A stretch of DNA of 64,000 bases from Ghiorsea bivora. GTDB taxonomy: Bacteria; Pseudomonadota; Zetaproteobacteria; Mariprofundales; Mariprofundaceae. This document shows, piece by piece, positions 1 to 64,000 of this stretch. The notes under the pieces were generated by a model. The model worked only from the letters and a program-made list of their open reading frames with translations. It did no database searches and was not told where the DNA came from. Where the stretch lies: NCBI RefSeq assembly GCF_000744415.1, contig NZ_JQLW01000006.1, positions 124,001 to 188,000 of the forward strand, read 5' to 3'. The position numbers and the translations under genes are program-made. Within the stretch, counting starts at the first letter, position 1, and every line of letters begins with the position of its first letter.

Positions 1-1838
1 GCCAATACATCACGCACGGTCTGCTCGCCAAAGTTGCCTTGTGCCAAGGTTTGAATATCCACAGCCTTACTTAAACCTTCTTTGCCCACAGCCTCATGTA
101 AATCCAATGATAGCTGCTGCAACACACGCTCCACCAAAGCATAAGCTTCAGGGTGTACCGCTGAGGCATCTAGCGGATTATCACCGTTTAGAATCCGCAA
201 AAAACCAGCCGCTTGCTCAAATGTTTTTTCACCCAAACCTTTAATAGATAACAATTCATTGCGATTGCTAAATGCACCTTTGGCATCACGCTGCTCTACA
301 ATTGCCGCTGCTACGTTTCGATTTAAACCTGCAACATAAGCAATCAACTCAACCGATGCCGTATTTAAGTTTACCCCCACCGCATTCACACAGTCTTCAA
401 CCACACTGGTCAAAGCCTCGTTCAAGCTTACCTGATCAATATCATGTTGATACTGCCCCACCCCAATAGCCTTAGGCTCAATTTTCACCAATTCTGCAAG
501 CGGATCCTGCAAGCGGCGAGCAATCGAAACGGCTCCACGCAAAGAAACATCAACATCAGGAAACTCTTTGGATGCAAGCTCAGAAGCCGAATAAACCGAT
601 GCCCCAGCCTCGGAAACAATCACTGAAGTTAATTTAAACTGCGGATATGTTTCCATCAGTTCTGCAACCAATTTCTCCGTCTCACGTGAGCCTGTACCAT
701 TCCCAATAGCAACAAGTTCTGGTTTATGTTTATCCACCAACACTGCCAATGCGGCAAGCGACTCTTGCCAGCGGTTTTTCGGCTGATGCGGATAAATCAC
801 GGCAGTTTCAAGTAATTTCCCATGCTGATCTATCACAGCAACTTTCACACCCGTACGAATACCAGGATCTAAGCCCAGCACAGCCTTTTGCCCAGCAGGT
901 GCGGCAAGCAATAAGTCGCGAATATTCTCACCAAATACTTTAATTGCCTCTTCTTCTGCACGTTGGCGTAAATCTTTAAAGAAGTCAGTTTGAAAACGTT
1001 TAAGTATCTTTTGCCAAGCCAAATTCGCCGTGTCTTGTAAAAAGCGATAGGCTGCAGCACCTTGACGAAATTTAAAATGTGTACACAGCATCCCAACATA
1101 CACACTTGCATCTTCTTCCATATTCGCCAGTAATTTTAAACGTAAAAAACCTTCTTGCTGCCCACGGAACAACGCCAATGCCCGATGTGAGGGTATCTTT
1201 TTGTATAGTTCTGTATAATTGAAGTAATCGGTAAACTTCACGGCTTCTTCTTGTTTCTTTTTCACCACGCGACTACACATCACAGCACTTTTCTGCAAAT
1301 GTCTGCGCAACTTACCCAATAACACGGCATCTTCACTAAACTGCTCAATAAGAATGTCTTGCGCACCTTGTAAAGCATCATCAATGCCTTCAATACCAAG
1401 CTCAGGATTCACAAAACCCAAAGCATGCTGCTTAGGTTGTTGGTCTTGATTGGATAACAAAAGCGTCGCTAAAGGCTCTAACCCTGCTTCTTTTGCCACG
1501 CTAGCTTTGCTGCGACGCTTGGGTTTATAAGGTAAATATAGGTCTTCCAACTGTGTTAAAGATACGGCTGTCAAAATCTTATTTTGCAACTGTGGGGTTA
1601 ATAAACCTTGTTTTTCTATACTTTTAAGAATGCTTTGCTGTCGCGCCGAAAATTCACGCAATTGCCCCAAACGTTTTTCCAAAGCACGCAGTTGAATATC
1701 ATCCAAATTGCCCGTCATTTCTTTACGGTATCGTGCAATAAACGGTACGGTCGCGCCTTCATCCAATAAAGAGACTGCCGCTTTCACTTGTTTGGGCTGA
1801 ACACCCAGTTCTTGTGCTATAGTTTCAATGATTTGCAT
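1..1838 (-). CDS. tex: Tex-family RNA-binding transcription accessory protein (3' end beyond window)
   Basis: Nucleic-acid-binding protein of the Tex/YqgF-like family, a cytoplasmic factor that binds RNA and influences transcription. The minus strand reads from ATG at 1838 without a stop to the window edge, giving 612 codons; full-length Tex is about 770 residues, so the C-terminal S1 RNA-binding domain should lie left of base 1. Visible features are the N-terminal helical domain with the family motif VPFIARYRKEMTG near residue 30, the YqgF/RuvX-like domain beginning around LGLDPGIRTG, and a helix-hairpin-helix stretch (NRNELLSIKGLGEKTFEQ) near the left edge. The start is a plain ATG with a weak GGGG upstream. 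About 100 bp separate it from galU. Identity is secure; the gene is truncated only by the window. Confidence 0.93.
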   Translation of the reverse strand, partial: MQIIETIAQELGVQPKQVKAAVSLLDEGATVPFIARYRKEMTGNLDDIQLRALEKRLGQLREFSARQQSILKSIEKQGLLTPQLQNKILTAVSLTQLEDLYLPYKPKRRSKASVAKEAGLEPLATLLLSNQDQQPKQHALGFVNPELGIEGIDDALQGAQDILIEQFSEDAVLLGKLRRHLQKSAVMCSRVVKKKQEEAVKFTDYFNYTELYKKIPSHRALALFRGQQEGFLRLKLLANMEEDASVYVGMLCTHFKFRQGAAAYRFLQDTANLAWQKILKRFQTDFFKDLRQRAEEEAIKVFGENIRDLLLAAPAGQKAVLGLDPGIRTGVKVAVIDQHGKLLETAVIYPHQPKNRWQESLAALAVLVDKHKPELVAIGNGTGSRETEKLVAELMETYPQFKLTSVIVSEAGASVYSASELASKEFPDVDVSLRGAVSIARRLQDPLAELVKIEPKAIGVGQYQHDIDQVSLNEALTSVVEDCVNAVGVNLNTASVELIAYVAGLNRNVAAAIVEQRDAKGAFSNRNELLSIKGLGEKTFEQAAGFLRILNGDNPLDASAVHPEAYALVERVLQQLSLDLHEAVGKEGLSKAVDIQTLAQGNFGEQTVRDVL

Positions 1839-1941
1839 ACTTGCCCCAGCATTGTTTTACAATTTGAGGGGCAAGATAACATGAAGTTTCGTCAGCGCAC
1901 TGACAATTTCAGACACCACACAAACATGAAGCAGGTGCGAC

Positions 1942-2799
1942 TTAAATATCTAAGGTCTGAATATAGTCTTTAAACAACTTACCATATTTGGGGTGTCTTA
2001 AACCAAGACTAAGGTTGGCAATAAGGAAACCCAAGGGATTACCCGCGTCAAAACGTTCTGCCTCAACCACCAAACCATAAACAGGTTCAACTTTTGCCAA
2101 AGCATCCATAGCATCCGTGAGTTGCAATTCGCCACCCACACCAACTTCACCCTGCTTTAAGAAGTCAAACAAGCGTGGTGTAAACACATAACGTCCAATC
2201 ATAGCCAAGTCTGATGGGGCATCCTCAACCGCAGGTTTTTCAACCAAACCCTGTAGTCGGTACAAACCATTTTCTTCCGCTTCAACTTGCGCAATACCAT
2301 ACCTAGATACTTCTGCCTTGGGCACACGCGCCATTGCCACCACGGAAAAACCCGTCTTTTCATGTGCTTGACGCAGCTGCCGCATCACTGGAACTTGTGA
2401 AATCATCAACTCATCCGCCAAAGAAACACCAAAAACTTCATCACCCACCCAAGGTTCGGCACACAACACAGCATGCCCCAAACCTTTGGCAACCTTTTGT
2501 CTGATATATGCAATCGTCGCCATCTGTGCAACACGAGAAACTTCTCGGTACAACTCATCTTTACCCGATGCATGAAGATTCGCTTCTAATTCTGCAGAAA
2601 TATCAAAATGATCTTCAATGGCATGTTTCCCCCGCCCAGTAATCATAATAATATCATCCAAACCTGCAGCCAATGCCTCTTCAACACCATATTGAATCAT
2701 GGGTTTATCCACCACCGTCAACATTTCTTTAGGTGTTGCCTTGGTTGCAGGCAGGAAACGTGTACCCATTCCCGCTGCTGGAAAAACTATTTTTCTCAT
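1942..2799 (-). CDS. galU: UTP-glucose-1-phosphate uridylyltransferase
   Basis: Makes UDP-glucose from UTP and glucose-1-phosphate in the cytoplasm, feeding envelope polysaccharide and nucleotide-sugar pathways. The nucleotide-binding signature GMGTRFLPATKATPKEM stands at residues 12-28, followed by the sugar-binding VEKP motif (LQGLVEKPA), and the protein has the usual family length (285 residues). An in-frame TTG lies four codons upstream at 2811. ATG 2799 is preferred because it gives the normal GalU N-terminus MRKIVFPAAG and has TTGGGG about 8 bases upstream. It appears to be a single-gene unit; the 200 bp between it and the kinase gene at 3003-5306 holds no recognisable gene or clear terminator. 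Confidence 0.96.
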   Translation of the reverse strand: MRKIVFPAAGMGTRFLPATKATPKEMLTVVDKPMIQYGVEEALAAGLDDIIMITGRGKHAIEDHFDISAELEANLHASGKDELYREVSRVAQMATIAYIRQKVAKGLGHAVLCAEPWVGDEVFGVSLADELMISQVPVMRQLRQAHEKTGFSVVAMARVPKAEVSRYGIAQVEAEENGLYRLQGLVEKPAVEDAPSDLAMIGRYVFTPRLFDFLKQGEVGVGGELQLTDAMDALAKVEPVYGLVVEAERFDAGNPLGFLIANLSLGLRHPKYGKLFKDYIQTLDI

Positions 2800-3002
2800 T
2801 CTATACCCCAAAAATTATTACTGTACTGCATGCCTTTCATATTTAAACGTTAAGCAGTTACTCTAAAAAAACAAATCTAACAACAGCCCGTCATATACCA
2901 AACATCTGTCAAATAGCATAACAAATCTTGTATCACGTACAAGTTTAACGTTGCTAAACAATCATCTTATAAAACCGAAACACGCTTACAAACAACACAC
3001 TA

Positions 3003-5306
3003 TCACGAAGCCCTATGTAATAGTTGATAAATAGCATCTTGTAAAACATCAAAATGTATAGGTTTGGTTAAAATTTGACTTTGTGTGGGTATGCTGCCTA
3101 TTTTTAGCACATTATTTTTATCATAACCCGTCATCAGAATTACAGGAACTTGTGATTTTATATCCCGCAAAACTTGCACAAGCTGAACACCACCCAATTT
3201 AGGCATCACAACATCAACCATAACCAAAGCAATATCCTTGTAATGCTCTTTAAATATAACGAATGCTTGCTCACCATCACTGGCCTGATAAACCCTATAA
3301 CCCATTGTTTCTAAAACCTCTGCCATAGCTTGGCGTACCTCGACTTCATCATCTGCCAACAAAATAACTTCACCATTGGCCTCCGTCATTTGTATTCTCG
3401 GCTGTATACGCTTTTTATCTTGGTCGGATTTGATGGTAGGTAAATAGACATGAAAAGAAGCCCCTTCACCTGGCTGGCTTTCCACCTCAACAACACCATG
3501 ATGGCTAAGGATTGCACCATACACCATAGACAAACCCAGCCCCGTACCCTTATCAACATCTTTGGTTGTAAAAAACGGATCAAAAATATACTTCACATCT
3601 TCCTCGGCAATGCCACAACCATTATCTTGCACACACAGATGTACCAATCTATCGATATCAGTAAACCCATGTTTTTGCTTAAAATTTTCGCTTGGTATAT
3701 AAGTATGAAGTGTTACGGAAATCGTTGGTTCAGGCATATCTTCCACTGCATCTCGGGCATTGTTTAACAAGTTCATCAGCACCTGCTGAAGTTGGCTAGA
3801 ATCTGCGTAAACCATCATGGATTCATCTTCAATGTTATGCTTTACATGAACATTCTCAGGAATCGTGACTTTCGCCAATTGCAATGACTCTTGCACAAAT
3901 GCCTGCATGGAAAGTTTTTCCTTTTGCATCACACCTTTGCGTGAAAAGCTTAATAACTGCGCAATCATGGTCGCTGCCTTATCACTTAACCCTTCTATAC
4001 GCTCAACTTTCGCAACCGCCGCAGCTACATCCCCCTGCAACATACTCCTTTTTGCCAAATACATATTACCTGTCATAGCAGCTAAAATATTATTAAAGTC
4101 ATGGGCGATACCGCCCACCAAAGTACCAATAGCTTCCATTTTTTGTGCTTGATGAAATTGTGCTTCTAAATCTTTAATATCCGTAACATCACGTGAAATT
4201 CCAATCAAACCAAGCAATTCCCCTTGTGCATTACGATAGGGGGACTTTAAAGTATCAAACAACCCTTTACGCCCATCAGGATAAGCTACCCAAGTCTCAC
4301 TTCTTAAACTCTCACCTTGTGTAAATATACGTTTATCGTGCTCGGCAAACTGTTTGGCTTGTGCTGGTTCAAAGAAGTCAAAATCAGTACAGCCCACAAC
4401 ATCAGCTTCCGAAGCTTTGCCTACCAAAGTACAAAATGCATGATTACAACCAAGGTATACACCCTCTGTATCCTTTAAAAACACAAGGTCGGGCACCGAT
4501 TCTAAGATATTATTCAATAATATATTGGTTTGCGTAAGACTAGTTTGCGACTTGCGAAGTGCAGCATGCATGGATGACAGAGACTCTGCCAAGTGTGCCA
4601 CCTCTTTTGTGCCCTGAACCTTCAATGTGGTCGTGCCTTTACCCTGCTCAACACCTTGAATAAACCGCATGCTGGCTGCTAAAGGCTGAGTAACTGCCTT
4701 TCTCATAAACATAAAGAATAACAATGCAACCAACACAAGCAATCCAGCAAAATACATCAATTGTTGCTGTTGCTCACGCTGCAAAATCATCGCCTGTTTC
4801 TTAAAAGTAAATTTACCAATCATCAACCCTTGACCAAGGTCTTGCGCTTGGAAAGATGCCGACATATCAATGGGATAATAAATATACCCTTCAGCATTTT
4901 CTGTATTGACATCAGACAGTATATGATGGTTCTTTAAGGCAGTCGTAAAATGCAGGTTATTGAGGTCTGGAATGACATCTTTTGCCTGCTTACCCAACCA
5001 TGTATAATGTGTAGCGTTGATGATTTTCCCTGACTTATCCACCACACTAAGGTGCTCTATAGTATCACTGGCAGCAGCCACTGACACAAAACGCTGTGCA
5101 GATTGAACTTCGCCTTGCCGTAAATCTCGCACAACCTGTAAAGATAGGTTGGAAAGTTGCTCTTGAAACAAACGTAAGTTCATGTCTGCCAACTGCTGTT
5201 GAGCACCCACATATATAGATGAAATCACAAACCAACCTACTGGAAAAACAAAAAGAACAAATAGAAAAGAAACAACCTGCCCTAAACTAAATCTTTGCAA
5301 TATCAT
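3003..5306 (-). CDS. Hybrid sensor histidine kinase (periplasmic sensor, HAMP, PAS, kinase, receiver)
   Basis: Membrane sensor of a two-component system. In order: a membrane segment at 10-30, a periplasmic region of about 150 residues, a second membrane segment at 184-202, a HAMP-like linker (205-250), one PAS domain (about 262-375), a dimerisation/phosphoacceptor domain with His402 in the motif [11 protein letters not shown], an ATPase domain (N box NLLNNARDA at 513-521, G boxes DNGCGI from 561 and GTGLGLS from 587) and a C-terminal receiver with Asp652/Asp653, phosphoacceptor Asp698 and Lys748. All key residues are present. Its ATG overlaps the stop of the upstream substrate-binding lipoprotein (ATGA), so the two are probably translationally coupled and functionally paired. 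There is no output domain and no HPt domain nearby, so the downstream partner is unknown. Confidence 0.92.
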
Positions 5307-6268
5307 AGCTTCACATGCGTCACAAAAGTTTTATCTTGGATATGAGAAACGGAAAACTGATGTTTAATCATCCCTCGGTTTCGCATCAAATCATATACCT
5401 CGCGGGTATGACGCTCAAACTTGGATGGTGAGCCTGAAAAATAAGCAATATTTTCGCTTACACTCGGCAAAATTAAATCTTGGTATGTTTGTTGTAATGC
5501 ATGGGTTGTAATGTGTAAGCGCGGTGCCATAAGGTTTACACTCTTTTCCGCATGTTGTTCCATGTATGCTCGCGCCTTAGCATAAGCTTGTACCAACTGG
5601 AAAATATTCTCACGTTGTTTCTCTAGTTGTTCGGTGCGCACTGCCAACACATCAACAATTAAATCTGGAACCACGCGACTATCAAACAAAACATGTGCTC
5701 CATGTTGTTTCAACCTACTTTCTATAGGTTCAAACGTCACCACCGCATCAACCTTACCACTGGTATATGCTTCTTCGTGCTCATCTGCTGGCACATACAC
5801 CACTTGAACATCATCACTCTCAAGACCAGCATGGTTTAAAGCAGCATAAAACAATAATGCGCCAACTCCCGTACTCTCCACACCAACACGGTGGTTTCGA
5901 ATATCCGCTAGTGTTTTTAAGGAAGGTTTGGCAAGTAAAACATCTGCGCCATTTGAAAAATCAAACACCAACACAATAGTCAGCTCAGTGCCCATGTCCA
6001 TCACACTTAGAGCTTCATCCAGCGTCAATGCAGCAGCATCTAAACGCCCCCCACGAAGTAAAGTAATCGATTCGGTACTGGAAGGTAGCTCCACCAACTT
6101 CACCTTATGCTTAGGCAAATAACCTAGGTCTCTGGCTAAAAACATAGGCTCATAACCTGGCCACTGGTTCACACCAACTTTCAGTAGTTCTGATGGTTTA
6201 TCCGCACAAGAGATCAACAAAAACAATAACATAAAAGCAAAAAACTTCGCGTATGCAAAATATTTCAT
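5303..6268 (-). CDS. NMT1/SsuA-like substrate-binding lipoprotein
   Basis: Periplasmic solute-binding protein of the NMT1/THI5-like family (relatives of nitrate, sulfonate, taurine and thiamine-precursor binding proteins). It begins with a lipoprotein signal (FLLISC, lipidated Cys21), then the family opening LKVGVNQWPGYEPMFLARDLGYL. The ligand cannot be told from sequence. No ABC permease or ATPase is nearby; the next gene, overlapping by four bases, is a hybrid histidine kinase. That arrangement suggests, by inference, that the protein presents a ligand to the kinase rather than to a transporter. A second kinase gene lies 98 bp upstream in the same direction. Length (321 residues) is normal for the family. 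Confidence 0.85.
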   Translation of the reverse strand: MKYFAYAKFFAFMLLFLLISCADKPSELLKVGVNQWPGYEPMFLARDLGYLPKHKVKLVELPSSTESITLLRGGRLDAAALTLDEALSVMDMGTELTIVLVFDFSNGADVLLAKPSLKTLADIRNHRVGVESTGVGALLFYAALNHAGLESDDVQVVYVPADEHEEAYTSGKVDAVVTFEPIESRLKQHGAHVLFDSRVVPDLIVDVLAVRTEQLEKQRENIFQLVQAYAKARAYMEQHAEKSVNLMAPRLHITTHALQQTYQDLILPSVSENIAYFSGSPSKFERHTREVYDLMRNRGMIKHQFSVSHIQDKTFVTHVKL

Positions 6269-6366
6269 TACCCCTCCTTACCCAAATGCAATCATGATGA
6301 TATTAAAACCAATCCACTTCGGCGAAACAATGAAGCAAACACATATTAGGTCAAGAAAATCAATAT

Positions 6367-8244
6367 TTACTCCAGTTCCTCACGAATGACCTGGCATAAC
6401 TGCTCAATAGTGAAAGGCTTTTGCAAGCGACGTATCGAATCAAGTTCTTTTGCATCTTGGGTTAACCTACGCTCTGTTGTACTATTCTTTTCATAAGCTG
6501 TGGCGAAGAATATTTTGGCTTGTTTATCCATCATTAAAATATGCTGTGCTGCTTTCACACCGTCCATATTAGGCATCACACTATCCATCATGACCAAATC
6601 AATTTGCGCTTTCTTTTGTGCATAAATCTTAATCGCCTCAAGCCCATCTTCAGCCAAAAGAACCTTATAATTCAAGTTTTCCAACGCGCTTTGGTGTGCC
6701 AAGCGTAAGGCTTTGTCATCATCAACAATGAGTATCGTTTCCCCATTACCCACTAAACCTTGAAAATGTACATCTTGTTTTTGCCGCTCCTGAGCGCTCA
6801 ATTCTAAAGGCAAATAGATATGAAAAGATGTGCCGTGTTTAGGAGCACTTTCCACCTCAATCATGCCCCCATGCGACTTAATCGCACCATAACACATAGC
6901 CAAACCTAAACCTGTCCCCTTACCTTGTTCTTTTGTCGTGAAAAATGGTTCGAAAATATGCACCAGATTTTGTTGTGATATGCCCTCGCCATTATCACAA
7001 AAACATAAATACAACCACTTACCTTCTAAATCAGGGTGTTTCTCACGTAAATGCGTTGCTTGATCTAAAGGTTTGAGTGTCACTCTAATCTCTGGTTCTT
7101 GAATGGTGGATAAAGCATCTTTAGCATTATTCAGCAAGTTTAATAAAACTTGTTGCAACTGGGTTGCACTACCGCAAATAAGTAGCGGTGACTTTGTTAA
7201 ATCCTTTGCAACCTTAATTCTTGAAGACAAGGAAATCACACCCAACTTTAATGCTTCATTGATAAATGAAGCCATATCAAATGTTTTCTTTTCCACATCA
7301 TCTTTGCGCGCAAAGGTTAGAAGTTGTTTGCTCATATCTGATGCATGAAACACCAGCTTTTCTACATCATCCAGTTTATCTTGCACTAAGGAGTTCCCCT
7401 TAATTTCACGTTGAATCAAAAATAGATTCGCACTAATGCCCGACATCACATTACTAAAATCATGCGCCAAACCACCAACCAATGTGCCCAACGCTTCCAT
7501 TTTTTGTGCTTGAAAAAACTTCTGCTCTGCCTCACGTAAGCTATGATCTGTTTTCTGGTGTTGCTCTACTTCTTGCGCTAATTTTTGATTACTTTCTTTA
7601 AGCTCAACCGTTCTACTTTGAATTTCTTGTTCTAAATGTTCTAAAGTATGACTAAGCTTTTCTCGTACAGCCAATAAACTTGTATTTTTTTCTTCCAACT
7701 GTTTTTGCTGCACACTGCGCAAAATCTCAAAAACCAAACCAACCATAACATAAAAGACAAAGGCTACGAAAAAGATAATCACTTCTTCTGCCGTATACGG
7801 TGTATGTAAAACATCCATATAATCCAAAAATTCTATAGCAACTGCACCACACAAAAACAATGCAATCCACCATAAACCACGATAAATACCAGCAACAGCA
7901 AATATCATAAATGGGAAAAATGGAATCCAATAAATAGCTGTGTTTGCAATACCACCATCAATAAGAAAAAACCAAAAAAGCAAACATGTGCCCACCACCA
8001 CGGCTATTTCTTTGAACCGTTGGTTTTTTACATGAAAAACATCAAAATATGCGATAGCATATAAAATAGCCAAACAGCCTTGAATCACTGCCATCACATA
8101 CTCAGCCAACAAAAGGTGCACAACAAAGAATACGCCCAATATAACGATAGCAAGCCCCAACATGACTTGGGTTAGTGTTCGGTGGTATACCTGCTCTTTA
8201 TGTCCATGTTTGAGGTGTTCCCCAAGGATGGAAAGTAATTTCAT
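6367..8244 (-). CDS. Hybrid sensor histidine kinase with polytopic membrane sensor and receiver
   Basis: Second hybrid kinase of the cluster. Residues 25-175 form about five to six membrane segments with little periplasmic loop, so the signal is probably sensed in or through the membrane. A coiled coil (about 178-245) leads to the phosphoacceptor His261 ([11 protein letters not shown]), the ATPase domain (N box LLNNAKDA near 370, DNGEGI from 417, GTGLGLA from 443) and a receiver with Asp508-510, Asp554 and Lys609. The kinase-receiver half closely resembles that of the kinase at 3003-5306, suggesting duplication with exchange of sensor domains. The start ATG has AGAGGA 3-4 bases upstream. It precedes the substrate-binding gene by 98 bp and may be its operon partner. 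No response regulator with an output domain is adjacent. Confidence 0.9.
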
Positions 8245-8281
8245 AATTCCTCTATGATTTAAAACTCAATCTACGCTTTTA

Positions 8282-11029
8282 CTATAGTTGATGAGATTCA
8301 AACCAGCTAGTGCCAATACCAATGTCGGCAATCAATGGAACATCAAGTGTAACAGCAGCTTCCATCACCTCTTTTATCAAAGCTGATACCTGCTCAACAT
8401 CAGTTTCACTACATTCCACAATCAATTCATCATGCACTTGCATAATCAAACGTGCCTGAGGAAACAATTCATTTAACTTCATTTGCAGTTGAATCATAGC
8501 AACCTTAATAATATCTGCTGCCGAACCTTGAAGTGGCGCATTAATCGCTGTGCGCTCAGCATAAGCTTTTTGCATGCCGTTGCTGCTATTGATGTCTGGC
8601 ACTTGCACTCTATGCCCCAACAGCGTTTCTACATACCCCTGGACACGCGCTTTTTCCAAAGTGCTGTCCATAAAGGTTTGCACGGTGGGATATTGGGCAA
8701 AATAAGCTTCAATAAACGCCTTGGCATCACCTCGGCTCACGCCCAGTTGTTTTGCCAAACCAAATGCACTCATGCCATACAAAATACCGAAGTTGACTGC
8801 TTTGGCTTGCCTTCGTTGTTCTCCCGTGACTTCTTCTAAAGGAATTTGATTCACCGAAGCTGCCGTTGCCGCATGAATATCCAAACCATCGGCAAATGCT
8901 TGTTTTAAATTGGCATCACCCGAAAAGTGCGCCATCAAACGCAGTTCAATTTGTGAATAATCGGCCGCTATCAATTGGTTCCCTGCTTCTGCAACAAAGG
9001 CTTTGCGAATTTCACGCCCTTCTTCAGAGCGAATCGGGATATTTTGTAAGTTTGGGTTGGTTGATGACAAACGACCAGTAGTTGTCACCGCTTGGTTGTA
9101 AGATGTGTGAACACGCCCTGTTTTTTTATTAATCATCTTCTGCAAAGCATCGGTGTATGTCGATTTTAGTTTGGACAAACTACGCACTTCTAAAATCAAA
9201 CGCGGCACTTCGTGTTCAGCAGCCAACTTTTCCAACACTTCTTGCCCAGTTGCCCATTGCCCAGATTTGGTTTTTTTGCCACCCTCAATACCCAAGGTTT
9301 CAAATAACAACACACCCAACTGCTTGGGTGATTGGATATTAAACTCTTGCCCTGCTGCTGCAAAAATCTTGGTCTGCAACGCATCAATACGCTCACCAAA
9401 CTTGGTCGAAAGCGTGTGCAATTGCGCCACATCAATGTATGCACCATCCCACTCCATATCTGCAAGCACAAAAGATAAGGGAAGCTCAATATCATCATGG
9501 CGTTTGATATGTTCACCCAACTTATCTTGGAATTTATGACAAAGTCGGAGTGTAACTTCCGCATCTTCCGCCGCATATTTCGCTGCTTCTTCAATGCCAA
9601 TCAAATCAAAGGTGATTTGTTTAACGCCTTTGCCCGCAATAGATTCAAAAGAAACACATTCATGCCCCAAATATTTAAGCGCAAGTTTATCCATGTTTAC
9701 GGCTTGCCCAGCTTCCAAAACATACGCCATCAACATCGTATCAAACTTCACACCTTGAAGTGTAATACCCTCATTGCGTAAAATTTGTTTATCATATTTA
9801 TTGTTCTGCAAACATTTGGCTTTGTTTTTATCTTCCAAGATAGGTTTCAAAGCCGAAAATACGCTTTTTTTGTCCAACTGTTTGGGTGCTTCACTCAATA
9901 AATCCATGCCACGATGCGCAACCGGCACATAATAACCCACACCTGCCTTCACAGAAAACGATAAACCCACCAAATCCGCATCATGGATATTTAAGGATGT
10001 GGTCTCCGTATCCACAGCAATCAGGTCAGCCGCATTTAACACATTCACCAAGTCAGCCAGTTTGGCTTTATCGTCCACAATAATCGTTGTTAAAGGTTTT
10101 TGCTCGGCAAAGACTTCTTCGACTTCATTGTGTTCACTATCAGGTGAGGCAATAACCGATGGTGTCACCACTTCATCACCATCCAAAAACTCAGCCGTTA
10201 AACGCCTAAATTCCAGCTCAGCAAACACTTTCACCAACGCTTCACGGTTGGGTTTTTGCACCTTCAAATCATCAAGTGTTAATGGCAATGGTGTTTGTTC
10301 ATCCAATGCCACAAGGTCATACGATAATCGTGCATCATCAGCAAATTCAATCAGGTTTTCCCTGCGTTTATTTTGTTTGATTTCATGGGCATGGCTTAAA
10401 ATGCCTTCCAAATCGCCATAGGTATTAATCAGCTCAAGTGCTGTTTTCGGGCCAATACCTGGCACACCAGGGATATTATCCGCCGAGTCCCCTGCAAGCG
10501 CCAAAAGGTCTTGCACTTTGGCAGGTTCAACACCCCACTTTTCTTTCACTTCATCGATGCCATATTCTTTGCGGCGCATGGTGTCTAACATCCAAATCTT
10601 ATCACCCACCAATTGCATCAAATCTTTATCTGTGGATACAATGGTCACGTCCCAGCCTTTGGCTTCTGCTTGCCTTGCCAATGTCGCAATCACATCATCC
10701 GCTTCATAATTCTGCACACAAATACGCGCAAAATTAAAGGCATCGGTCACTTCATAAATATAGTTCCATTGGGCTGCCAAGTCTTCGGGCATAGGCGGGC
10801 GATGGGCTTTGTATTCTTTATACATATCATTACGAAATGTGCCGCCCTTAGGGTCAAACACCACAGCAACATGGGTAGGGCTTAAGTCTTTAAGGATGCT
10901 ACGCACCATTTGCACATAACCAAACACCGCATTGGTCGGCTGCCCCTTAGAATTGCTTAAATTATGTTTCACCGCATGAAACGCACGAAAAACATAGTTG
11001 GGACCATCAATTAAAACCAAATGCGGCAT
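8282..11029 (-). CDS. polA: DNA polymerase I
   Basis: Repair and Okazaki-fragment-processing polymerase, 915 residues, the usual length. Three domains are complete. The 5'-3' exonuclease (1-290) carries acidic motifs such as YEADDVIATL at 108-117 and GDSADNIPGVPGIG from 180. The 3'-5' proofreading exonuclease (about 315-510) has the DxE motif DTETTS with Asp340 and Glu342, so proofreading is expected to be active. The polymerase domain (530-915) has DYSQIELR (Asp690), the finger motif RRQAKAVNFGILYG (Lys743) and QVHDE (Asp867, Glu868). It sits 37 bp upstream of the 6367-8244 kinase gene but is not obviously related to it in function. Confidence 0.98.
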   Translation of the reverse strand: MPHLVLIDGPNYVFRAFHAVKHNLSNSKGQPTNAVFGYVQMVRSILKDLSPTHVAVVFDPKGGTFRNDMYKEYKAHRPPMPEDLAAQWNYIYEVTDAFNFARICVQNYEADDVIATLARQAEAKGWDVTIVSTDKDLMQLVGDKIWMLDTMRRKEYGIDEVKEKWGVEPAKVQDLLALAGDSADNIPGVPGIGPKTALELINTYGDLEGILSHAHEIKQNKRRENLIEFADDARLSYDLVALDEQTPLPLTLDDLKVQKPNREALVKVFAELEFRRLTAEFLDGDEVVTPSVIASPDSEHNEVEEVFAEQKPLTTIIVDDKAKLADLVNVLNAADLIAVDTETTSLNIHDADLVGLSFSVKAGVGYYVPVAHRGMDLLSEAPKQLDKKSVFSALKPILEDKNKAKCLQNNKYDKQILRNEGITLQGVKFDTMLMAYVLEAGQAVNMDKLALKYLGHECVSFESIAGKGVKQITFDLIGIEEAAKYAAEDAEVTLRLCHKFQDKLGEHIKRHDDIELPLSFVLADMEWDGAYIDVAQLHTLSTKFGERIDALQTKIFAAAGQEFNIQSPKQLGVLLFETLGIEGGKKTKSGQWATGQEVLEKLAAEHEVPRLILEVRSLSKLKSTYTDALQKMINKKTGRVHTSYNQAVTTTGRLSSTNPNLQNIPIRSEEGREIRKAFVAEAGNQLIAADYSQIELRLMAHFSGDANLKQAFADGLDIHAATAASVNQIPLEEVTGEQRRQAKAVNFGILYGMSAFGLAKQLGVSRGDAKAFIEAYFAQYPTVQTFMDSTLEKARVQGYVETLLGHRVQVPDINSSNGMQKAYAERTAINAPLQGSAADIIKVAMIQLQMKLNELFPQARLIMQVHDELIVECSETDVEQVSALIKEVMEAAVTLDVPLIADIGIGTSWFESHQL

Positions 11030-11111
11030 ACAAACATCCTTAAAATTAAAGTTGATGCTATGATGGTATGATAAACATAATGGTCAACAGCTTAAAAAAC
11101 GCTACGAGATA

Positions 11112-12587
11112 TTACCTGCGCTCTTTTACTGTATATTCATAAGTCACAAGGAACTCCGTTACCGCAGTATCCAAGGTACCCTGAAACGCTTTTAAACGAC
11201 CCGCGCCTAGACGTATACCCACACCATTTTCCCACTGATAATCTGCATAAATATTGCCCATATACAGTGCTCCACCACCAACGGATGTTCCGCCACCGCC
11301 ACCACCACCTACGGCGACTTCTAAAGACAAGGAACTTTTACGCTCGAATAAAGGTATACGGTAACCAAGGTCAACAAAAGCTGCTCCGTAACCACCATAC
11401 CTTCCTCCCTTAGCGGCATACATCATATGTACACCATAATAAAGGTGCTCATTGGCAAATCGATTGACGACAACTTCTGAAGCTGAAAATGGTACTGCAT
11501 TTACACTGCCGCTAGGCGTGACCGTATGATAATTAAATGCGCCCACATGCCATACGTAATCAGTCGTATAAAAATTGTAAGGTTCTGCATATGGATTGTC
11601 CAAATCAACAGTAAACTCTACACCAACGTATTGTGCCTGCATGGCCCCTTGAACTGCTGCAACATATCCACTTTCCAGTGAAACTTGTGCATCTTTCGTG
11701 ATATCAACCGCCAAATTCACTGCGGCTTTGGCAAGCATTCCACCTTGTGTCAGCACTGCTGCACCACCGCCCATACCTATACCAATACGCGCACCAATAT
11801 TTATTGCATCTGTCCACATCGGGTATTCAACCCCTAAAAAACCTAAATACTCTGCATAACCACCAAGTTTGCCACCTGCGGCACCTACAATTTCTACACC
11901 CCAGTATGACGTTGGGGTCATCCAGTGCTCTGAACGTGCACCAAGCATCGTGGCAGTATCCTGAACATCGCTACGCAATAAATACCCACGATAAGAAGCA
12001 ACAGTAGCTCGAACACGGTGAAAACCTATGCCTCCATCAACGGGCTTTTGCGCAACAGCAGGCTGCTCATTGTATTTCACAGTATAAAAATCTTGGCTAG
12101 ATAAAAAAACAAAACCGAGCTGTCTGCTTGTAGCTGTACCATACGGAAAACGAACTTGAGATGTCGATATACCCACTTGATAATCTTTTAATTGATAAAG
12201 AATATCAAAATATGGTCGAATGGTTAATCCGCCACCCACCAAGTTATTTGCACCGCCACCACCGCCGCCACCAATATAAATACCTACACCTGAAAACCAT
12301 TGGTCTTTAATCTGTTTGCACCAAAGTGCTTCTGCACCAAGTGAAAAGAACCCGCCCCGCTGCCCAGTTACGGCACCATAAAGTGTCGCACCCACAAATA
12401 TATTATCATATGTTTCCAGTAAATAACTCGCACCAACCCAGCCTAAGCTTTCTTTATCCGTAAGTTGGATGTTTTCTACCGTCATTTTCATAAGTGCATT
12501 ATTAGCGGTCATCACTTGGCTTTCTTCAGCATTTGCATTGACCATGCTACAAAGTAAAAACAATATTATGTTTATATAAATTTTCAT
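11112..12587 (-). CDS. Exported protein built of three ~100-residue repeats with glycine-rich segments
   Basis: Not recognised as a named family. It has a signal peptide (residues 1-20, cleavage near NANA/EE) and no internal hydrophobic helix; alternating patterns and a C-terminus ending in alternating aromatic/hydrophobic residues suggest an outer-membrane beta-barrel. The mature protein is made of three related units, roughly residues 62-163, 227-328 and 382-487. Each starts with a Y/F-G-V/A-x6-G-x4-GG pattern, continues through a hydrophobic strand into a glycine run (seven G at 106-112 and seven at 427-433; a shorter GMGGG in the middle copy), and ends with a strand pair. Its ATG overlaps the stop of ogt (ATGA), so the two are co-translated, although no shared role is evident. 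Barrel localisation is inference. Confidence 0.7.
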   Translation of the reverse strand: MKIYINIILFLLCSMVNANAEESQVMTANNALMKMTVENIQLTDKESLGWVGASYLLETYDNIFVGATLYGAVTGQRGGFFSLGAEALWCKQIKDQWFSGVGIYIGGGGGGGANNLVGGGLTIRPYFDILYQLKDYQVGISTSQVRFPYGTATSRQLGFVFLSSQDFYTVKYNEQPAVAQKPVDGGIGFHRVRATVASYRGYLLRSDVQDTATMLGARSEHWMTPTSYWGVEIVGAAGGKLGGYAEYLGFLGVEYPMWTDAINIGARIGIGMGGGAAVLTQGGMLAKAAVNLAVDITKDAQVSLESGYVAAVQGAMQAQYVGVEFTVDLDNPYAEPYNFYTTDYVWHVGAFNYHTVTPSGSVNAVPFSASEVVVNRFANEHLYYGVHMMYAAKGGRYGGYGAAFVDLGYRIPLFERKSSLSLEVAVGGGGGGGTSVGGGALYMGNIYADYQWENGVGIRLGAGRLKAFQGTLDTAVTEFLVTYEYTVKERR

Positions 12588-13090
12588 CCAGACTGTTCTA
12601 AAGCCAAAAGCTTTCTTTTGGCAGGTAAACCACCCGCATAACCTACTAACGAACCATCAGAGCCAATAATGCGATGGCATGGAATCATGATGGAGATTGC
12701 ATTCGCTCCGTTGGCTGATGCCACAGCACGCACAGCTTTTTCATTGCCTATACTTTTGGATAAGACCAAATAAGAAGAGGTTGTACCATAAGGAATATCA
12801 ATCAATTCCCGCCAAACCTGCTTCTGAAAGTCAGTGCCTACCATCAACAATGGTATATTAAAGTTTTGACGTTGCCGATTAAAGTATTCATCCAATTCTT
12901 GGCGGGCTTGTTGCAGCACCGCCGTATCTTCTTCAATGTAAGTTACGCTCAAACCTTTTTGTAATCTAGCATCAATACTTTTTCGCGTTTTTCTATAGCG
13001 CCAATCCGCCATACATAATTGATTATCGTATACACCAAGTATCAATTCACCTGCTGGTGTATGAAAGTATTGTACTTGAATGTAAGACAT
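12584..13090 (-). CDS. ogt: Methylated-DNA-protein-cysteine S-methyltransferase
   Basis: Suicide DNA-repair protein that moves a methyl group from O6-methylguanine to its own cysteine. The active-site motif IPCHR is at 137-140 with acceptor Cys138, followed by the conserved Gly-rich segment GYAGGLPAKRKLL at 150-162; the arginine-finger region RAVASANGAN lies at 121-130. At 168 residues it has the short N-terminal domain of Ogt-type enzymes without an Ada regulatory part. It lies 30 bp downstream of thrC and overlaps the downstream repeat-protein gene by four bases. Whether it is Ogt or the separate MGMT type in strict nomenclature cannot be settled from the sequence alone. Confidence 0.93.
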   Translation of the reverse strand: MSYIQVQYFHTPAGELILGVYDNQLCMADWRYRKTRKSIDARLQKGLSVTYIEEDTAVLQQARQELDEYFNRQRQNFNIPLLMVGTDFQKQVWRELIDIPYGTTSSYLVLSKSIGNEKAVRAVASANGANAISIMIPCHRIIGSDGSLVGYAGGLPAKRKLLALEQSG

Positions 13091-13120
13091 AAAACAGCGT
13101 AAAAAACACGCTTAAAGCTT

Positions 13121-14179
13121 TTAGCCTTCTAACACCCTGCGCACTGCATCCTCAGTGGCATCAATGGTGACAGGGGTGGCAATATCTTGCATGGCGGTGT
13201 CCGGGTCTTTCAAACCATTGCCTGTAAGTGTACAAACAATCTTATCACCTGCTTTGAAATAACCAGCCTTGTTAAGCTTGATAATACCTGCAACAGATGC
13301 CGCAGAGGCTGGTTCACAGAACACACCTTCAAGGCTTGCCAACATATCGTATGCTTGTAAAATTTCTTTATCGGTCACGGCATCAATCACGCCACCGGAT
13401 TCATCACGTGCATCTTCTGCTTGCTGCCATGATGCAGGTTTACCAATACGAATCGCAGTGGCAATGGTTTCAGGATTTTCAACAGGTGCGCCATTTACAA
13501 TGGGTGCAGCACCTGCGGCTTGGAAACCAAGCATTTTGGGCAATGATTTAGAAATACGGTGTTCTTTGTATTCTTTATAACCTTTCCAATACGCAGTGAT
13601 ATTACCAGCATTACCCACGGGAAGCGCATGATAATCAGGTGCAAAACCTAGCTCATCAATAATCTCAAATGCACCTGTTTTTTGTCCTTCAATACGATAA
13701 GGATTCACAGAGTTGACCAAAGAAATCGAACCATCGGCAGAAATATCGCGCACGATTTGCAAAGCATCATCAAAGTTGCCTTTAATTTGAATCACTTTCG
13801 CACCATAACGCATGCCTTGACTCATTTTACCCAAGGCGATTTTTCCATCAGGAATTAATACATACGCTTCCATGCCTGAGTTGGCTGCATAAGCTGCTGC
13901 AGAGGCTGAAGTATTGCCCGTAGATGCACAGATAATTTTACGCGAGCCTGCATTATATGCTTGGGTAACAGCCATGGTCATGCCACGGTCTTTAAAGGAA
14001 CCTGTAGGATTCAAACCTTCAAATTTAAGAAAAATATTAAGTTCTGGGTTGATGGCGTTACGCAAGTTATGCGATTCATGAAGCGGCGTATTGCCTTCAT
14101 AAAGCGTGATAATTGCATCATCCTTGGCGATTGGTAAAAACGCACGGTAACGGTCGATGATTCCTTGGTAATGTGGCAT
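13121..14179 (-). CDS. thrC: Threonine synthase
   Basis: PLP enzyme converting O-phosphohomoserine to threonine. The PLP lysine is Lys63 in the motif [11 protein letters not shown]; the phosphate-binding glycine loop is seen as [16 protein letters not shown]. At 352 residues it is the short form of the enzyme, without the extended N-terminal domain of the E. coli or plant types. It is in a minus-strand series after thiO (76 bp gap). Aspartate-semialdehyde dehydrogenase (asd), two steps earlier in the pathway, lies about 6.6 kb upstream in the same orientation. A related PLP enzyme such as threonine dehydratase is less likely given the motif and length. Confidence 0.93.
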
Positions 14180-14255
14180 GAAAAAAATCCTTAATCCATC
14201 AATAAAGTGAGCTCAATTATGCTACCAAATATAACAACGGCAAGCTTTGCAATGA

Positions 14256-15395
14256 TTATAGCTGCGGATAACCAACCGATTCACTTTCACAAACCACCCT
14301 ATCAGGTGCAAAAGCATCCATGTTTATGTTGGGTTGCGTGCCACATATCCAATCTGCCATCACCTTGGCTGTAATCGGCGCAAGCGCTACACCATTGCGA
14401 TAATGCCCTGTCGCCACCCACAATCCTTGCTTAGCTGACACTTTGCCCAGATAAGGCAACCCATCAGGACTACCTGGTCTAAATCCCATCCACTGTTGCT
14501 CAACTTGTGCATGTTTTAAACTTGGTATTAACCGCTGTGTTGCTGCAAGCAGCTCGCTTAGGGCTTCAACTGTATTGCCCCGAGCAAAACCAACATTCTC
14601 CATGGTAGCACCCACCAGCACTCTACCATCCTTTCGCGGCACAAAATAAGCATCATCATGTTTAACAATATGTTTTAATGTGCCAGGTTTTGTTTTTAAT
14701 AGTACAATTTGCCCTTTTACGGGTTTTACGTGTAAATCAAAACCACTTTGTACTGCAAGTTTTTCGCTCCAGCTACCCGCAGCCAATAATACGGCATCAG
14801 CTTCATAAGTTTGACCTTGTGATGTTTGTACACCACATACGCTTCCCGTTTCATGTTCTAACAATTGGGCAACTTCACTATGTTCAATCACTTCCACACC
14901 CAATTTTTGTAAATACAGCATCACGGCTTTTAATAATTCAGGGTTTCTCACTTGGTAAACATCTTGCCAATACAATGCTTCTTCAACAAACGTCGATAAG
15001 TTAGGCTCTATGTCTAAAGCTTGCTTTGGCGTTAAACGCTGCATCTCCCAGTCAAACTTATCCGACCAAACTTGCGCTGCACTTTGATGTTTTACAGCAT
15101 CATCTGCAAAACAAGGAATAAGCAAACCACTTTGAATACGTTGAATATCATGCCCTGTTTCATGTGTAAGCTCAGCTTGTAGTTCTGGATACAAATCAAG
15201 GCTAGCATTAACCAAGTCCGTAAAGCTATCAGGGTAAAGCCATGGGTGAATAGGGCATAAAATACCTGCACCAGCCCACGAAGACTCACTAGCGGCTTCA
15301 GCTTTTTCTAAAACAACCACATCTACGCCTTGTTGTTTTAAACGCAATGCCGTCAACAAACCAATTAAACCCGCACCTATCACAACTACTTTCAT
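14256..15395 (-). CDS. thiO: Glycine oxidase ThiO (FAD-dependent)
   Basis: FAD-dependent amine oxidase of the DAO family; ThiO oxidises glycine to the imine used for the thiazole half of thiamine. The N-terminal dinucleotide-binding fold is VVVIGAGLIGLLTALRL (residues 3-19), followed by the conserved SSWAGAGILCP segment near 38-48 typical of ThiO and the C-terminal GHYRNGVALAPITAKVM motif near 341-357, also family-typical. The gene follows truA with only 3 bp between. No other thiazole genes (thiG, thiS) are in the window. A different glycine/D-amino-acid oxidase remains possible but the two ThiO motifs are convincing. Confidence 0.9.
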   Translation of the reverse strand: MKVVVIGAGLIGLLTALRLKQQGVDVVVLEKAEAASESSWAGAGILCPIHPWLYPDSFTDLVNASLDLYPELQAELTHETGHDIQRIQSGLLIPCFADDAVKHQSAAQVWSDKFDWEMQRLTPKQALDIEPNLSTFVEEALYWQDVYQVRNPELLKAVMLYLQKLGVEVIEHSEVAQLLEHETGSVCGVQTSQGQTYEADAVLLAAGSWSEKLAVQSGFDLHVKPVKGQIVLLKTKPGTLKHIVKHDDAYFVPRKDGRVLVGATMENVGFARGNTVEALSELLAATQRLIPSLKHAQVEQQWMGFRPGSPDGLPYLGKVSAKQGLWVATGHYRNGVALAPITAKVMADWICGTQPNINMDAFAPDRVVCESESVGYPQL

Positions 15396-15398
15396 CGT

Positions 15399-16205
15399 TT
15401 AACCCATCAAACCGGAAATTTCTTGCGCTGAAAACGCTGGGTATAAAGCATCTGTAAAATACAAACCATGTGCAGGTGCAGTTTGTGCCGCCGCACAGCG
15501 GTTTTTACCCAATAACAAGGTTTGCATGTATTCTGGCTGCCATCGACCAATACCCACAGCAACAAGCGAACCCACAATATTTCTCACCATGTGGTATAAA
15601 AAAGCATCAGCAGCAACATCAATGGTAAACCAATGTCCATCTTGTTTCACTTGCAAAACCTTTAACTCACGTTCAGGTGCATTGGCTTGGCAACCTGAGG
15701 CACGAAATGTTGTAAAATCATGTTTGCCCACGATAAAAGATGCAGCCTGATTCATTTTCTCCACATCCAGTGTTTGAAATACCCACCATGCCTGCTTGTT
15801 ATACAACACAGAACTAACGGAACGATTCCAAATTTTATATTGATAACGTCGCTCAAAGCAATCAAATCGCGCATGAAAATCATTGGATACAGCCTTGATA
15901 CCATGCACCAAAACACCAGCGTCTCGCAAATGAAAGTTTAAACCTTTCATATAAGCATGAGGACTATCTAACCAACGCGATTTCACCACATCAGCATGAA
16001 TTAACATATGTGTCGCATGCACACCTGTATCTGTTCGCCCTGCCGCAGCAAAACATGGCTCTGCATCACTGCCTTCGATTTTAAACATTGCTGTTTCCAT
16101 CGCTTCTTGCACCGTATATGCATTGTCTTGCCGTTGCCAACCGTGAAACTTCGAACCATCAAACTCAATGACCATAGCTAGCCGTTGCCTTTGCACATGT
16201 ATCAT
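15399..16205 (-). CDS. truA: tRNA pseudouridine(38-40) synthase
   Basis: Makes pseudouridine in the anticodon stem-loop of tRNAs. The catalytic aspartate lies in AGRTDTGVHA (Asp59 with the start used here), and LVAVGIGRW plus the FHARFDCFERRYQY segment are family landmarks. A TTG two codons upstream at 16211 is also in frame; ATG 16205 is chosen because its ATGA overlaps the stop of the upstream EcfT-like gene, a common coupling arrangement. 268 residues is normal. It belongs to the minus-strand series fimV - ecfT-like - truA - thiO. Confidence 0.96.
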   Translation of the reverse strand: MIHVQRQRLAMVIEFDGSKFHGWQRQDNAYTVQEAMETAMFKIEGSDAEPCFAAAGRTDTGVHATHMLIHADVVKSRWLDSPHAYMKGLNFHLRDAGVLVHGIKAVSNDFHARFDCFERRYQYKIWNRSVSSVLYNKQAWWVFQTLDVEKMNQAASFIVGKHDFTTFRASGCQANAPERELKVLQVKQDGHWFTIDVAADAFLYHMVRNIVGSLVAVGIGRWQPEYMQTLLLGKNRCAAAQTAPAHGLYFTDALYPAFSAQEISGLMG

Positions 16206-16873
16206 AACCAAAGCCCCAGTAACGCAAGTATAGCCAATGCACCAAAACCTAAATCTGAAACCACCAACTTGGATCTTGGCTCATTCACCTGCAGCAACTT
16301 CTCCACCTCATCATCCCACTGTTCCCACAAAAGTTGTGCTTCATTACGTGAACTCTTTAATATAGATAATATACTTTCAAACAACACATCGGGTAAGGTC
16401 AACCATTTATGCTCTAAGCTTTGCCAATACATGCGTTGTTTATTTAGCAATTGGGGAATCGTGATACGTAATCGCGTTAATAATAATAAGCGGGGTAACA
16501 ATACTTGGCTTAAAGCTGGTGTTTTTTGTAAAACTTGTAAAAGGTATTTCATTTTTAACACCTGCATGACCAATAAAGCCGTAAAAAACATACATGCCAA
16601 ATTCAGACTGAGCGAAAAAGACTGTTTTAAACCTTCAATACTTATAGGTAAACCCATAATATATGTACCAGGTGTAAAAAAACCGTGTAGCAAAATAATA
16701 GGAATAAACAACCAAACCAAGAGCCTAAAACTTCGCACAATTATCACCATGCTTTTACTTTGTAAATACAAAAGTCCAACCGTGAACAGTGTGAATACCA
16801 CCAACACAGTATCATCTGCCATAACTGTGGCAAATAGAAACCATGCAATTGCAAAAAGGAACCGACAGTACAC
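16202..16873 (-). CDS. EcfT/CbiQ-like energy-coupling membrane protein (orphan)
   Basis: Membrane protein of 223 residues with about four to five hydrophobic helices in the first 110 residues and a charged helical C-terminal half ending in another hydrophobic segment. The segment around FFTPGTYIMGLPISIEGLKQSFSLSLNLA and the following LPRLLLLTRLR resemble the T-component (CbiQ/EcfT) of energy-coupling-factor vitamin and metal transporters. No ECF ATPase or substrate-binding S-component is nearby, so the assignment rests on the fold pattern only. The start is GTG at 16873, immediately after the fimV stop (TAAGTG), with no strong ribosome-binding site, implying translational coupling. The stop overlaps the truA start. 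Confidence 0.6.
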   Translation of the reverse strand: MYCRFLFAIAWFLFATVMADDTVLVVFTLFTVGLLYLQSKSMVIIVRSFRLLVWLFIPIILLHGFFTPGTYIMGLPISIEGLKQSFSLSLNLACMFFTALLVMQVLKMKYLLQVLQKTPALSQVLLPRLLLLTRLRITIPQLLNKQRMYWQSLEHKWLTLPDVLFESILSILKSSRNEAQLLWEQWDDEVEKLLQVNEPRSKLVVSDLGFGALAILALLGLWL

Positions 16874-19800
16874 TTATTTCTTAGGTTCATCCTCATCAAG
16901 CAAACCTTTAAGGTCATTCATTAACCCATCTAATTCAGTGGTTGCTTCTAAGTCTTCAGCCGCATTGTTTTGTAGTGATTCAATACTGGTTTCAATATTT
17001 TCAAGTTCACCGGTCGCATTAAAAACATCTTCCATAGGGTCGGATGAAACATCCATCATCAATGTTTTATCACTATCCATATCATCAAGGCTAGCCAAAT
17101 GATCATTATCAGCTTTTACATCGGCAGCCGATGTTTGCGCTAAGTTCTTCTGCGTATTATCCATTATAACAGTTGAATCAAAAGCATCGGATGCTGGTTT
17201 GGAAGTCGAACTGTCTTCTGTTTCCTCATCCAAGCTTATTTCTTGCAAATCAAAATCGTCTAAATCCAATTCTGTTGAAGCTTCCGCACTTACCTCATCA
17301 TCGGCATCAATAAGCAAGTCATCACCAATCATATCCAACCCATCCAAATCAACTTCAGATGTTAGCTCTTCTTCAATAGCTTTCACTTCATCTAGTGCAG
17401 AATCAGTGTCTTCTGAAAAACCAGATAAATCCAAGGATATACTATCCAAGTCTTCTAAAGGTTCTTGATCATGACTTTGTTTAGCCGAATCATCCAAAGC
17501 TAGCACATCGGTACCTAAATCTTGAATTTCATCAATATCATCATTGGATATATCTGAAGCCAAGTTGCTCTCTTCAGCATCGCTAAGCAGTGCATTGGCT
17601 GCTTCAAATGGATCTTCCGCATCTGCAGGAATCTCAACTGCAGTAGCATTTGCTTCCTCTTCTGCTTGCGCACGTGCTTGTTCTACCTGCCTATCATTGA
17701 TTGCATCATCAAGCTTGGCTTCAGCTTCGCCCGAAGAAACAACCATGGTTTCATCTGTTGTTTGCACAGCAGAAGTGCTTTCTAAATCATCATCTTCTAG
17801 GTCAATTTCATTTAATAAATTCTCAGAACTATCAGTCTCATCAAAATCGATACCATAGTTTTCTAGGTCTATGCTTTTTTCCATATCTGAAAGTTCACTG
17901 CTTGCTTCCTCAGTATCACTTGCACCCATTTCACTAAAGTCAAAATCTACTTCAATCTCATCTGCACTGTCACTTTCATCTTTCGATTCAGTTTCATCTG
18001 TGGATGAATTACTTAGGAAATCACCAAAGTCCACAGCACCTGTATCCAATGATTCATCTTCCATCACATCGGCAGTTTTATTTGTGACGTTATCCGATGT
18101 GTCCGTAGCATCACTTGTATCCAAGCTTACTTCATCTACAGTTAAATCGCCGAAGTCCAGTTCACCTGTATCCAAAGCTTCGATACTCATAGCGTCTTCT
18201 AACTCATCATCTGCTGAAGCACTTTCTTCCACTATTACATTTTCTTGCACATCATTTTCTTCAACATCTAAGTCACCAAAGTCCAACTCACCTGTATCCA
18301 ATTCAATGTTGCCCATCACATCTTCTAATGCAACATCATCTGTTGAAACCATATCCTCAACATCACTTGCTTCAGTAAGGTCTAGGGCACCAAAATCTAA
18401 GTCACCCGTATCCAAAGCTTGGGCATCATCCATTGCATCTTCATCACCCAAATTTATTGAGTCAAGGCCAATATCATCTACATTTTCGCCTGTATCTGTT
18501 TCACCAAAATCAATACCTGCAAAATCGATATCATCACCCATATCGATACCAGCATCTTCTTCCACATCACCAAAATCCATTTTACCTGTATCAAGTAGCT
18601 CTGGCTCCATCACATCTTCAGGCATACTGTCTGTAGACGCACTGTCTGAATCAGATGATATACTATCTGGAGCATCAAAATTAATAGCGCCAAAATCCAC
18701 AATACCTGTGTCTTCACCAGTAAAATCGTCATCCTTTAATGCTGAGATTTCAGATGCTTGCTCAGCATCATCTACTGCACCACTGGTAGCATCATCACTA
18801 CTTGCCGCCTCAGCTGAAGAATCAGCCAACAAACCCTCAAATGTTGCCAAAGCAGAACCTACCAACACAGCTTTGGCTGCATTAAGTGCCGCTTCTTCAC
18901 CTTCTGAGTTTTTACGCATGCGCAAAATTCGCACCAATTTTGCATGTGCTGCAGCATCTTGATCATCCAACTTCAATGCCAGACGTACTTGTTTCTCTGC
19001 TTCATCTTCCATGCCATAACGCAAGTAAACATCAGCTTCTTCAAGATAATTCACGCTAGGATCTGGTGTCTCATCTACATCGCTATCAAAGGCATCCATT
19101 TCTCCCGTTTCATCATCGGTAAAGTCTGGGATTTCCTCTAAAGGCTCATCATTATTGGTTGGATTTTCTCTTACAGCCTGCTCTTCAGACAAGTCTGAAG
19201 GCATTTCAAAATCATCAACATCCATTTGCTTGGTTGCATCTTGATCATCAACGGATTCAACATCATATTCTTCCACAACATCATCAAACACTTCTTCTTT
19301 TGACGCAGTTTGTTCTGCTGGATGTTTGGGTTGGCGGCGCAACAACATCACCACAGCACCAATAAGACCCAATACCAACAACCCAAGCCCAGATAATGCA
19401 TACATGAGCCAGCCTGAAGTATCTTGTTCTTCACTTGCTTTAGCCTTCTCTAATTGACCTTTTAAACGTGAGATAACAATTTCCAAACGTTTGTTTTGCG
19501 CATCTAAAGCTGCCGCATCCACAGTAACCGTTGCTTCATTGGCTTTTTTCTCAGCAGCTTGCAAACGTTCTTCCAAGGCAGACATTTTATTTTGTAATGA
19601 TGAAAGCTCACTATCCTTTTGCGCAATCACTTGCTCTGCTGCAATCAATTTTGCAGAAACCTCTTGGTCAGCCATGTTTGTTTGAGGCTGAACTTCTTCG
19701 GCTTGTAGTGGTTTTTTTGTTTTTTCTGGTGCCAACATGGGTGCGCTAGCAACACCTGAAGCCTTCTGACCTATGCGAACACGACGTGTATAACGATGTT

Positions 19801-20701
19801 TTTGTGCATCAGCAACAGCAGCATACTTGGGCTGCTTGGTCATGTTTTTCCAAACCTTATTTTGCTCGCTAATCACTTGTTTGGCATGGGCAACAGAAAC
19901 TTGTTCCACTTCTTCAGCCGCAGGTACATCCAAATACGAACCTGCTTTAATTAAGTTGATATTACCTTTACCAAACTTATCTTTATTCTTTTCAAATAAA
20001 GCAACCATCACCTGTTGATTGGTAAACCTATCATCCAAACGTAATCGTTTGGCAACCACCGTAATCGTGTCACCATAAACCATTGGCCCGTAACGCGATG
20101 TACGTGCCCAACCTGAATACGGCTTAAAGGTATTTTCCACAACTTGTTCAGATTGGCTATCATCAACAGGCTCTACAAAAGCAGATTTTGCACCTTGCGG
20201 TACTTTAGTGATAAAGGCATCAGAAGTATCTGGTTGAACTGTTGCTGCATTTACAGGGGCTGCAACCACTTTGGGTGCTTCATTCTCCTGCATCATTTCA
20301 ACCGCAGCAGACTCTAAGAAAATAGGTAGTTTTTTGTAATGGGTCGAACGTCCATAACGTACTTTAAGGACTAGATTAAAGAACGCTGTATCGATAGGTG
20401 CTTCTGAGGTGAGTTTAACACGCGCCCCACGTTCATCTTTGACAATATCTGTACGGATTTGGTTGATCACTTGATCTCGATATACTTCGAGAATTCGATA
20501 GTCCGATGAAGAACCTAGCTCAACAGAAATTTTCGAAAGTGTTTCCTTCCCATCCAAGCGAAGTGGCACTTCGGCGTAAAAAGGTTCACCAATATGGCTC
20601 GCCACATCAATACGCTCAAATGATACTGCTCCCACACTTTGAATGCCGAACAAAAAAACCAGCACAAAGCTTAAAAAAACATGCATAGCTCGCTGAAGCA
20701 T
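16874..20701 (-). CDS. fimV: FimV/HubP-family polar landmark protein with acidic DTG repeats
   Basis: Large inner-membrane protein (1275 residues) of the FimV/HubP family, which organises cell poles and type IV pili or flagella in related bacteria. In order: signal peptide (1-25); periplasmic N-terminal domain typical of FimV (26-130); LysM-like peptidoglycan-binding segment (about 204-260, YGPMVYGDTITVVAKRLR); coiled coil (345-420); single membrane helix (431-455); then a long cytoplasmic acidic region. A TPR-like helical pair is at 552-612. From 663 to 893 the motif LDTGxxDFG recurs six times (DTG at 664, 704, 764, 802, 844, 886), 38-60 residues apart. AGGAGG stands 7 bases before the ATG. 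The length and acidity are normal for FimV; the regular DTG repeats are the unusual part. Confidence 0.88.
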   Translation of the reverse strand: MLQRAMHVFLSFVLVFLFGIQSVGAVSFERIDVASHIGEPFYAEVPLRLDGKETLSKISVELGSSSDYRILEVYRDQVINQIRTDIVKDERGARVKLTSEAPIDTAFFNLVLKVRYGRSTHYKKLPIFLESAAVEMMQENEAPKVVAAPVNAATVQPDTSDAFITKVPQGAKSAFVEPVDDSQSEQVVENTFKPYSGWARTSRYGPMVYGDTITVVAKRLRLDDRFTNQQVMVALFEKNKDKFGKGNINLIKAGSYLDVPAAEEVEQVSVAHAKQVISEQNKVWKNMTKQPKYAAVADAQKHRYTRRVRIGQKASGVASAPMLAPEKTKKPLQAEEVQPQTNMADQEVSAKLIAAEQVIAQKDSELSSLQNKMSALEERLQAAEKKANEATVTVDAAALDAQNKRLEIVISRLKGQLEKAKASEEQDTSGWLMYALSGLGLLVLGLIGAVVMLLRRQPKHPAEQTASKEEVFDDVVEEYDVESVDDQDATKQMDVDDFEMPSDLSEEQAVRENPTNNDEPLEEIPDFTDDETGEMDAFDSDVDETPDPSVNYLEEADVYLRYGMEDEAEKQVRLALKLDDQDAAAHAKLVRILRMRKNSEGEEAALNAAKAVLVGSALATFEGLLADSSAEAASSDDATSGAVDDAEQASEISALKDDDFTGEDTGIVDFGAINFDAPDSISSDSDSASTDSMPEDVMEPELLDTGKMDFGDVEEDAGIDMGDDIDFAGIDFGETDTGENVDDIGLDSINLGDEDAMDDAQALDTGDLDFGALDLTEASDVEDMVSTDDVALEDVMGNIELDTGELDFGDLDVEENDVQENVIVEESASADDELEDAMSIEALDTGELDFGDLTVDEVSLDTSDATDTSDNVTNKTADVMEDESLDTGAVDFGDFLSNSSTDETESKDESDSADEIEVDFDFSEMGASDTEEASSELSDMEKSIDLENYGIDFDETDSSENLLNEIDLEDDDLESTSAVQTTDETMVVSSGEAEAKLDDAINDRQVEQARAQAEEEANATAVEIPADAEDPFEAANALLSDAEESNLASDISNDDIDEIQDLGTDVLALDDSAKQSHDQEPLEDLDSISLDLSGFSEDTDSALDEVKAIEEELTSEVDLDGLDMIGDDLLIDADDEVSAEASTELDLDDFDLQEISLDEETEDSSTSKPASDAFDSTVIMDNTQKNLAQTSAADVKADNDHLASLDDMDSDKTLMMDVSSDPMEDVFNATGELENIETSIESLQNNAAEDLEATTELDGLMNDLKGLLDEDEPKK

Positions 20702-20753
20702 GCCTGCCTCCTATCCCTCAGATTAATGAAATAAGAGGTCACCCACTATTTCA

Positions 20754-21821
20754 TCATCGAATTAAAATTTCTGCTATCTGCACAGCATTTAGAGCCGCAC
20801 CTTTACGCACATTATCGGCTACGACCCATAAGTGCAAGGAATTTCTGAAAGAATTGTCATTGCGAATCCGGCTAACCCACACTGGATCCGTGCCCGCAGC
20901 TTCCGAAGGCATAGCATAATCCTCTGTTGCTGGATCATCCACAACGCAGATGCCATCTGCATCAGCAAGCAGGTCTCTCGCCCTATCCGCATCCATTTCC
21001 GCAGCAAAAGTTATGTTCACTGCTTCAGAGTGACCATAAAACACAGGCACACGCACTGTAGTCGCAGTTACCGCAATATTTGCACCCATAATTTTAACTG
21101 TTTCATCCATCATCTTCCGTTCTTCTTTGGTATAGCCGTCATCCATGAAAACGTCAATCTGTGGAATCACATTAAATGCAATACGCGCAGGAAAAACGTC
21201 CACTTCAGCCTCTTCACCCTGCAACAATGATGCTGTTTGTTTTGCCAACTCATCCATGGCTATGCCACCAGCTCCTGACACCGCCTGATAGGTCGATACA
21301 TTCACCCGTTCAATCGGCACGACATCATGCAATGGTTTGAGTGCCACCACCATTTGAATGGTTGAACAATTGGGATTTGCGATAATACGGTTGTGACGTG
21401 CCATTTCCAAAGCATGTGGGTTCACTTCTGGCACAACCAAGGCAATATCTTCATCCATGCGCCATGCACTGGAATTATCCACCACAAAACAACCTGCCTC
21501 AGCAAACTTGGGTGCAAATTCCTTAGACGTCCCGCCGCCAGCAGAAAACAACGCAATATCAACGCCTTCAGGCTCAAAACTTGCCAAATCCTGAACAACC
21601 ACATCTTTACCCGAAAAACTTACCTTTGAACCTGCACTGCGGCTTGAAGCCAGTGGAATAAGCTTTGATATTGGAAACTTACGCTGCTCTAAAATCTCCA
21701 ACATGGTTTGCCCCACAGCACCCGTAACCCCAACCACAGCGACGACATAACCTTCTTCTTTTTCTGGTAAAAATCTTTCCATATCACTCACACCCATATT
21801 ATTCATACCCACGTCACTCAT
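20754..21821 (-). CDS. asd: Aspartate-semialdehyde dehydrogenase
   Basis: NADPH-dependent reduction of aspartyl phosphate to aspartate semialdehyde, the branch point for lysine, threonine and methionine. The Rossmann motif [15 protein letters not shown] is near residue 27 and the catalytic cysteine lies in NPNCST. An ATG 24 bases upstream (21845) is also in frame, but ATG 21821 overlaps the leuB stop as ATGA and has GGAGAA 7-8 bases before it, so it is preferred. Even so, about 24 residues rich in Met, Ser and Asp precede the usual start of the fold, longer than typical for this enzyme; internal ATGs at 21806, 21797 and 21782 are alternatives. Confidence 0.95.
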
Positions 21822-22897
21822 GCCAATTTCTCCAGTGCAGCACATACCGCATCACCCATAGCCGAGCATGCCACAGGTGTTTGTCCATCTGCTAAATCTA
21901 CTGTACGCACACCTGCATCCAAAGTATGCTCCACTGCTTGCTCCACTTTCTCTGCCAAATCCGCACGATTCAAGGAAAAACGCAACATCATAGCCACCGA
22001 CAAAATCGTCGCCAAAGGATTGGCTTTATCTTCACCTGCAATATCTGGTGCAGAGCCATGAATAGGTTCATACATAGCAAATTCTTCACCAATCGACGCA
22101 GAAGGAAGCATACCAATAGAACCTGTAAGCATGGATGCTTCATCGGATAAAATATCACCAAACAAATTGCCAGTCACAATCACATCGAACTGCTTAGGAT
22201 TACGAATCAATTGCATGGCTGCATTATCCACATACATGTGTGACAATTCCACATCAGAAAACTCAGCTTGATGCACTTCAGTCACAATCTCACGCCACAA
22301 TTCTGACACTTCCAATACATTGGCTTTTTCAACACTGCATACTTTATTCGAGCGCAAACGCGCTGCTTCAAATGCTTTACGTGCAATGCGACGCACTTCG
22401 GACTCGCAGTAACGCATGGTATTAAAACCACTACGCTCGCCTTTATATTCTTCAAAACCGCGCGGTTGTCCAAAATAAATGCCCGATACCAGTTCACGCA
22501 CCACCAAAATATCCACACCTTGCACCACTTCTGGTTTCAAGGTTGAAGCTTCCAATAATTGGTCAAACACCTTGGTCGGGCGGTAGTTGGCATACAAACC
22601 CAAATCTTCACGAATACGCAGCAAACCCGCCTCAGGGCGCAAAGGTTTATCCAAAGCTTCCCATTTTGGTCCACCCACAGCACCCAAAAGCACGGCATCT
22701 GAATCTTTAACCAAAGCTTGTGTTGAAGCAGGGTAAGGGTCTTTTTCTGCATCATAAGCCGCACCACCAATGGTCGCCTCTTGCCATGTTGCATTCAAAT
22801 CAAACTTTTGGTTCAACACTTCCAATACTTTCAGTGCTTCACTGACAATTTCCGAACCAATACCATCACCCGGCAACACAGCAATTTTTAATGACAT
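21818..22897 (-). CDS. leuB: 3-isopropylmalate dehydrogenase
   Basis: NAD-dependent oxidative decarboxylation of 3-isopropylmalate in leucine synthesis. The N-terminus [15 protein letters not shown], the [14 protein letters not shown] substrate-specificity segment (residues 134-147) and the metal/NAD region [10 protein letters not shown]...[13 protein letters not shown] are the IPMDH-specific features that separate it from isocitrate dehydrogenase. 359 residues is the normal length. It is the first gene of the minus-strand group leuB - asd - fimV and faces the pentapeptide gene across a 201-bp divergent intergenic region that contains no other gene. leuA, leuC and leuD are not in the window. 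Confidence 0.97.
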
Positions 22898-23098
22898 GAT
22901 TTTCCCACCTTATCGACACACAACGACGTGCATGAACTTTATTCTATAGCCTAAAATTGGTCGCGCATGTTATGGTGAATGACCATGAAGCGCAAATGTT
23001 AGACATCAAACTTGATTGAAACCGCTTATGGCGTACCATCGCATTTTTAAGTCGTTACGCTTGAAGACGAATAACAACAAAAAGGGGCAGGTTTTATC

Positions 23099-23446
23099 AT
23101 GGATGCAAATGCAGTAACCCAAGCCATACGTGATGGCAAATCCATTGCAGGTCAAGACTTATCGGGTTTAAACTTGGATAATATTGATTTTTCGGGTACC
23201 GACCTTACAGGCTGCAATTTCAACAAAACAAGCCTAAAAAATGCAAACTTAAGCAAAACAAAACTTATCAATTGCGACCTACGGCTTGCAGACTTAAGCA
23301 GAGCCAACCTATTTCACGCCGATTTAACAGGCTCCAAGCTGCGCCGTGCCAATTTAACGGGCAGTATTCGTATTGGTTGCACCGTAAAAAGGTCTGCACT
23401 CAAAGGTGCATATATTGCAGGCGAAGTCGCCTACATTGAGGATTAA
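23099..23446 (+). CDS. Pentapeptide-repeat protein
   Basis: Small protein (115 residues) made almost wholly of A(D/N)LxX pentapeptide repeats: from residue 18 to 110 leucine, asparagine and aspartate recur every five residues (for example ANLSKTKLINCDLRLADLSR). Such repeats fold into a right-handed quadrilateral beta-helix. There is no signal peptide or membrane segment, so it should be cytoplasmic. Function is unknown; some family members mimic DNA but nothing here shows that. AAGGGG lies about 12 bases before the ATG, and the next gene starts 3 bp after the stop, so the two are an operon. Confidence 0.8.
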   Translation: MDANAVTQAIRDGKSIAGQDLSGLNLDNIDFSGTDLTGCNFNKTSLKNANLSKTKLINCDLRLADLSRANLFHADLTGSKLRRANLTGSIRIGCTVKRSALKGAYIAGEVAYIED

Positions 23447-23449
23447 ACA

Positions 23450-23884
23450 ATGAGCTTCAATAATGTTCATGCCATGCCTGGTGCATTCCCATTACACCAA
23501 GATAAAAGCTATATTTCAGAAAGTGAGTGGGTCATATGGAAGCTTTTATGCCGCCCACTCAGCAGTTTACCTGAAAACACACCCGAAGAGTTGTCCCAAG
23601 CCACAGGCGGACAAATCAGCGTACAACGTTGCGATGAATTGATTCGCATCGCCAATATTGCAACCTTATCTGGACTAGGCACATGGATAGCCCGTCTTTT
23701 AGCTGAAACAGATTATAATGTACAAGATGTTTGTGACAAACCAGCCAATGTTTTGCTTGATGGCATCAATAAACGTTTGGGTTACCCACTCTGCAATGAT
23801 GCCACGGTTCGCGCCTTTGAACTTTTGCAACTGCAATGGCGCGGTGAAGAGAAACAATTAGAAAAATCAGGGCAAGCGGAGTAA
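23450..23884 (+). CDS. Conserved-looking protein of unknown function
   Basis: 144 residues, soluble, no signal peptide. Not recognised. The middle (about 65-120) is a run of short helices with SGLGTWIARLLAET and KRLGYPLCNDATV, reminiscent of helix-hairpin-helix modules in DUF4332-type proteins, but this is a weak visual resemblance. The gene is tightly packed between the pentapeptide gene (3 bp) and hldD (6 bp), so it is very probably real and co-transcribed with the heptose epimerase and bamE. Codon use and base composition match the neighbours. Confidence 0.6.
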   Translation: MSFNNVHAMPGAFPLHQDKSYISESEWVIWKLLCRPLSSLPENTPEELSQATGGQISVQRCDELIRIANIATLSGLGTWIARLLAETDYNVQDVCDKPANVLLDGINKRLGYPLCNDATVRAFELLQLQWRGEEKQLEKSGQAE

Positions 23885-23890
23885 GCACAA

Positions 23891-24850
23891 GTGAAAGAAC
23901 GCATTCTTATTACAGGCGGTTCAGGTTTTATTGGCTCTAACCTTGCAGCTGCATTATTAAAACGCGCAAATACAGACGTGGTCATTGCAGATGATTTCTC
24001 ATCTGGCGATTGGCGCAACCTAATCAATGTAGATGCTGAAGTTCGCGCTGTTTTTTGTGATGACCCACAATTACTGCAAGATATTGCAAATGGACACTTC
24101 TCCGCCATCTACCATGAAGCTGCCATCACCGACACAACCATCATGGATCAAAAACTGATGATGAATGTAAATACTGATGCTTTTGCTGCCATCTTAGAAG
24201 CTTCTTCTAAAAGTGGCACCCGTGTAATTTACGCATCATCAGCAGGAACCTATGGCAACTCACCTGCACCCAATAGCATTGGTTCAGGTGAAGAACCTGA
24301 AAACATCTATGGTTTTTCAAAACTTGCCATGGATAGAATTGCAGCACGTTGGTATGATAAACACAGCGCACCGATTATCGGCTTGCGTTATTTCAATGTT
24401 TATGGACCAGGCGAACACCACAAGAATGAAAGAGAAGGAACCAAAACTGCCTCCATGATATTGCAATGGTTTCAAAGCATACAAGCTGAAAAACCCATCC
24501 GGATGTTTGAATTTGGCGAACAACGGCGCGACTTCGTGTACATCGGTGATGTCATTGGTGCCAACCTTGCTGCCCTTGAAACACCACGTTCAGGTGTATG
24601 CAATGTAGGCTCTGGCAAAGCACGTTCTTACAATGATATTGTCAACAACCTAAACCGAATTCTTAATATTGATTACCCTGTCGAATATATTCATAACCCC
24701 TACCCCTTCTTCCAAGACCATACCGAAGCGGATTTAACTGAAAGCAAAACTTTGTTAGATTGGCAACCCCAGTGGACCTTAGAACAAGGTATGGATGATT
24801 ATATCCGTCTCCTTCAAATAGGGCACCGTGGGCCCGTAGAAACCGCATGA
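23891..24850 (+). CDS. hldD: ADP-L-glycero-D-manno-heptose 6-epimerase
   Basis: Short-chain dehydrogenase/epimerase that makes ADP-L-glycero-D-manno-heptose for the lipopolysaccharide inner core. It has the NADP-binding motif TGGSGFIGSNL (8-18), the catalytic pair Tyr140/Lys144 (YGFSK), and the HldD-type segments HEAAITDTT, GLRYFNVYGPGEHHKNE and QRRDFVYIGDVIGANL. The start is GTG at 23891; no ATG is positioned to keep the Rossmann motif intact. Its TGA overlaps the bamE ATG (ATGA). At 319 residues it matches the family. A general NAD-dependent sugar epimerase is the alternative, but the GPGEHHKNE and RRDFVYIGDV motifs favour HldD. Confidence 0.9.
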   Translation: MKERILITGGSGFIGSNLAAALLKRANTDVVIADDFSSGDWRNLINVDAEVRAVFCDDPQLLQDIANGHFSAIYHEAAITDTTIMDQKLMMNVNTDAFAAILEASSKSGTRVIYASSAGTYGNSPAPNSIGSGEEPENIYGFSKLAMDRIAARWYDKHSAPIIGLRYFNVYGPGEHHKNEREGTKTASMILQWFQSIQAEKPIRMFEFGEQRRDFVYIGDVIGANLAALETPRSGVCNVGSGKARSYNDIVNNLNRILNIDYPVEYIHNPYPFFQDHTEADLTESKTLLDWQPQWTLEQGMDDYIRLLQIGHRGPVETA

Positions 24851-25152
24851 AACTATTCATTACAATCATGATGTGCGCACTTTTGTCTACGGCTTGCGTC
24901 AAACAAAAAATCCATCAAGGTAATGTGATCGACCCCGATAGTATTTGGATTATACAAGAAGGTGATACCCGCTTTGCCATTGAACAAGAAATGGGTACAC
25001 CTATGGTTAAAGATAGCGCACACCCTAAACGCGCATTGTATATCGAAGAATTTTACGATGAAGAAACAGGCGAAAAATACACACGCGGTGTTGAAGTCAT
25101 TTATGATGATGCTTGGCGCGCCAAAAGTATTCGTCGCTTTGGCTTTGAATAA
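24847..25152 (+). CDS. bamE: Outer-membrane assembly lipoprotein BamE
   Basis: Small lipoprotein of the SmpA/OmlA family, a non-essential subunit of the BAM complex that inserts beta-barrels into the outer membrane. The signal ends in the lipobox LSTAC (lipidated Cys17). The family pattern of GNVIDPDSIWIIQEGDTRF, MGTPMVKDSA and the closing strand EVIYDDAWRAKSIRRFGFE is clear. 101 residues is normal. Its translation start overlaps the stop of hldD by four bases, so LPS-core and BAM genes are expressed together here. Confidence 0.9.
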   Translation: MKLFITIMMCALLSTACVKQKIHQGNVIDPDSIWIIQEGDTRFAIEQEMGTPMVKDSAHPKRALYIEEFYDEETGEKYTRGVEVIYDDAWRAKSIRRFGFE

Positions 25153-25155
25153 ACC

Positions 25156-25443
25156 ATGCAATTAAGCAGAAAAAGAATACCCGGGCAACGTTCCAATATT
25201 ACATTGCTGATTACCAGCTTTTGGGCTGTACTTGGTTTATTTGTTCTGATTATTGGGCACCTCACCATTGTATTTTTCATCTATGGTCAAATGAAAAACA
25301 TGGATGCCCTGCATGAACTTGCCTTATCTATGCCCGTGCTTGAAAAATCACACCTTTATATCTTGGCTGGTTTGGCGATAGCCTTGGATATATGGATTGT
25401 CATTAGCCACAAAAAACAACGTAAACACAAAATAAAGCGCTAG
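25156..25443 (+). CDS. Small two-helix inner-membrane protein, unknown function
   Basis: 95 residues with two hydrophobic segments (about 18-42 and 68-84) and a basic C-terminus (SHKKQRKHKIKR), which predicts both termini in the cytoplasm. Not recognised. It sits 3 bp after bamE and 16 bp before pgsA, within a tight operon of envelope genes, which supports expression. No motif suggests an enzymatic role. Confidence 0.6.
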   Translation: MQLSRKRIPGQRSNITLLITSFWAVLGLFVLIIGHLTIVFFIYGQMKNMDALHELALSMPVLEKSHLYILAGLAIALDIWIVISHKKQRKHKIKR

Positions 25444-25459
25444 GAATACACCACAACCC

Positions 25460-26005
25460 ATGAACTGGACATTATCCAATAAAATCACTGCCATGCGCAT
25501 CATTCTTGTACCTGTATTTGTACTCGCCTTTTATTTGCCTGCCCCACTTTCTTATTATGCATCAGGTTTGATTTTTGCCATTGCAGGTTGGTCAGACTGG
25601 TTTGATGGTTACTTGGCACGTACTCGTGGCGAAGAAACAGCCTTTGGTCGCTTTTTAGACCCTGTTGCTGACAAACTACTGGTCACTGTTGCACTTGTAT
25701 TGTTGGTCGAAGCTGGTTTTGCATCCACCATACTTGTGCTTATCATTATCAGTCGTGAAATTATCATTGGTGCATTGCGCGAATGGTTGGCAGAACGCGC
25801 TGTGGTGGTACATGTTTCACAAATGGGAAAATGGAAAACCTTGACCCAAATGTTTGCCATTGAAGGTTTATTATTGCACCAAGACTTCTTTGGTTTCCCT
25901 ATGCATGAAGCAGGGACAGGTTTTTTATGGCTTGCCACGTTTTTAAGCGTTTGGTCAGGTTATGAGTATTTAAAAGGTGCCCTGCCTGAGTTTCGTAGAG
26001 GTTAA
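25460..26005 (+). CDS. pgsA: CDP-diacylglycerol-glycerol-3-phosphate 3-phosphatidyltransferase
   Basis: Inner-membrane enzyme making phosphatidylglycerol phosphate. The CDP-alcohol phosphotransferase motif is complete: Asp49-Gly50, Ala53-Arg54, Gly63, Asp67 and Asp71, fitting D-G-x2-A-R-x8-G-x3-D-x3-D. Four to six membrane helices are visible and the 181-residue length is standard. Its last bases overlap the convergent end of the alcohol dehydrogenase gene (26002-26005), so transcripts collide here with no room for a separate terminator. Confidence 0.95.
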   Translation: MNWTLSNKITAMRIILVPVFVLAFYLPAPLSYYASGLIFAIAGWSDWFDGYLARTRGEETAFGRFLDPVADKLLVTVALVLLVEAGFASTILVLIIISREIIIGALREWLAERAVVVHVSQMGKWKTLTQMFAIEGLLLHQDFFGFPMHEAGTGFLWLATFLSVWSGYEYLKGALPEFRRG

Positions 26006-27183
26006 ATTCTCGCCAGCAACAGCATTTTCAGTTCATCATTAGTAAGTTTAATCGGGTTGGTGGCATAACTACCCCCACTAATATTGGCAATAATACGCTC
26101 CACATCATTTTCTGAAACACCATAGTCTGATAATTTGGGCATTTGCAAATGCTGTTGCCAAAGTTCAAGCATGCCCAGCAACATTTTAAGCGCATCCGCC
26201 GCATCCATATTCATATCAGGTACAAACAGCCGCCCTACTTTGGCATATTTGCCTAAAGCTGGATTGTATTCATCTCGGCTCAACATGGCTTGGATATTAA
26301 TTCGTGTGGCTTCAAATAATAATGAACCACACACCACACCATGCGGAATGGGAAAGAATGCACCCAACGGTGATGCCAAGCCGTGAACTGAACCAAGCCC
26401 TGCATTGGCAAGCGTTAAACCTGAAATCGATGAGGCATACAACATATCGGCTCTCGCCAACATATCATCACCATTCTCATAAGCTGCTGACAATGCCGTC
26501 ACAACCTTTTCCAATGCCGACCATGCCAAAGCATCCGTCATCGGGCTTGCATTGAGCGACACATAACTTTCCAACAATTGGGTAAATGCATCCATACCAC
26601 ATGCAGCGGTGACTTCCTTGCTGCAAGTCATGGTCAATTCAGGGTCAAGCACAATATGTTTGGCAACCAAATCTTCATGCCGAAATGATTTCTTAAATCC
26701 ATGTTCACCAATCACCGACAACACTGCATTTTTGCTGGTTTCACCACCCGTGCCCGCCGTGGTGGGCACTGCAATCAATGGTGTCGTTGGTTGTTTGAAT
26801 GTTTTACCTTTACCCACACCTTCCAAATACTCCATCACTGAGTCACCCGAAGGCAACAGCCCTGCCACGGCTTTGGCTGCATCCACAGCGCTGCCACCAC
26901 CAATGGCTAGCACCACATCAGGTTGAAACCTTTGATAACGTTTCACCCAATCATCCACCATCTGCGGTGAAGGTTCGCCCACCATCTTTTCTCTACACAC
27001 TTCAAAGTCTTGCTCTAATTGCGATAATAACTGCTGACATAAATCAGAATCATCAAAAGACTTTCCGCCCGTAATCAACAATACTTTATCGCCATAGGTT
27101 TGAATGATGGTAGTAAGTGTATTTCTCGTGCCCACGCCAAAATGAATATGCGGCGTGGCTGCAAAATGAAACGAATTAAACAT
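26002..27183 (-). CDS. Iron-type alcohol dehydrogenase with a changed metal ligand
   Basis: NAD(P)-dependent dehydrogenase of the iron-containing ADH family, 393 residues. The NAD-binding GGGSAVDAAK (95-104) and the AVPTTAGTGGETS segment (138-150) are intact. The metal site normally has Asp, His, His, His; here the positions read Asp198, Gln202, His267 and His281, so the first histidine is glutamine. Spacing is otherwise as in FucO-type enzymes. Metal choice or activity may therefore differ. It is the last gene of the Fur-box operon and overlaps the RibD-like gene by 8 bases. The substrate cannot be told; a butanol- or lactaldehyde-type reductase are equally possible. Confidence 0.88.
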   Translation of the reverse strand: MFNSFHFAATPHIHFGVGTRNTLTTIIQTYGDKVLLITGGKSFDDSDLCQQLLSQLEQDFEVCREKMVGEPSPQMVDDWVKRYQRFQPDVVLAIGGGSAVDAAKAVAGLLPSGDSVMEYLEGVGKGKTFKQPTTPLIAVPTTAGTGGETSKNAVLSVIGEHGFKKSFRHEDLVAKHIVLDPELTMTCSKEVTAACGMDAFTQLLESYVSLNASPMTDALAWSALEKVVTALSAAYENGDDMLARADMLYASSISGLTLANAGLGSVHGLASPLGAFFPIPHGVVCGSLLFEATRINIQAMLSRDEYNPALGKYAKVGRLFVPDMNMDAADALKMLLGMLELWQQHLQMPKLSDYGVSENDVERIIANISGGSYATNPIKLTNDELKMLLLARI

Positions 27184-28072
27184 ATTGAAACCTTTGAAAT
27201 AGCTGATTTTGAGCTGTATCCAAATACAAAGAGATAAGTTTTAAAGATTGTGCTTTGGATAAATCGGCATCCACTAAACCTGATGCTTTTTCACCCCCCA
27301 ACAAGGTGAAATGCGTGGTCAAAAACAATTCATTCACACAAGCATCTTTGATAAACGTGGCATGCACTTTCGGGCCAGCAATCAAATACGCACTACGATA
27401 GTTTAAATCAAGTAAACACTGCCGCATAAACTTACCTGTCACCCCAAACGAAGCACCACAGGTAGGCTTCGCACCCAAGGGGTCTCGAGATGTCTCGACT
27501 TCCCCCAGGGGATACTCTCTAGCTACGCTATTCACCTTATCGCTCGACATGACAGGTAACACCAACACACCCGCTTGCTCAAGCTGCGTTATTTTTTCAA
27601 CATCTGAAGATGATGTGCAAACAATCACCTTGCGGTCTTTTACCTTTTCCAAAGCTTCAAGCGGAATATCCAAAGAATCTGACAGTACCATCACATCAGG
27701 CTGTGGCTTTAAACCCTGCTTTTCTCGCCAGTGTTTAATATCAGCATACGCCTCACCCTCGCCCACAGGCAACAAATCTTGGGCTTTGCCCTTAGCGAGT
27801 TGCCTGAAATAACGTGCCGAGGTCAGCATCACATCTGCCTGCCCTGCCAACTCTTGATACAAGCGCCAGTCTCTACCATTGGCAATTGCAGGCGGCACTT
27901 CATACTCAGCCAATTGTTCATTATACAAGGCAATGCGCCCATCCAAGCTACTGATATAATTAACATAAATATAAACATCACCCGCTTTGGCTTGCTGATG
28001 TAAGTTTAAATCAAGGTAGGCCCCTTCAAGCAAACGCGTAACATCACACTGTGGATAGAGTTGTTTTAGCAT
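27176..28072 (-). CDS. RibD C-terminal-like reductase carrying an in-frame repeat insertion
   Basis: Protein of 298 residues with the fold pattern of the RibD C-terminal/dihydrofolate-reductase-like family: YVNYISSLDGRIAL near 37-50, DVMLTSARYFRQL near 80-92, DVMVLSDSLDIPL near 126-138, and LIAGPKVHATFI near 237-248. It lacks the RibD deaminase half, and is unlikely to be the main riboflavin enzyme. Roughly residues 175-212 (between VLVLPV and TGKFMRQ) do not belong to the family pattern. They are encoded by the nested palindromic repeat at 27432-27559, read in frame. The insertion falls between predicted strand and helix elements, so the protein may still fold. It starts directly after the ftr1 stop (TAAATG-type junction). 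Confidence 0.75.
   Translation of the reverse strand: MLKQLYPQCDVTRLLEGAYLDLNLHQQAKAGDVYIYVNYISSLDGRIALYNEQLAEYEVPPAIANGRDWRLYQELAGQADVMLTSARYFRQLAKGKAQDLLPVGEGEAYADIKHWREKQGLKPQPDVMVLSDSLDIPLEALEKVKDRKVIVCTSSSDVEKITQLEQAGVLVLPVMSSDKVNSVAREYPLGEVETSRDPLGAKPTCGASFGVTGKFMRQCLLDLNYRSAYLIAGPKVHATFIKDACVNELFLTTHFTLLGGEKASGLVDADLSKAQSLKLISLYLDTAQNQLFQRFQYV
27432..27559. repeat. Nested palindromic repeat inside the RibD-like coding sequence
   Basis: Bounded by a perfect 10-bp inverted repeat, TTACCTGTCA at 27432-27441 and TGACAGGTAA at 27550-27559. Within it, GTCACCCC...AGGGGTCT...TGTCTCGACT...CGCTCGACATGAC matches the intergenic repeat at 36668-36724 in the same order. In the second palindrome, between TGTCTCGACT and CGCTCGACATGAC, sits a further element on the minus strand (about 27500-27540, core AAGGTGAATAGCGTAGC). 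That element also occurs at 50518-50557 and 52302-52344. The whole is read in frame by the RibD-like gene. Confidence 0.85.
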
Positions 28073-28864
28073 TTAAGCCTTACGGTATAAATAAGTGACA
28101 ATACCCAAGGTCAATACAAATACGATCATTTGCATACCACTGGGTTGCGAGTCATAACCCATCAACACATGCAATATTTCACCCATCAAACTCTCATCAG
28201 AAAGAATAAAGGAGCTATCCCAGAGCGTATCGGTAATCGATGGCAACATATCCACCAACACCAAATTACTCGCCGCTTGTGATGCCATGCCTGCTGCAAG
28301 CAGAATTAACAATGTACCCATCACATTAAATACATATTTCATCGGAATACGAATCAAACCTTGATACAAAGCAAAACCAAACGTTATGCCTGCCAACAAC
28401 CCAATCAAACCACCTGTTAACATTTCACTGGCTTCCGTTTCCATTTGCATCGCACCAAATAAGAAAAACACCGCTTCGCCACCTTCGCGCATCACGGCCG
28501 CCATGGATAACACCAGCAAAGATTTCATCGGCAAGTCGCCTTCCGCTACCGATGCACCTGCTTGTTTTAAACGAATGCTCATATCTCGCCCATGTTTACT
28601 CATCCACACCACTGTCCAAGCCAATAATACCGAAGCAATGGATAAAATTACCGCATTAAATACAAACTCACCATCCCCATCCATAGCATTTTCTACTTCG
28701 TCCATAAACAATGCAAACACAAATGCACCAAGCAAACCAAGCCCTGCGCCTGCAATAATCCATTTCTTACAGCCCATTACATCTTTAGTGGCAGCAAACA
28801 ATAAGCCTAAAATGATAGACATTTCCAATACTTCACGAAATACAATAATCAATGCAGATAACAT
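28073..28864 (-). CDS. FTR1-family high-affinity iron permease
   Basis: Polytopic inner-membrane permease, 263 residues, about seven membrane helices. Both iron-binding RExxE motifs are present: Arg10-Glu11-Val-Leu-Glu14 in the first helix and Arg126-Glu127-Gly-Gly-Glu130 in the middle of the protein, as in yeast Ftr1p and bacterial EfeU. An acidic loop DEVENAMDGDGEF (55-67) lies between helices. Bacterial relatives work with a periplasmic oxidase or cupredoxin (EfeO, EfeB), none of which is nearby. Its ATG follows the fur stop without a gap, so iron uptake and its repressor are in one transcript under the Fur box at 29260-29284. Confidence 0.9.
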   Translation of the reverse strand: MLSALIIVFREVLEMSIILGLLFAATKDVMGCKKWIIAGAGLGLLGAFVFALFMDEVENAMDGDGEFVFNAVILSIASVLLAWTVVWMSKHGRDMSIRLKQAGASVAEGDLPMKSLLVLSMAAVMREGGEAVFFLFGAMQMETEASEMLTGGLIGLLAGITFGFALYQGLIRIPMKYVFNVMGTLLILLAAGMASQAASNLVLVDMLPSITDTLWDSSFILSDESLMGEILHVLMGYDSQPSGMQMIVFVLTLGIVTYLYRKA

Positions 28865-29251
28865 TTAACGTTCTCCTACTTTACACGCTTTGCAAAGCCC
28901 AAATAATAATAATTGATGCCCTTGAATGTGGAAGCCACGTTCCTCTGCCACTTTATCTTGCAATGCCTCAATTTCAGGATTGCAAAACTCTTCAATACTG
29001 CCGCAGTTTGTACACAGCAAATGGTCATGATGCGCCTTGTCTGCGCGTTCATAGCGTTTTTTATCGGCAAGCTGAATCGACTCAATCAACCCCTGCTCAG
29101 CCAAGGCTGACAACCCACGGTATACCGTAGCAATACCAATGCTAATCCCTTGTTCTTTAAGTTTGTAAGCAACTTCATCGGCATCCCAGTGTTTATCTGA
29201 GCGATTGATCATGTCCAAAATAGCTTGGCGTTGTGCGGTTAACTTCTGCAT
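28865..29251 (-). CDS. fur: Fur-family metal-responsive repressor
   Basis: Winged-helix repressor of the Fur family, 128 residues. The DNA-binding part includes ISIGIATVYRGLSALAEQGLI (36-56). The metal domain has HHDHLLC with Cys80 and Cys83 and a second CxxC at Cys120/Cys123, the structural zinc site found in many Fur, PerR and Zur proteins. Which metal it senses is not certain from sequence, but the Fur-box-like operator upstream and the downstream FTR1 iron permease favour iron. The ATG is 8 bases from a good -10 element, so the mRNA would have almost no leader. Confidence 0.88.
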   Translation of the reverse strand: MQKLTAQRQAILDMINRSDKHWDADEVAYKLKEQGISIGIATVYRGLSALAEQGLIESIQLADKKRYERADKAHHDHLLCTNCGSIEEFCNPEIEALQDKVAEERGFHIQGHQLLLFGLCKACKVGER

Positions 29252-29259
29252 AATGTCGA

Positions 29260-29284
29260 ATGATAATCACTATCACTATCATTT
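29260..29284 (-). promoter_or_regulatory. Fur box overlapping the fur-ftr1 promoter
   Basis: ATGATAATCACTATCACTATCATTT on the plus strand (too long a run to repeat in full elsewhere) consists of GATAAT followed by CACTATCACTATC, close to the hexamer array of the Fur operator. On the minus strand TTGCAA (29283-29288) and TATCAT (29260-29265) are 17 bp apart and make a credible -35/-10 pair with the operator between them. Binding here should repress fur, ftr1 and the two downstream genes, and could also affect divergent acnA. Confidence 0.7.
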
Positions 29285-29382
29285 TGCAAGTCTTAAGTAA
29301 CATCATGTAAAATTATGGCATAAAATCGGCTTTTTGTTATGGTGTCGCTCAACTTATCTATAGACACACTGAGGAGCGCCCC

Positions 29383-32040
29383 TTGAGTAACACAACAAGC
29401 AATACATTTGATGCAAAAAACACACTAAACGTTAATGGCAAGGCATACACCTATTACAAACTTGATGCCGCAGGGGATACTTCTCACCTTCCCTTTTCCC
29501 TAAAAATTCTTTTGGAAAATTTATTGCGTCGTGAAGATGGTGTAAATGTGACCCGTGAAGATATTTTGGCATTGGTGAACCGCAAACCCTCCGATGAACC
29601 GCGTGAAATTGCTTATATGCCAGCCCGTGTATTGATGCAGGATTTCACTGGTGTACCTGCGGTTGTCGATTTAGCGGCAATGCGTGATGCCATGGCAGAC
29701 TTGGGCGGCGACCCATCCAAAATTAACCCACTTGCCCCCGCAGAACTTGTGATTGACCATTCTGTGCAGGTGGACAACTTCGCATCCAATGATGCAGCGG
29801 AATTAAACACTGCCATTGAATATGTACGCAATGAAGAGCGTTATAAATTCCTTAAATGGGGTCAAAATGCGTTTGAAACCTTTAAAGTCGTACCTCCAGG
29901 TACAGGCATTGTACATCAGGTTAACCTTGAAAACTTAGCCCGTACTGTGTTTGTAAACGATGATAATGTAGCTTATCCCGACACTTTGATTGGTACCGAT
30001 TCACACACCACCATGATTAATGGTTTAGGCGTACTTGGTTGGGGCGTGGGTGGCATTGAGGCAGAAGCGGCTATGCTTGGTCAGCCTGTGTCTATGCTTG
30101 TACCTAAAGTGGTTGGTTTTGAACTCACAGGTGCGTTGCCTGAAGGCGCATTAGCCACCGATTTGGTGCTTACCATTGTGCAAATGTTACGCAAACTTGG
30201 TGTGGTGGGTAAATTCGTTGAATTTTATGGTGAAGGTTTGGATGCTTTACCACTTGCAGACCGTGCAACCATCGCCAATATGGCACCTGAATATGGTGCA
30301 ACATGTGGTATCTTCCCCGTTGATGATGAAACATTGAATTATTTGGCGCTTACAGGTCGCGGTGATAACAACGCTTTGGTCAAAGCCTATTATCAAGCCC
30401 AAGGTATGTTCCACGAAAGCGGCGAAAACAAAGCGGTATATGATGAAACTATCAGCCTTGATATGCGCACAGTGGTGCCATCAATTTCTGGGCCCAAACG
30501 CCCGCAAGACCGCATCGCCTTAACCGATGCCAAGACTGCATTTGAAAAAGATGTGGAAATCATTAAGTCCGAAGCAGGTTTAAATCCTAAACCCATAAAT
30601 ACCACCATCAACGGCAAAGCAGTGACCATTGAAGATGGTGCAGTCGTCATTGCAGCGATTACATCATGCACCAACACATCCAACCCAACCGTGATGTTGG
30701 GGGCAGGGCTTGTGGCTAAAAAAGCGGAAGCACTGGGTTTAACCGCTGCCCCTTGGGTGAAAACATCATTGGGCCCCGGCTCATTGGTGGTGACTGAATA
30801 CTTAGAAAAATCCAACTTGATGAACCCATTAAAAAGCCTTGGTTTCCATGTGGTGGGTTATGGTTGCACGACTTGTATTGGTAACTCTGGTCCATTGCCT
30901 GTGGAAGTGTCCAAAGCCATTGTTGATGGTGATTTGTCAGTTACAGCCGTGTTGTCGGGCAACCGCAACTTTGAAGGCAGGGTTCACGCTGAAGTGCGCA
31001 TGAATTATCTTGCATCACCACCACTGGTGGTGGCATACGCCATTGCAGGCACGATGAACATCGATATCTTTAATGAGCCTTTAGCGCAAGATAAAAATGG
31101 CAATGATGTGTATTTGAAAGACATTTGGCCAAGTCAGGCAGAATTGGCTGCATTGGTTCACGATTGTGTGACCAAAGAACAATTTGAATCATCCTACAAA
31201 GATGTGTTTGCAGGTGATGAACATTGGCAAGCATTAGAAGCGCCAACCGCTGACCGCTTTGCATGGGAAGATGATTCCACCTACATCCAAAACCCACCTT
31301 ATTTTACAGGCATGAAACAACAGCCTGAAACAGTGGCGGATATTCAAGGCGCACGTGTACTTGCAGTGCTTGGTGATTCCGTGACTACCGACCATATTTC
31401 GCCAGCAGGCGCAATCAAAACGGATTCACCTGCGGGTCGTTATTTGGCTGAAAAAGATGTGGCACAAAAAGATTTCAACTCCTATGGCTCGCGCCGTGGT
31501 AATCATGAAATCATGATGCGCGGCACATTTGCGAATATTCGTTTGCGTAACCAACTTGCACCGGGCACAGAAGGTGGTGAAACCATTCATCAGCCATCGC
31601 AAAAGCCAATGAGTATTTATGATGCAGCCATGAAATACAAAGAAGATAACGTGCCAGCCATGATTTTGGCAGGTAAAGAATATGGTTCAGGTTCATCACG
31701 CGACTGGGCAGCCAAAGGCCCTATGCTTTTGGGCGTGCGCGCTGTGATTGCAGAGTCTTACGAGCGTATTCACCGCTCAAACCTTGTCGGTATGGGTATT
31801 CTTCCATTGCAATTTAATGATGGTGAAACACCGCAATCATTGGGTTTAACTGGGCAAGAAAGCTATGACATCATCGGGCTTGGTGATGGCTCTGCCAAGT
31901 CTGTGACCATCAAAGCCACGGCAGAAGATGGCAGCGTGAAAGAGTTTACGGCTGTAGTGCGTATTGATACGCCCAAAGAAGTCGAATATTATCAACACGG
32001 CGGCATTTTGCGTTACGTGCTCCGCCAAATGAACAGCTAA
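29383..32040 (+). CDS. acnA: Aconitate hydratase A
   Basis: Iron-sulfur enzyme of the citric-acid cycle converting citrate to isocitrate, 885 residues, the AcnA/IRP1 type. The [4Fe-4S] ligands are Cys429 (TSCTNTSNP), Cys495 and Cys498 ([13 protein letters not shown]). The C-terminal swivel domain with [17 protein letters not shown] is intact. Translation starts with TTG at 29383, chosen because GAGGAG lies at 29371-29376 and no ATG is available before the conserved N-terminus. Its upstream region is shared with the divergent fur operon and contains the Fur box, so iron-dependent control is plausible for this iron-sulfur enzyme. Confidence 0.97.
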
Positions 32041-32059
32041 GAGATTGGATAATCATTAA

Positions 32060-32156
32060 ACCGCAGAGGACGCGAAGTTTCGCAGGGTAATGCAAGTGCA
32101 TCATGGACTCCCGCCTACGCGGGAATGACGGTATGAAAATCTGCATACTCTGCGGT
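32060..32156. repeat. Composite palindromic repeat (ACCGCAGAG type containing a REP unit)
   Basis: Outer arms ACCGCAGAG (from 32060) and CTCTGCGGT (to 32156) are inverted copies. Between them at 32104-32129 lies a REP-like hairpin, CTCCCGCCTACGCGGGAAT. It fills the acnA-hemL gap. The outer arm recurs at 47005-47032. Confidence 0.75.
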
Positions 32157-32180
32157 GAAAGAAAAAAGGAATAACGAAAC

Positions 32181-33479
32181 ATGAACATAGAAAAGTCACA
32201 AAAAGATTTCGCAGCAGCACAAAAAATTATTCCGGGCGGTGTAAATTCACCTGTTCGTGCTTTTAAAGGCGTGGGTGGCACACCCCGCTTCTTCGACCAT
32301 GCCAAAGGCGCATACGTCACCGATGTGGATGGTAACACCTACATCGATTATGTGGGTTCTTGGGGTCCTATGATTTTGGGGCATGCCCATGATGCAGTGA
32401 TTGCTGGCATCACCGAAACGGCGCAAAAAGGTGTTTCATTTGGCGCACCATGCGAGCTTGAAATTGATTTGGCGCAAATGGTCATAGATATGGTTCCTTC
32501 AATCGATGTGATTCGTTTTGTAAGCTCTGGCTCAGAAGCCACCATGAGTGCATTACGTTTGGCACGCGGTTTCACAGGTCGCGATAAAATCCTAAAATTT
32601 GACGGTGGTTACCACGGTCATGCCGATGGTTTGTTGGTGAAAGCAGGTTCTGGCGCTGCAACATTTGGAGAGCCTGATTCAGCAGGTGTGCCTGCCGATT
32701 ATGCCAAGTTAACCCTTACTGCCCCATTCCAAGATTTGGATGAAGTGAAACGTTTGTTTGCAGAAAACAAAGGCGAAATCGCATGTATCATCGTTGAGCC
32801 AATCCCTGGCAACACGGGGGTAATGGATTTGTATTCCAATGGTTTCCTACAATCATTAAGAGACATTTGCACCGCAGAAGGCGCATTGCTGATTTTTGAT
32901 GAAGTGATGTGTGGCTTCCGCGTTTCATCAGGTGGTGCACAAAAATTATTTAATATCACCCCTGATTTAACTTGCTTGGGTAAAATCATTGGTGGTGGTT
33001 TACCTGTGGGCGCTTATGGCGGCCGCGAAGAAATCATGCGCAAAATTTCACCCGATGGCCCAGTCTATCAAGCAGGCACTTTATCGGGCAACCCGCTTGC
33101 CATGCGCGCAGGTCTTGAAACATTATCTCGTCTGCAAGACGACTCACTTTATGCAGACCTTGAAGCCAAATCCAAACGTTTGTTTGAAGGTTTACTCGCT
33201 GGCTGTAAAGCTGCGGGTGTGCCTGCCACGGGCAACCGCTTTGGTTCTATGTTTACCGTGTTCTTCACAGAACTCGAACATGTAACTTGTGGTGCGGATG
33301 TATCGGGTCATTGCGACTTGGCATTCTTCGGTAAGTTCTTCAATGAAATGTTAAATGAAGGTATTTATCTCGCCCCCTCGCAATATGAAGCAGCATTTGT
33401 GTCAGCGGCACACACCGATGAAGATATTGACAACACCATTGCTGCGGCAGAACGTGTACTAGCAAAATTAACAGCATAA
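32181..33479 (+). CDS. hemL: Glutamate-1-semialdehyde 2,1-aminomutase
   Basis: PLP enzyme producing 5-aminolevulinate in the C5 heme pathway. The PLP lysine is Lys268 in LTCLGKIIGGGLPVGAYGG-type context, and the N-terminal PGGVNSPVRAFKGVGGTP plus the SSGSEATMSALRLARG cofactor-phosphate motif are specific to HemL. 432 residues is normal. The gene is separated from acnA by a 140-bp region made mostly of repeat DNA, and a weak AAAGGA lies about 12 bases before the ATG. Confidence 0.97.
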   Translation: MNIEKSQKDFAAAQKIIPGGVNSPVRAFKGVGGTPRFFDHAKGAYVTDVDGNTYIDYVGSWGPMILGHAHDAVIAGITETAQKGVSFGAPCELEIDLAQMVIDMVPSIDVIRFVSSGSEATMSALRLARGFTGRDKILKFDGGYHGHADGLLVKAGSGAATFGEPDSAGVPADYAKLTLTAPFQDLDEVKRLFAENKGEIACIIVEPIPGNTGVMDLYSNGFLQSLRDICTAEGALLIFDEVMCGFRVSSGGAQKLFNITPDLTCLGKIIGGGLPVGAYGGREEIMRKISPDGPVYQAGTLSGNPLAMRAGLETLSRLQDDSLYADLEAKSKRLFEGLLAGCKAAGVPATGNRFGSMFTVFFTELEHVTCGADVSGHCDLAFFGKFFNEMLNEGIYLAPSQYEAAFVSAAHTDEDIDNTIAAAERVLAKLTA

Positions 33480-33484
33480 TATGA

Positions 33485-33576
33485 ACCACGAAGTGCACAG
33501 AGAACACGAAGACAAACATCGTCATTCCCGTGAAAACGGCAATCCATACCTTATAAATCTTCGTGCCCTTCGTGGT
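33485..33576. repeat. Composite palindromic repeat (ACCACGAAG type containing a REP half)
   Basis: ACCACGAAG (33485-33493) and CTTCGTGGT (33568-33576) form the outer inverted arms. GTCATTCCCG...CGGCAATCCA at 33521-33546 is a REP-like unit inserted between them. It occupies the hemL-hisI gap. Confidence 0.7.
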
Positions 33577-33597
33577 AAAACAAAATAGGGAAAAAAC

Positions 33598-34026
33598 ATG
33601 AGTAAAAGCGAAAACAAAGATTTGATTATGCCCGTTGAAAAAGTAGAGCCACAAGCGCCTATGGGCTTGGATAACCTACTTAAAGACATCAAGTTTAATG
33701 ATGATGGGCTTGTGCCTGCTATTGCCCAATCTGTGGACACTGGGCGGGTGCTGATGATGGCATGGATGAATGAGGAAGCTGTCAAACAAACACTAAACAC
33801 AAACTATGCCCACTATTATTCCCGCTCGCGCAAAACCCAATGGAAAAAAGGCGAAACTTCAGGGCATGTACAAAAGGTATTGGATATTTTCTTGGATTGT
33901 GATGGCGACACCATCCTGCTGCTGATTGAACAAACAGGTGCAGCATGCCACACTAACCGTGCATCTTGCTTCTTTAGAGAGAAGCGCGGTGATAAATGGG
34001 TTACGTTTGAAGAGCCGATCGAATAA
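33598..34026 (+). CDS. hisI: Phosphoribosyl-AMP cyclohydrolase
   Basis: Opens the purine ring of PR-AMP in histidine synthesis. Zinc- and magnesium-binding motifs are present: [27 protein letters not shown], and [20 protein letters not shown], followed by SCFF. The catalytic core is typical, but about 28 residues precede it ([19 protein letters not shown]...), somewhat longer than usual. The ATG has TAGGGA about 9 bases upstream and internal alternatives exist at residues 11 and 22. Only the HisI half is present; hisE is a separate gene 184 bp downstream. Confidence 0.93.
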
Positions 34027-34047
34027 TGGTTCATCTTCCCCTACTTC

Positions 34048-34183
34048 GTCATACCCGCACAGAGCTTGTCCCCGCGAAGGCGCGGGACGGGTATCCATGC
34101 TTTCAATTGCCTGTCGAAGTAACTAAGGCTTATGGATTCCCAATCAAAGCCTGCCGTCAACTTGATTGGGCGTTAAGAATGAC
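34048..34183. repeat. Nested REP-like palindromes in the hisI-hisE gap
   Basis: GTCATACCCGC...CGGGTATCCA from 34048 has an extra hairpin CCCCGCGAAGGCGCGGG in its loop. A second unit, TGGATTCCC...AGAATGAC ending at 34183, is interrupted by AATCAAAGCCTGCCGTCAAC and TTGATTGGG. Together these fill the space between hisI and hisE. Confidence 0.65.
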
Positions 34184-34210
34184 GGGGTTTACTACACCCT
34201 TGGAGCAAGC

Positions 34211-34525
34211 ATGAGCAATGATATTCTAAAAGAACTCGCAGCTATTCTTGAAGCGAGGAAATCAGAAAGCCCCGATGCGTCTTATGTGGCTTCGCTTTAT
34301 GCCAAGCCTGATAAGATGTTGGAAAAGATTGGTGAAGAAGCCACAGAAACCATTATCGCAGCCAAAAATGAAGATAAAGAACAAATCATTTATGAAACAG
34401 CAGACCTTTGGTTTCACACCATGGTGATGTTGGCGCAAAAAGGCTTAAGTCCTGATGATGTACTCAATGAACTTGCTAGACGTTTTGGCGTGTCTGGGCA
34501 CGATGAAAAGGCTTCTCGAAAATAA
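34211..34525 (+). CDS. hisE: Phosphoribosyl-ATP pyrophosphatase
   Basis: Hydrolyses PR-ATP to PR-AMP, the step before HisI. All-alpha MazG-like fold of 104 residues with the motif [16 protein letters not shown] and the [10 protein letters not shown] helix. The reading frame stays open further upstream into repeat DNA, but ATG 34211 with GGAG 5-6 bases before it gives the proper family N-terminus. It overlaps nothing and is followed 21 bp later by the nuclease-like gene. Confidence 0.94.
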
Positions 34526-34546
34526 AACGTGTCAAGGGGGGCGCAA

Positions 34547-35419
34547 ATGGGAACACAAAAACTAATTTCAACAACTGCTTTAGCCAAACGTCTTAATATC
34601 AGTAAACGTGAGCTAGATATCAAATTTGATAAAGACAAGCTCATTCAAAAAGGTGCGGATAACAAATATATTCTAACTGAGCTTGGAAAGAAAATTGGTG
34701 GAAGTTATAAAGAATCCAAACAATATGGACGCTATATTGTTTGGCCTGAGTCTATTGCTCGTGCTCCCACTATTAAAAAACAAGTGGAATCGAGACTAAC
34801 TGCAAAATCCTTGGGGACTAAGTTCAACCTCACAGCCAACAAAATTAATTTTATACTATCTGAGCTTGGTTGGATAAAAAAAGATATTAAAGGTTGGAAA
34901 GTAACCAGCCAAGGCCTAAAACAAGGTGGTATTCAAGACGAAGATTCAAAGTCAGGTGTTCCCTTTGCGCGCTGGTCAGAAGCTATTATTTCTAATAGAA
35001 CATTGCTTTCTTCTATTCAAGAGGTAAAAGGAGAAGCTGAGGTTTCAACGAAGAAAAAAGTTGAGTTCAGAGAAAAGTTTAAAGCTGAATTTAGAAGTAC
35101 CGATGGTCACTTCGTTCGCTCGAAAGCCGAAATGCTAATTGACAACTGGTTGTATATGGCTGAAATTATCCATGCATATGAACGAAAACTTCCAATTGAA
35201 GAAGATGTTTATTGTGATTTTTATATTCCGACCGGAAAAGTTTATATCGAATATTGGGGATATGAAAATGATTCCAAATACTTACATCGCAAAAAAGAAA
35301 AGATTGAAATTTATAAAAAATATGGCTTTAATCTTATCGAACTGAACGATGAAGATGTTCAAAACCTTGATGATAAATTACCACGCCTATTACTAAAATA
35401 TGGTATTCAAGCATATTAA
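34547..35419 (+). CDS. Winged-helix plus endonuclease-like protein
   Basis: 290 residues, not a named family. The N-terminal half carries two related helix-turn-helix units (STTALAKRLNISKRELDIKF near residue 8, and LTAKSLGTKFNLTANKINFIL near 84), each followed by a short wing-like segment. The C-terminal 100 residues resemble PD-(D/E)XK nucleases of the Vsr/DUF559 kind: Glu195 in RSKAEMLIDNWL, Asp224 in YCDFYIP, Glu235 in VYIEYWG, then a lysine-rich helix and YGFNLIELNDEDV. A role in cutting DNA is inference. The start is ATG 34547 because AAGGGGGG lies just upstream; a GTG at 34529 is less likely. The gene is visibly more AT-rich than its neighbours, sits among repeats between hisE and a nitrobindin-like gene, and may be acquired. 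Confidence 0.65.
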   Translation: MGTQKLISTTALAKRLNISKRELDIKFDKDKLIQKGADNKYILTELGKKIGGSYKESKQYGRYIVWPESIARAPTIKKQVESRLTAKSLGTKFNLTANKINFILSELGWIKKDIKGWKVTSQGLKQGGIQDEDSKSGVPFARWSEAIISNRTLLSSIQEVKGEAEVSTKKKVEFREKFKAEFRSTDGHFVRSKAEMLIDNWLYMAEIIHAYERKLPIEEDVYCDFYIPTGKVYIEYWGYENDSKYLHRKKEKIEIYKKYGFNLIELNDEDVQNLDDKLPRLLLKYGIQAY

Positions 35420-35433
35420 TTCGGAGAGAAATT

Positions 35434-35991
35434 ATGGCAGAAATTAATTACGGACCATTAGCACAACTGATTGGCACTTGGAAAGGTGACAAAGGCACAG
35501 ATATTGCCCCAGAACCCAACGGCGAAGAAAACAACCCCTACTTTGAAACCATTACTTATGAAGCCATTGGCGATGTGAGCAATGCGGAAACACAAACCCT
35601 TGCTGTGTTACATTACAAACAAATTGTATCTCGCAAAGAAAACAGTGAAGTATTCCATCATCAATCGGGTTATTGGTCTTGGGATGCTGAAACAGGTGTG
35701 ATTACCCATTCATTTACCATTCCTCGTGGTGTTGGCGTGGTGGCATGTGGTAAAGTTTTGGACACCGAAGATGATGTAAGTGGCACAGTGATTGGAGTAT
35801 CAGCCGAAGAAAGTGGTTTTGATGGTGGCATTGCCCAATCATCATTTATGCAGAAAAAAGCCAGCACCACAGCGTTTACCCAAACCGTCACCATAGATGG
35901 CAATACCATGAAATATGAGCAAACTATTATGCTGGATATTTACAGCAAAACTTTTGAGCATACCGATACCAACACATTAACACGCCAGTAA
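35434..35991 (+). CDS. Nitrobindin-like heme-binding beta-barrel protein
   Basis: 185 residues of the DUF1794/THAP4-like family, ten-stranded barrels related to nitrobindin that bind ferric heme. The signature GTWKGDKGTD (GxWxGxG) is at 13-22, with the conserved YEAIGDVSNAETQTLAVLHYKQ strand region and HHQSGYWSWD. It starts 14 bp after the nuclease-like gene with GGAGAG about 7 bases before the ATG. Cytoplasmic; function in cells is not known for most relatives. Heme binding is inferred from the family only. Confidence 0.8.
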   Translation: MAEINYGPLAQLIGTWKGDKGTDIAPEPNGEENNPYFETITYEAIGDVSNAETQTLAVLHYKQIVSRKENSEVFHHQSGYWSWDAETGVITHSFTIPRGVGVVACGKVLDTEDDVSGTVIGVSAEESGFDGGIAQSSFMQKKASTTAFTQTVTIDGNTMKYEQTIMLDIYSKTFEHTDTNTLTRQ

Positions 35992-35993
35992 GC

Positions 35994-36072
35994 TGTCATG
36001 TCGAGCGCAGTCGAGACATCTCGTACCGCAAAGATTTCTCCATTTCGCTACGCTCCAGTCGAAATAACAATG
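35994..36072. repeat. TGTCATGTCGAG-type repeat pair
   Basis: TGTCATGTCGAGCGCAGTCG...GACATCTC (35994-36022) followed by a second unit, CATTTCGCTACGCTCCAGTC and GAAATAAC, in the opposite sense. It lies directly after the nitrobindin-like stop and belongs to the same family as 36668-36724 and the outer part of 27432-27559. Confidence 0.65.
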
Positions 36073-36081
36073 TTTAGATCC

Positions 36082-36167
36082 GTCATTCCCGCGCAGGCGG
36101 GAGTGAAGCAACGACCATCGAGGGAGCTCAATACTACGCTATGGATACCCGTCTGCGCGGATATGAC
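36082..36167. repeat. Inverted REP pair (BIME-like)
   Basis: Left unit GTCATTCCCGCGCAGGCGGG and right unit TGGATACCCGTCTGCGCGG...ATATGAC are inverted copies separated by about 40 bp. It ends 13 bp before the GreA/B-like gene. Confidence 0.75.
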
Positions 36168-36179
36168 GAATAGTTTAAT

Positions 36180-36653
36180 ATGAATAAACAGAGTGTTATA
36201 AACCATATCATCACCCAACTTGAAGCCAATATCAGCGTAGCGCAGCAAGCTGTGGACGTGGCGCGGGATACGGCAACGCATAAGGATTGTTTGGGTTCAT
36301 CCAAGTATGAAACCATGGGCACAGAAGCATCGTATCTTGCCAAAGGGCAAGGTGAGCGTTTGTTGGAATTGCAACGTGCGCTTGCCTGTTTCAAGCAATT
36401 ATCACCGCAACCATGCACCACAGCCAAGCTTGTATCGCTGGTAACATTAGAAGATGAACAAGGCAAAAGCCAAACCCTACTTTTGGCAGGCGATGCAGGT
36501 GGTTTAAAAGTTGAGGCGCAAGGTACAACCATCACCGTGATTACCCCGCAATCACCACTGGGCAGAAGTTTAATGGGGAAATCTATTGGTGATGATATTG
36601 AGCTAAAAATAAGTGGCAAAACAAACTATTTTGAAGTTATTGATGTTGCATAA
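36180..36653 (+). CDS. GreA/GreB-family C-terminal domain protein
   Basis: 157 residues. The N-terminal half is helical and rich in Ala and Gln, ending in LAKGQGERLLELQRALACF; the C-terminal half carries the FKBP-like Gre domain signature TPQSPLGRSLMGKSIGDDIEL near 128-148. Gre factors rescue backtracked RNA polymerase using acidic residues at a coiled-coil tip, and no clear acidic tip is visible here. It may instead be an Rnk-like or other RNA-polymerase-binding relative. REP DNA flanks it on both sides, and no clear ribosome-binding site is seen before the ATG. Confidence 0.75.
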   Translation: MNKQSVINHIITQLEANISVAQQAVDVARDTATHKDCLGSSKYETMGTEASYLAKGQGERLLELQRALACFKQLSPQPCTTAKLVSLVTLEDEQGKSQTLLLAGDAGGLKVEAQGTTITVITPQSPLGRSLMGKSIGDDIELKISGKTNYFEVIDVA

Positions 36654-36667
36654 GATTTCTACTTCAC

Positions 36668-36724
36668 TGTCACCCCGACTGGAATGGAGGGGTCTTAAGG
36701 TGTCTCGACTACGCTCGACATGAC
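36668..36724. repeat. TGTCTCGACTACGCTCGACA-type repeat, uninterrupted copy
   Basis: GTCACCCCGACTGGAATGG, AGGGGTCTTAAGG, then TGTCTCGACTACGCTCGACA and TGAC. This is the simple form of the element found with insertions at 27432-27559. Confidence 0.75.
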
Positions 36725-36738
36725 AATAAATAAATTTT

Positions 36739-36830
36739 GTCATTCCCGCGTAGGCGGGAGTAACAGGGAGTTCAATCCATTTACCTCAAAATTTCGTTAC
36801 GCTATGGATACCCGCCTACGCGGGTATGAC
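36739..36830. repeat. Inverted REP pair (BIME-like)
   Basis: GTCATTCCCGCGTAGGCGGG at the left and CCCGCCTACGCGGGTATGAC at the right are near-perfect inverted copies about 50 bp apart. It ends 8 bp before the GIY-YIG gene start. Confidence 0.8.
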
Positions 36831-36838
36831 GAATTTGT

Positions 36839-37114
36839 ATGACTGATAAGATTTGGTATTTATACATGATTCGCTGCAAAGGTAATGTGCTTTACACAGG
36901 CATCACCACAGACGTGCAACGCAGATTTTCAGAACACCAAACGGGCAAAGGCGCAAAATTCTTGCGCGGAAAAACACCCCTTTCCTTGGTATTTTCACAA
37001 AAAGCAGGTAATCATTCCCAAGCCCTGAAATTAGAATTGTGGCTAAAAAAACAACCCAAAATCAATAAAGAAAAAATCATTCAACAAGGTTTACTGCCTG
37101 AGATACAGGCATGA
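36839..37114 (+). CDS. GIY-YIG nuclease-domain protein (UPF0213/YhbQ type)
   Basis: 91 residues, a single GIY-YIG domain: WYLYMIRCKGNVLYTGITTD carries the two strands of the motif (written YMI...YTG here), and RRFSEHQTGKGAKFLRGKTP and the Glu in LKLELWLKK follow in the family order. Stand-alone proteins of this kind include YhbQ/UPF0213, of poorly known function in DNA metabolism. The start ATG is 8 bp from the end of a REP pair and has no clear Shine-Dalgarno sequence. Confidence 0.88.
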   Translation: MTDKIWYLYMIRCKGNVLYTGITTDVQRRFSEHQTGKGAKFLRGKTPLSLVFSQKAGNHSQALKLELWLKKQPKINKEKIIQQGLLPEIQA

Positions 37115-37124
37115 TGAATGCAGA

Positions 37125-37310
37125 TTAATGCAATAGCTGTGGTTCAAACAAATAAACATATTCCAAGCGTGAGCAAATGGGCTGTACAACACATTGCTCC
37201 TGCATATCCGGGTGTTTTTTCATAAATACATCCGCTGCAAATTTTGCCTGTTCTTTTGAATGGTAAGGTCCATAAGCATCTTCATTCACCAATAATCGAT
37301 ATTCATCCAT
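37125..37310 (-). CDS. Small protein of unknown function
   Basis: 61 residues, no membrane segment or signal, beginning MDEYRLLVNEDAYGPYHSKEQA, a pattern that looks like a small alpha/beta domain (SPOR-like or GYF-like in feel, not assignable). ATG 37310 is preferred over further upstream starts because AAGGA lies 8-9 bases before it. It is convergent with the GIY-YIG gene. The protein has three Cys-Val/Ile contexts but no paired CxxC. It may be real since the ribosome-binding site is good; there is no other support. Confidence 0.5.
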   Translation of the reverse strand: MDEYRLLVNEDAYGPYHSKEQAKFAADVFMKKHPDMQEQCVVQPICSRLEYVYLFEPQLLH

Positions 37311-37503
37311 AACGCACATCCTTGAAAACATATTGCTGTTCATCACCTCGTCATAGCTCATCTATCGCAGTTTATGCCTTTCAATTTAGACAAAAAAACA
37401 AATGCTTACTTTTTTACCTGCCGTCATGATATTGCTTATCGCAAGTGCTTTGTTAAGCTACAAGCCTGCGCTCAACCACTACACATACAAAGAGGAAGAT
37501 ACC

Positions 37504-37833
37504 ATGAGTGATTGTTTATTTTGTAAAATAATCGAAGGCAGCATTCCTTCAGATAAGGTGTATGAGGATAATACGGTCTATGCTTTTAAGGATATTCATC
37601 CCAAAGCACCCACCCATGTATTGGTGATTCCTAAAACACATATCCCTACCCTTGCCGATGCCCAAGACCCTACCATGTTGGGTGAGTTGATGCTTAAAGT
37701 GAACCATGTGGCAAATGATGTATTAAACCTTGAAGCTGGTTATCGCGTGGTGATTAACGTGCGCGAAGGTGGTGGGCAAGAGGTGTTTCATTTACACGCA
37801 CATATTTTAGGCGGGAAAAAGTTACCCTTCTAA
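37504..37833 (+). CDS. HIT-family purine nucleoside phosphoramidase (HinT-like)
   Basis: 109 residues of the HIT superfamily. CLFCKIIEGSIPSDKVYED opens the domain and FHLHAHILGG is the histidine triad with the nucleophile in the middle. HinT-type enzymes cleave AMP from amines or lysine. An in-frame ATG at 37402 would add a 34-residue hydrophobic leader, but ATG 37504 with AGAGGAAG 5-12 bases upstream gives the normal cytoplasmic protein. dciA follows 18 bp later. Confidence 0.93.
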   Translation: MSDCLFCKIIEGSIPSDKVYEDNTVYAFKDIHPKAPTHVLVIPKTHIPTLADAQDPTMLGELMLKVNHVANDVLNLEAGYRVVINVREGGGQEVFHLHAHILGGKKLPF

Positions 37834-37851
37834 ACGAACCTATACATCCAT

Positions 37852-38349
37852 ATGGCAACCCATCGTAGAACCCGCAAACCTTCCGAACTTAAACCACTCA
37901 AATTAAACTTGAGCAAAGTATTCAATGCAGAACATATGCAGCGCTTAAATAGCATTGCTTTGTTACGCAGGCATTGGCACGACATTGTCGGCAGCATGCT
38001 GGCTGAGCGCTGTGAACCTGTTGCCATGGAACCACAAGCCGATGAGTCACTAGGGTTGTTAATTGCAGTCAATCACCCCGTCATTGCCAGCCATATTCGA
38101 CTGCTGCATGAAGAAATTCGTAAGGCATGTTTTAAACGGTGTAAACTTCAAGGTTTGAGCAAGGTATGGACACGTGTGCAAGCCGATGCAGGTATCCGCG
38201 AAGAAAAAAAAGTGCGCATTCGTAATGATATACACTGCCAAGATTTACGCTTACTTGCCCAAAGCCTACAAGATGTGAAGGATAAGCCGCTGCGTCGGTT
38301 AATGTTTCAAGCTGGCGCTGCGCAATTAAGATATTCCAAAGAAGTATAG
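37852..38349 (+). CDS. DciA-type replicative helicase loader (DUF721)
   Basis: 165 residues of the DUF721/DciA family. DciA loads the replicative helicase DnaB in bacteria that lack DnaC/DnaI. Recognisable is the family segment LLRRHWHDIVGSMLAERCEPVAM followed by LLIAVNHPVIASHIRLLHEEI. The C-terminal tail, about residues 100-165, is unlike most members. No dnaC appears in the window, in agreement. It is 18 bp after the HIT gene and 13 bp before the Tim44-like gene. Confidence 0.8.
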   Translation: MATHRRTRKPSELKPLKLNLSKVFNAEHMQRLNSIALLRRHWHDIVGSMLAERCEPVAMEPQADESLGLLIAVNHPVIASHIRLLHEEIRKACFKRCKLQGLSKVWTRVQADAGIREEKKVRIRNDIHCQDLRLLAQSLQDVKDKPLRRLMFQAGAAQLRYSKEV

Positions 38350-38362
38350 GACGTTATAAAAC

Positions 38363-39223
38363 ATGAAAAAAGCAATGATATTCAGCTTGTTAGCCATATT
38401 CATTAGTGTGACTGGATTAAGTACCACAGCAGATGCCAAACGATTCGGCATGGGTGGTAGCTTCGGCAAATCATTCAGTAAACAAAAAAGCTTCTCAAAA
38501 CCAGTGCCTAAACAAGGTGTCAATAAAGCCGCACCAGCGCGTTCTGGCTCACGCGCTGGTGGCATGATGGGTATTCTAGGCGGATTGGCGATGGGTGGTC
38601 TTTTGGGAGCCTTGTTCTTTGGTGGAGGTTTTGAAGGCATCAACTTTATGGACATTCTTATTTTTGGTGGTATTGCCTTTGCGATTTTCTGGTTTATGCG
38701 CAGAGCAGCGGGTGGTCGCAGAGAAGCATACGCACATGCAGGACACCACAACCAAAGCTTTGGACATGATGCACAACCTAACTCTGAGCATCAAACCTTC
38801 ACCAGCGAAGAAACAAGCACATCAGCAAAACCTGCCATTGATGAAGCCCACTTTGTGCAGGCTGCCAAAGATATTTTTGTGCGCATGCAACAAGATTGGG
38901 ATGCCAAAAATGAAGATGATATTCGTTCATTTTGCACATCCGAAGTTGCACAGCATGTACTCGATGATATGAAACGCATAGGTGACAACAAAACACATAC
39001 TGAAATTGGTATGTTGGATGCTGAAATTGCAGAAACATGGGTAGAATCAGGCATGGAATGGGTTGCAGTACATTTCCAAGCCAAACTTAAAGAAGAAACA
39101 TTGAATATGGCTGGTGCTGTGGTTGATACCGAAAATTCCGATGTAAATGAAATATGGATTTTCCAACACACACCAAACAGCGATGACCCAACATGGTACC
39201 TCGCTGGTATTCAACAAGCTTAA
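38363..39223 (+). CDS. Tim44-like domain membrane protein
   Basis: 286 residues. A signal peptide (1-26) is followed by a basic, Gly/Ser-rich stretch, two hydrophobic segments near 70-112 (GGLAMGGLLGALFFGGGF and INFMDILIFGGIAFAIFWFM), then a hydrophilic linker and a Tim44-like alpha/beta domain (about 165-286, EAHFVQAAKDIFVRMQQDW). Bacterial members are inner-membrane proteins whose roles are poorly defined. Two weakly in-frame downstream starts are not needed. Confidence 0.85.
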   Translation: MKKAMIFSLLAIFISVTGLSTTADAKRFGMGGSFGKSFSKQKSFSKPVPKQGVNKAAPARSGSRAGGMMGILGGLAMGGLLGALFFGGGFEGINFMDILIFGGIAFAIFWFMRRAAGGRREAYAHAGHHNQSFGHDAQPNSEHQTFTSEETSTSAKPAIDEAHFVQAAKDIFVRMQQDWDAKNEDDIRSFCTSEVAQHVLDDMKRIGDNKTHTEIGMLDAEIAETWVESGMEWVAVHFQAKLKEETLNMAGAVVDTENSDVNEIWIFQHTPNSDDPTWYLAGIQQA

Positions 39224-39257
39224 TGACATAACAGAAAACGCACGAGGAAAGATAAGT

Positions 39258-39572
39258 ATGAACATTGCAAAAATGATGCAACAAGCCAAGAAAATGCAAG
39301 AAAACATGAAAAACATGCAGGAAGAATTGGCAAACTTGGAAGTGACTGGCGAATCAGGCGGCGGCATGGTTAAAGCCACTGTTGCAGGTAACCACCAAGT
39401 CCAACGCATTGATATTGATGATAGTTTATTGGCTGATGATGATAAATCTTTGCTTGAAGATTTGGTTGTGGCAGCTGTGAATTCGGCAATGATTAAAATC
39501 GAAGAAACAACCAAAGCCAAACAAAAAGATATGATGGGTGGCATGTCGCTACCACCAGGATTTTCACTATAA
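39258..39572 (+). CDS. ybaB: YbaB/EbfC-family nucleoid-associated protein
   Basis: 104 residues, DNA-binding tweezer-like dimer. MNIAKMMQQAKKMQENM starts the family helix and GGGMVKATVAGNHQVQRIDID the central sheet. Frame is open upstream of ATG 39258, but GAGGAAA 8 bases before this ATG sets the start. It overlaps recR by one base (TAATG), the arrangement seen in many bacteria (dnaX-ybaB-recR), although dnaX is not here. Confidence 0.95.
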   Translation: MNIAKMMQQAKKMQENMKNMQEELANLEVTGESGGGMVKATVAGNHQVQRIDIDDSLLADDDKSLLEDLVVAAVNSAMIKIEETTKAKQKDMMGGMSLPPGFSL

Positions 39573-40201
39573 TGTACCACTTGGCAGGCATGCCTGAGCC
39601 ATTGGCGCGTTTGGTGGAGCAGCTTAGTGCATTCCAAGGCATTGGTCCTAAAACTGCCATGCGCCTTGCTTTAAACATGCTGGAACAATCAGAAAATGAA
39701 GTAAAAAACCTAGCGCATTCATTGGAGCACCTACACACGCAGGTAAAGTTTTGTGATACCTGTGGTGGGTTTGCTTCTGCCAACCATTGTACGATTTGTG
39801 ATAATGTGAAACGCCAACATGAACTTGTCTGTGTGGTTGAACAACCTGTGGATGTATTGATGCTAGAGCGTGGTCACTTTCAAGGCAGTTATCATGTCTT
39901 ACATGGTCGCCTCAGCCCTGTGGATGGCATTGGCCCTGATAAACTTCGGTTTAATAGCTTGGACAAACGTATTGCAAACGGCAATATCAAAGAGTTGATT
40001 ATGGCAACCAGCGCAACGGTGGATGGTGAAGCCACTGCTCACTTTATTTCCCGCCGCTATGCCCATCATCATATTCGCATCTCTCGTATTGCCCGTGGTG
40101 TGCCTGAAGGCGGCGAATTGGAATATTTAGATGAATACACATTATCACGTGCTTTGGAGCAACGGGTTTTGTGGGAACAAGAGCGAACCATCGCTTCATA
40201 A
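39572..40201 (+). CDS. recR: Recombination protein RecR
   Basis: 209 residues; part of the RecFOR pathway that loads RecA at gaps. It has the helix-hairpin-helix region AFQGIGPKTAMRLAL (18-32), the four-cysteine zinc motif CDTCGGFASANHCTIC (59-74) and the Toprim domain starting VVEQPVDVLMLERG. Normal length. Starts at the overlapping TAATG with ybaB, so translational coupling is expected. Confidence 0.97.
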   Translation: MYHLAGMPEPLARLVEQLSAFQGIGPKTAMRLALNMLEQSENEVKNLAHSLEHLHTQVKFCDTCGGFASANHCTICDNVKRQHELVCVVEQPVDVLMLERGHFQGSYHVLHGRLSPVDGIGPDKLRFNSLDKRIANGNIKELIMATSATVDGEATAHFISRRYAHHHIRISRIARGVPEGGELEYLDEYTLSRALEQRVLWEQERTIAS

Positions 40202-40232
40202 ACACAATTAAGGATTAGGAAGATAGTTATTT

Positions 40233-41156
40233 ATGTTAAATTTTGCAGATAGAGATGGAATGATTTGGTTTGATGGTGAAATGGTACCTTGGCGTGATGC
40301 CAAAATTCATGTGCTCACCCATACCCTGCATTATGGCATGGGTGTATTTGAAGGTGTTCGCGCTTATCATGCTGAAGAAGGCACTGCGATTTTCCGTTTA
40401 CAAGAGCATACCGACCGTTTGTTTAACTCTGCAAAAATCATGAATATGGATATGCCTTATTCTAAAGATGAGATTAACCAAGCCCAATTGGATGCCGTTA
40501 AAATCAACAACCTTGATTCAGCTTATTTGCGTCCTATGGCGTTTTATGGTTCTGAAGGTATGGGTTTACGCGCTGATGGTTTGAAAACACATGTTATCGT
40601 TGCCGCTTGGCATTGGGGTGCATATTTGGGCGAAGATGCTTTGAAAAAAGGCATTCGTATTCGCACATCTTCATTCACTCGTCATCATCCAAATATCGCC
40701 ATGTGCAAAGCCAAAGCCAATGGTAACTACATCAACTCTATGCTTGCGCTCTCTGATGCACTCAAAGATGGTTATGATGAAGCGTTGTTATTGGATGTAG
40801 ATGGTTTTGTGGCTGAGGGCAGTGGTGAAAACTTCTTTTTGGTTAAAGACGGTGTGATTTATACACCAGAACTATCCAGCGCTTTGGATGGCATTACCCG
40901 TAAAACCGTGATTCAGCTTGCTGAAGAAGAAGGTTATAAAGTGATTGAAAAACGTATCACCCGTGATGAAGTTTATATTGCTGATGAAGCATTTTTCACA
41001 GGTACAGCTGCTGAAGTCACCCCAATTCGTGAACTTGATGGTCGAACCATTGGTTGTGGCTCTCGTGGTCCGATTACTGAAGTACTGCAAACCAAATACT
41101 TTGATGTGGTGCATGGCAGAAGCCCTGCACATAAAGATTGGTTAGCTGCTGTTTAA
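40233..41156 (+). CDS. ilvE: Branched-chain amino acid aminotransferase
   Basis: PLP fold-type IV transaminase of valine, leucine and isoleucine synthesis. Residues include the early motif LHYGMGVFEGVRAY, PLP Lys161 in CKAKANGNYINSM, and the ligand loop FFTGTAAEVTPIRELDGR. Length 307 is standard for IlvE. The SUI1 gene starts at the next base after its TAA. With ilvC at 48.8 kb and leuB at 22 kb it covers part of the branched-chain pathway in scattered sites. Confidence 0.96.
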   Translation: MLNFADRDGMIWFDGEMVPWRDAKIHVLTHTLHYGMGVFEGVRAYHAEEGTAIFRLQEHTDRLFNSAKIMNMDMPYSKDEINQAQLDAVKINNLDSAYLRPMAFYGSEGMGLRADGLKTHVIVAAWHWGAYLGEDALKKGIRIRTSSFTRHHPNIAMCKAKANGNYINSMLALSDALKDGYDEALLLDVDGFVAEGSGENFFLVKDGVIYTPELSSALDGITRKTVIQLAEEEGYKVIEKRITRDEVYIADEAFFTGTAAEVTPIRELDGRTIGCGSRGPITEVLQTKYFDVVHGRSPAHKDWLAAV

Positions 41157-41531
41157 ATGTCCAGCGACAGAGTATTGGTCTATTCTAGTGAAGATGGGAT
41201 GATAAATAAATCATCTCAGCCTTCAGCCAAAGTTGGCAAACGCGGTAAAAAGAAAAAAGGCACTGCCCCTTCACCCATTAAAAACCCTAATAAACAAGGC
41301 GTGCGTATTATGCGTGAAAGCAAAGGGCGTGGCGGCAAATCGGTATCTGTGATTACAGGTTTAAGCTTGGATAAAGATGCACTCAAGAAGTTGGGCAAAA
41401 CACTCAAAGCCCAATTGGGTACAGGTGGTGCAATCAAAGATAACAACATCGAAATTCAAGGCGACCACAGAGAAAAGCTGCTTGAGCTTTTGGATAAACA
41501 AGGCATCAAAGCAAAAATAGCTGGCGGTTAA
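41157..41531 (+). CDS. SUI1/YciH-family translation-factor-like protein
   Basis: 124 residues, the YciH relative of eukaryotic initiation factor 1. The SUI1 core is at about 48-124: RIMRESKGRGGKSVSVITGL, then KKLGKTLKAQLGTGGAIKDN and the final EIQGDHREKLLELLDKQGIKAK. The N-terminal third is basic and low-complexity (KRGKKKKGTAPSP). Immediately follows ilvE and ends 1 base before the holC ATG, hence the three are one operon. Confidence 0.9.
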   Translation: MSSDRVLVYSSEDGMINKSSQPSAKVGKRGKKKKGTAPSPIKNPNKQGVRIMRESKGRGGKSVSVITGLSLDKDALKKLGKTLKAQLGTGGAIKDNNIEIQGDHREKLLELLDKQGIKAKIAGG

Positions 41532-41532
41532 C

Positions 41533-41976
41533 ATGGAAACCAAAGTTCACTTTGAATCCTTAGAACATGCCGACCGCATCAAAGGCATTGCCAAGCTTTT
41601 ATTACGCCGCAACCGCTTAACCCCACATGTATTGGTGCTTTGCCCTGATGAAGATTTTATGCAACAACTTGATGAAACATTGTGGACAATTCATCCCGAA
41701 GCCTTCCTGCCGCATGCCATCGCCAGCGATGATGCCGCCAACAATGCCAAACAACCCATTTTATTGGCGACACATATCAACCGTGATAATCAAGCAGCAG
41801 TGCTTATCAATGGTGGTTTGGAAATACCACCCGAATTACAAGGTTTTTCGCATATTGTTGATTTTGTTGATGCTTGGGATGAAAATTTAAAACAAGCTTC
41901 TCGCGAAAGGTTTAAAACCTACCGTCAACTATCTTTTAAACCGAGCTATATTCCACCGAGCAAACAAAACCAATAG
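41533..41976 (+). CDS. holC: DNA polymerase III chi subunit
   Basis: 147 residues of the HolC family: KGIAKLLLRRNRLTPHVLVLC near the start, LDETLWTIHPEAFLPHAIA in the middle, PILLATHINRDNQAAVLINGG and FVDAWDENLKQASRERFKTYR at the end. Chi is the subunit of the clamp loader that contacts single-strand binding protein. One base after the SUI1 stop. Convergent with the GT83 gene 18 bp downstream; no hairpin terminator seen between. Confidence 0.88.
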   Translation: METKVHFESLEHADRIKGIAKLLLRRNRLTPHVLVLCPDEDFMQQLDETLWTIHPEAFLPHAIASDDAANNAKQPILLATHINRDNQAAVLINGGLEIPPELQGFSHIVDFVDAWDENLKQASRERFKTYRQLSFKPSYIPPSKQNQ

Positions 41977-41993
41977 TTTTAAGCACACAGTCC

Positions 41994-43490
41994 TTAAGAT
42001 GCTTGGTATTTAAACAACATATACCGTTTACTTTCAAACAATACATCACTCATCTTTTCACGTATATTTTTAGGTAAATTGCCCAACTCACCTTTGGCTA
42101 CCACCACATAAAAAGTTGGCACCACACCAACGACTTGTGTTTGAAATTGCTGCCAAGTTATCACCTTGCTGTGTTTCATGGTTCGCGGAGCCAACTCTAC
42201 CAACACAGCTTGGTTAGCCGAATAATACTGCGCCGAAAATGGGCGCGTATTGATATAATAAATACCTTGCGCATCGGCTTGATGCATTTGGTAATATGCA
42301 ATCAAATTTTTCTCTGTAGGTAATTTTTCTTCATGTTGGCTAAAATAAATACCCGCCACAAGAAAAATGATTGGGGTAAACAATACAAATACACTGGTTA
42401 CAGGATAAGAGCCTACCTTTATTTGATGCCCTTGTTTTGCCCAATACATCGCCAGTAAGATTGCCAATGCAGGCAGTGCGGGCAAAATATATGTTGCTAA
42501 GATATTGGCAGAAATCGTGAAGAAAATAAGTGTAAACAACGACCACATCACAAAATAACTTGTTTCCTGATGGTGGCGCAGTGTATAAAACCATTGTTTA
42601 ACACCCGATACACTTACCATACGCTTGCCCAATATTGCCAAAACCATGAATGAAAAAGGAAGGGCTGCACCCAGCCACATCACCCAAATATAACCTTTGG
42701 GTTCTTTATGCGCAGTGCCATACAAATCGCCTTTCCAACCCGAATCGATAAAACGCATAAAATGTTCGCCCACAATAAAGTAGTCAATAAAACCTGGAGT
42801 TTTTAATTCCGCCAGCACATACCAAGGCAAAGCTAAGAGCAATACAATCGCTATACCTGCCCACCAAGAAAAAGCAGAAAGAAGTTTCAATCGTTTGAAG
42901 TCCCACATCAACCACATGCTTAATGCACCGCCCACCAGCACAAAAATCAATGGCCCCTTGGTCAACAATCCCAAGGCAATACCAACAAAAAATAAATGAC
43001 TCCAATAATGCTCTTGCTTACGTATCACCATGATAAAAGAAATCATGGTTAATGTACTGGCAAACGTAAGAAAAGGGTCGGTTAGCACTGCACCACTCAA
43101 TACAAATACCAACACCATCGACAAATAAATCAACACACCCAAATAGGCTGTCGCCTTGACATAAAATGTGACCAAATAACGGAAAATCAACCATGCCGTA
43201 AGCAATGTAAATATAAGCGAAGGAATACGTGGCACAAAATCATGCACACCAAAGACCTCATAAGACAATGCAGCAGCCCAAAAAGAAAAAGGTGGTTTAC
43301 CCCAAAAAGGAATACCCACATCAAAATATGGCGTAATCCAATCATTGCTCATCGCCATCATTAGTGCGATATTGGCATAACGCGCCTCTGTCGTATCTGT
43401 CAGTGGAAAAACCACCATCATATACACCCGCACCAGCACTAAAATGGCTAAAAGTAATAAAAAACGCTGTTTGGTCATATATTCTTGCAT
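41994..43490 (-). CDS. GT83/ArnT-like glycosyltransferase
   Basis: 498 residues, about eleven to twelve membrane helices, in the PMT/ArnT glycosyltransferase clan. TTEARYANIALMM near 34 and FWGKPPFSFWAAALSYEVFG near 63 correspond to the catalytic periplasmic loop region of ArnT-like enzymes. These transfer a sugar from a polyprenyl-phosphate carrier to lipid A, glycan or protein acceptors. The acceptor cannot be inferred. It is downstream of GtrA-like and GT2 genes, the set expected to supply the lipid-linked sugar. Start MQEYMTKQ at 43490 (AAGGAAA upstream); ATG 43478 possible. Confidence 0.85.
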   Translation of the reverse strand: MQEYMTKQRFLLLLAILVLVRVYMMVVFPLTDTTEARYANIALMMAMSNDWITPYFDVGIPFWGKPPFSFWAAALSYEVFGVHDFVPRIPSLIFTLLTAWLIFRYLVTFYVKATAYLGVLIYLSMVLVFVLSGAVLTDPFLTFASTLTMISFIMVIRKQEHYWSHLFFVGIALGLLTKGPLIFVLVGGALSMWLMWDFKRLKLLSAFSWWAGIAIVLLLALPWYVLAELKTPGFIDYFIVGEHFMRFIDSGWKGDLYGTAHKEPKGYIWVMWLGAALPFSFMVLAILGKRMVSVSGVKQWFYTLRHHQETSYFVMWSLFTLIFFTISANILATYILPALPALAILLAMYWAKQGHQIKVGSYPVTSVFVLFTPIIFLVAGIYFSQHEEKLPTEKNLIAYYQMHQADAQGIYYINTRPFSAQYYSANQAVLVELAPRTMKHSKVITWQQFQTQVVGVVPTFYVVVAKGELGNLPKNIREKMSDVLFESKRYMLFKYQAS

Positions 43491-43499
43491 GTTTTTTCC

Positions 43500-43859
43500 T
43501 TATTTAACTTGAAATGTCCAAAGCTTATGAATGACAAACGATACCAATGGAATCACCATCACAATCAACAGCGTTTGTATATATTGGTTGTCCAATCGAA
43601 ACCATGTTGACGACATATATGCCAGCACAAATGCCCCACTTTGCACAGCAAAAAAACGTACAAACTTCTGTGCATCAAAGCTTGCTTTAAACACATATTT
43701 GCTCTGAAAAATATATGAAAACATAAAGGCAATGAGAAAAGCACAGCTATTGGCAAGCAATACCGATGTGCTAAGCCCATAAATTAACAACCATGCCGAC
43801 AACAAATGAATCAGGGTCGCAATGATACCAAAAAAGCCATACCTACTTAATTGCAGCAA
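43500..43859 (-). CDS. GtrA-family membrane protein (putative flippase)
   Basis: About 119 residues with four membrane helices, GtrA type (LSRYGFFGIIATLIHLLSAWLL opening and FSYIFQSKYVF in the middle). GtrA proteins are thought to flip polyprenyl-linked sugars across the inner membrane. The frame stays open upstream inside the GT2 gene. TTG 43859, just beyond the GT2 stop, gives the usual family length and is used here, though the true start is not certain. It lies between the GT2 gene and the GT83 gene. Confidence 0.8.
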   Translation of the reverse strand: MLQLSRYGFFGIIATLIHLLSAWLLIYGLSTSVLLANSCAFLIAFMFSYIFQSKYVFKASFDAQKFVRFFAVQSGAFVLAYMSSTWFRLDNQYIQTLLIVMVIPLVSFVIHKLWTFQVK

Positions 43860-43866
43860 CAGTATT

Positions 43867-44799
43867 TTAATATTCGCGCTCCACGATATAAATCGGCCTA
43901 CGCTTGGACTCAAGGTAAATCCTGCCGATATATTCACCCAAAATACCAATACCCATCAATTGAATACCACCAAGGAATAACACAATGGTAATGATTGAAG
44001 CATAACCTGGGCTATCCACCCCAAACATCAGTGTTTTGAGCACAATCCACGAGCCATACACAAAAGCAATCAACGCTAATACACTGCCGACATACAACCA
44101 AACGCGTAACGGAGCCGTTGAAAAGCTGGTGATACCATCGAGTGCAAAATTCCAAAGCTTCCAACCATTAAAACTGGATTCACCTGCTACACGTTCTTCG
44201 CGTTTGTAGGTTACAACCGCAGTTTTAAAACCAAGCCATGCAAAAATACCTTTCATAAAACGCTGGGTCTCGGGTAGTTGTTTTAGCGCATCAACCACAC
44301 GCCGTGACATCAAACGATAATCCCCAACATTTTGTGGGATTTGAATATCTGATATTTTATTATGCATTTTATAGAAAAATTCAGCGCTCATCCGCTTGGC
44401 AGTCGAGTCAGTTGTTCTGTCTTCTCGCTTGCCGACCACCACATCGTAACCTGCTTCATATTCACGTACAAAATCTAAAATAAGCTCGGGTGGGTCTTGC
44501 AAATCCACGTCAATGGGCACCACCACTTCACCTTGGGCATGGTCAATACCCGCAGTAAGCGCTGCTTCTTTACCAAAATTCCGTGCTAGGTTTAAAACAC
44601 GAACTTCATCGTGTGCTTTGGCTTTTTCAATCAAAATATCCAATGTGTTATCGCGGCTTCCATCATTCACAAACACAATCTCAAAGTCACGATTCAAACG
44701 TTTTAAAATGACAAACATCTCTTGCAAAAACACATCAATCACGCCTGCTTCATTATAGCAGGGTGCAACAATAGATATAAATGGAGTTTTATTTTGCAT
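43867..44799 (-). CDS. Polyprenyl-phosphate glycosyltransferase (GtrB/DPM1-like, GT2)
   Basis: 310 residues. Cytoplasmic GT2 domain with VAPCYNEAGVIDVFLQEM, VNDGSRDNT and the DxD-like PIDVDLQDPPELI, then two C-terminal membrane helices (about 228-250 and 265-290) as in GtrB. It should build a polyprenyl-phosphate sugar from a nucleotide sugar; UDP-glucose from galU would be a natural donor, but the sugar is not known. First gene of the gtrB-gtrA-GT83 cassette. The upstream 220 bp (44800-45019), a divergent region shared with the HDOD gene, contains nothing recognised. Confidence 0.9.
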   Translation of the reverse strand: MQNKTPFISIVAPCYNEAGVIDVFLQEMFVILKRLNRDFEIVFVNDGSRDNTLDILIEKAKAHDEVRVLNLARNFGKEAALTAGIDHAQGEVVVPIDVDLQDPPELILDFVREYEAGYDVVVGKREDRTTDSTAKRMSAEFFYKMHNKISDIQIPQNVGDYRLMSRRVVDALKQLPETQRFMKGIFAWLGFKTAVVTYKREERVAGESSFNGWKLWNFALDGITSFSTAPLRVWLYVGSVLALIAFVYGSWIVLKTLMFGVDSPGYASIITIVLFLGGIQLMGIGILGEYIGRIYLESKRRPIYIVEREY

Positions 44800-45019
44800 G
44801 AATCGCTAACCGCCTGTGTTCCCAATGTTGAAAGTGTAATTCGTGCCATTGCCTAAAGCAAACATACACATAACTTTATATGGCTGTTCCTAAACTCTCA
44901 CATCTTTATAACCCTATAAAAAACAGAAAAACTACACATTAGGCATAACAATTGCTTGTTACAATCAACAATCAACATTGATACCGATAAACAAATAAAA
45001 AAGTTGAGGCAACAGTAAA

Positions 45020-46000
45020 ATGTGGCGTTTATTTAAAAGATTTTTTGCAAGTAAACAAAAAGAAACCTTTGAGACTGAAGAAAGAAAACATAATCCTTTT
45101 AATCTCGATTTAGGGACCAGAAGTGGCTTTGAAGCTAAGCAATTATTGGAAACAGTCACTCAACCCGAACGCCTTAAAATGTATGCCGATGCAGTCAGAA
45201 GACTACCTATGCCTTCTGCATTATGGGATGAATACCAACGCCTTTCCCGCGCAGGCGCATCCAACCGTAAATTATCATCCATCATCAAAGGCGACCCCGT
45301 GCTGTCAGCTCAAATCCTTAAGGTTGTGAATGCACCAGCTTTTGGACTGAGAAAACCTATTGTTGATTTAAACAGAGCTATTTCACACTTGGGCAACAAC
45401 TTGGTAAGAAGCATCGTCGCCAAACATTGTTTTTCTCAAGTGATTCCCCAAATGCGTGGTGCTTACAACCTAACTGACCTTTGGAAACACGGCATGGCAG
45501 TATCAGCACTGGCTGAAGTTGTAAGCAAACATATACCCAAATGTGAAGCCAAAACTGCAGCAGCGATAGGTCTGTTTCATGATATTGGACGCATGGGTCT
45601 TAACTTTGTTAAAACAGAGCGTCAGCCCATTATGTTTAACCATGAAAAAGGTATACTTGTCCACGAAGCTGAACGCTTTGGCTGCACACATGTTGAAGTC
45701 GGTTGTATTTTTGCGGAACATTGGAACTTACCTGAAAAAATACAACAAGGTATCCTCTGGCACCATCACCCTGGTGCTGCTGACAAACAGGTTGTGCCTG
45801 AATCCATCCGCGCTGAAGTTTTTGCTGTTTATATTGCAGATTTATTGGCAAAACACTTGGAATTTAGTGGCGGGAATGCAAGTAAGACCCTACCCCATGA
45901 AAGTTACGCACCCTTATTACCCAAAACAACACTTTATGACCTGATGCAAAATAAAACCATTAGCAAAGAGCTTTGGCGTATCAACTGCATTGATTTTTAA
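45020..46000 (+). CDS. HDOD-domain signalling protein
   Basis: 326 residues. The HDOD domain spans about 60-260: RLPMPSALWDEYQRLSRAG, then KGDPVLSAQILKVVNAPAFGL and the HD-like segment IGLFHDIGRMGLNF. HDOD proteins act as signalling or regulatory scaffolds related to HD hydrolases. In this one the HD doublet is kept (HD at FHDIG), but the upstream metal ligands are not obvious. GAGG is 9 bases before ATG. A small lipoprotein gene follows 45 bp downstream. Confidence 0.88.
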   Translation: MWRLFKRFFASKQKETFETEERKHNPFNLDLGTRSGFEAKQLLETVTQPERLKMYADAVRRLPMPSALWDEYQRLSRAGASNRKLSSIIKGDPVLSAQILKVVNAPAFGLRKPIVDLNRAISHLGNNLVRSIVAKHCFSQVIPQMRGAYNLTDLWKHGMAVSALAEVVSKHIPKCEAKTAAAIGLFHDIGRMGLNFVKTERQPIMFNHEKGILVHEAERFGCTHVEVGCIFAEHWNLPEKIQQGILWHHHPGAADKQVVPESIRAEVFAVYIADLLAKHLEFSGGNASKTLPHESYAPLLPKTTLYDLMQNKTISKELWRINCIDF

Positions 46001-46045
46001 GTTATGAAAAGAAAGTATCTGCTTCTTACCTACAAAGGAGAAGCA

Positions 46046-46225
46046 ATGAAGAAACTTATGATTTTACTCACCATATTGGCTGCAATCACAGCCTGCAGCG
46101 AAGAAGAACGCCCTGCAGCACAAGCCAAACATGCACTTGATGCAGCTCAGCAAGCGGCAGACCAAGCCACACAACATGCACAAGATATGGCAGATAAAGC
46201 GCAAGAAATGTTAGATAATCAGTAA
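46046..46225 (+). CDS. Small Ala/Gln-rich lipoprotein
   Basis: 59 residues: lipoprotein signal with lipobox AITAC (Cys17), then a purely helical stretch with AxxAAQQAADQATQHAQDMADKA heptad-like spacing, so probably a short coiled coil anchored in a membrane. AAAGGAG is 5 bases before ATG 46046, while an in-frame ATG 42 bases upstream has no such site. The gene ends overlapping the convergent gene at 46219-47058 by 7 bases. Function unknown; resembles small entericidin/Lpp-like lipoproteins only in general build. Confidence 0.7.
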   Translation: MKKLMILLTILAAITACSEEERPAAQAKHALDAAQQAADQATQHAQDMADKAQEMLDNQ

Positions 46226-47058
46226 GTATCCAAACGCTTGAGCCAGCCGTTTAACCAGCGTTGCTCATTGCGCTCTGGTGGTGAAAGACTGACCCGCTGC
46301 TGTAACATTTGTTTTGCTGAGCTCACGAATGCCCTAAGTGCATTACCTTCATGATCCATATTGAGTAACACTTGCGCCAAGCCCCAACCTTTACCGTGGT
46401 AACGCTCGGTTTCTTTAATACCTTCACCCTTAAAATTCACATAATCAATCAAGGCATACCAACCATTCGGGCTGGCTGAAACCCGTTCAAACTGGTGTTT
46501 GATTTTATCCTTTTCAACTTGGTTTTGCCCAATCGCCAACATCTTGGGCAAAGCATCCGCCAACCGCTGCATGATAAAGGATGCTTGTACATCTTGAGTA
46601 TCTGCCAAAAACTGACGCAGCTGTTCAATTTGAGGCTTGTTTTCATCTTGTAGAAATTCAGCTTTATTCTGCCAAGGACTAGATTGATTGGGCTGTAATA
46701 TATTTGAAAGCCTTTCAGGAACGATGACACCCTGCTGCTGGTACCAACGCATTAAATCAGGAAAACTTTCTTGAAATGGTGCATTCGAGCCTTTGGGAAA
46801 CCAAATAAAATGCCCTATGCCCAAGGATGGAAAATCTTCACCATCATTCCAAGACACCAAACACTCAAACTTGCGATTGCATTCATTCTTAAAAATTAAA
46901 TCCGCAATGCGACTTTGTTCTGCTTTGGATATATTGGAAACATCAGCAGCTTGCGCTTGGCTTACCAAACTACAAAGCAAAAAGACTACCCATAACCTTT
47001 TTTTACCGCAGAGGGTGCAGAGTAACGCAGAGAAAATGTTTTGAGACATATATTTCAT
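46219..47058 (-). CDS. Exported protein of unknown function, signal peptide partly encoded by a repeat
   Basis: 279 residues with a signal peptide ending in SQAQA/AD. The mature part has distinctive segments NECNRKFECLVSWNDGEDF, PSLGIGHFIWFPKGSNAPF and DYVNFKGEGIKETERYHGKGWG, which look conserved, but the family is not one I can name. The arrangement of an early glutamate and an aromatic/glycine-rich groove might suit a lysozyme-like fold; this is speculation. The first 18 residues are encoded by repeat DNA (CTCTGCGTTACTCTGCACC around 47005-47032), and no other start codon precedes the hydrophobic core, so the repeat seems to have become the n-region of the signal peptide. Start ATG 47058 or 47049. 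Confidence 0.65.
   Translation of the reverse strand: MKYMSQNIFSALLCTLCGKKRLWVVFLLCSLVSQAQAADVSNISKAEQSRIADLIFKNECNRKFECLVSWNDGEDFPSLGIGHFIWFPKGSNAPFQESFPDLMRWYQQQGVIVPERLSNILQPNQSSPWQNKAEFLQDENKPQIEQLRQFLADTQDVQASFIMQRLADALPKMLAIGQNQVEKDKIKHQFERVSASPNGWYALIDYVNFKGEGIKETERYHGKGWGLAQVLLNMDHEGNALRAFVSSAKQMLQQRVSLSPPERNEQRWLNGWLKRLDTY
47005..47032. repeat. ACCGCAGAG-type repeat inside a coding sequence
   Basis: ACCGCAGAGGGTGCAGAGTA and ACGCAGAG on the plus strand; same arm as the outer repeat at 32060-32156. It lies in the 5' part of the exported-protein gene, in its signal-peptide region. Confidence 0.7.
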
Positions 47059-47180
47059 TGGCTTAAATTAGCTCGTCTCTACTTGCTGTCGCTTTGTCTT
47101 AGCACAAGGCAAAAGCGCAGAGCTTACTAACAATAAGTGAGCACTTTTAACGCAGTGCTTAGGCAAATAAGGCACAAGCC

Positions 47181-48065
47181 CTACGATGCAAACACAGTCC
47201 CTACACCTTCGTCTGTAAACATTTCTAGCAGGATTGCATGCGGCACACGCCCATCAATAATATGCGCTTTTTCCACACTGTTTTCCACTGCATCTAAACA
47301 GCAATTCACTTTGGGAATCATGCCACCAGCAATCGTACCATCAGCTATCCATGCTCTAGCTTCATCAGTGGAGAACTTGGATTTGAGTTTTTTGTCTGCA
47401 TCCAACACACCCACAACATCCGTTAATAAAATTAATTTCGCCGCACCCAAAGCTTGGGCTATCGCACCTGCAACCAAATCAGCATTAATATTATAACTTT
47501 GCGCTTTATCTTTATCATAACCCACAGGCGCAATCACAGGCACAAACTTATCACTTTCAAGCACATTCAAGATTTCCGTATTGATTTTGTGCACTTGCCC
47601 AACATGCCCCAAATCAATAATTTCAGGCACATCCAACTCAGGTGAGTTTTTGGTCACTTTCATCTTACGCGCACAAATCAAACCACCATCTTTACCCGAT
47701 AAACCAACAGCTTTACCACCTGCTCTATTGATATTGGCTACGATTTCTTTGTTTACCTTGCCCGCAAGCACCATTTCAACAATATCCATGGTCTCATCAT
47801 CGGTTACCCGCATACCATCAATAAACTCAGCTTGTTTACCGATTTTTTTGAGTACATTCCCAATTTGTGGCCCGCCGCCATGCACCACCACAGGGTTGAT
47901 ACCCACTTGTTTAAGCAGTGTGATGTCTTTGGCAAAACTTTCTTTCAGGCTTTCTTCCACCATGGCGTTACCGCCATATTTAATCACTATGGTTTGGTCT
48001 GCAAAACGCTGCAAATAAGGCAGCGCTTCGACCAACATGGAAGCCCGAGAATTCATGTGTTTCAT
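47181..48065 (-). CDS. argB: Acetylglutamate kinase
   Basis: Phosphorylates N-acetylglutamate in arginine synthesis. [10 protein letters not shown] starts the amino-acid-kinase fold, [17 protein letters not shown] binds substrate, and [10 protein letters not shown] plus the C-terminal [21 protein letters not shown] motif are ArgB features. 294 residues. Its ATG overlaps the TGA of the upstream membrane-protein gene, a co-translated pair. The 120-bp gap downstream contains a weak inverted repeat (GCTTACT...AGTGAGC near 47127-47147) but no T-run. Confidence 0.96.
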
Positions 48066-48574
48066 GCCGTACTAACTTTCCGTTTCTTTTTCTTTTCAGG
48101 TTCCACATCAAGCAACATTTGAAACAATAACAAAATACCAACCACAGCCACTGTTGCCCCAATGGATACCAAAATCAACGAACCTTCAGGGTGTTCCAAC
48201 TGTTTACCCATAGGTATAAACACGAGAATACCTGGTAAAATCAATGCCAAACGTGTCATTCTTAATTCCAAACTAAACAAGTTTGCTGCAATGCCTGGTG
48301 TAGATAAAAGCGCATATAATGTAAGTGCAATCCAATGGTTTTCACCATCAACCGATGTCATACGCTCCCAAATACCAGACTGTAAATTGGGGTCCAACCG
48401 CATATCAAATGAGGCAGCAAAAAGTAAAATCACAAAACCCAAAACCGACCACAACAATATGGCAATAAACCGACTTTCTCTTGCCCATTTGTTCACCCAT
48501 GCAGCATTACCAACCACGTAAAAGATACCTGCAAAAAGTATGCCCCAAAAAGCATGATTATAATTCAAATCCAT
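48062..48574 (-). CDS. Multi-pass membrane protein of unknown function
   Basis: 170 residues with about five hydrophobic segments (roughly 8-26, 38-55, 83-98, 108-125, 132-155) and a very basic C-terminus ([13 protein letters not shown]). Not recognised. Its stop overlaps argB (ATGA), so both are in one transcript, but nothing shows a role in arginine synthesis. The 196-bp region before it, shared with ilvC, contains no gene. Confidence 0.65.
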
Positions 48575-48758
48575 GATGTGTTCGTCCCTTGTGAAATATT
48601 CGTTGCACGCACCCTACAAACAAAGCTGCGATTCGACAAACTGTTATCCATTTCCATTAAAAGCGCGTGAAACCTGCTCTATCTTAAAGAATAGGTGATA
48701 TTTTGTTCTGACTTGATTAGGGTGCGCGACCATTTTAAGTTTTATTGAACATATTTAG

Positions 48759-49787
<1,029 letters not shown>

Positions 49788-49813
49788 GTTTTCTTAACCG
49801 TCTGAATGATTCA

Positions 49814-49844
49814 AGAGGCTGCCGCGAGGTGGCCTCTTTTTTTG
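49814..49844 (+). terminator. Rho-independent terminator of ilvC
   Basis: AGAGGCTGCC, loop GCGA, then GGTGGCCTCT form a ten-pair stem (two G-U pairs) followed by TTTTTTT. It lies 27 bp after the ilvC stop. Confidence 0.85.
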
Positions 49845-49932
49845 TGCTTTTAGCATATGTATCATGAAAGAACTTGCAATATCATAGGTAATGGGTAATA
49901 CTGTCATTACATTCATACATAGAGGTTTAGAT

Positions 49933-50163
49933 ATGCAAACAGCAACAAGTAAACTAACCAGTAAATATCAGGCAACTATTCCTAAGCCTGTTCGTAAAGC
50001 CCTTCATCTTCAAGCAGGCGATGCCGTGGCTTTCGATATTCAAGATAATTCCATACAGCTTAGGAAAGCGCAGCCTATTGATTTCGCATTTGCAAAAGGC
50101 ATTGAAGCCACCCTAACCGAATGGGCAACCGCCGAAGACGAACAAGCCTACAATGACCTTTGA
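49933..50163 (+). CDS. mazE: AbrB/MazE-like antitoxin
   Basis: 76 residues with the SpoVT/AbrB swapped-hairpin DNA-binding domain: ATSKLTSKYQATIPKPVRKAL at the start, LQAGDAVAFDI next. The C-terminal tail (KGIEATLTEWATAEDEQAYNDL) would wrap the toxin. ATG 49933 with AGAGG 7 bases upstream is chosen; the frame is open for 14 codons above it. The toxin gene overlaps its 3' end by 11 bases, which is typical of type II pairs. Confidence 0.85.
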   Translation: MQTATSKLTSKYQATIPKPVRKALHLQAGDAVAFDIQDNSIQLRKAQPIDFAFAKGIEATLTEWATAEDEQAYNDL

Positions 50164-50494
50164 GGCATTTGATGTCGTTGTTGTTCCCTTTCCATTCACG
50201 GATAGAGCAACCACAAAACGCAGGCCTGCACTGGTACTTTCTGATGCAAAAAGCTTCAATCTTCCCGTGGGTCAATCTGTATTGGCTATGATTACCAGCG
50301 CCAGTAATTCTGATTGGGTATTGGATGTTGAAATCAGAGACCTTGATGCCGCAGGTCTATCATCACCTTCCATTGTGCGCATGAAATTATTTACACTAGA
50401 CCATCAACTGATTCTAAGAAAAGCAGGCACGCTCAATAAAAAAGACCAAACGCAGGTCAAACAAGCTTTAAACAAACTATTCCCTATCAAGTAA
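50153..50494 (+). CDS. mazF: MazF/PemK-type endoribonuclease toxin
   Basis: 113 residues, plasmid-maintenance CcdB/PemK fold. FDVVVVPFPFTDRATTKRRPALVLSD is the N-terminal strand and the catalytic arginine loop; SSPSIVRMKLFTLD is the second conserved strand. MazF toxins cut mRNA at short sites. Overlaps the antitoxin gene by 11 bases. It is flanked downstream by a dense set of palindromic repeats, as accessory genes often are. Confidence 0.88.
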   Translation: MTFEAFDVVVVPFPFTDRATTKRRPALVLSDAKSFNLPVGQSVLAMITSASNSDWVLDVEIRDLDAAGLSSPSIVRMKLFTLDHQLILRKAGTLNKKDQTQVKQALNKLFPIK

Positions 50495-50505
50495 CCCTTA
50501 CCCTC

Positions 50506-50571
50506 GTCATTCCCACGATTAGGTGAATTGCGTAGCAAGAGAGTATCCCCTGAGGGAAGACGGGAATCCAC
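50506..50571. repeat. REP-like palindrome with an inserted second element
   Basis: GTCATTCCCACG (50506) and CGGGAATCCAC (to 50571) are the arms of a REP unit like the uninterrupted one at 50653-50714. About 40 bp, core AGGTGAATTGCGTAGCAAG, is inserted in its loop (50518-50557). The same core is at 52302-52344 and 27500-27540, both on the minus strand. Confidence 0.8.
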
Positions 50572-50652
50572 AGGCAAGCTACGCACTCGAAAGGCCTTTC
50601 TGTTTTGAATATACCTTGACTATGCTCAGTATGACATCTCTCTCATCCTCTC

Positions 50653-50714
50653 GTCATTCCCACGGAGGTGGGAATCCACTACCAATAATGGATACCCGCC
50701 TACGCGGGTATGAC
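50653..50714. repeat. Inverted REP pair (BIME-like), short spacer
   Basis: GTCATTCCCACGGAGGTGGG at 50653 and CCCGCCTACGCGGGTATGAC ending at 50714. Stands between mazF and the DOPA-dioxygenase-like gene. Confidence 0.8.
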
Positions 50715-50725
50715 GCACTAGAAAA

Positions 50726-51058
50726 TTATTTAAATATATCCAAGTTTAGTGACTCTATACTGCCCATCCACATGGTATGCTCGGTATGGTCTTTAAGGTC
50801 ATCGCCTGTGTTTCCATGAATAAACACAGTTAAACCTTTTCGGTTAAGCATTAACCAAGGCACAACTTCTGCAAACTTCTCAGCCGTTAAGCTAATCTGA
50901 CAGCTCCACATGGGGTGCGGACCCACAGGTTGTTGGTGTTTAAAACCAACAGGCACATCAAACAATACACCCACTTCATCGCAAAGCTTGGATGCTTGCT
51001 CAAAAGTGCTTTCATTATAATAAATATGCGCGTGATAGTTCATTATATTGGTGTCCAT
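50726..51058 (-). CDS. DOPA 4,5-dioxygenase-family protein
   Basis: 110 residues of the DOPA-dioxygenase/aromatic-ring-cleavage family known from fungi and bacteria. YHAHIYYNE has the paired histidines, GPHPMWSCQISL is the central motif and FIHGNTGDDLKDHTEHTMWMG the C-terminal histidine cluster. The bacterial members' substrate is not known. Start ATG 51058; an in-frame ATG at residue 6 is possible. Transcribed toward the repeat patch. Confidence 0.85.
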   Translation of the reverse strand: MDTNIMNYHAHIYYNESTFEQASKLCDEVGVLFDVPVGFKHQQPVGPHPMWSCQISLTAEKFAEVVPWLMLNRKGLTVFIHGNTGDDLKDHTEHTMWMGSIESLNLDIFK

Positions 51059-51228
51059 TCATTCTCCCATTACTTGCATAGCCCTGTGGATAAGTTATGA
51101 TTTAAAAGGTAATCTCTATTCAAGTAAATTGCCACTGATATACCATATAAATCTTTCGATATTTTACCTACACTCAATTAGGAGGGTAGATTAAAAAAAC
51201 TAAAACCTTTAGCTGTCACAGGTGGACT

Positions 51229-51342
51229 ATGGAAAACTTAACAACAATGGAAGTAATTATTTATATCGCAGGTATTGGTATAATATTCATAATAGCAATT
51301 ATCTTGAAACTACTTTTATCTCATAAAGGGATGGTCAGTTAA
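51229..51342 (+). CDS. 37-residue single-pass membrane peptide
   Basis: Short frame, ATG 51229 to TAA 51340-51342: MENLTTMEVIIYIAGIGIIF, then IIAIILKLLLSHKGMVS. It has one hydrophobic helix (residues 8-28) and a basic end. AGGTGG lies 3-4 bases before the ATG. It overlaps the convergent trpD2 3' end by 4 bases. Build is that of small membrane subunits such as KdpF or CydX, but it is not near such genes. Could be a chance frame. Confidence 0.4.
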   Translation: MENLTTMEVIIYIAGIGIIFIIAIILKLLLSHKGMVS

Positions 51343-52274
51343 ACAGCAATAACAAGGTGACTATTAAGTGAAAAAATAACCTGCTTCACTCTTTCAACTG
51401 TAGCTTGCTCTCGCTCGGTTCTATTACCATTTAACATGCGCTGAAAATCATCATAAATTTGTTGTAAGTCTTCCACCGCTTGTTTGGGATATGTTTCACA
51501 ACCACTATCTTCAAAGGCTATGCTTTCAATCGTGTTCCCTGTTTGATGCTTTACTACCTTTTGCCTATCAGCATACAATTCAGGCTCACCTTCTGCGCCC
51601 ATAAACACCAAAGATTCCTTTTGACCAAGCAATACATTCGCTTCTGCCATATAATCGGCATATGGGGTATGAAAAAAGCCGTTGAGTTGTTTGTCGCACT
51701 GCATGGGGTTGAGCAACCTAGCAACCGTGTTGACAAAGGAGCGTACACCCAATCTATCGCGCAAATGATAAATTCGATTCAAGTCAGGGCATATATCCTC
51801 TAAATCCATATACACCATGCCATGTTCATCCATGATATTCTTGGCTTCAGATAATGTGGTCGCAGCTTTAATGCCCACTGTTTGTAATACCTGCCAAGCT
51901 GTGACACGTCCTTCGATGTGGGATATGCCATGCACAAAAATGGGAATACCTTTGTCTTTGGCTTCCAGAGCCGCAATCAAATAAGCATGTGCTGCGCGAC
52001 GTTTACCCGCATAACAAGGTAAATCCACCGTACCTTGCGGGGCAATGGTATGATTAAAATGAGACACATGCTCACGGGCAGCTTGGACAAAACCTGCAAG
52101 CTCAGCAGAGGTTTCCCCTTTCATGCGCTGGGCAATCAAAAACGCACCCAACTGCAATGCATCAGCTTGTGGATTTAATAACTCGGAGAATACAAAACGC
52201 GCTTCATCCTGATTCAAATGCTCTGAGCCATGTTTACCACGGGCTACACGTTTAATTAAAGATGCTACTTCCAC
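51339..52274 (-). CDS. TrpD2/YbiB-like phosphoribosyltransferase-fold protein
   Basis: 311 residues of the anthranilate-phosphoribosyltransferase-like family that includes YbiB/TrpD2, a nucleic-acid-binding protein without anthranilate activity. The N-terminal helical domain (IKRVARGKHGSEHLNQDEARFVFSELL) and LPCYAGKRRAAHAYLIAALEA, the counterpart of the PRPP loop, are visible, but the TrpD PRPP motif GTGG is absent. The frame is open 27 codons further up, yet those codons are repeat DNA; GTG 52274 has AGGGAG 7-12 bases upstream and gives the family N-terminus. Confidence 0.8.
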   Translation of the reverse strand: MEVASLIKRVARGKHGSEHLNQDEARFVFSELLNPQADALQLGAFLIAQRMKGETSAELAGFVQAAREHVSHFNHTIAPQGTVDLPCYAGKRRAAHAYLIAALEAKDKGIPIFVHGISHIEGRVTAWQVLQTVGIKAATTLSEAKNIMDEHGMVYMDLEDICPDLNRIYHLRDRLGVRSFVNTVARLLNPMQCDKQLNGFFHTPYADYMAEANVLLGQKESLVFMGAEGEPELYADRQKVVKHQTGNTIESIAFEDSGCETYPKQAVEDLQQIYDDFQRMLNGNRTEREQATVERVKQVIFSLNSHLVIAV

Positions 52275-52289
52275 TTCAACTCTCCCTTT

Positions 52290-52400
52290 GTCATTCCCTC
52301 GCCACCCCAGGGTGGTCTCTCTTGCTATGCAATTCACCTTCAGGAGGGAATCCACCTAAGCTACTCAACACACATGGATACCCGCCTTCGCGGGTATGAC
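52290..52400. repeat. Inverted REP pair with an inserted element, upstream of trpD2
   Basis: GTCATTCCCTCG (52290) and, after the insert, AGGGAATCCAC form the left unit; CCCGCCTTCGCGGGTATGAC ends the right unit at 52400. The insert at 52302-52344 is the AGGTGAATTGCATAGCAAG element on the minus strand. The left arm abuts the trpD2 ribosome-binding site. Confidence 0.8.
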
Positions 52401-52422
52401 GAGTTATTTCTCGATGATAACC

Positions 52423-52475
52423 TGTCACCTTGAGCGAAGCCGAAAGGTCTTAGATGCCTCCACTACTCGGCATGA
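52423..52475. repeat. TGTCACCTTGAGCGAAGC-type repeat
   Basis: TGTCACCTTGAGCGAAGCCG, AAAGGTCTTAGATGCCTC and CTCGGCATGA. It resembles the intergenic CCTGAGCGAAGC repeats known in several bacterial genomes. Together with 52290-52400 it fills the 246-bp gap between trpD2 and dppF. Confidence 0.6.
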
Positions 52476-52520
52476 GAAATTATTCGCACACTTCCTTCGC
52501 GTGTCCTCTGCTGTGGAAAG

Positions 52521-53456
52521 TTACAGTGGATACAAACAAGCTACGCCATCCTTAAGCTGCATATCAAATAATTTACACGCATCTTGAGCAAAGGCACAAC
52601 GCGGCGCAAAGGCACAACCAACACTTGCCACACCTTCATCCACAGCAATCACATCTTCATCACTACGTTGGCTAGGGTGACTGATGGGTTTGGCATCCAA
52701 TAATGATTTGGTGTAAGGATGTTTAGGATGATTAAACACCGTATCTACATCGCCCTCTTCCACCACAAAACCTGCAAACATGACCATTACCCGCGTCGCA
52801 ATATGTTGCACCACGGATAAATCATGGGAAATAAACAAATATGCCAAACCTTTTTCTTGTTGCAGTTGTTTTAATAAGTTCAAAATCTGGGCTTGTACAG
52901 ACACATCCAACGCAGATACAGGTTCATCCAAAACCAACACTTCAGGCTGCACAATCAATGCTCTAGCAATGCCTATACGTTGCCGTTGCCCACCTGAAAA
53001 CTGGTGTGGATACCTATCCAAAGCTTCTTCACCCAAGCCACATAACTGTAATGTTTCAGCTACTTTACGCCTGCGCTCTGCCTTGCTTAAACTTGGCTGA
53101 TGCACACGCAAACCTTCTGCCACCGTATCCACAATTTTCATTTTAGGATTTAGCGAGGCAAAAGGGTCTTGAAATACCATTTGCAAATGTTTACGTTTTT
53201 CCCGCAAAGCTTTGCCCGTTAACAAACTAACATCTTCGCCAGCCCATATGACTTGCCCTGCATCGGCATCCAATAAACGCATGGCTAATCGTGCTGTAGT
53301 TGACTTGCCACTACCTGATTCACCCACAATCGCCAGTGTCTCACCCCTAACCAAATCAAAGCTTAAATCATTCACCGCAATTTTTTCTGCACCACCGCCA
53401 AAGAAACCACCACCCTTAAACACTTTGCGAATATGTTGAACGCTTAACACACTCAT
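52521..53456 (-). CDS. Oligopeptide/dipeptide ABC transporter ATPase (DppF/OppF type)
   Basis: 311 residues. Walker A GESGSGKS (44-51), signature FSGGQRQRIGIARAL, Walker B VLVLDEPVSALD, and the C-terminal oligopeptide extension with CAFAPRCAFAQDAC that carries cysteines typical of OppF/DppF. It energises uptake of peptides or nickel with the partner ATPase encoded just upstream (ATGA overlap). The two permeases and the binding protein are not in the window, so the solute is unknown. Confidence 0.92.
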   Translation of the reverse strand: MSVLSVQHIRKVFKGGGFFGGGAEKIAVNDLSFDLVRGETLAIVGESGSGKSTTARLAMRLLDADAGQVIWAGEDVSLLTGKALREKRKHLQMVFQDPFASLNPKMKIVDTVAEGLRVHQPSLSKAERRRKVAETLQLCGLGEEALDRYPHQFSGGQRQRIGIARALIVQPEVLVLDEPVSALDVSVQAQILNLLKQLQQEKGLAYLFISHDLSVVQHIATRVMVMFAGFVVEEGDVDTVFNHPKHPYTKSLLDAKPISHPSQRSDEDVIAVDEGVASVGCAFAPRCAFAQDACKLFDMQLKDGVACLYPL

Positions 53457-54415
53457 GATTCAGCAACCCTAATACAACGTGCTTGATGCACCCCACTATG
53501 CCAAGCATCAAGACGAACAGGTGCAGCAGCACACAATTGACTTGCCCTATCACAACGCGGTGCAAAACGGCATCCCTGCGCCCAATCACCAGGGCTTGGC
53601 ACATTGCCAGGAATCACCGCCAGTTGACCATCTTTGGTAAACTCAGGGCGACACTTCATCAACGCTTGGGTATAAGGATGTGATGGTTTATCAAAAATAT
53701 CCATCACCGATGCTTGCTCAACAATTTCACCCGCATACATCACAGCCACTTCATCTGCCATTTCAGCAACCAGCCCAAAATCATGGGTGACCAACAACAT
53801 ACCTAAACCCTTTTCTCGTTGTAGACTACGCAACAAAGCAATAATTCGTTTTTGTACCGAAACATCCAAGGCTGTGGTTGGCTCATCAGCAATAATAAAT
53901 TCAGGCTCACCTGCCATTGCCATGGCAATAAGAATACGTTGACGCATACCACCTGAAAGTGAATCTGGATATTGCTGCATCAGGTGCTCACCATCTTGCA
54001 GACCAACATCAGCCAGTAAAGACAATGCTCTTTGAACTGCGGCACCTTTATCCAAGTCTGTATGTAAATGAATCACTTCTAAAATTTGGCTACCAATCGA
54101 AAATACAGGATTGAGCGCAGTCATCGGCTCTTGGAAAATCATGGAAATAACACCACCACGAATCTTGCGTAGTTCATGTGCAGATATATCAAACAGGCTT
54201 TTGCCATGAAGCAAAATATCACCTGATTCTTTATTCACACCTTGAAACTCACCAAGCCTTAACATGGATTGTGCCGTCAAACTTTTACCACAACCCGACT
54301 CGCCCACCAAGGCTAATACTTTGCCCGCTTTTAAACTTAGCGATACATCAGATACTGCTTTAATATGCTGACCTGACACTGGAATGGACAACGATAGATT
54401 ACAAATCTCAAGCAT
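53453..54415 (-). CDS. Oligopeptide/dipeptide ABC transporter ATPase (DppD/OppD type)
   Basis: 320 residues. Walker A GESGCGKS, signature LSGGMRQRILIAMAM, Walker B FIIADEPTTALDVS, and the C-terminal Cys cluster GCRFAPRCDRASQLC of the OppD group. Pairs with the downstream DppF-type ATPase, whose start overlaps its stop. 89 bp separate it from rnfE; the two units point the same way and could be on the same transcript, though there is no functional link. Confidence 0.92.
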   Translation of the reverse strand: MLEICNLSLSIPVSGQHIKAVSDVSLSLKAGKVLALVGESGCGKSLTAQSMLRLGEFQGVNKESGDILLHGKSLFDISAHELRKIRGGVISMIFQEPMTALNPVFSIGSQILEVIHLHTDLDKGAAVQRALSLLADVGLQDGEHLMQQYPDSLSGGMRQRILIAMAMAGEPEFIIADEPTTALDVSVQKRIIALLRSLQREKGLGMLLVTHDFGLVAEMADEVAVMYAGEIVEQASVMDIFDKPSHPYTQALMKCRPEFTKDGQLAVIPGNVPSPGDWAQGCRFAPRCDRASQLCAAAPVRLDAWHSGVHQARCIRVAES

Positions 54416-54504
54416 GTATCAATGATATTGTTGGCAATTTAACATCTGTTTTCACTGTTTTTCTTCACGCATAGATGACATCATAACCATCAACCACAAA
54501 TGCA

Positions 54505-55176
54505 TCAGCTGCTCACTTCTTGTGCTACTTGCTGCGCAGCTAAAGCTTCTTTTTTCTTTTGCATACGTATATTAATAAGATTTACACCTGCCAAAATAAA
54601 ACCAAGCGCAATAAATGCTCCTGGTGGCAAAATAAAGACCAATACATCAGGATAATCTGCACCAAACACATCAAAACCAAACAAATGACCTTGCCCTAAA
54701 AGTTCGCGTACACCACCAAGAAGTAACAAAGCAAAAGTGAAACCTAAACCCATACCCAAAGCATCCATAAGTGAATCTGACACGCTATTTTTACTGGCAA
54801 AAGCTTCGGCTCTGCCCAAAATTGCACAGTTCACCACAATCAAGGGAATAAATAGCCCTAAAACTAAGTACATCTCATGCATCCAAGCATTCATGACCAA
54901 TTCAACCACAGTCACCAAGGATGCAATAATGACAATATATGCGGGAATACGTACTTCACTCGGAATAAAATCTCGAACCAAGGATACAATCAAGTTGGAG
55001 CCCATCAGTACCAATAATGTTGCCAAACCCATCCAAAAACCATTCTCAGCCGAGGTGGTTACTCCAAGCAATGGACACATACCTAATAACTGAGCAAAAA
55101 TGGCATTATTATACCAAAAACCATCATTAAATATCTCTTGCTTACCTATCTCTGTACTGGATGATGATGAATTCAC
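54505..55176 (-). CDS. rnfE: Rnf complex membrane subunit RnfE
   Basis: Inner-membrane subunit of the Rnf ferredoxin:NAD+ oxidoreductase, which couples electron flow to Na+ or H+ transport (Rsx in enterics). 223 residues with six helices; the repeat-related opening FAQLLGMCPLLGVTTSAENGF resembles RnfA, as expected for the pair. Start GTG 55176 overlaps the rnfG TGA, with GGAGG about 8 bases upstream. Last gene of the rnfABCDGE operon; nth does not follow. Confidence 0.96.
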   Translation of the reverse strand: MNSSSSSTEIGKQEIFNDGFWYNNAIFAQLLGMCPLLGVTTSAENGFWMGLATLLVLMGSNLIVSLVRDFIPSEVRIPAYIVIIASLVTVVELVMNAWMHEMYLVLGLFIPLIVVNCAILGRAEAFASKNSVSDSLMDALGMGLGFTFALLLLGGVRELLGQGHLFGFDVFGADYPDVLVFILPPGAFIALGFILAGVNLINIRMQKKKEALAAQQVAQEVSS

Positions 55177-55832
55177 GATGAACCTCCAGACTTTTGATTC
55201 GCCAACTGTTTATCTTCTTTCTGCTGCTGGTTGGCCTTGTATGCTTTATAAAAACCTCGTCGGCTTTTTTTGTACATGCTTAAGCCATGATGTACTGCTT
55301 TTACCACGGCACGAGGGCTAATGGTCGCCCCAGTGAACTGGTCAAAATCACCACCATCTTTTTTCACTTTCCATGTAACATTATCTAGTGTCTTGCTCAC
55401 AAAACTTTTTAACCATGCTGTGTTTTTGGTAATACCATCACCCAAACCTGGGGTTTCTTTATGCTCAGTAATACGAATCGCTACAATTTCACCCGCAACA
55501 CGGATACCCATCAAAATTCGAATCGTACCTGAATAACCATCGGGTGCAATTTGCTCCCACGCATAGCCAATCACACGCCCGCTTTTGTCACGCGCAGGAA
55601 ATACTTGAAGCTGCTTAGTATCCGACAATGAATACACAAAAGCATCTTTTACAGGGTCGTTATCATGCTCAGGCAAGACTTGCACCAAACCTTTATGCAA
55701 AGCCGCTCGTTGTGCTTCCGCAATCGGTTCTTGCGTAATTTGGTCTGCTATAGCCAACAATGATGCCGCAATTAACCCGACTATAAATAATGCCAGCACC
55801 ATTCGTTGCTGTGTTTTATCCAAGCTTATCAT
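55173..55832 (-). CDS. rnfG: Rnf complex subunit RnfG (covalent FMN)
   Basis: Periplasmic-facing flavoprotein, 219 residues with one N-terminal membrane helix. The FMN threonine is Thr170 in DQFTGATISPRAV; ApbE, whose 3' part is at the right edge of the window, is the enzyme that adds this flavin. GVRITEHKETPGLGDGI-type region (TEHKETPGLGDGI) is intact. Its ATG overlaps the rnfD stop. Confidence 0.95.
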   Translation of the reverse strand: MISLDKTQQRMVLALFIVGLIAASLLAIADQITQEPIAEAQRAALHKGLVQVLPEHDNDPVKDAFVYSLSDTKQLQVFPARDKSGRVIGYAWEQIAPDGYSGTIRILMGIRVAGEIVAIRITEHKETPGLGDGITKNTAWLKSFVSKTLDNVTWKVKKDGGDFDQFTGATISPRAVVKAVHHGLSMYKKSRRGFYKAYKANQQQKEDKQLANQKSGGSS

Positions 55833-56890
55833 GATTTTTCACCACGTTTATAACCATACACGCGTGGTCTGATATAATAATCAATCAGCGGAGTGGCACA
55901 GTTCATGAGAACCACTGCAAACATTGCACCTTCAGGGTAGTTACCAAACGTACGAATCACCCATGTAAGCAAACCACAACCCACACCAAACACGATTTTA
56001 CCTATGCCTGAAGATGGTGAGGATACAGGATCGGTCGCCATAAAAAACGCGCACAAAATCAAACCACCTGCCAACAAATGAAACAATGGCGGTGCATACA
56101 CATCAGGATTAATCAGGTTGAAAATACCTGCAAACACAGCCACTGTTAACAAATAAGATACAGGGATATGCCAAGAAATGGTATGCCTTGCCATCAGCCA
56201 AATACCACCCATCAACAACGCCAAGGCGCTGCCCTCACCCAAGCTACCTGCTTCACGACCAATAAAAGCATTAAGTGTGGAATACTGATAATTGGCTAAA
56301 GCTTCACCCACAGTAACGCCTTGGGTAAGCTCTGTTTTTACATGCCCTAATGGTGTCGCCATAGTAATGGCATCCCATGTTTGTTTCACGGCATCAGGTC
56401 CTAAGAAAAAGAAGGATAGACTGTTGCTGAAATCATACATATCCAGCACTGCACCCATATGCATGGGAATTAACCATGATGTCATATACAGCGGAAACGA
56501 AATCAACAATACCACACGCGCTGCTAATGCAGGGTTAAACAAGTTATAGCCCAAACCACCATACAATTGTTTACCCAAAAGAATGGCAAAAACCGCGGCA
56601 AAAACCGCAATCCACCATGGCACTGCCGCAGGCAACACCAATGCTAAAAATAAACCCGTTAATGCCGCAGAACCGTCCCAAAGCCTTGCTGTATCTCGCT
56701 TCATCATACGCAGCACGACATATTCAGTGAGCAGACTCATACCGATGCAAGTGGTCAGTAAAAACACTGCCAGCCAACCATACAAATACACACTGACCAT
56801 GGCTGCTGGAATTAAAGCAATAATAACCGAAAACATGGTTAATTGTATGCTGTTGCCGCTATGCTGATGGGGAGAACTTAAAAAAATCAT
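55829..56890 (-). CDS. rnfD: Rnf complex subunit RnfD (covalent FMN)
   Basis: 353 residues, nine or ten membrane helices. FMN attachment threonine is probably Thr179 in DAITMATPLG. The glycine-rich GKQLYGGLGYNLFNPALAARV and the end segment GNYPEGAMFAVVLMNCATPLIDYYIRP are family landmarks. The stop overlaps rnfG and the start overlaps rnfC (ATGA at both). Confidence 0.95.
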   Translation of the reverse strand: MIFLSSPHQHSGNSIQLTMFSVIIALIPAAMVSVYLYGWLAVFLLTTCIGMSLLTEYVVLRMMKRDTARLWDGSAALTGLFLALVLPAAVPWWIAVFAAVFAILLGKQLYGGLGYNLFNPALAARVVLLISFPLYMTSWLIPMHMGAVLDMYDFSNSLSFFFLGPDAVKQTWDAITMATPLGHVKTELTQGVTVGEALANYQYSTLNAFIGREAGSLGEGSALALLMGGIWLMARHTISWHIPVSYLLTVAVFAGIFNLINPDVYAPPLFHLLAGGLILCAFFMATDPVSSPSSGIGKIVFGVGCGLLTWVIRTFGNYPEGAMFAVVLMNCATPLIDYYIRPRVYGYKRGEKS

Positions 56891-58464
56891 GACTCAGCCT
56901 CAGGTTTCTTAGTTTCACCCTCAGCAGCTTCTTGGGCTTGTTTTTCTGCCAAAGCCTTAGCTCTTGCTTCTTTTTTCTCTTTGGCGATACGGCGTTTTTC
57001 TTCTTTTTCAGCCAGCTCTTGCGCAATGCGTGCATCACGCGTTTCAGAGCGTTTGCGTGACTCTTCAGCAAACGCTTTTTCACGGCGAATTTGTGCCACT
57101 TTTCCTTTACCAAAACGGAAATAATGCACCAAAGGAATATGCGATGGGCAAACATAGCTGCATGCACCACACTCAATACAATCAAAAAGATTGTAATCTT
57201 CAGCTCTTTCAAACTGTTCTTCTTTGCAATGCACAGCCAACAAATTGGGCATCAAACCTGCAGGACATACATCACCACAATCCCCACAACGAATACACGG
57301 GTCTTCTTGGTGATGTGCTTGCATCAATGTTGATATACGCATAGCAAGAATACCATTACTCGCCTTAACCACAGGGATACGCATATCTGTTAAAATATCA
57401 CCCATCATCGGGCCACCGTGAATCACTTTAATGCCATCCGTATCATCTAAACCACATTGCTCAAGCAGCCATGCAACAGGTGTACCCAAACGCACACGCA
57501 TATTGGTTGGGTTGGGCAAGGCATCTCCACTCACTGTCATCATACGCTCAGTTAAAGCTTCGCCCAAACAAACCGCATCATAAATGGCTTTGCTTGTACC
57601 TACATTTTGCGAAAGCACGCCAACCTGAATAGGCAACCGACCTGCAGGAACTTCTTTACCCGTCAACACTTGAATCAGCTGTTTTTCACCGCCTTGTGGG
57701 TATTTGGTGGGCAATACTTCAATACGTACACTTGCATCAAGCCCCATATCAACCAAGGTTTTCTGCATCACTTCTACGGTATCCATTTTGTTGTCTTCAA
57801 TGGCAATAATACCCTGCTGTGAGCCTACCATATGCATCAAAATATCCATGCCTGTGACAATCTCATGCGCTTTTTCCAACATGAGTTGATGGTCATTGGT
57901 TAACCAAGGTTCACACTCAATACCATTAAGTACAACCGTTTCAATTTTATTTTGTTGATCCAATACCAGTTTGATAAATGTCGGAAAAGCTGCTCCACCC
58001 AAACCGGCTAAACCTGCACTTCTGATTCGCTCACGCAGTTCAATAGGGTCCGCACTGCGGTAATTGGGTAGTGGATACAAAGACTCATCTACCTCATCTT
58101 TGCCATCAGGTTCGATAAAAATACATGGTAAACCCAAACCTGATGGATGTGCAATCACATGATCTTCAATTTTTGTTACCGTGCCAGAGGTTGATGCATG
58201 CACAGGCACGGATAAATAACCTTGAGATTTCGCAATTTGTTGCCCGCGCAACACATGATCCCCCACCTTAACCAAGGGTTCACAAGCATCACCAATATGT
58301 TGTTTCATGGGCAAAATTATTTGTTTAGGCAGCGGGCAAGTCATGCTTGGTAAACCTGCCGTCTTTTTCAACTCTTGTGGATGAACACCACCCGTGAAGC
58401 TGTGTTGTGGTTTAAGGTGCAGCTGTTCACCCAGCCCTTTAAGCATCTCAAGCAACTTAGACAT
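56887..58464 (-). CDS. rnfC: Rnf complex subunit RnfC (NADH/FMN, iron-sulfur)
   Basis: 525 residues. GLGGAAFPTFIKL opens the NADH/FMN-binding domain; two [4Fe-4S] motifs, CIRCGDCGDVCPAGL and CIECGACSYVCPSHI, lie near the end and are followed by a charged, Lys/Glu/Ala-rich tail (EEKRRIAKEKKEARAKALAE). ATG 58464 with GAGGAAG just upstream overlaps the rnfB stop by eight bases; alternatives further upstream (58476, 58512) would add residues overlapping rnfB. Confidence 0.95.
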   Translation of the reverse strand: MSKLLEMLKGLGEQLHLKPQHSFTGGVHPQELKKTAGLPSMTCPLPKQIILPMKQHIGDACEPLVKVGDHVLRGQQIAKSQGYLSVPVHASTSGTVTKIEDHVIAHPSGLGLPCIFIEPDGKDEVDESLYPLPNYRSADPIELRERIRSAGLAGLGGAAFPTFIKLVLDQQNKIETVVLNGIECEPWLTNDHQLMLEKAHEIVTGMDILMHMVGSQQGIIAIEDNKMDTVEVMQKTLVDMGLDASVRIEVLPTKYPQGGEKQLIQVLTGKEVPAGRLPIQVGVLSQNVGTSKAIYDAVCLGEALTERMMTVSGDALPNPTNMRVRLGTPVAWLLEQCGLDDTDGIKVIHGGPMMGDILTDMRIPVVKASNGILAMRISTLMQAHHQEDPCIRCGDCGDVCPAGLMPNLLAVHCKEEQFERAEDYNLFDCIECGACSYVCPSHIPLVHYFRFGKGKVAQIRREKAFAEESRKRSETRDARIAQELAEKEEKRRIAKEKKEARAKALAEKQAQEAAEGETKKPEAES

Positions 58465-59044
58465 GTTCTTCCTCATGGTGAACCGCTCTACGTTGCTCTG
58501 CCACTTGAGCACGCAACGTGCCTGGCACAGGCCAAGACCAATGCTCTAAAGGCTCTAGCACTTCCACCATTTCAATGCAGTCCACAGGGCATGGCTCCAA
58601 GCATAATGTACAACCCGTACACTGATCTGCAATAATTGTATGGTATTGTTTGGGTGCGCCAATAATACAGTCCACAGGACAGGCTTTAATACAAAGCGTG
58701 CAACCAATACATTCATCTTCTCGAATATACGCAACCATAGGGGCAGTTTCTTCTTCTTCAATTTCTTTAGGTTCCACACCCATAATACTAGCGATTTCTT
58801 GCATGGTGCGCTCACCACCAGGCACGCACTGATTCACATCTGCTTCCTGTGACGCAACTGCATTGGCATAGGGGCGGCAACCGGGATAACCACATTGACC
58901 ACATTGTGTCTGTGGCAACAAGGCATCGATATTATCCGCCAAAGGGTCACCTTCCACATGGAAATACCGTGATGCTAAAGCCAATGTCACGCCAATCAAC
59001 AAAGCAAGACCTGCAAAAATGAGAATCGCATAAAAAACATGCAT
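58457..59044 (-). CDS. rnfB: Rnf complex subunit RnfB (ferredoxin-like)
   Basis: 195 residues: one N-terminal membrane helix, the four-Cys motif TQCGQCGYPGCRPYA near 47-61, then two ferredoxin-type clusters CIGCTLCIKACPVDC and CTGCTLCLEPCPVDC. Receives electrons from ferredoxin and passes them into the complex. Last bases overlap rnfC. rnfA ends 3 bp upstream. Confidence 0.96.
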   Translation of the reverse strand: MHVFYAILIFAGLALLIGVTLALASRYFHVEGDPLADNIDALLPQTQCGQCGYPGCRPYANAVASQEADVNQCVPGGERTMQEIASIMGVEPKEIEEEETAPMVAYIREDECIGCTLCIKACPVDCIIGAPKQYHTIIADQCTGCTLCLEPCPVDCIEMVEVLEPLEHWSWPVPGTLRAQVAEQRRAVHHEEEHV

Positions 59045-59047
59045 AAC

Positions 59048-59629
59048 TTAAACTTTAACCAAACCTGAGAAACCCATAAATGCCAATGCCATCATACCTG
59101 CGGTAATCAAAGCAATGGGCGAACCTTTAAATACCTCAGGAATAGGAGCAGCTTCGATACGCTCACGCAAACCAGAAAAGAGAACCAATACCAAGGCAAA
59201 CCCCACAGCAGCACCAAAACCATACAACACCGAAGCAAAAAACGAATAATCTTGTTGAACATTTAAGATAGCCACACCCAAAACTGCGCAATTGGTGGTA
59301 ATCAAAGGTAAAAAGATACCCAGACCTTGGTGCAATACAGGGCTGGTTTTATGCATCACCATTTCCACAAACTGCACCAGTGCCGCAATAATCAGAATAA
59401 AAAACACGGTTTGCAGATATAAAATATCCAATGGGATGAGAATCCACTGTTGTATCAACCACGACATGGTCGAAGCTAAAGTCATCACAAACATCACCGC
59501 AAACGACATACCAATCGCCGTTTCAAGTTTACCCGAAACACCCAAAAAAGGACAAATACCCAAAAACTTGGTCAGCACGTAGTTGTTCACCAACACGGCA
59601 GACAATAAGATTACAGCAAATTCAGTCAT
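59048..59629 (-). CDS. rnfA: Rnf complex membrane subunit RnfA
   Basis: 193 residues with six helices: [32 protein letters not shown] and [11 protein letters not shown]-like end ([12 protein letters not shown]) match RsxA/RnfA closely. ATG 59629 gives the family start MTEFAVILL; a GTG three codons above (59638) is less likely. First gene of the rnf operon. The 183 bp before it hold no gene and no clear promoter that I can point to. Confidence 0.96.
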
Positions 59630-59812
59630 AGGCTGCACTATACCCGAAGTTTAAATTGTGCCAACCTTCAAAATACTTCGTTAAAGCCTATTCCTTCATC
59701 CCGCTTGTATTTAGCCTGAATTATTCGCAAAATACTGGCGTACCCTTGCTTGCCCCTGTATTGAAAACAAAGGTTCTGCGCAATTATCACCATGATTGAT
59801 GAATAATTCGGA

Positions 59813-60541
59813 CTAAAAGCTATAACCCAACAACACCGAAGTTTTCGTATCCGTAGGCACCTTGCCCACTGGTGGTTTTGTAATGGTTCGTTCTTCATGG
59901 CTAAAATCAACGGTAAAACCATGGAAAAGCTGGTGAACCCAAGTGATTTCACGCAATAAAAAATCATCGTCATTGCCAAGCTCACCCGAAATTTTCACAT
60001 TCACCTTATTATCACCATCAAAAACATATTCACTCATCAAAGCCACATGTTTACCATTATCGTGGTCAACTTTGAGTTTGTTCACTTTCTCGGTTATCCG
60101 CTGCCCATAACCAAGCTCTACATCCACCAAAAAGTTAGGAACATCTGTAAAAGCATGGTAACCCAAGGCTACGACATAAGACTTTTCACTATAAATACCA
60201 CTAAACTCATCTTGCCGATAACCCAGCTGAATCACAGTATATATATGATTCACAATATCATAACTACCACGCAAATATGCCTCATAATAATCAGAGGTTA
60301 ATACACCATCTTCTTTTGTTTGCGAGGCTTTGAAGGTAAATGTTGAAGCCCAATCTTGATACGAATAGGATAAATCCAAGTTACCATCAAAGTTATCCGT
60401 ATTGGTATTACCTGAGCTAAGGTTGCCTCCAAAATTCACACTTCCCGAAAAAGTTTGCGCTGGTGTTTCATCAGCATAACCAACTTGTGCAACCAACAAC
60501 ATCAACCCACAACAAGCACCAACCACATTATGCTTTAACAT
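59813..60541 (-). CDS. DUF481-family outer-membrane beta-barrel protein
   Basis: 242 residues. A signal peptide (1-22, QVGYA/DE) is followed by alternating strands such as GSVNFGGNLSSGNTNTDNFDGNLDLSY, typical of DUF481 (YdiY-like) proteins, and ends in an aromatic strand LLGYSF. ATG 60541 is preceded by AAAGGAG at the right spacing; the frame is open further but not needed. Predicted outer-membrane barrel of unknown role. It faces uvrB across 94 bp. Confidence 0.85.
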   Translation of the reverse strand: MLKHNVVGACCGLMLLVAQVGYADETPAQTFSGSVNFGGNLSSGNTNTDNFDGNLDLSYSYQDWASTFTFKASQTKEDGVLTSDYYEAYLRGSYDIVNHIYTVIQLGYRQDEFSGIYSEKSYVVALGYHAFTDVPNFLVDVELGYGQRITEKVNKLKVDHDNGKHVALMSEYVFDGDNKVNVKISGELGNDDDFLLREITWVHQLFHGFTVDFSHEERTITKPPVGKVPTDTKTSVLLGYSF

Positions 60542-60635
60542 GTTTACTCCTTTAAACACACAGCTTTTTTCAAAAAAGAAACCTATGCACCACCAACTGG
60601 GATGCAAACATTTCCTATTGGCGTAAGCTTCGCCC

Positions 60636-62609
60636 ATGAAATTCAAACTCGCAGGCAATTTTACACCCCAAGGCGATCAACCCGCCGCGATTGATACGCT
60701 TGTACGCGGACTTGAAAGTGATGAACCTCACCAGGTCTTGCTTGGGGTCACAGGCTCAGGTAAAACCTACACCATGGCATGTGTGATTGAACGTTCACAA
60801 AAACCAACTCTAATCCTCGCTCCCAACAAAACACTGGCAGCCCAACTTTATGGCGAGTTCAAGCAGTTTTTCCCTGAAAATGCAGTGGAATATTTCGTAT
60901 CTTATTACGACTATTATCAGCCTGAAGCATATGTGCCAGCATCGGATACTTTTATCGAAAAAGACTCTGCCATCAATGAACATATTGATAGAATGCGCCA
61001 CGCTGCCACCCGTGCTTTATTGGAACGCGAAGATGTGATTATTATTGCTTCTGTATCATGTATTTATGGTCTAGGTAGCCCTGAAGCGTATGCTAATATG
61101 TTGCAATATTTTGAAGTAGGACGCGAACAAGACCAACGTGCCGCCGTCAATAAACTGGTCGAATTACAATACACCCGAAATGATATGGATTTCCACAGGG
61201 GTACATTTCGTTTACGTGGTGATGTGCTTGAAATTTACCCTGCCGACGCTGAAGACTCTGCCATTCGCGTCGAATTTTTTGGTGATGATATTGATGCTAT
61301 TTCCCGTTTCAACCCACTCACTGGGCAACGCATAGAATCTTTGCATAAATACACAGTTTTTCCAAAATCGCACTTTGTTACCCCCAGATCCACCTTGCTT
61401 AACGCTATGGAAAACATCAAAGTCGAGTTGTCTGAACGTTTGGCAGAGCTGTACGACCAAAACAAACTGGTTGAAGCCCAACGCTTGGAGCAGCGCACCA
61501 TATTTGATTTAGAAATGATTCAAGAAATTGGACACTGCACGGGTATGGAAAATTACTCGCGGCATTTATCAGGGAGAAAAGCTGGAGAAGCACCACCAAC
61601 TTTACTGGATTATTTACCCAATAATGCCGTGGTCATGCTGGATGAATCTCATGTGACTGTACCCCAAATTGGTGGTATGTTTAAAGGCGATAGAGCACGC
61701 AAACAGACCTTGGTTGACTTTGGTTTTAGGTTACCCTCAGCACTGGACAATAGACCCTTACAATTTCACGAGTTTGAAGCCATTGCACCACAAATTATCC
61801 ATGTTTCAGCCACACCTGGCAATTATGAAATGGAAAAAACAGGCGGTGTATTCATTGAACAAATCATCCGTCCAACTGGGCTTATTGACCCTGAAATTGA
61901 AGTCCGCCCAGCAAGCACGCAAGTTGATGATTTCATTGGTGCAGCCAATGAAGTGATAACCAAAGGTGACCGTGTCTTAGCCACTTGTTTAACCAAACGT
62001 ATGGCAGAAGATTTAACTGAATATTTAACCGATGTAGGTTTAAGAGTACGCTATTTACACTCTGATATTAAAACCATTGAACGCATGGAAATCTTGCGTG
62101 ACTTGCGTCTGGGTGAGTTTGATATCTTGGTAGGTATCAATTTACTTCGCGAAGGTTTGGATTTACCCGAAGTAAGCTTGGTTTGTATTTTTGATGCCGA
62201 CAAAGAAGGGTTCTTACGCTCTGTGCGTTCACTGATTCAAACCATTGGTCGCGCTGCACGCAATGCAGAAGGCAAGGTTATTTTGTATGCCGACAAAATC
62301 ACAAAATCCATGAAACAAGCCATGGATGAAACCAGCCGTCGCCGCGAAAAACAACTGGCTTACAATGCACAACATGGCATCACCCCTTTAACCATTAAAA
62401 AAGAAATCCAAGATATTCTTGGTTCGGTTTACAACTTGGATTATGCCCACATCCCAGAAATCGCAGAACCTACCCCGTTAACGCCTTACGAGAAAAGCGT
62501 GCGTATCAATGAGCTTGAACGTTTAATGACCGAAGCTGCTGCTGATTTAAGGTTTGAGGATGCTGCCAAGTACCGCGATGAAGTGGCAAAGCTTAAAGAT
62601 GATGTTTAA
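60636..62609 (+). CDS. uvrB: Excinuclease ABC subunit B
   Basis: DNA-damage recognition helicase of nucleotide excision repair, 657 residues. Walker A GVTGSGKT (Lys43), the beta-hairpin region [18 protein letters not shown] box II, the QTIGRAARN motif, and the C-terminal UVR domain [20 protein letters not shown] are all present. Its last 17 bases overlap the convergent double CRP-like gene. Confidence 0.98.
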
Positions 62610-63519
62610 GCTTATAATCCTCTAAAGATGGAATTGTATTAATCGTCATATCTCTTGCTTCTCTATCATCCAAAACTGCACTAAGCACAGCTCTGTTTTC
62701 TTTCAGTTTACGATAAACCTGTCCATAAAGCGCATAACCAAAGTCGGAATAACGCCCGCTCCAAGCTGCAATACATGCATTACGCAACGCCAATACACGC
62801 ACAGGTTCTAAAGCCTTCACAGTTGCACCATGTGGATACCCTGTAATCACGGAAATTTCTCCCAACTCATCACCTGAGCCTTGCTCCGCCACTACAATTT
62901 TACTATCAAGTTCGCTTGGATGCTGAAAACTGATTTCAACCCTACCTGCTAAAATTAAGAACATAAAAGAAGCTTCATCACCTTCATGAATAATGACCTC
63001 ACCTTCTTTTACACTGACATATTTCGCATTGTATAATGCAACTTCGCGTACTGCCATGGGTAAGGTTGAGAAAACAGGGTTAACCGCTAAAGCACTGGCT
63101 GCAGCACGTCGTTCTGCCAGCTGTGTAGTCGCCCTAAGGAAACGTTCATTACTATCAAACAACATATGTACAGTTTCTGCTGGAACAGCATACAACTCAC
63201 AATCATCTACAGCCCTAACTTCTGCGCCAGCTGTGCCTTGATACAACACAGATGCCTCACCAAACACATCACCTGGTGTAATCGAACCAACTTCATACAC
63301 ATTATCTTCATGGCGTTTATTCACCAACAACTGCCCTGATTTCACAAGGTATAAAGACTCACCCTTCTGCCCTTCTTCAATCACAGGTTCATCGGCTTCA
63401 AAACTTATCAGATCGGCAGAACTAAACAAAAGTTGCAACTCATCAGGGTATAAAACACGCAAATCAGGGAATGCATTTCCTTGAAAAACCTCATGATTTG
63501 CCGCATTTGAATCAATCAT
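62593..63519 (-). CDS. Protein with two CRP-like cyclic-nucleotide-binding-fold domains
   Basis: 308 residues made of two cNMP-binding-fold domains (about 20-135 and 150-270) and a short helical tail, with no DNA-binding or kinase part. The phosphate-binding cassette, normally GExAL...RxAT with an arginine, reads [15 protein letters not shown] in the first and [15 protein letters not shown] in the second. Both lack the arginine, so binding of cAMP or cGMP is doubtful. Such proteins may be partner-binding regulators. It overlaps uvrB convergently and is separated from apbE by 39 bp, running the same way as apbE. Confidence 0.85.
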
Positions 63520-63558
63520 TATGCCATTATCGATGAATTTTCAAAAAGCTGCAAGTTT

Positions 63559-64000
63559 TTACTCACTTTCTTTCTCATCCAGCAAATGAAATTGAGTTTT
63601 TATACCCGAACTCATATGAACCAACATGTCTGGGTCCACCCATATCGCCTCAACATTGGGCATACTTTCAACAAGTGACATCCCTTTCTCAAAACCCAAA
63701 ATAAACAAAGCTGTACTCAAGGCATCGGCTTGCATTGCTGTGGGTGCTTGAACAGTCACACTTACCGACTGCATTGCAGGAAAACCCGTTTTAGGATTGA
63801 TAATATGGTGGTATCGCTTACCCTGACTTATAAAAAAACGTTCGTAATCACCCGATGTTACAATGCTAGTATCTGCTGATATATCCAACCAGCCCAATGC
63901 TGTATCCTGCCTAGGATGACGAATAGCAATACGCCATGATTGACCGCCATGGTCACCTAAAATACGCATATCCCCGCCAGCATTAATAATAGCATGTTGT
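63559..64000 (-). CDS. apbE: FAD:protein FMN transferase ApbE (5' end beyond window)
   Basis: C-terminal part of ApbE, about 147 codons, which uses FAD to attach FMN to threonines in RnfG, RnfD and NqrB/C. The segment NAGGDMRILGDHGGQSW opens what is visible, followed by HHIINPKTGFPAMQ and ADALSTALFILGFEKG, the metal-binding and active-site region. The frame continues past base 64000. rnf lies less than 4 kb downstream, and both RnfG and RnfD carry their FMN-acceptor motifs, so the Rnf complex is the likely client. Confidence 0.92.
   Translation of the reverse strand, partial: QHAIINAGGDMRILGDHGGQSWRIAIRHPRQDTALGWLDISADTSIVTSGDYERFFISQGKRYHHIINPKTGFPAMQSVSVTVQAPTAMQADALSTALFILGFEKGMSLVESMPNVEAIWVDPDMLVHMSSGIKTQFHLLDEKESE

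Follow-up and report, generated by a model that had tools for sequence, protein, structure and literature searches.

A three-unit protein of Ghiorsea bivora, predicted to lie in the outer membrane, and its relatives beside polysaccharide-export genes

The window, a stretch of 64,000 nucleotides from the marine iron oxidiser Ghiorsea bivora (assembly GCF_000744415.1, contig NZ_JQLW01000006.1) with a GC content of 42.8%, carries at 11112..12587, on the minus strand, an open reading frame that is a real, conserved gene. It encodes P0001, a 491-aa protein predicted to be an outer-membrane protein of three units, and is the only copy in the genome of the window (2,154,483 bases in 13 contigs). The stop codon of an ogt-like gene (12584..13090, minus strand; the name is that used in the initial annotation) overlaps the start of P0001 by four bases, 12584-12587, which read ATGA on the minus strand, in agreement with the overlap that the annotation had described. 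Residues 1-20 (MKIYINIILFLLCSMVNANA; 12528..12587, minus strand) have the appearance of the signal peptide it had also proposed, a judgement made by eye and not by program. A threonine synthase-like gene follows ogt in the window, at the position where a Ghiorsea relative (L061) has an LpxR gene (10104-11099; Pfam E 1e-99) just beyond ogt and two genes from its own relative of P0001.

All three units are encoded on the minus strand. Unit 1 (residues 26-168; 12084..12512) has eight predicted strands and includes a run of seven glycines (residues 106-112; 12252..12272) in the predicted hairpin between strands 5 and 6. Unit 2 (residues 186-332; 11592..12032) likewise has eight predicted strands, which form an NspA/OmpA-like barrel in the full-length model, and its glycine run is GGG only. 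Unit 3 (residues 340-491; 11115..11570), again of eight predicted strands and modelled as an 8-stranded barrel when folded alone, has a second run of seven glycines (residues 427-433; 11289..11309), also in the strand 5-6 hairpin. The runs of seven consecutive glycines reported earlier for two of the units are therefore those of units 1 and 3, and the units themselves, first put at ~100 residues, are longer, at 135-152 residues.

When P0001 is aligned to itself, the Smith-Waterman scores between its units are 89, 65 and 102, values equalled or exceeded by 0, 2 and 0 shuffled copies per 1000. Profile-profile comparison, with unit profiles built from 16 relatives, matches unit 1 to unit 2 at 97.4% (E 1.4e-11), unit 1 to unit 3 at 97.1% (E 5.7e-11), and unit 2 to unit 3 at 99.7% (E 2.5e-26). 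With one profile reversed as a control, pairs of different units gave 1.6-8.1% in 6/6 cases, and a unit set against its own reversed profile gave 33.5% for unit 1, and 2.8 and 2.4% for the other two. A common pattern is visible in the alignment, GAxxGxxGGY, then GxxGGG...GGGL, then (A/F)PxG, with its three parts in hairpins 3-4, 5-6 and 7-8, respectively (strands taken from AlphaFold2); the second of these hairpins takes its most extreme form in the poly-glycine runs. Judged by sequence comparison, P0001 is a triplication of one unit, and the three similar units seen at the outset are homologous.

The triplication is kept throughout a family. A search with the single protein found matches in 17/78 genomes of the window's class (Zetaproteobacteria), and a 16-row profile found matches in 20/398 genomes drawn from the phylum, in 10/143 genomes of the class of G311 and in 8/56 relatives of G437, these samples being overlapping ones. 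G311 is probably a gammaproteobacterium, as suggested by a gene order that to the eye resembles rpsA-ihfB-lapAB-pyrF. The profile of a single unit has matches in 23/398 genomes. Full-length members have three units each, and these searches brought up no convincing relative with one or two units. Weak matches in G130, G225 and G114 (E 3e-5 to 2e-3) were not accepted as relatives; among them, only L111 and L112 kept the match to the unit. Searches of plasmids with P0001 and the L101 protein returned no relatives, nor were any found on viral contigs.

In a tree of 29 proteins, whose deeper order is resolved in part, the three Ghiorsea proteins encoded at polA/ogt group together with full support, and their branch is long, at 1.89 changes per column. 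A second subfamily (L024, L067-L071), also on a long branch, has the unit 1 glycine run and lacks the glycine hairpin of unit 3. A second copy in G428 (L108; G428:C1, 8270-9832) carries an in-frame TGA, reads as two ORFs, and lies near a very large glycine-rich ORF.

Pfam and NCBIfam yielded no match over the curated cut-offs for P0001 or its relatives, which bears out the earlier impression that the protein has no named homologues, and no single family in these collections extends across the three units. The nearest is OMP_b-brl (PF13505), the best score being that of the middle unit of L113, at 27.2 bits against a cut-off of 28.7; the match of one relative's middle unit has an E of 5e-6, under the cut-off. 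Such weak matches occur in 4/26 family members, and P0001 itself has none. GfcD/YjbH (DUF940) is absent from the Pfam matches of P0001 at E up to 10 and from those of 16 + 10 further members at E up to 1, and Wzi has no Pfam match in P0001 and 26 members. Relatives sought by sequence in the PDB gave chance-level matches only (E 5.9 and 1.9), and were set aside. Identity with sfz3 of the stalk cluster, a protein of similar length according to section 14 of PMC8250860, was also considered; that source reports the sfz cluster to be lacking in the stalk-less group, in which it places TAG-1.

An AlphaFold2 model of the full-length protein, computed from four sequences, is weak (pLDDT 56.2, pTM 0.48), and gives eight strands per unit rather than an unstructured chain, with the first strand of unit 3 split in two and stretches of ~15-30 residues between units. 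Within it, residues 187-330 of unit 2 match NspA with Z 19.4 and an rmsd of 2.1 over 141 aligned residues, followed by OmpA, OprF, OmpW and PagL, with sequence identities of 6-12% in the rows of the NspA/OmpA/OmpW/PagL-type barrels. Unit 1, as modelled within the full-length chain, has as its best match a soluble protein, at Z 8.5. Unit 3, folded alone from ten rows of repeats, is modelled with eight strands (pLDDT 78.2, pTM 0.72); a Legionella Dot/Icm porin heads its matches (Z 17.0), with OmpW (Z 16.7, rmsd 2.6, 143 aligned), OprF (Z 16.5), NspA (Z 16.4) and OmpA also matched. Neither a polysaccharide porin nor Wzi is among the 50 matches listed per comparison for the full-length model and for unit 3, which proves nothing. 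The fold predicted for one unit is that of NspA, the OmpA transmembrane domain, OmpW and PagL, proteins that have one barrel per chain, unlike the three-unit P0001.

Soluble barrels also occur among the structural matches, at ~Z 8 against the full-length model and up to 11.5 against unit 3, and glycine runs are found in many secreted proteins, so that a soluble, secreted protein of repeated beta-sheet units, outside any membrane, has to be considered. With outer-membrane 8-stranded barrels at the top of both structure lists (Z 16-19), and the weak OMP_b-brl matches among family members, this reading is very improbable. The triplicated barrel module with poly-glycine turns that was first suggested for a surface protein is supported, if by a full-length model of low confidence, and the likeliest architecture, held with good but not full confidence on the strength of the models, is three separate 8-stranded barrels in one chain. 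A unit modelled on its own is biased towards closing, and the closure of unit 2 inside the complete chain therefore weighs more.

In the gene neighbourhoods of the relatives, a Poly_export or Glycos_transf_4 gene occurs no more than 10 kb away from 15 of the 29 main-family genes, with ~0.96 expected; the tail value of 2e-15 for this linkage assumes independence and is overstated, the rows being related, and should not be taken literally. The 29 genes omit two N-terminal fragments located on separate contigs (G027:C39 and G034:C113) and the second pieces of split matches, and include genes on short contigs, which can only reduce the linked count; members in G532 and G533 were left out of it. 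The 15 linked genes show about nine arrangements, one of which is common to five. In L058 and L065 the gene lies beside UDP-glucose dehydrogenase, a sugar epimerase, a Wzb-like phosphatase, Poly_export and a Wzc-like kinase; in L109 it is between a phosphatase and Wza/Wzc; in L104 and L105 it is directly upstream of a 917-947 aa SLBB/Poly_export protein; and in L102 it adjoins an epimerase and an 846 aa SLBB protein. A WecA-like Glycos_transf_4 adjoins the gene or is one gene off in L101, L103, L056, L057, L059 and L060. The partners named by Pfam are SLBB/Poly_export, Wzz, Wzc, LMW-PTP, UDP-glucose dehydrogenase and WecA-like proteins, such names being those of 20 chosen neighbour proteins, with the rest (e.g. 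in L065 and L056) assigned by clustering or by eye.

The 14 unlinked genes of the 29 include the window gene, whose nearest Poly_export gene is 73 kb away, together with every one of its close relatives and further genes located on short contigs. The small Ghiorsea clade that includes P0001 is located at polA/ogt, away from such genes. In other genomes of the same genus (G024 and G028) the family is represented by members of the mainly linked group (L017 and L023), so P0001 belongs to a divergent branch outside the export loci. Linkage in the second subfamily is 0/8, counting L024, L067-L071, further G049/G050 copies and the broken G428 copy. On contig C9 of the window organism's own genome (G000), at ~85-104 kb, its WecA-like gene stands no more than 18 kb from one of its two Poly_export genes, and a P0001-type gene is not nearby.

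These unlinked members, that is the window gene with its clade and the second subfamily in 8/8 cases, could be accounted for if the three-barrel protein were an outer-membrane stabiliser, an adhesin or a lipid A-related protein, the polysaccharide loci of its relatives being incidental. Two window-type relatives lie near LpxR (in G026 by Pfam and in G035 by clustering), and 1/16 members has a weak Pfam match to PagL (E 0.039). PagL has a catalytic triad of His/Ser/Glu. Among 16 members no His, Asp or Glu is invariant, the Glu E46 being nearly so, which makes an enzyme unlikely and leaves the His and Glu of a PagL-type catalytic site without an invariant counterpart. As the linkage recurs in different arrangements and in two classes, a role outside polysaccharide biology is on the whole unlikely, and a family role in surface polysaccharide is moderately favoured.

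The OPX proteins encoded within 10 kb of the relatives have open frames of 391, 403, 458, 478, 863, 923 and 949 aa, with a further one of 332 aa cut by a contig end. The gene set of OPX, Wzb-like phosphatase and Wzc-like kinase was identified by Pfam around L058 and L109, and around L065 by its clustering with L058; the window gene is without it. Sharing its neighbourhoods with OPX proteins, the family might itself supply the polymer pore, its units joining as a single 24-stranded barrel like EpsX or AlgE. The units are joined without any other domain between them, and the OPX of L058 (454 aa), in which a Wza_C match is absent, might need a separate pore. Foldseek does align the whole model to large porins, but with a TM of only 0.33 or less and an rmsd of 15-25, an overlay too poor to be retained. 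The full-length model closed unit 2 unforced as an 8-stranded barrel, unit 3 closes alone, the linking residues part the units, and, among other OPX neighbours, that of L109 matches Wza_C slightly below the cut-off and that of L104 has a GfcC domain; a 24-stranded pore is hence quite improbable. Small closed barrels of OmpA type have no polymer-sized lumen, and P0001, each barrel of which is predicted to be of the OmpA/NspA/PagL size class, is unlikely to be a polymer pore.

In barrel proteins of this sort it is generally the outer loops that vary. Across 16 members, and with hairpins 1-2, 3-4, 5-6 and 7-8 placed outside by an assumed canonical topology, the extracellular hairpins average 3.10 bits of conservation versus 2.42 for the periplasmic ones; when columns in which P0001 has glycine are removed, the values are 2.85 versus 2.38 bits, hairpin columns not being independent.

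Together these observations suggest, tentatively and with a little less than even likelihood, a triple-barrel outer-membrane protein acting as a surface platform for exported polysaccharide. Three tandem 8-stranded barrels, 24 strands in one chain, would be inserted by the BAM machinery, with the termini in the periplasm (the usual rule) and the conserved glycine-rich hairpins of all three barrels at the cell surface. The family protein would lie beside the export machinery, consisting of a Wza-like OPX, Wzz/Wzc and a WecA-like initiating enzyme, and its hairpin surface would receive, dock or organise the exported polysaccharide next to the OPX exit, without being the exit. This placement is drawn from the lack of a polymer lumen, the conserved outer face, and OPX proteins some of which appear to have a membrane segment of their own, as the near-cut-off Wza_C in L109 and the GfcC domain in L104 suggest. 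The platform mechanism as such is rather unlikely to hold in this detail. It is doubtful, if somewhat less so, that the family is a conserved non-pore export component in two proteobacterial classes, its three fused barrels offering an unvarying glycine-hairpin surface, around the OPX exit or beside it, that guides or anchors the polymer, and that the divergent Ghiorsea member has left the locus. Function transfer from the family to the window protein is the weakest step, and the same polysaccharide role in the window organism is an extrapolation that falls somewhat short of even likelihood.

Multi-barrel outer-membrane proteins are a known kind (Solan et al. 2021, PNAS, as cited in PMC8592465 and PMC9603273), with which P0001 would share the feature of more than one beta-barrel per chain, by prediction. 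GfcD/YjbH are described as two-barrel proteins of the group 4 capsule and yjb operons (PMC8592465, PMC11494523, PMC9603273), encoded with OPX, phosphatase and kinase in the manner of some relatives, though not of the window gene; GfcD has 12- and 13-strand barrels plus a globular domain, with a lateral gate proposed, whereas P0001 has three homologous units predicted to be 8-stranded. Wzi, an 18-stranded capsule-anchoring lectin with a helical plug (PMC9601211), offers an analogy for the role proposed here, which would be surface attachment of exported polysaccharide and not export; it is a single barrel, and P0001 has no Pfam match to it. A platform role would thus resemble that of Wzi or GfcD on a different fold. 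EpsX, ExoB and WzpB, each an 18-stranded barrel that is coupled to a short OPX protein (PMC9601211, section 11; PMC9603273, section 9), are outer-membrane barrels coded beside OPX genes, and so, by prediction, are the relatives with OPX neighbours. They are open 18-stranded barrels with OPX proteins of 280 aa or less, in contrast to the predicted small closed barrels and OPX proteins of ~332-949 aa here, and an OPX of ≤280 aa within five genes, as in the short OPX/beta-barrel translocon, is found for neither the window gene nor its relatives.

The templates with which PMC9603273 searched the surroundings of OPX genes (MXAN_7418/3226/1916, PgaA, GfcD, YjbH, BcsC, AlgE and Wzi) include none of triple-barrel type, and the 486 barrel proteins near OPX genes reported in PMC9601211 may include relatives of P0001. 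The multi-barrel kind is already known, and the triple 8-stranded family is unnamed in Pfam/NCBIfam; no account of a triple 8-stranded barrel was found in the literature searched, the 2021 multi-barrel survey lying outside that scope. The exit of polysaccharides through the outer membrane and their retention there are understood only in part, and unnamed barrel proteins are encoded in many export loci; this family is a concrete candidate. Its value as such lies in the keeping of exactly three units in two classes and in extracellular hairpins better conserved than periplasmic ones, and the family also bears on the evolution and BAM folding of fused barrels.

Elsewhere in the window, 59813-60658 encodes a secreted protein that has by eye the look of a DUF481-type outer-membrane barrel, and the C-terminal half of a 1275-aa ORF at 16874-20701, FimV-like by eye, repeats acidic motifs of the TG-x-x-DFG type.

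Follow-up and report, generated by a model that had tools for sequence, protein, structure and literature searches.

The window, a stretch of 64,000 nucleotides (G000:C6:124001-188000) from a 2.15 Mb genome of the deep-sea iron bacterium Ghiorsea (G000; Zetaproteobacteria), contains on its minus strand an open reading frame of 298 amino acids (27176..28072). The encoded protein matches the Pfam domain RibD_C (1.7e-12), and its predicted fold resembles RibD/Rib7 reductases in a comparison with PDB structures (best E 3.5e-14), so that domain and fold both place it among the RibD_C reductases. An earlier note on this DNA had described the frame as running unbroken through a repeat at 27432-27559; the frame is indeed open throughout, with the repeat proper occupying 27437-27554. 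About 38 residues are derived from repeat DNA read in frame, and the structure is nested, both as that note had proposed. The insert lies in the loop just ahead of the VTG motif of the reductase. Residues 179-208, in the insert region, have pLDDT values below 50 in a model with an overall pTM of 0.84, predicting an enlarged, disordered loop on an intact enzyme fold. As the hairpin repeat landed without breaking the frame, the enzyme appears to have gained a floppy 38-residue loop that is absent from its closest relatives. Rfam gave no match in the gene region.

The repeat-derived DNA is a 118-bp composite form of an outer, two-hairpin TGTCA...TGACA repeat (27437..27554, minus strand). Read in the orientation of the gene, the left hairpin holds in its loop a 39-bp element, here called element A (TCCCCCAGGGGATACTCTCTAGCTACGCTATTCACCTTA; 27501..27539, plus strand), and the right hairpin holds a further module, B (AAACGAAGCACCACAGGTAGGCTTCGCACC; 27446..27475), with a net contribution of 21 bp or 7 codons. 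Translated from the minus strand, this copy of A contributes to the peptide VNSVAREYPLG. The third module goes beyond the earlier note, as do the distribution over six genomes and a second gene that behaves likewise (both below). The A and B composite recurs between genes at G000:C11:96178-96254.

The insert had also been reported to be bounded by a perfect 10-bp inverted repeat, with TTACCTGTCA on the plus strand at 27432..27441 (read as TGACAGGTAA in the gene) and TGACAGGTAA on the plus strand at 27550..27559 (read as TTACCTGTCA in the gene). The TGTCA/TGACA portion does form the ends of the repeat, but the TTACC/GGTAA extension is confined to the allele of this genome; at 27550..27559, where TGTCA alone is repeat-derived, other carriers have ATCCGTGTCA or ATTTCTGTCA. 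At the opposite arm, TGACAGG is native gene sequence that encodes VTG and coincides with the right end of the repeat. Because TGACAGG occurs in insert-free genes too, the reported inverted repeat is partly a coincidence.

Related sequences are found elsewhere in the window. A 58-bp intergenic relative of the outer repeat, devoid of A, lies at 36668..36725 (BLASTN and pattern search), its arms matching the composite in pieces (23 bp at 87% and 14 bp at 100% by BLASTN), and a half-hairpin of the outer type (TGTCATGTCGAGCGCAGTCGAGACATCT) lies between genes at 35994..36021 on the plus strand (pattern search). The middle of the composite matches 50516-50565 (50 bp, 88%, E 3e-13) and 52305-52340 (36 bp, 81%), close to positions 50518 and 52302, where a second element had been noted. 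The former match falls in a CGTC-REP-type hairpin with A reversed in its loop (50505..50570, plus strand; BLASTN and pattern search), and the latter in a TGTCATTCCC hairpin with perfect 8-bp arms around a diverged A copy (52289..52351, plus strand; BLASTN). Module B sequence was also seen at 50568-50586, just outside the A-bearing hairpin rather than in its loop, a position that suggests B to be a movable or tail module itself.

Copy numbers and genome-wide statements derive from pattern searches allowing at most 3 mismatches. These yielded about 20 outer-type half-hairpins in the own genome and 0 in reversed-pattern controls. The half-hairpins covary strongly, with 97% of cells paired and 28 double changes compared to 9.3 in shuffled data (0/500). 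Thermodynamic folding of the simple outer repeat was no better than that of shuffles, and the same was true of A alone (z -0.95); the structural argument therefore rests on covariation.

To place the insert among relatives, the own genome and 60 relatives were surveyed, the latter mostly metagenome-assembled genomes with contamination of up to 9% in some (G002, G004). A homologue of the reductase is present in 37. Among the 14 Ghiorsea homologues, six carry an insert (G000, G003, G004, G005, G009 and G013), and the extra residues of all six fall between VI/VL and VTG. The other eight, together with every aligned family relative, have 4-6 residues at this position and no insert; insert-free homologues from the family and order were recognised by a full alignment or by two matching segments flanking the gap. 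The gene without the 38 residues, which the earlier note had named as the thing to look for, thus exists in close relatives. That note had also named the finding that would speak against it, the same residues encoded without repeat-like DNA, and no such case was found, as the insert of every carrier is repeat DNA. Both junctions are identical across the six carriers, and about 11 native bases appear to have been replaced by the insert in all of them. The simplest carriers, G009 and G005, gained 14 codons (net 42 bp) through a repeat of about 58 bp with two hairpins, which in G009 reads TGTCATGTCGAG...ATCGAGACATCTCGAGACCCTTCGACTTCGCTCAGGGTGACA. The G003 and G004 alleles contain A in the loop of the right hairpin, the own genome contains it in the left hairpin in the opposite orientation, and the G013 allele resembles a 39-bp deletion between the AGGG...AGGG repeats of an A-bearing allele. 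Simple flipping of the element in the gene of the own genome relative to G003 and G004 was dropped as an explanation because the stems around A differ, one being of the left and the other of the right hairpin. The resulting allele series, from no insert through the simple repeat, the repeat with A and the repeat with A and B to a deletion derivative, depicts mobile repeats building a protein loop step by step in a free-living bacterium.

Every insert in this series is in frame. Each net gain is a whole number of codons without a stop: 14 for the outer repeat, 13 for A and 7 for B. The usual A sequence, CACCTAA, would introduce an in-frame stop in either orientation, and CACCTTA is found instead in 3/3 A copies within hairpins of the reductase gene and in 0/28 of the other copies, which show CACCTAA or further variants. 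Chance alone leaves a 38-codon stretch open fairly often, as it could in a decaying pseudogene; the frame, however, is open in six genomes at several insert lengths, which already contradicts that reading, and the gene shows purifying selection outside the insert and a predicted intact fold, making a pseudogene a very remote prospect. Persistence in six genomes and the retention of stop-free variants could be expected of an adaptive loop that alters how the reductase is regulated, oligomerises or handles its substrate and that selection maintains. Against this, length and sequence of the insert vary freely among carriers, and the differences are mostly non-synonymous (7 non-synonymous and 3 synonymous over 14 codons between G004 and G013, for example), in contrast to the conserved remainder of the gene (28.5 vs 56.5). 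Given the predicted disorder as well, we regard an adaptive insert as quite improbable, and most likely the extra peptide serves no function by itself. The length rule, the loss of stops and a disordered insert that evolves non-synonymously agree with an insertion after which purifying selection acted on the enzyme, the peptide itself being nearly neutral.

The gain of element A can be followed in pairs of filled and empty sites. In the right hairpin loop of the reductase insert, G004 reads CGACT|TCCCCCAGGGGATACTCTCTTGCTTCGCAATTCACCTTA|TCGCTC, with 39 bp between the bars, compared to CGACT|TCGCTC in G005. A second pair, between G015 and G004, lies in a gene for an N6/Eco57I-type methylase, where A stands by itself and outside any hairpin as exactly 39 bp (VNCEAREYPLGG) in G015 (site 1), and where the orthologues in G002, G004, G006 and G008 are without it. 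In both pairs, the gain is exactly 39 bp without target duplication. Pattern searches placed A at about 35 places in 11/41 genomes, nearly all Ghiorsea, with 0 control matches; the own genome has 4 copies, compared to 0 for reversed-pattern controls. Of 31 copies judged by eye, 28 sit in loops of hairpins of the TGTCA/CGTC type. The arms around A are complementary to each other beyond expectation, scoring 5.13 vs 4.15 with swapped partners (maximum of 300 permutations, 4.71). Within A, CCC/GGG and TTGC/GCAA hairpins can be drawn, whose covariation consists of a single pair, seen to change in three distinct copies. Viral contigs gave no exact match to A, and plasmids only a 20-bp match at chance level (E 0.5).

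An alternative is that A is not mobile by itself, having been an ancestral part of some hairpins that was copied along with them while the stems diverged around it. The intact recurrence of the composite of A and B at an intergenic place is what this would predict. It is hard to reconcile with the clean presence and absence of 39 bp at two orthologous sites, one of which is no hairpin, and with stems around A that belong to sequence classes also existing without A; we therefore consider this alternative improbable. That A is a genuine mobile element of 39 bp, entering exposed hairpin loops as single-stranded DNA without target duplication and, thanks to its length of 13 codons, open to absorption by coding sequences, so that palindromes within genes generate new protein loops stepwise, is in its full form a tentative proposal, to which we would give somewhat less than even weight. 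If true, A would be among the smallest mobile elements known. Clean filled and empty sites of this kind offer a handle on how orphan palindromic repeats without a known transposase move.

The methylase gene shows that in-frame insertion at the reductase is no freak. At site 2 of this gene, G015 has the outer repeat, G002 and G006 have plain CGTC-REP dimers, and G004, G008 and G012 have none. At site 3, the outer repeat is found in G006 and CGTC-REP-derived residues in G002 and G004, with none in G008 and G012. Repeats at all three sites are in frame.

Two readings account for identical junctions in separate lineages: a single insertion that spread by recombination, or repeated site-specific insertion. 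The gene tree rejects a single clade of carriers (AU p 1.9e-6), and a polA tree agrees with it in making the carrier G009 sister to the non-carrier G007. Such scattering on gene and species trees is what repeated, independent insertion would produce if the element recognised the native TGACA of the VTG codons, which equals its own end; insert-free relatives have native TGACAGG exactly at the junction, and at two methylase sites different Ghiorsea bear different repeat types at the same position. This explanation is less suited to the sharing of both junctions by all carriers, in which about 11 native bases also appear to have been replaced, and to a clear recombination tract running through the insert in G003 and G013. 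These two alleles, 81% identical overall, do not differ at all over a run of 74 bp that spans the insert (0/2000 permutations), from which the insert-bearing segment is shown, on sequence comparison, to have moved between at least two lineages. The recombination signal for G009 was not significant. Further identical runs in the gene were noted between G005 and G013 (98 bp near the 3' end) and between G004 and G005 (83 bp). Its sequence gives the gene the appearance of a mosaic built by recombination among Ghiorsea lineages, and the patchy distribution of the insert fits short-tract recombination. Because of this mosaic, one insertion followed by short-tract transfer is favored; its main competitor, several insertions at this one site, is in our judgment less likely than not.

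Repeats read in frame are known from several systems, and the statement in the earlier note that they are known mainly from Rickettsia is wrong, since intragenic REPs are documented in many genera. CGTC- and GTAG-type REPs occur inside open reading frames of Opitutus, Thauera, Thioalkalivibrio, Xanthomonas, Stenotrophomonas and others, and two Xanthomonas recB genes have different REPs at about the same site (PMC3733652). In-frame fusions of MITEs are known in enterobacteria, Yersinia and Neisseria (PMC2229807; PMC10969869). Rickettsia palindromic elements (Ogata et al. 2000; reviewed in PMC10969869, PMC2229807) lie in frame in flexible regions of conserved genes and between genes, as do the Ghiorsea repeats; compared by description, the latter differ in bacterial class and in their modular build of two hairpins and a loop element.

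A close likeness is to CGTC-type REPs, which are TGTC/CGTC-tagged hairpins with A-T pairs first, mostly head-to-head dimers without a dedicated transposase, located between genes and sometimes within them, where they encode 20-30 residues (Di Nocera et al. 2013, PMC3733652). The TGTC tag is present in 19/20 half-hairpins of the outer type, base pair 1 is A-T in 19/20 and pair 2 is T-A in 14/20. Unlike CGTC-type REPs, with their 8-9 bp stem and CCA tail, the outer type has 5 contiguous pairs and ends in TCT; plain CGTC hairpins in the window do have the 8-9 bp stem, 4-5 bp loop and CCA tail. Published loops measure 4-5 bp, whereas A-bearing loops in Ghiorsea exceed 40 nt and hold a defined 39-bp element that orthologous sites show to be present or absent. 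Certain insertion sequences likewise insert specifically into REP hairpins (Tobes and Pareja 2006, PMC1525189), but A is 39 bp, non-coding and not an insertion sequence. MITEs such as ERIC, YPAL and Correia/NEMIS resemble the Ghiorsea repeats in that they are small, lack autonomy and form in-frame fusions with genes (PMC2229807). They differ in their length of 100-200 bp and their terminal inverted repeats, and TA ends and a duplicated target are common among them; no target is duplicated where A inserts. Insertion without target-site duplication is shared with miniature elements of the IS200/IS605 type. The open-licence papers searched contained no report of a 39-bp element in REP-type hairpin loops or of a nested in-frame composite. 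What looks new is the 39-bp element that dwells in loops, together with the in-frame composite of several levels and the recurrence of repeats at the same site (a hot spot).

Taken together, we think it quite probable that the extra 38 residues are a mobile repeat read in frame, with selection and recombination accounting for its distribution. The two-hairpin TGTCA...TGACA repeat entered the reductase gene at one exact place, and the separate element A entered loops of the outer repeat and, elsewhere in the genus, loops of differently stemmed hairpins; it would prefer exposed loops and leave no target duplication. Hairpins and the missing duplication suggest non-autonomous elements moving via single-stranded DNA, perhaps mobilised in trans by a Y1/HUH-type transposase. 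Selection would have purged insertions that shifted the frame, added stops or disturbed the fold, and homologous recombination would have spread the surviving one.

Around the Y1_Tnp loci inspected in the own genome, none of these hairpins was found within ~1.5 kb and no A copy was nearby, and thus no Y1 parent element sharing the ends of A. This absence of repeat-flanked transposases agrees with CGTC-type REPs and departs from the GTAG REP/RAYT REPtron, in which the RAYT gene is bracketed by the same palindromes; mobilisation by a RAYT in cis was rejected on these grounds. A DUF559 endonuclease was rejected as the mobiliser as well, since other DUF559 loci are without A and the own genome is without a DUF559 gene. 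G006 stands out with 12 matches to Y1 transposases, some of them interrupted by stops, a number far above that of its relatives. Finally, in G005:C108 (L197), a DUF559 endonuclease-like gene at ~1270-2011 stands between direct repeats (161/180 bases identical), each of which holds element A and a CCCCTCTAACCAGAGGGG palindrome, and this locus may represent a mobile unit or point to the mobiliser.
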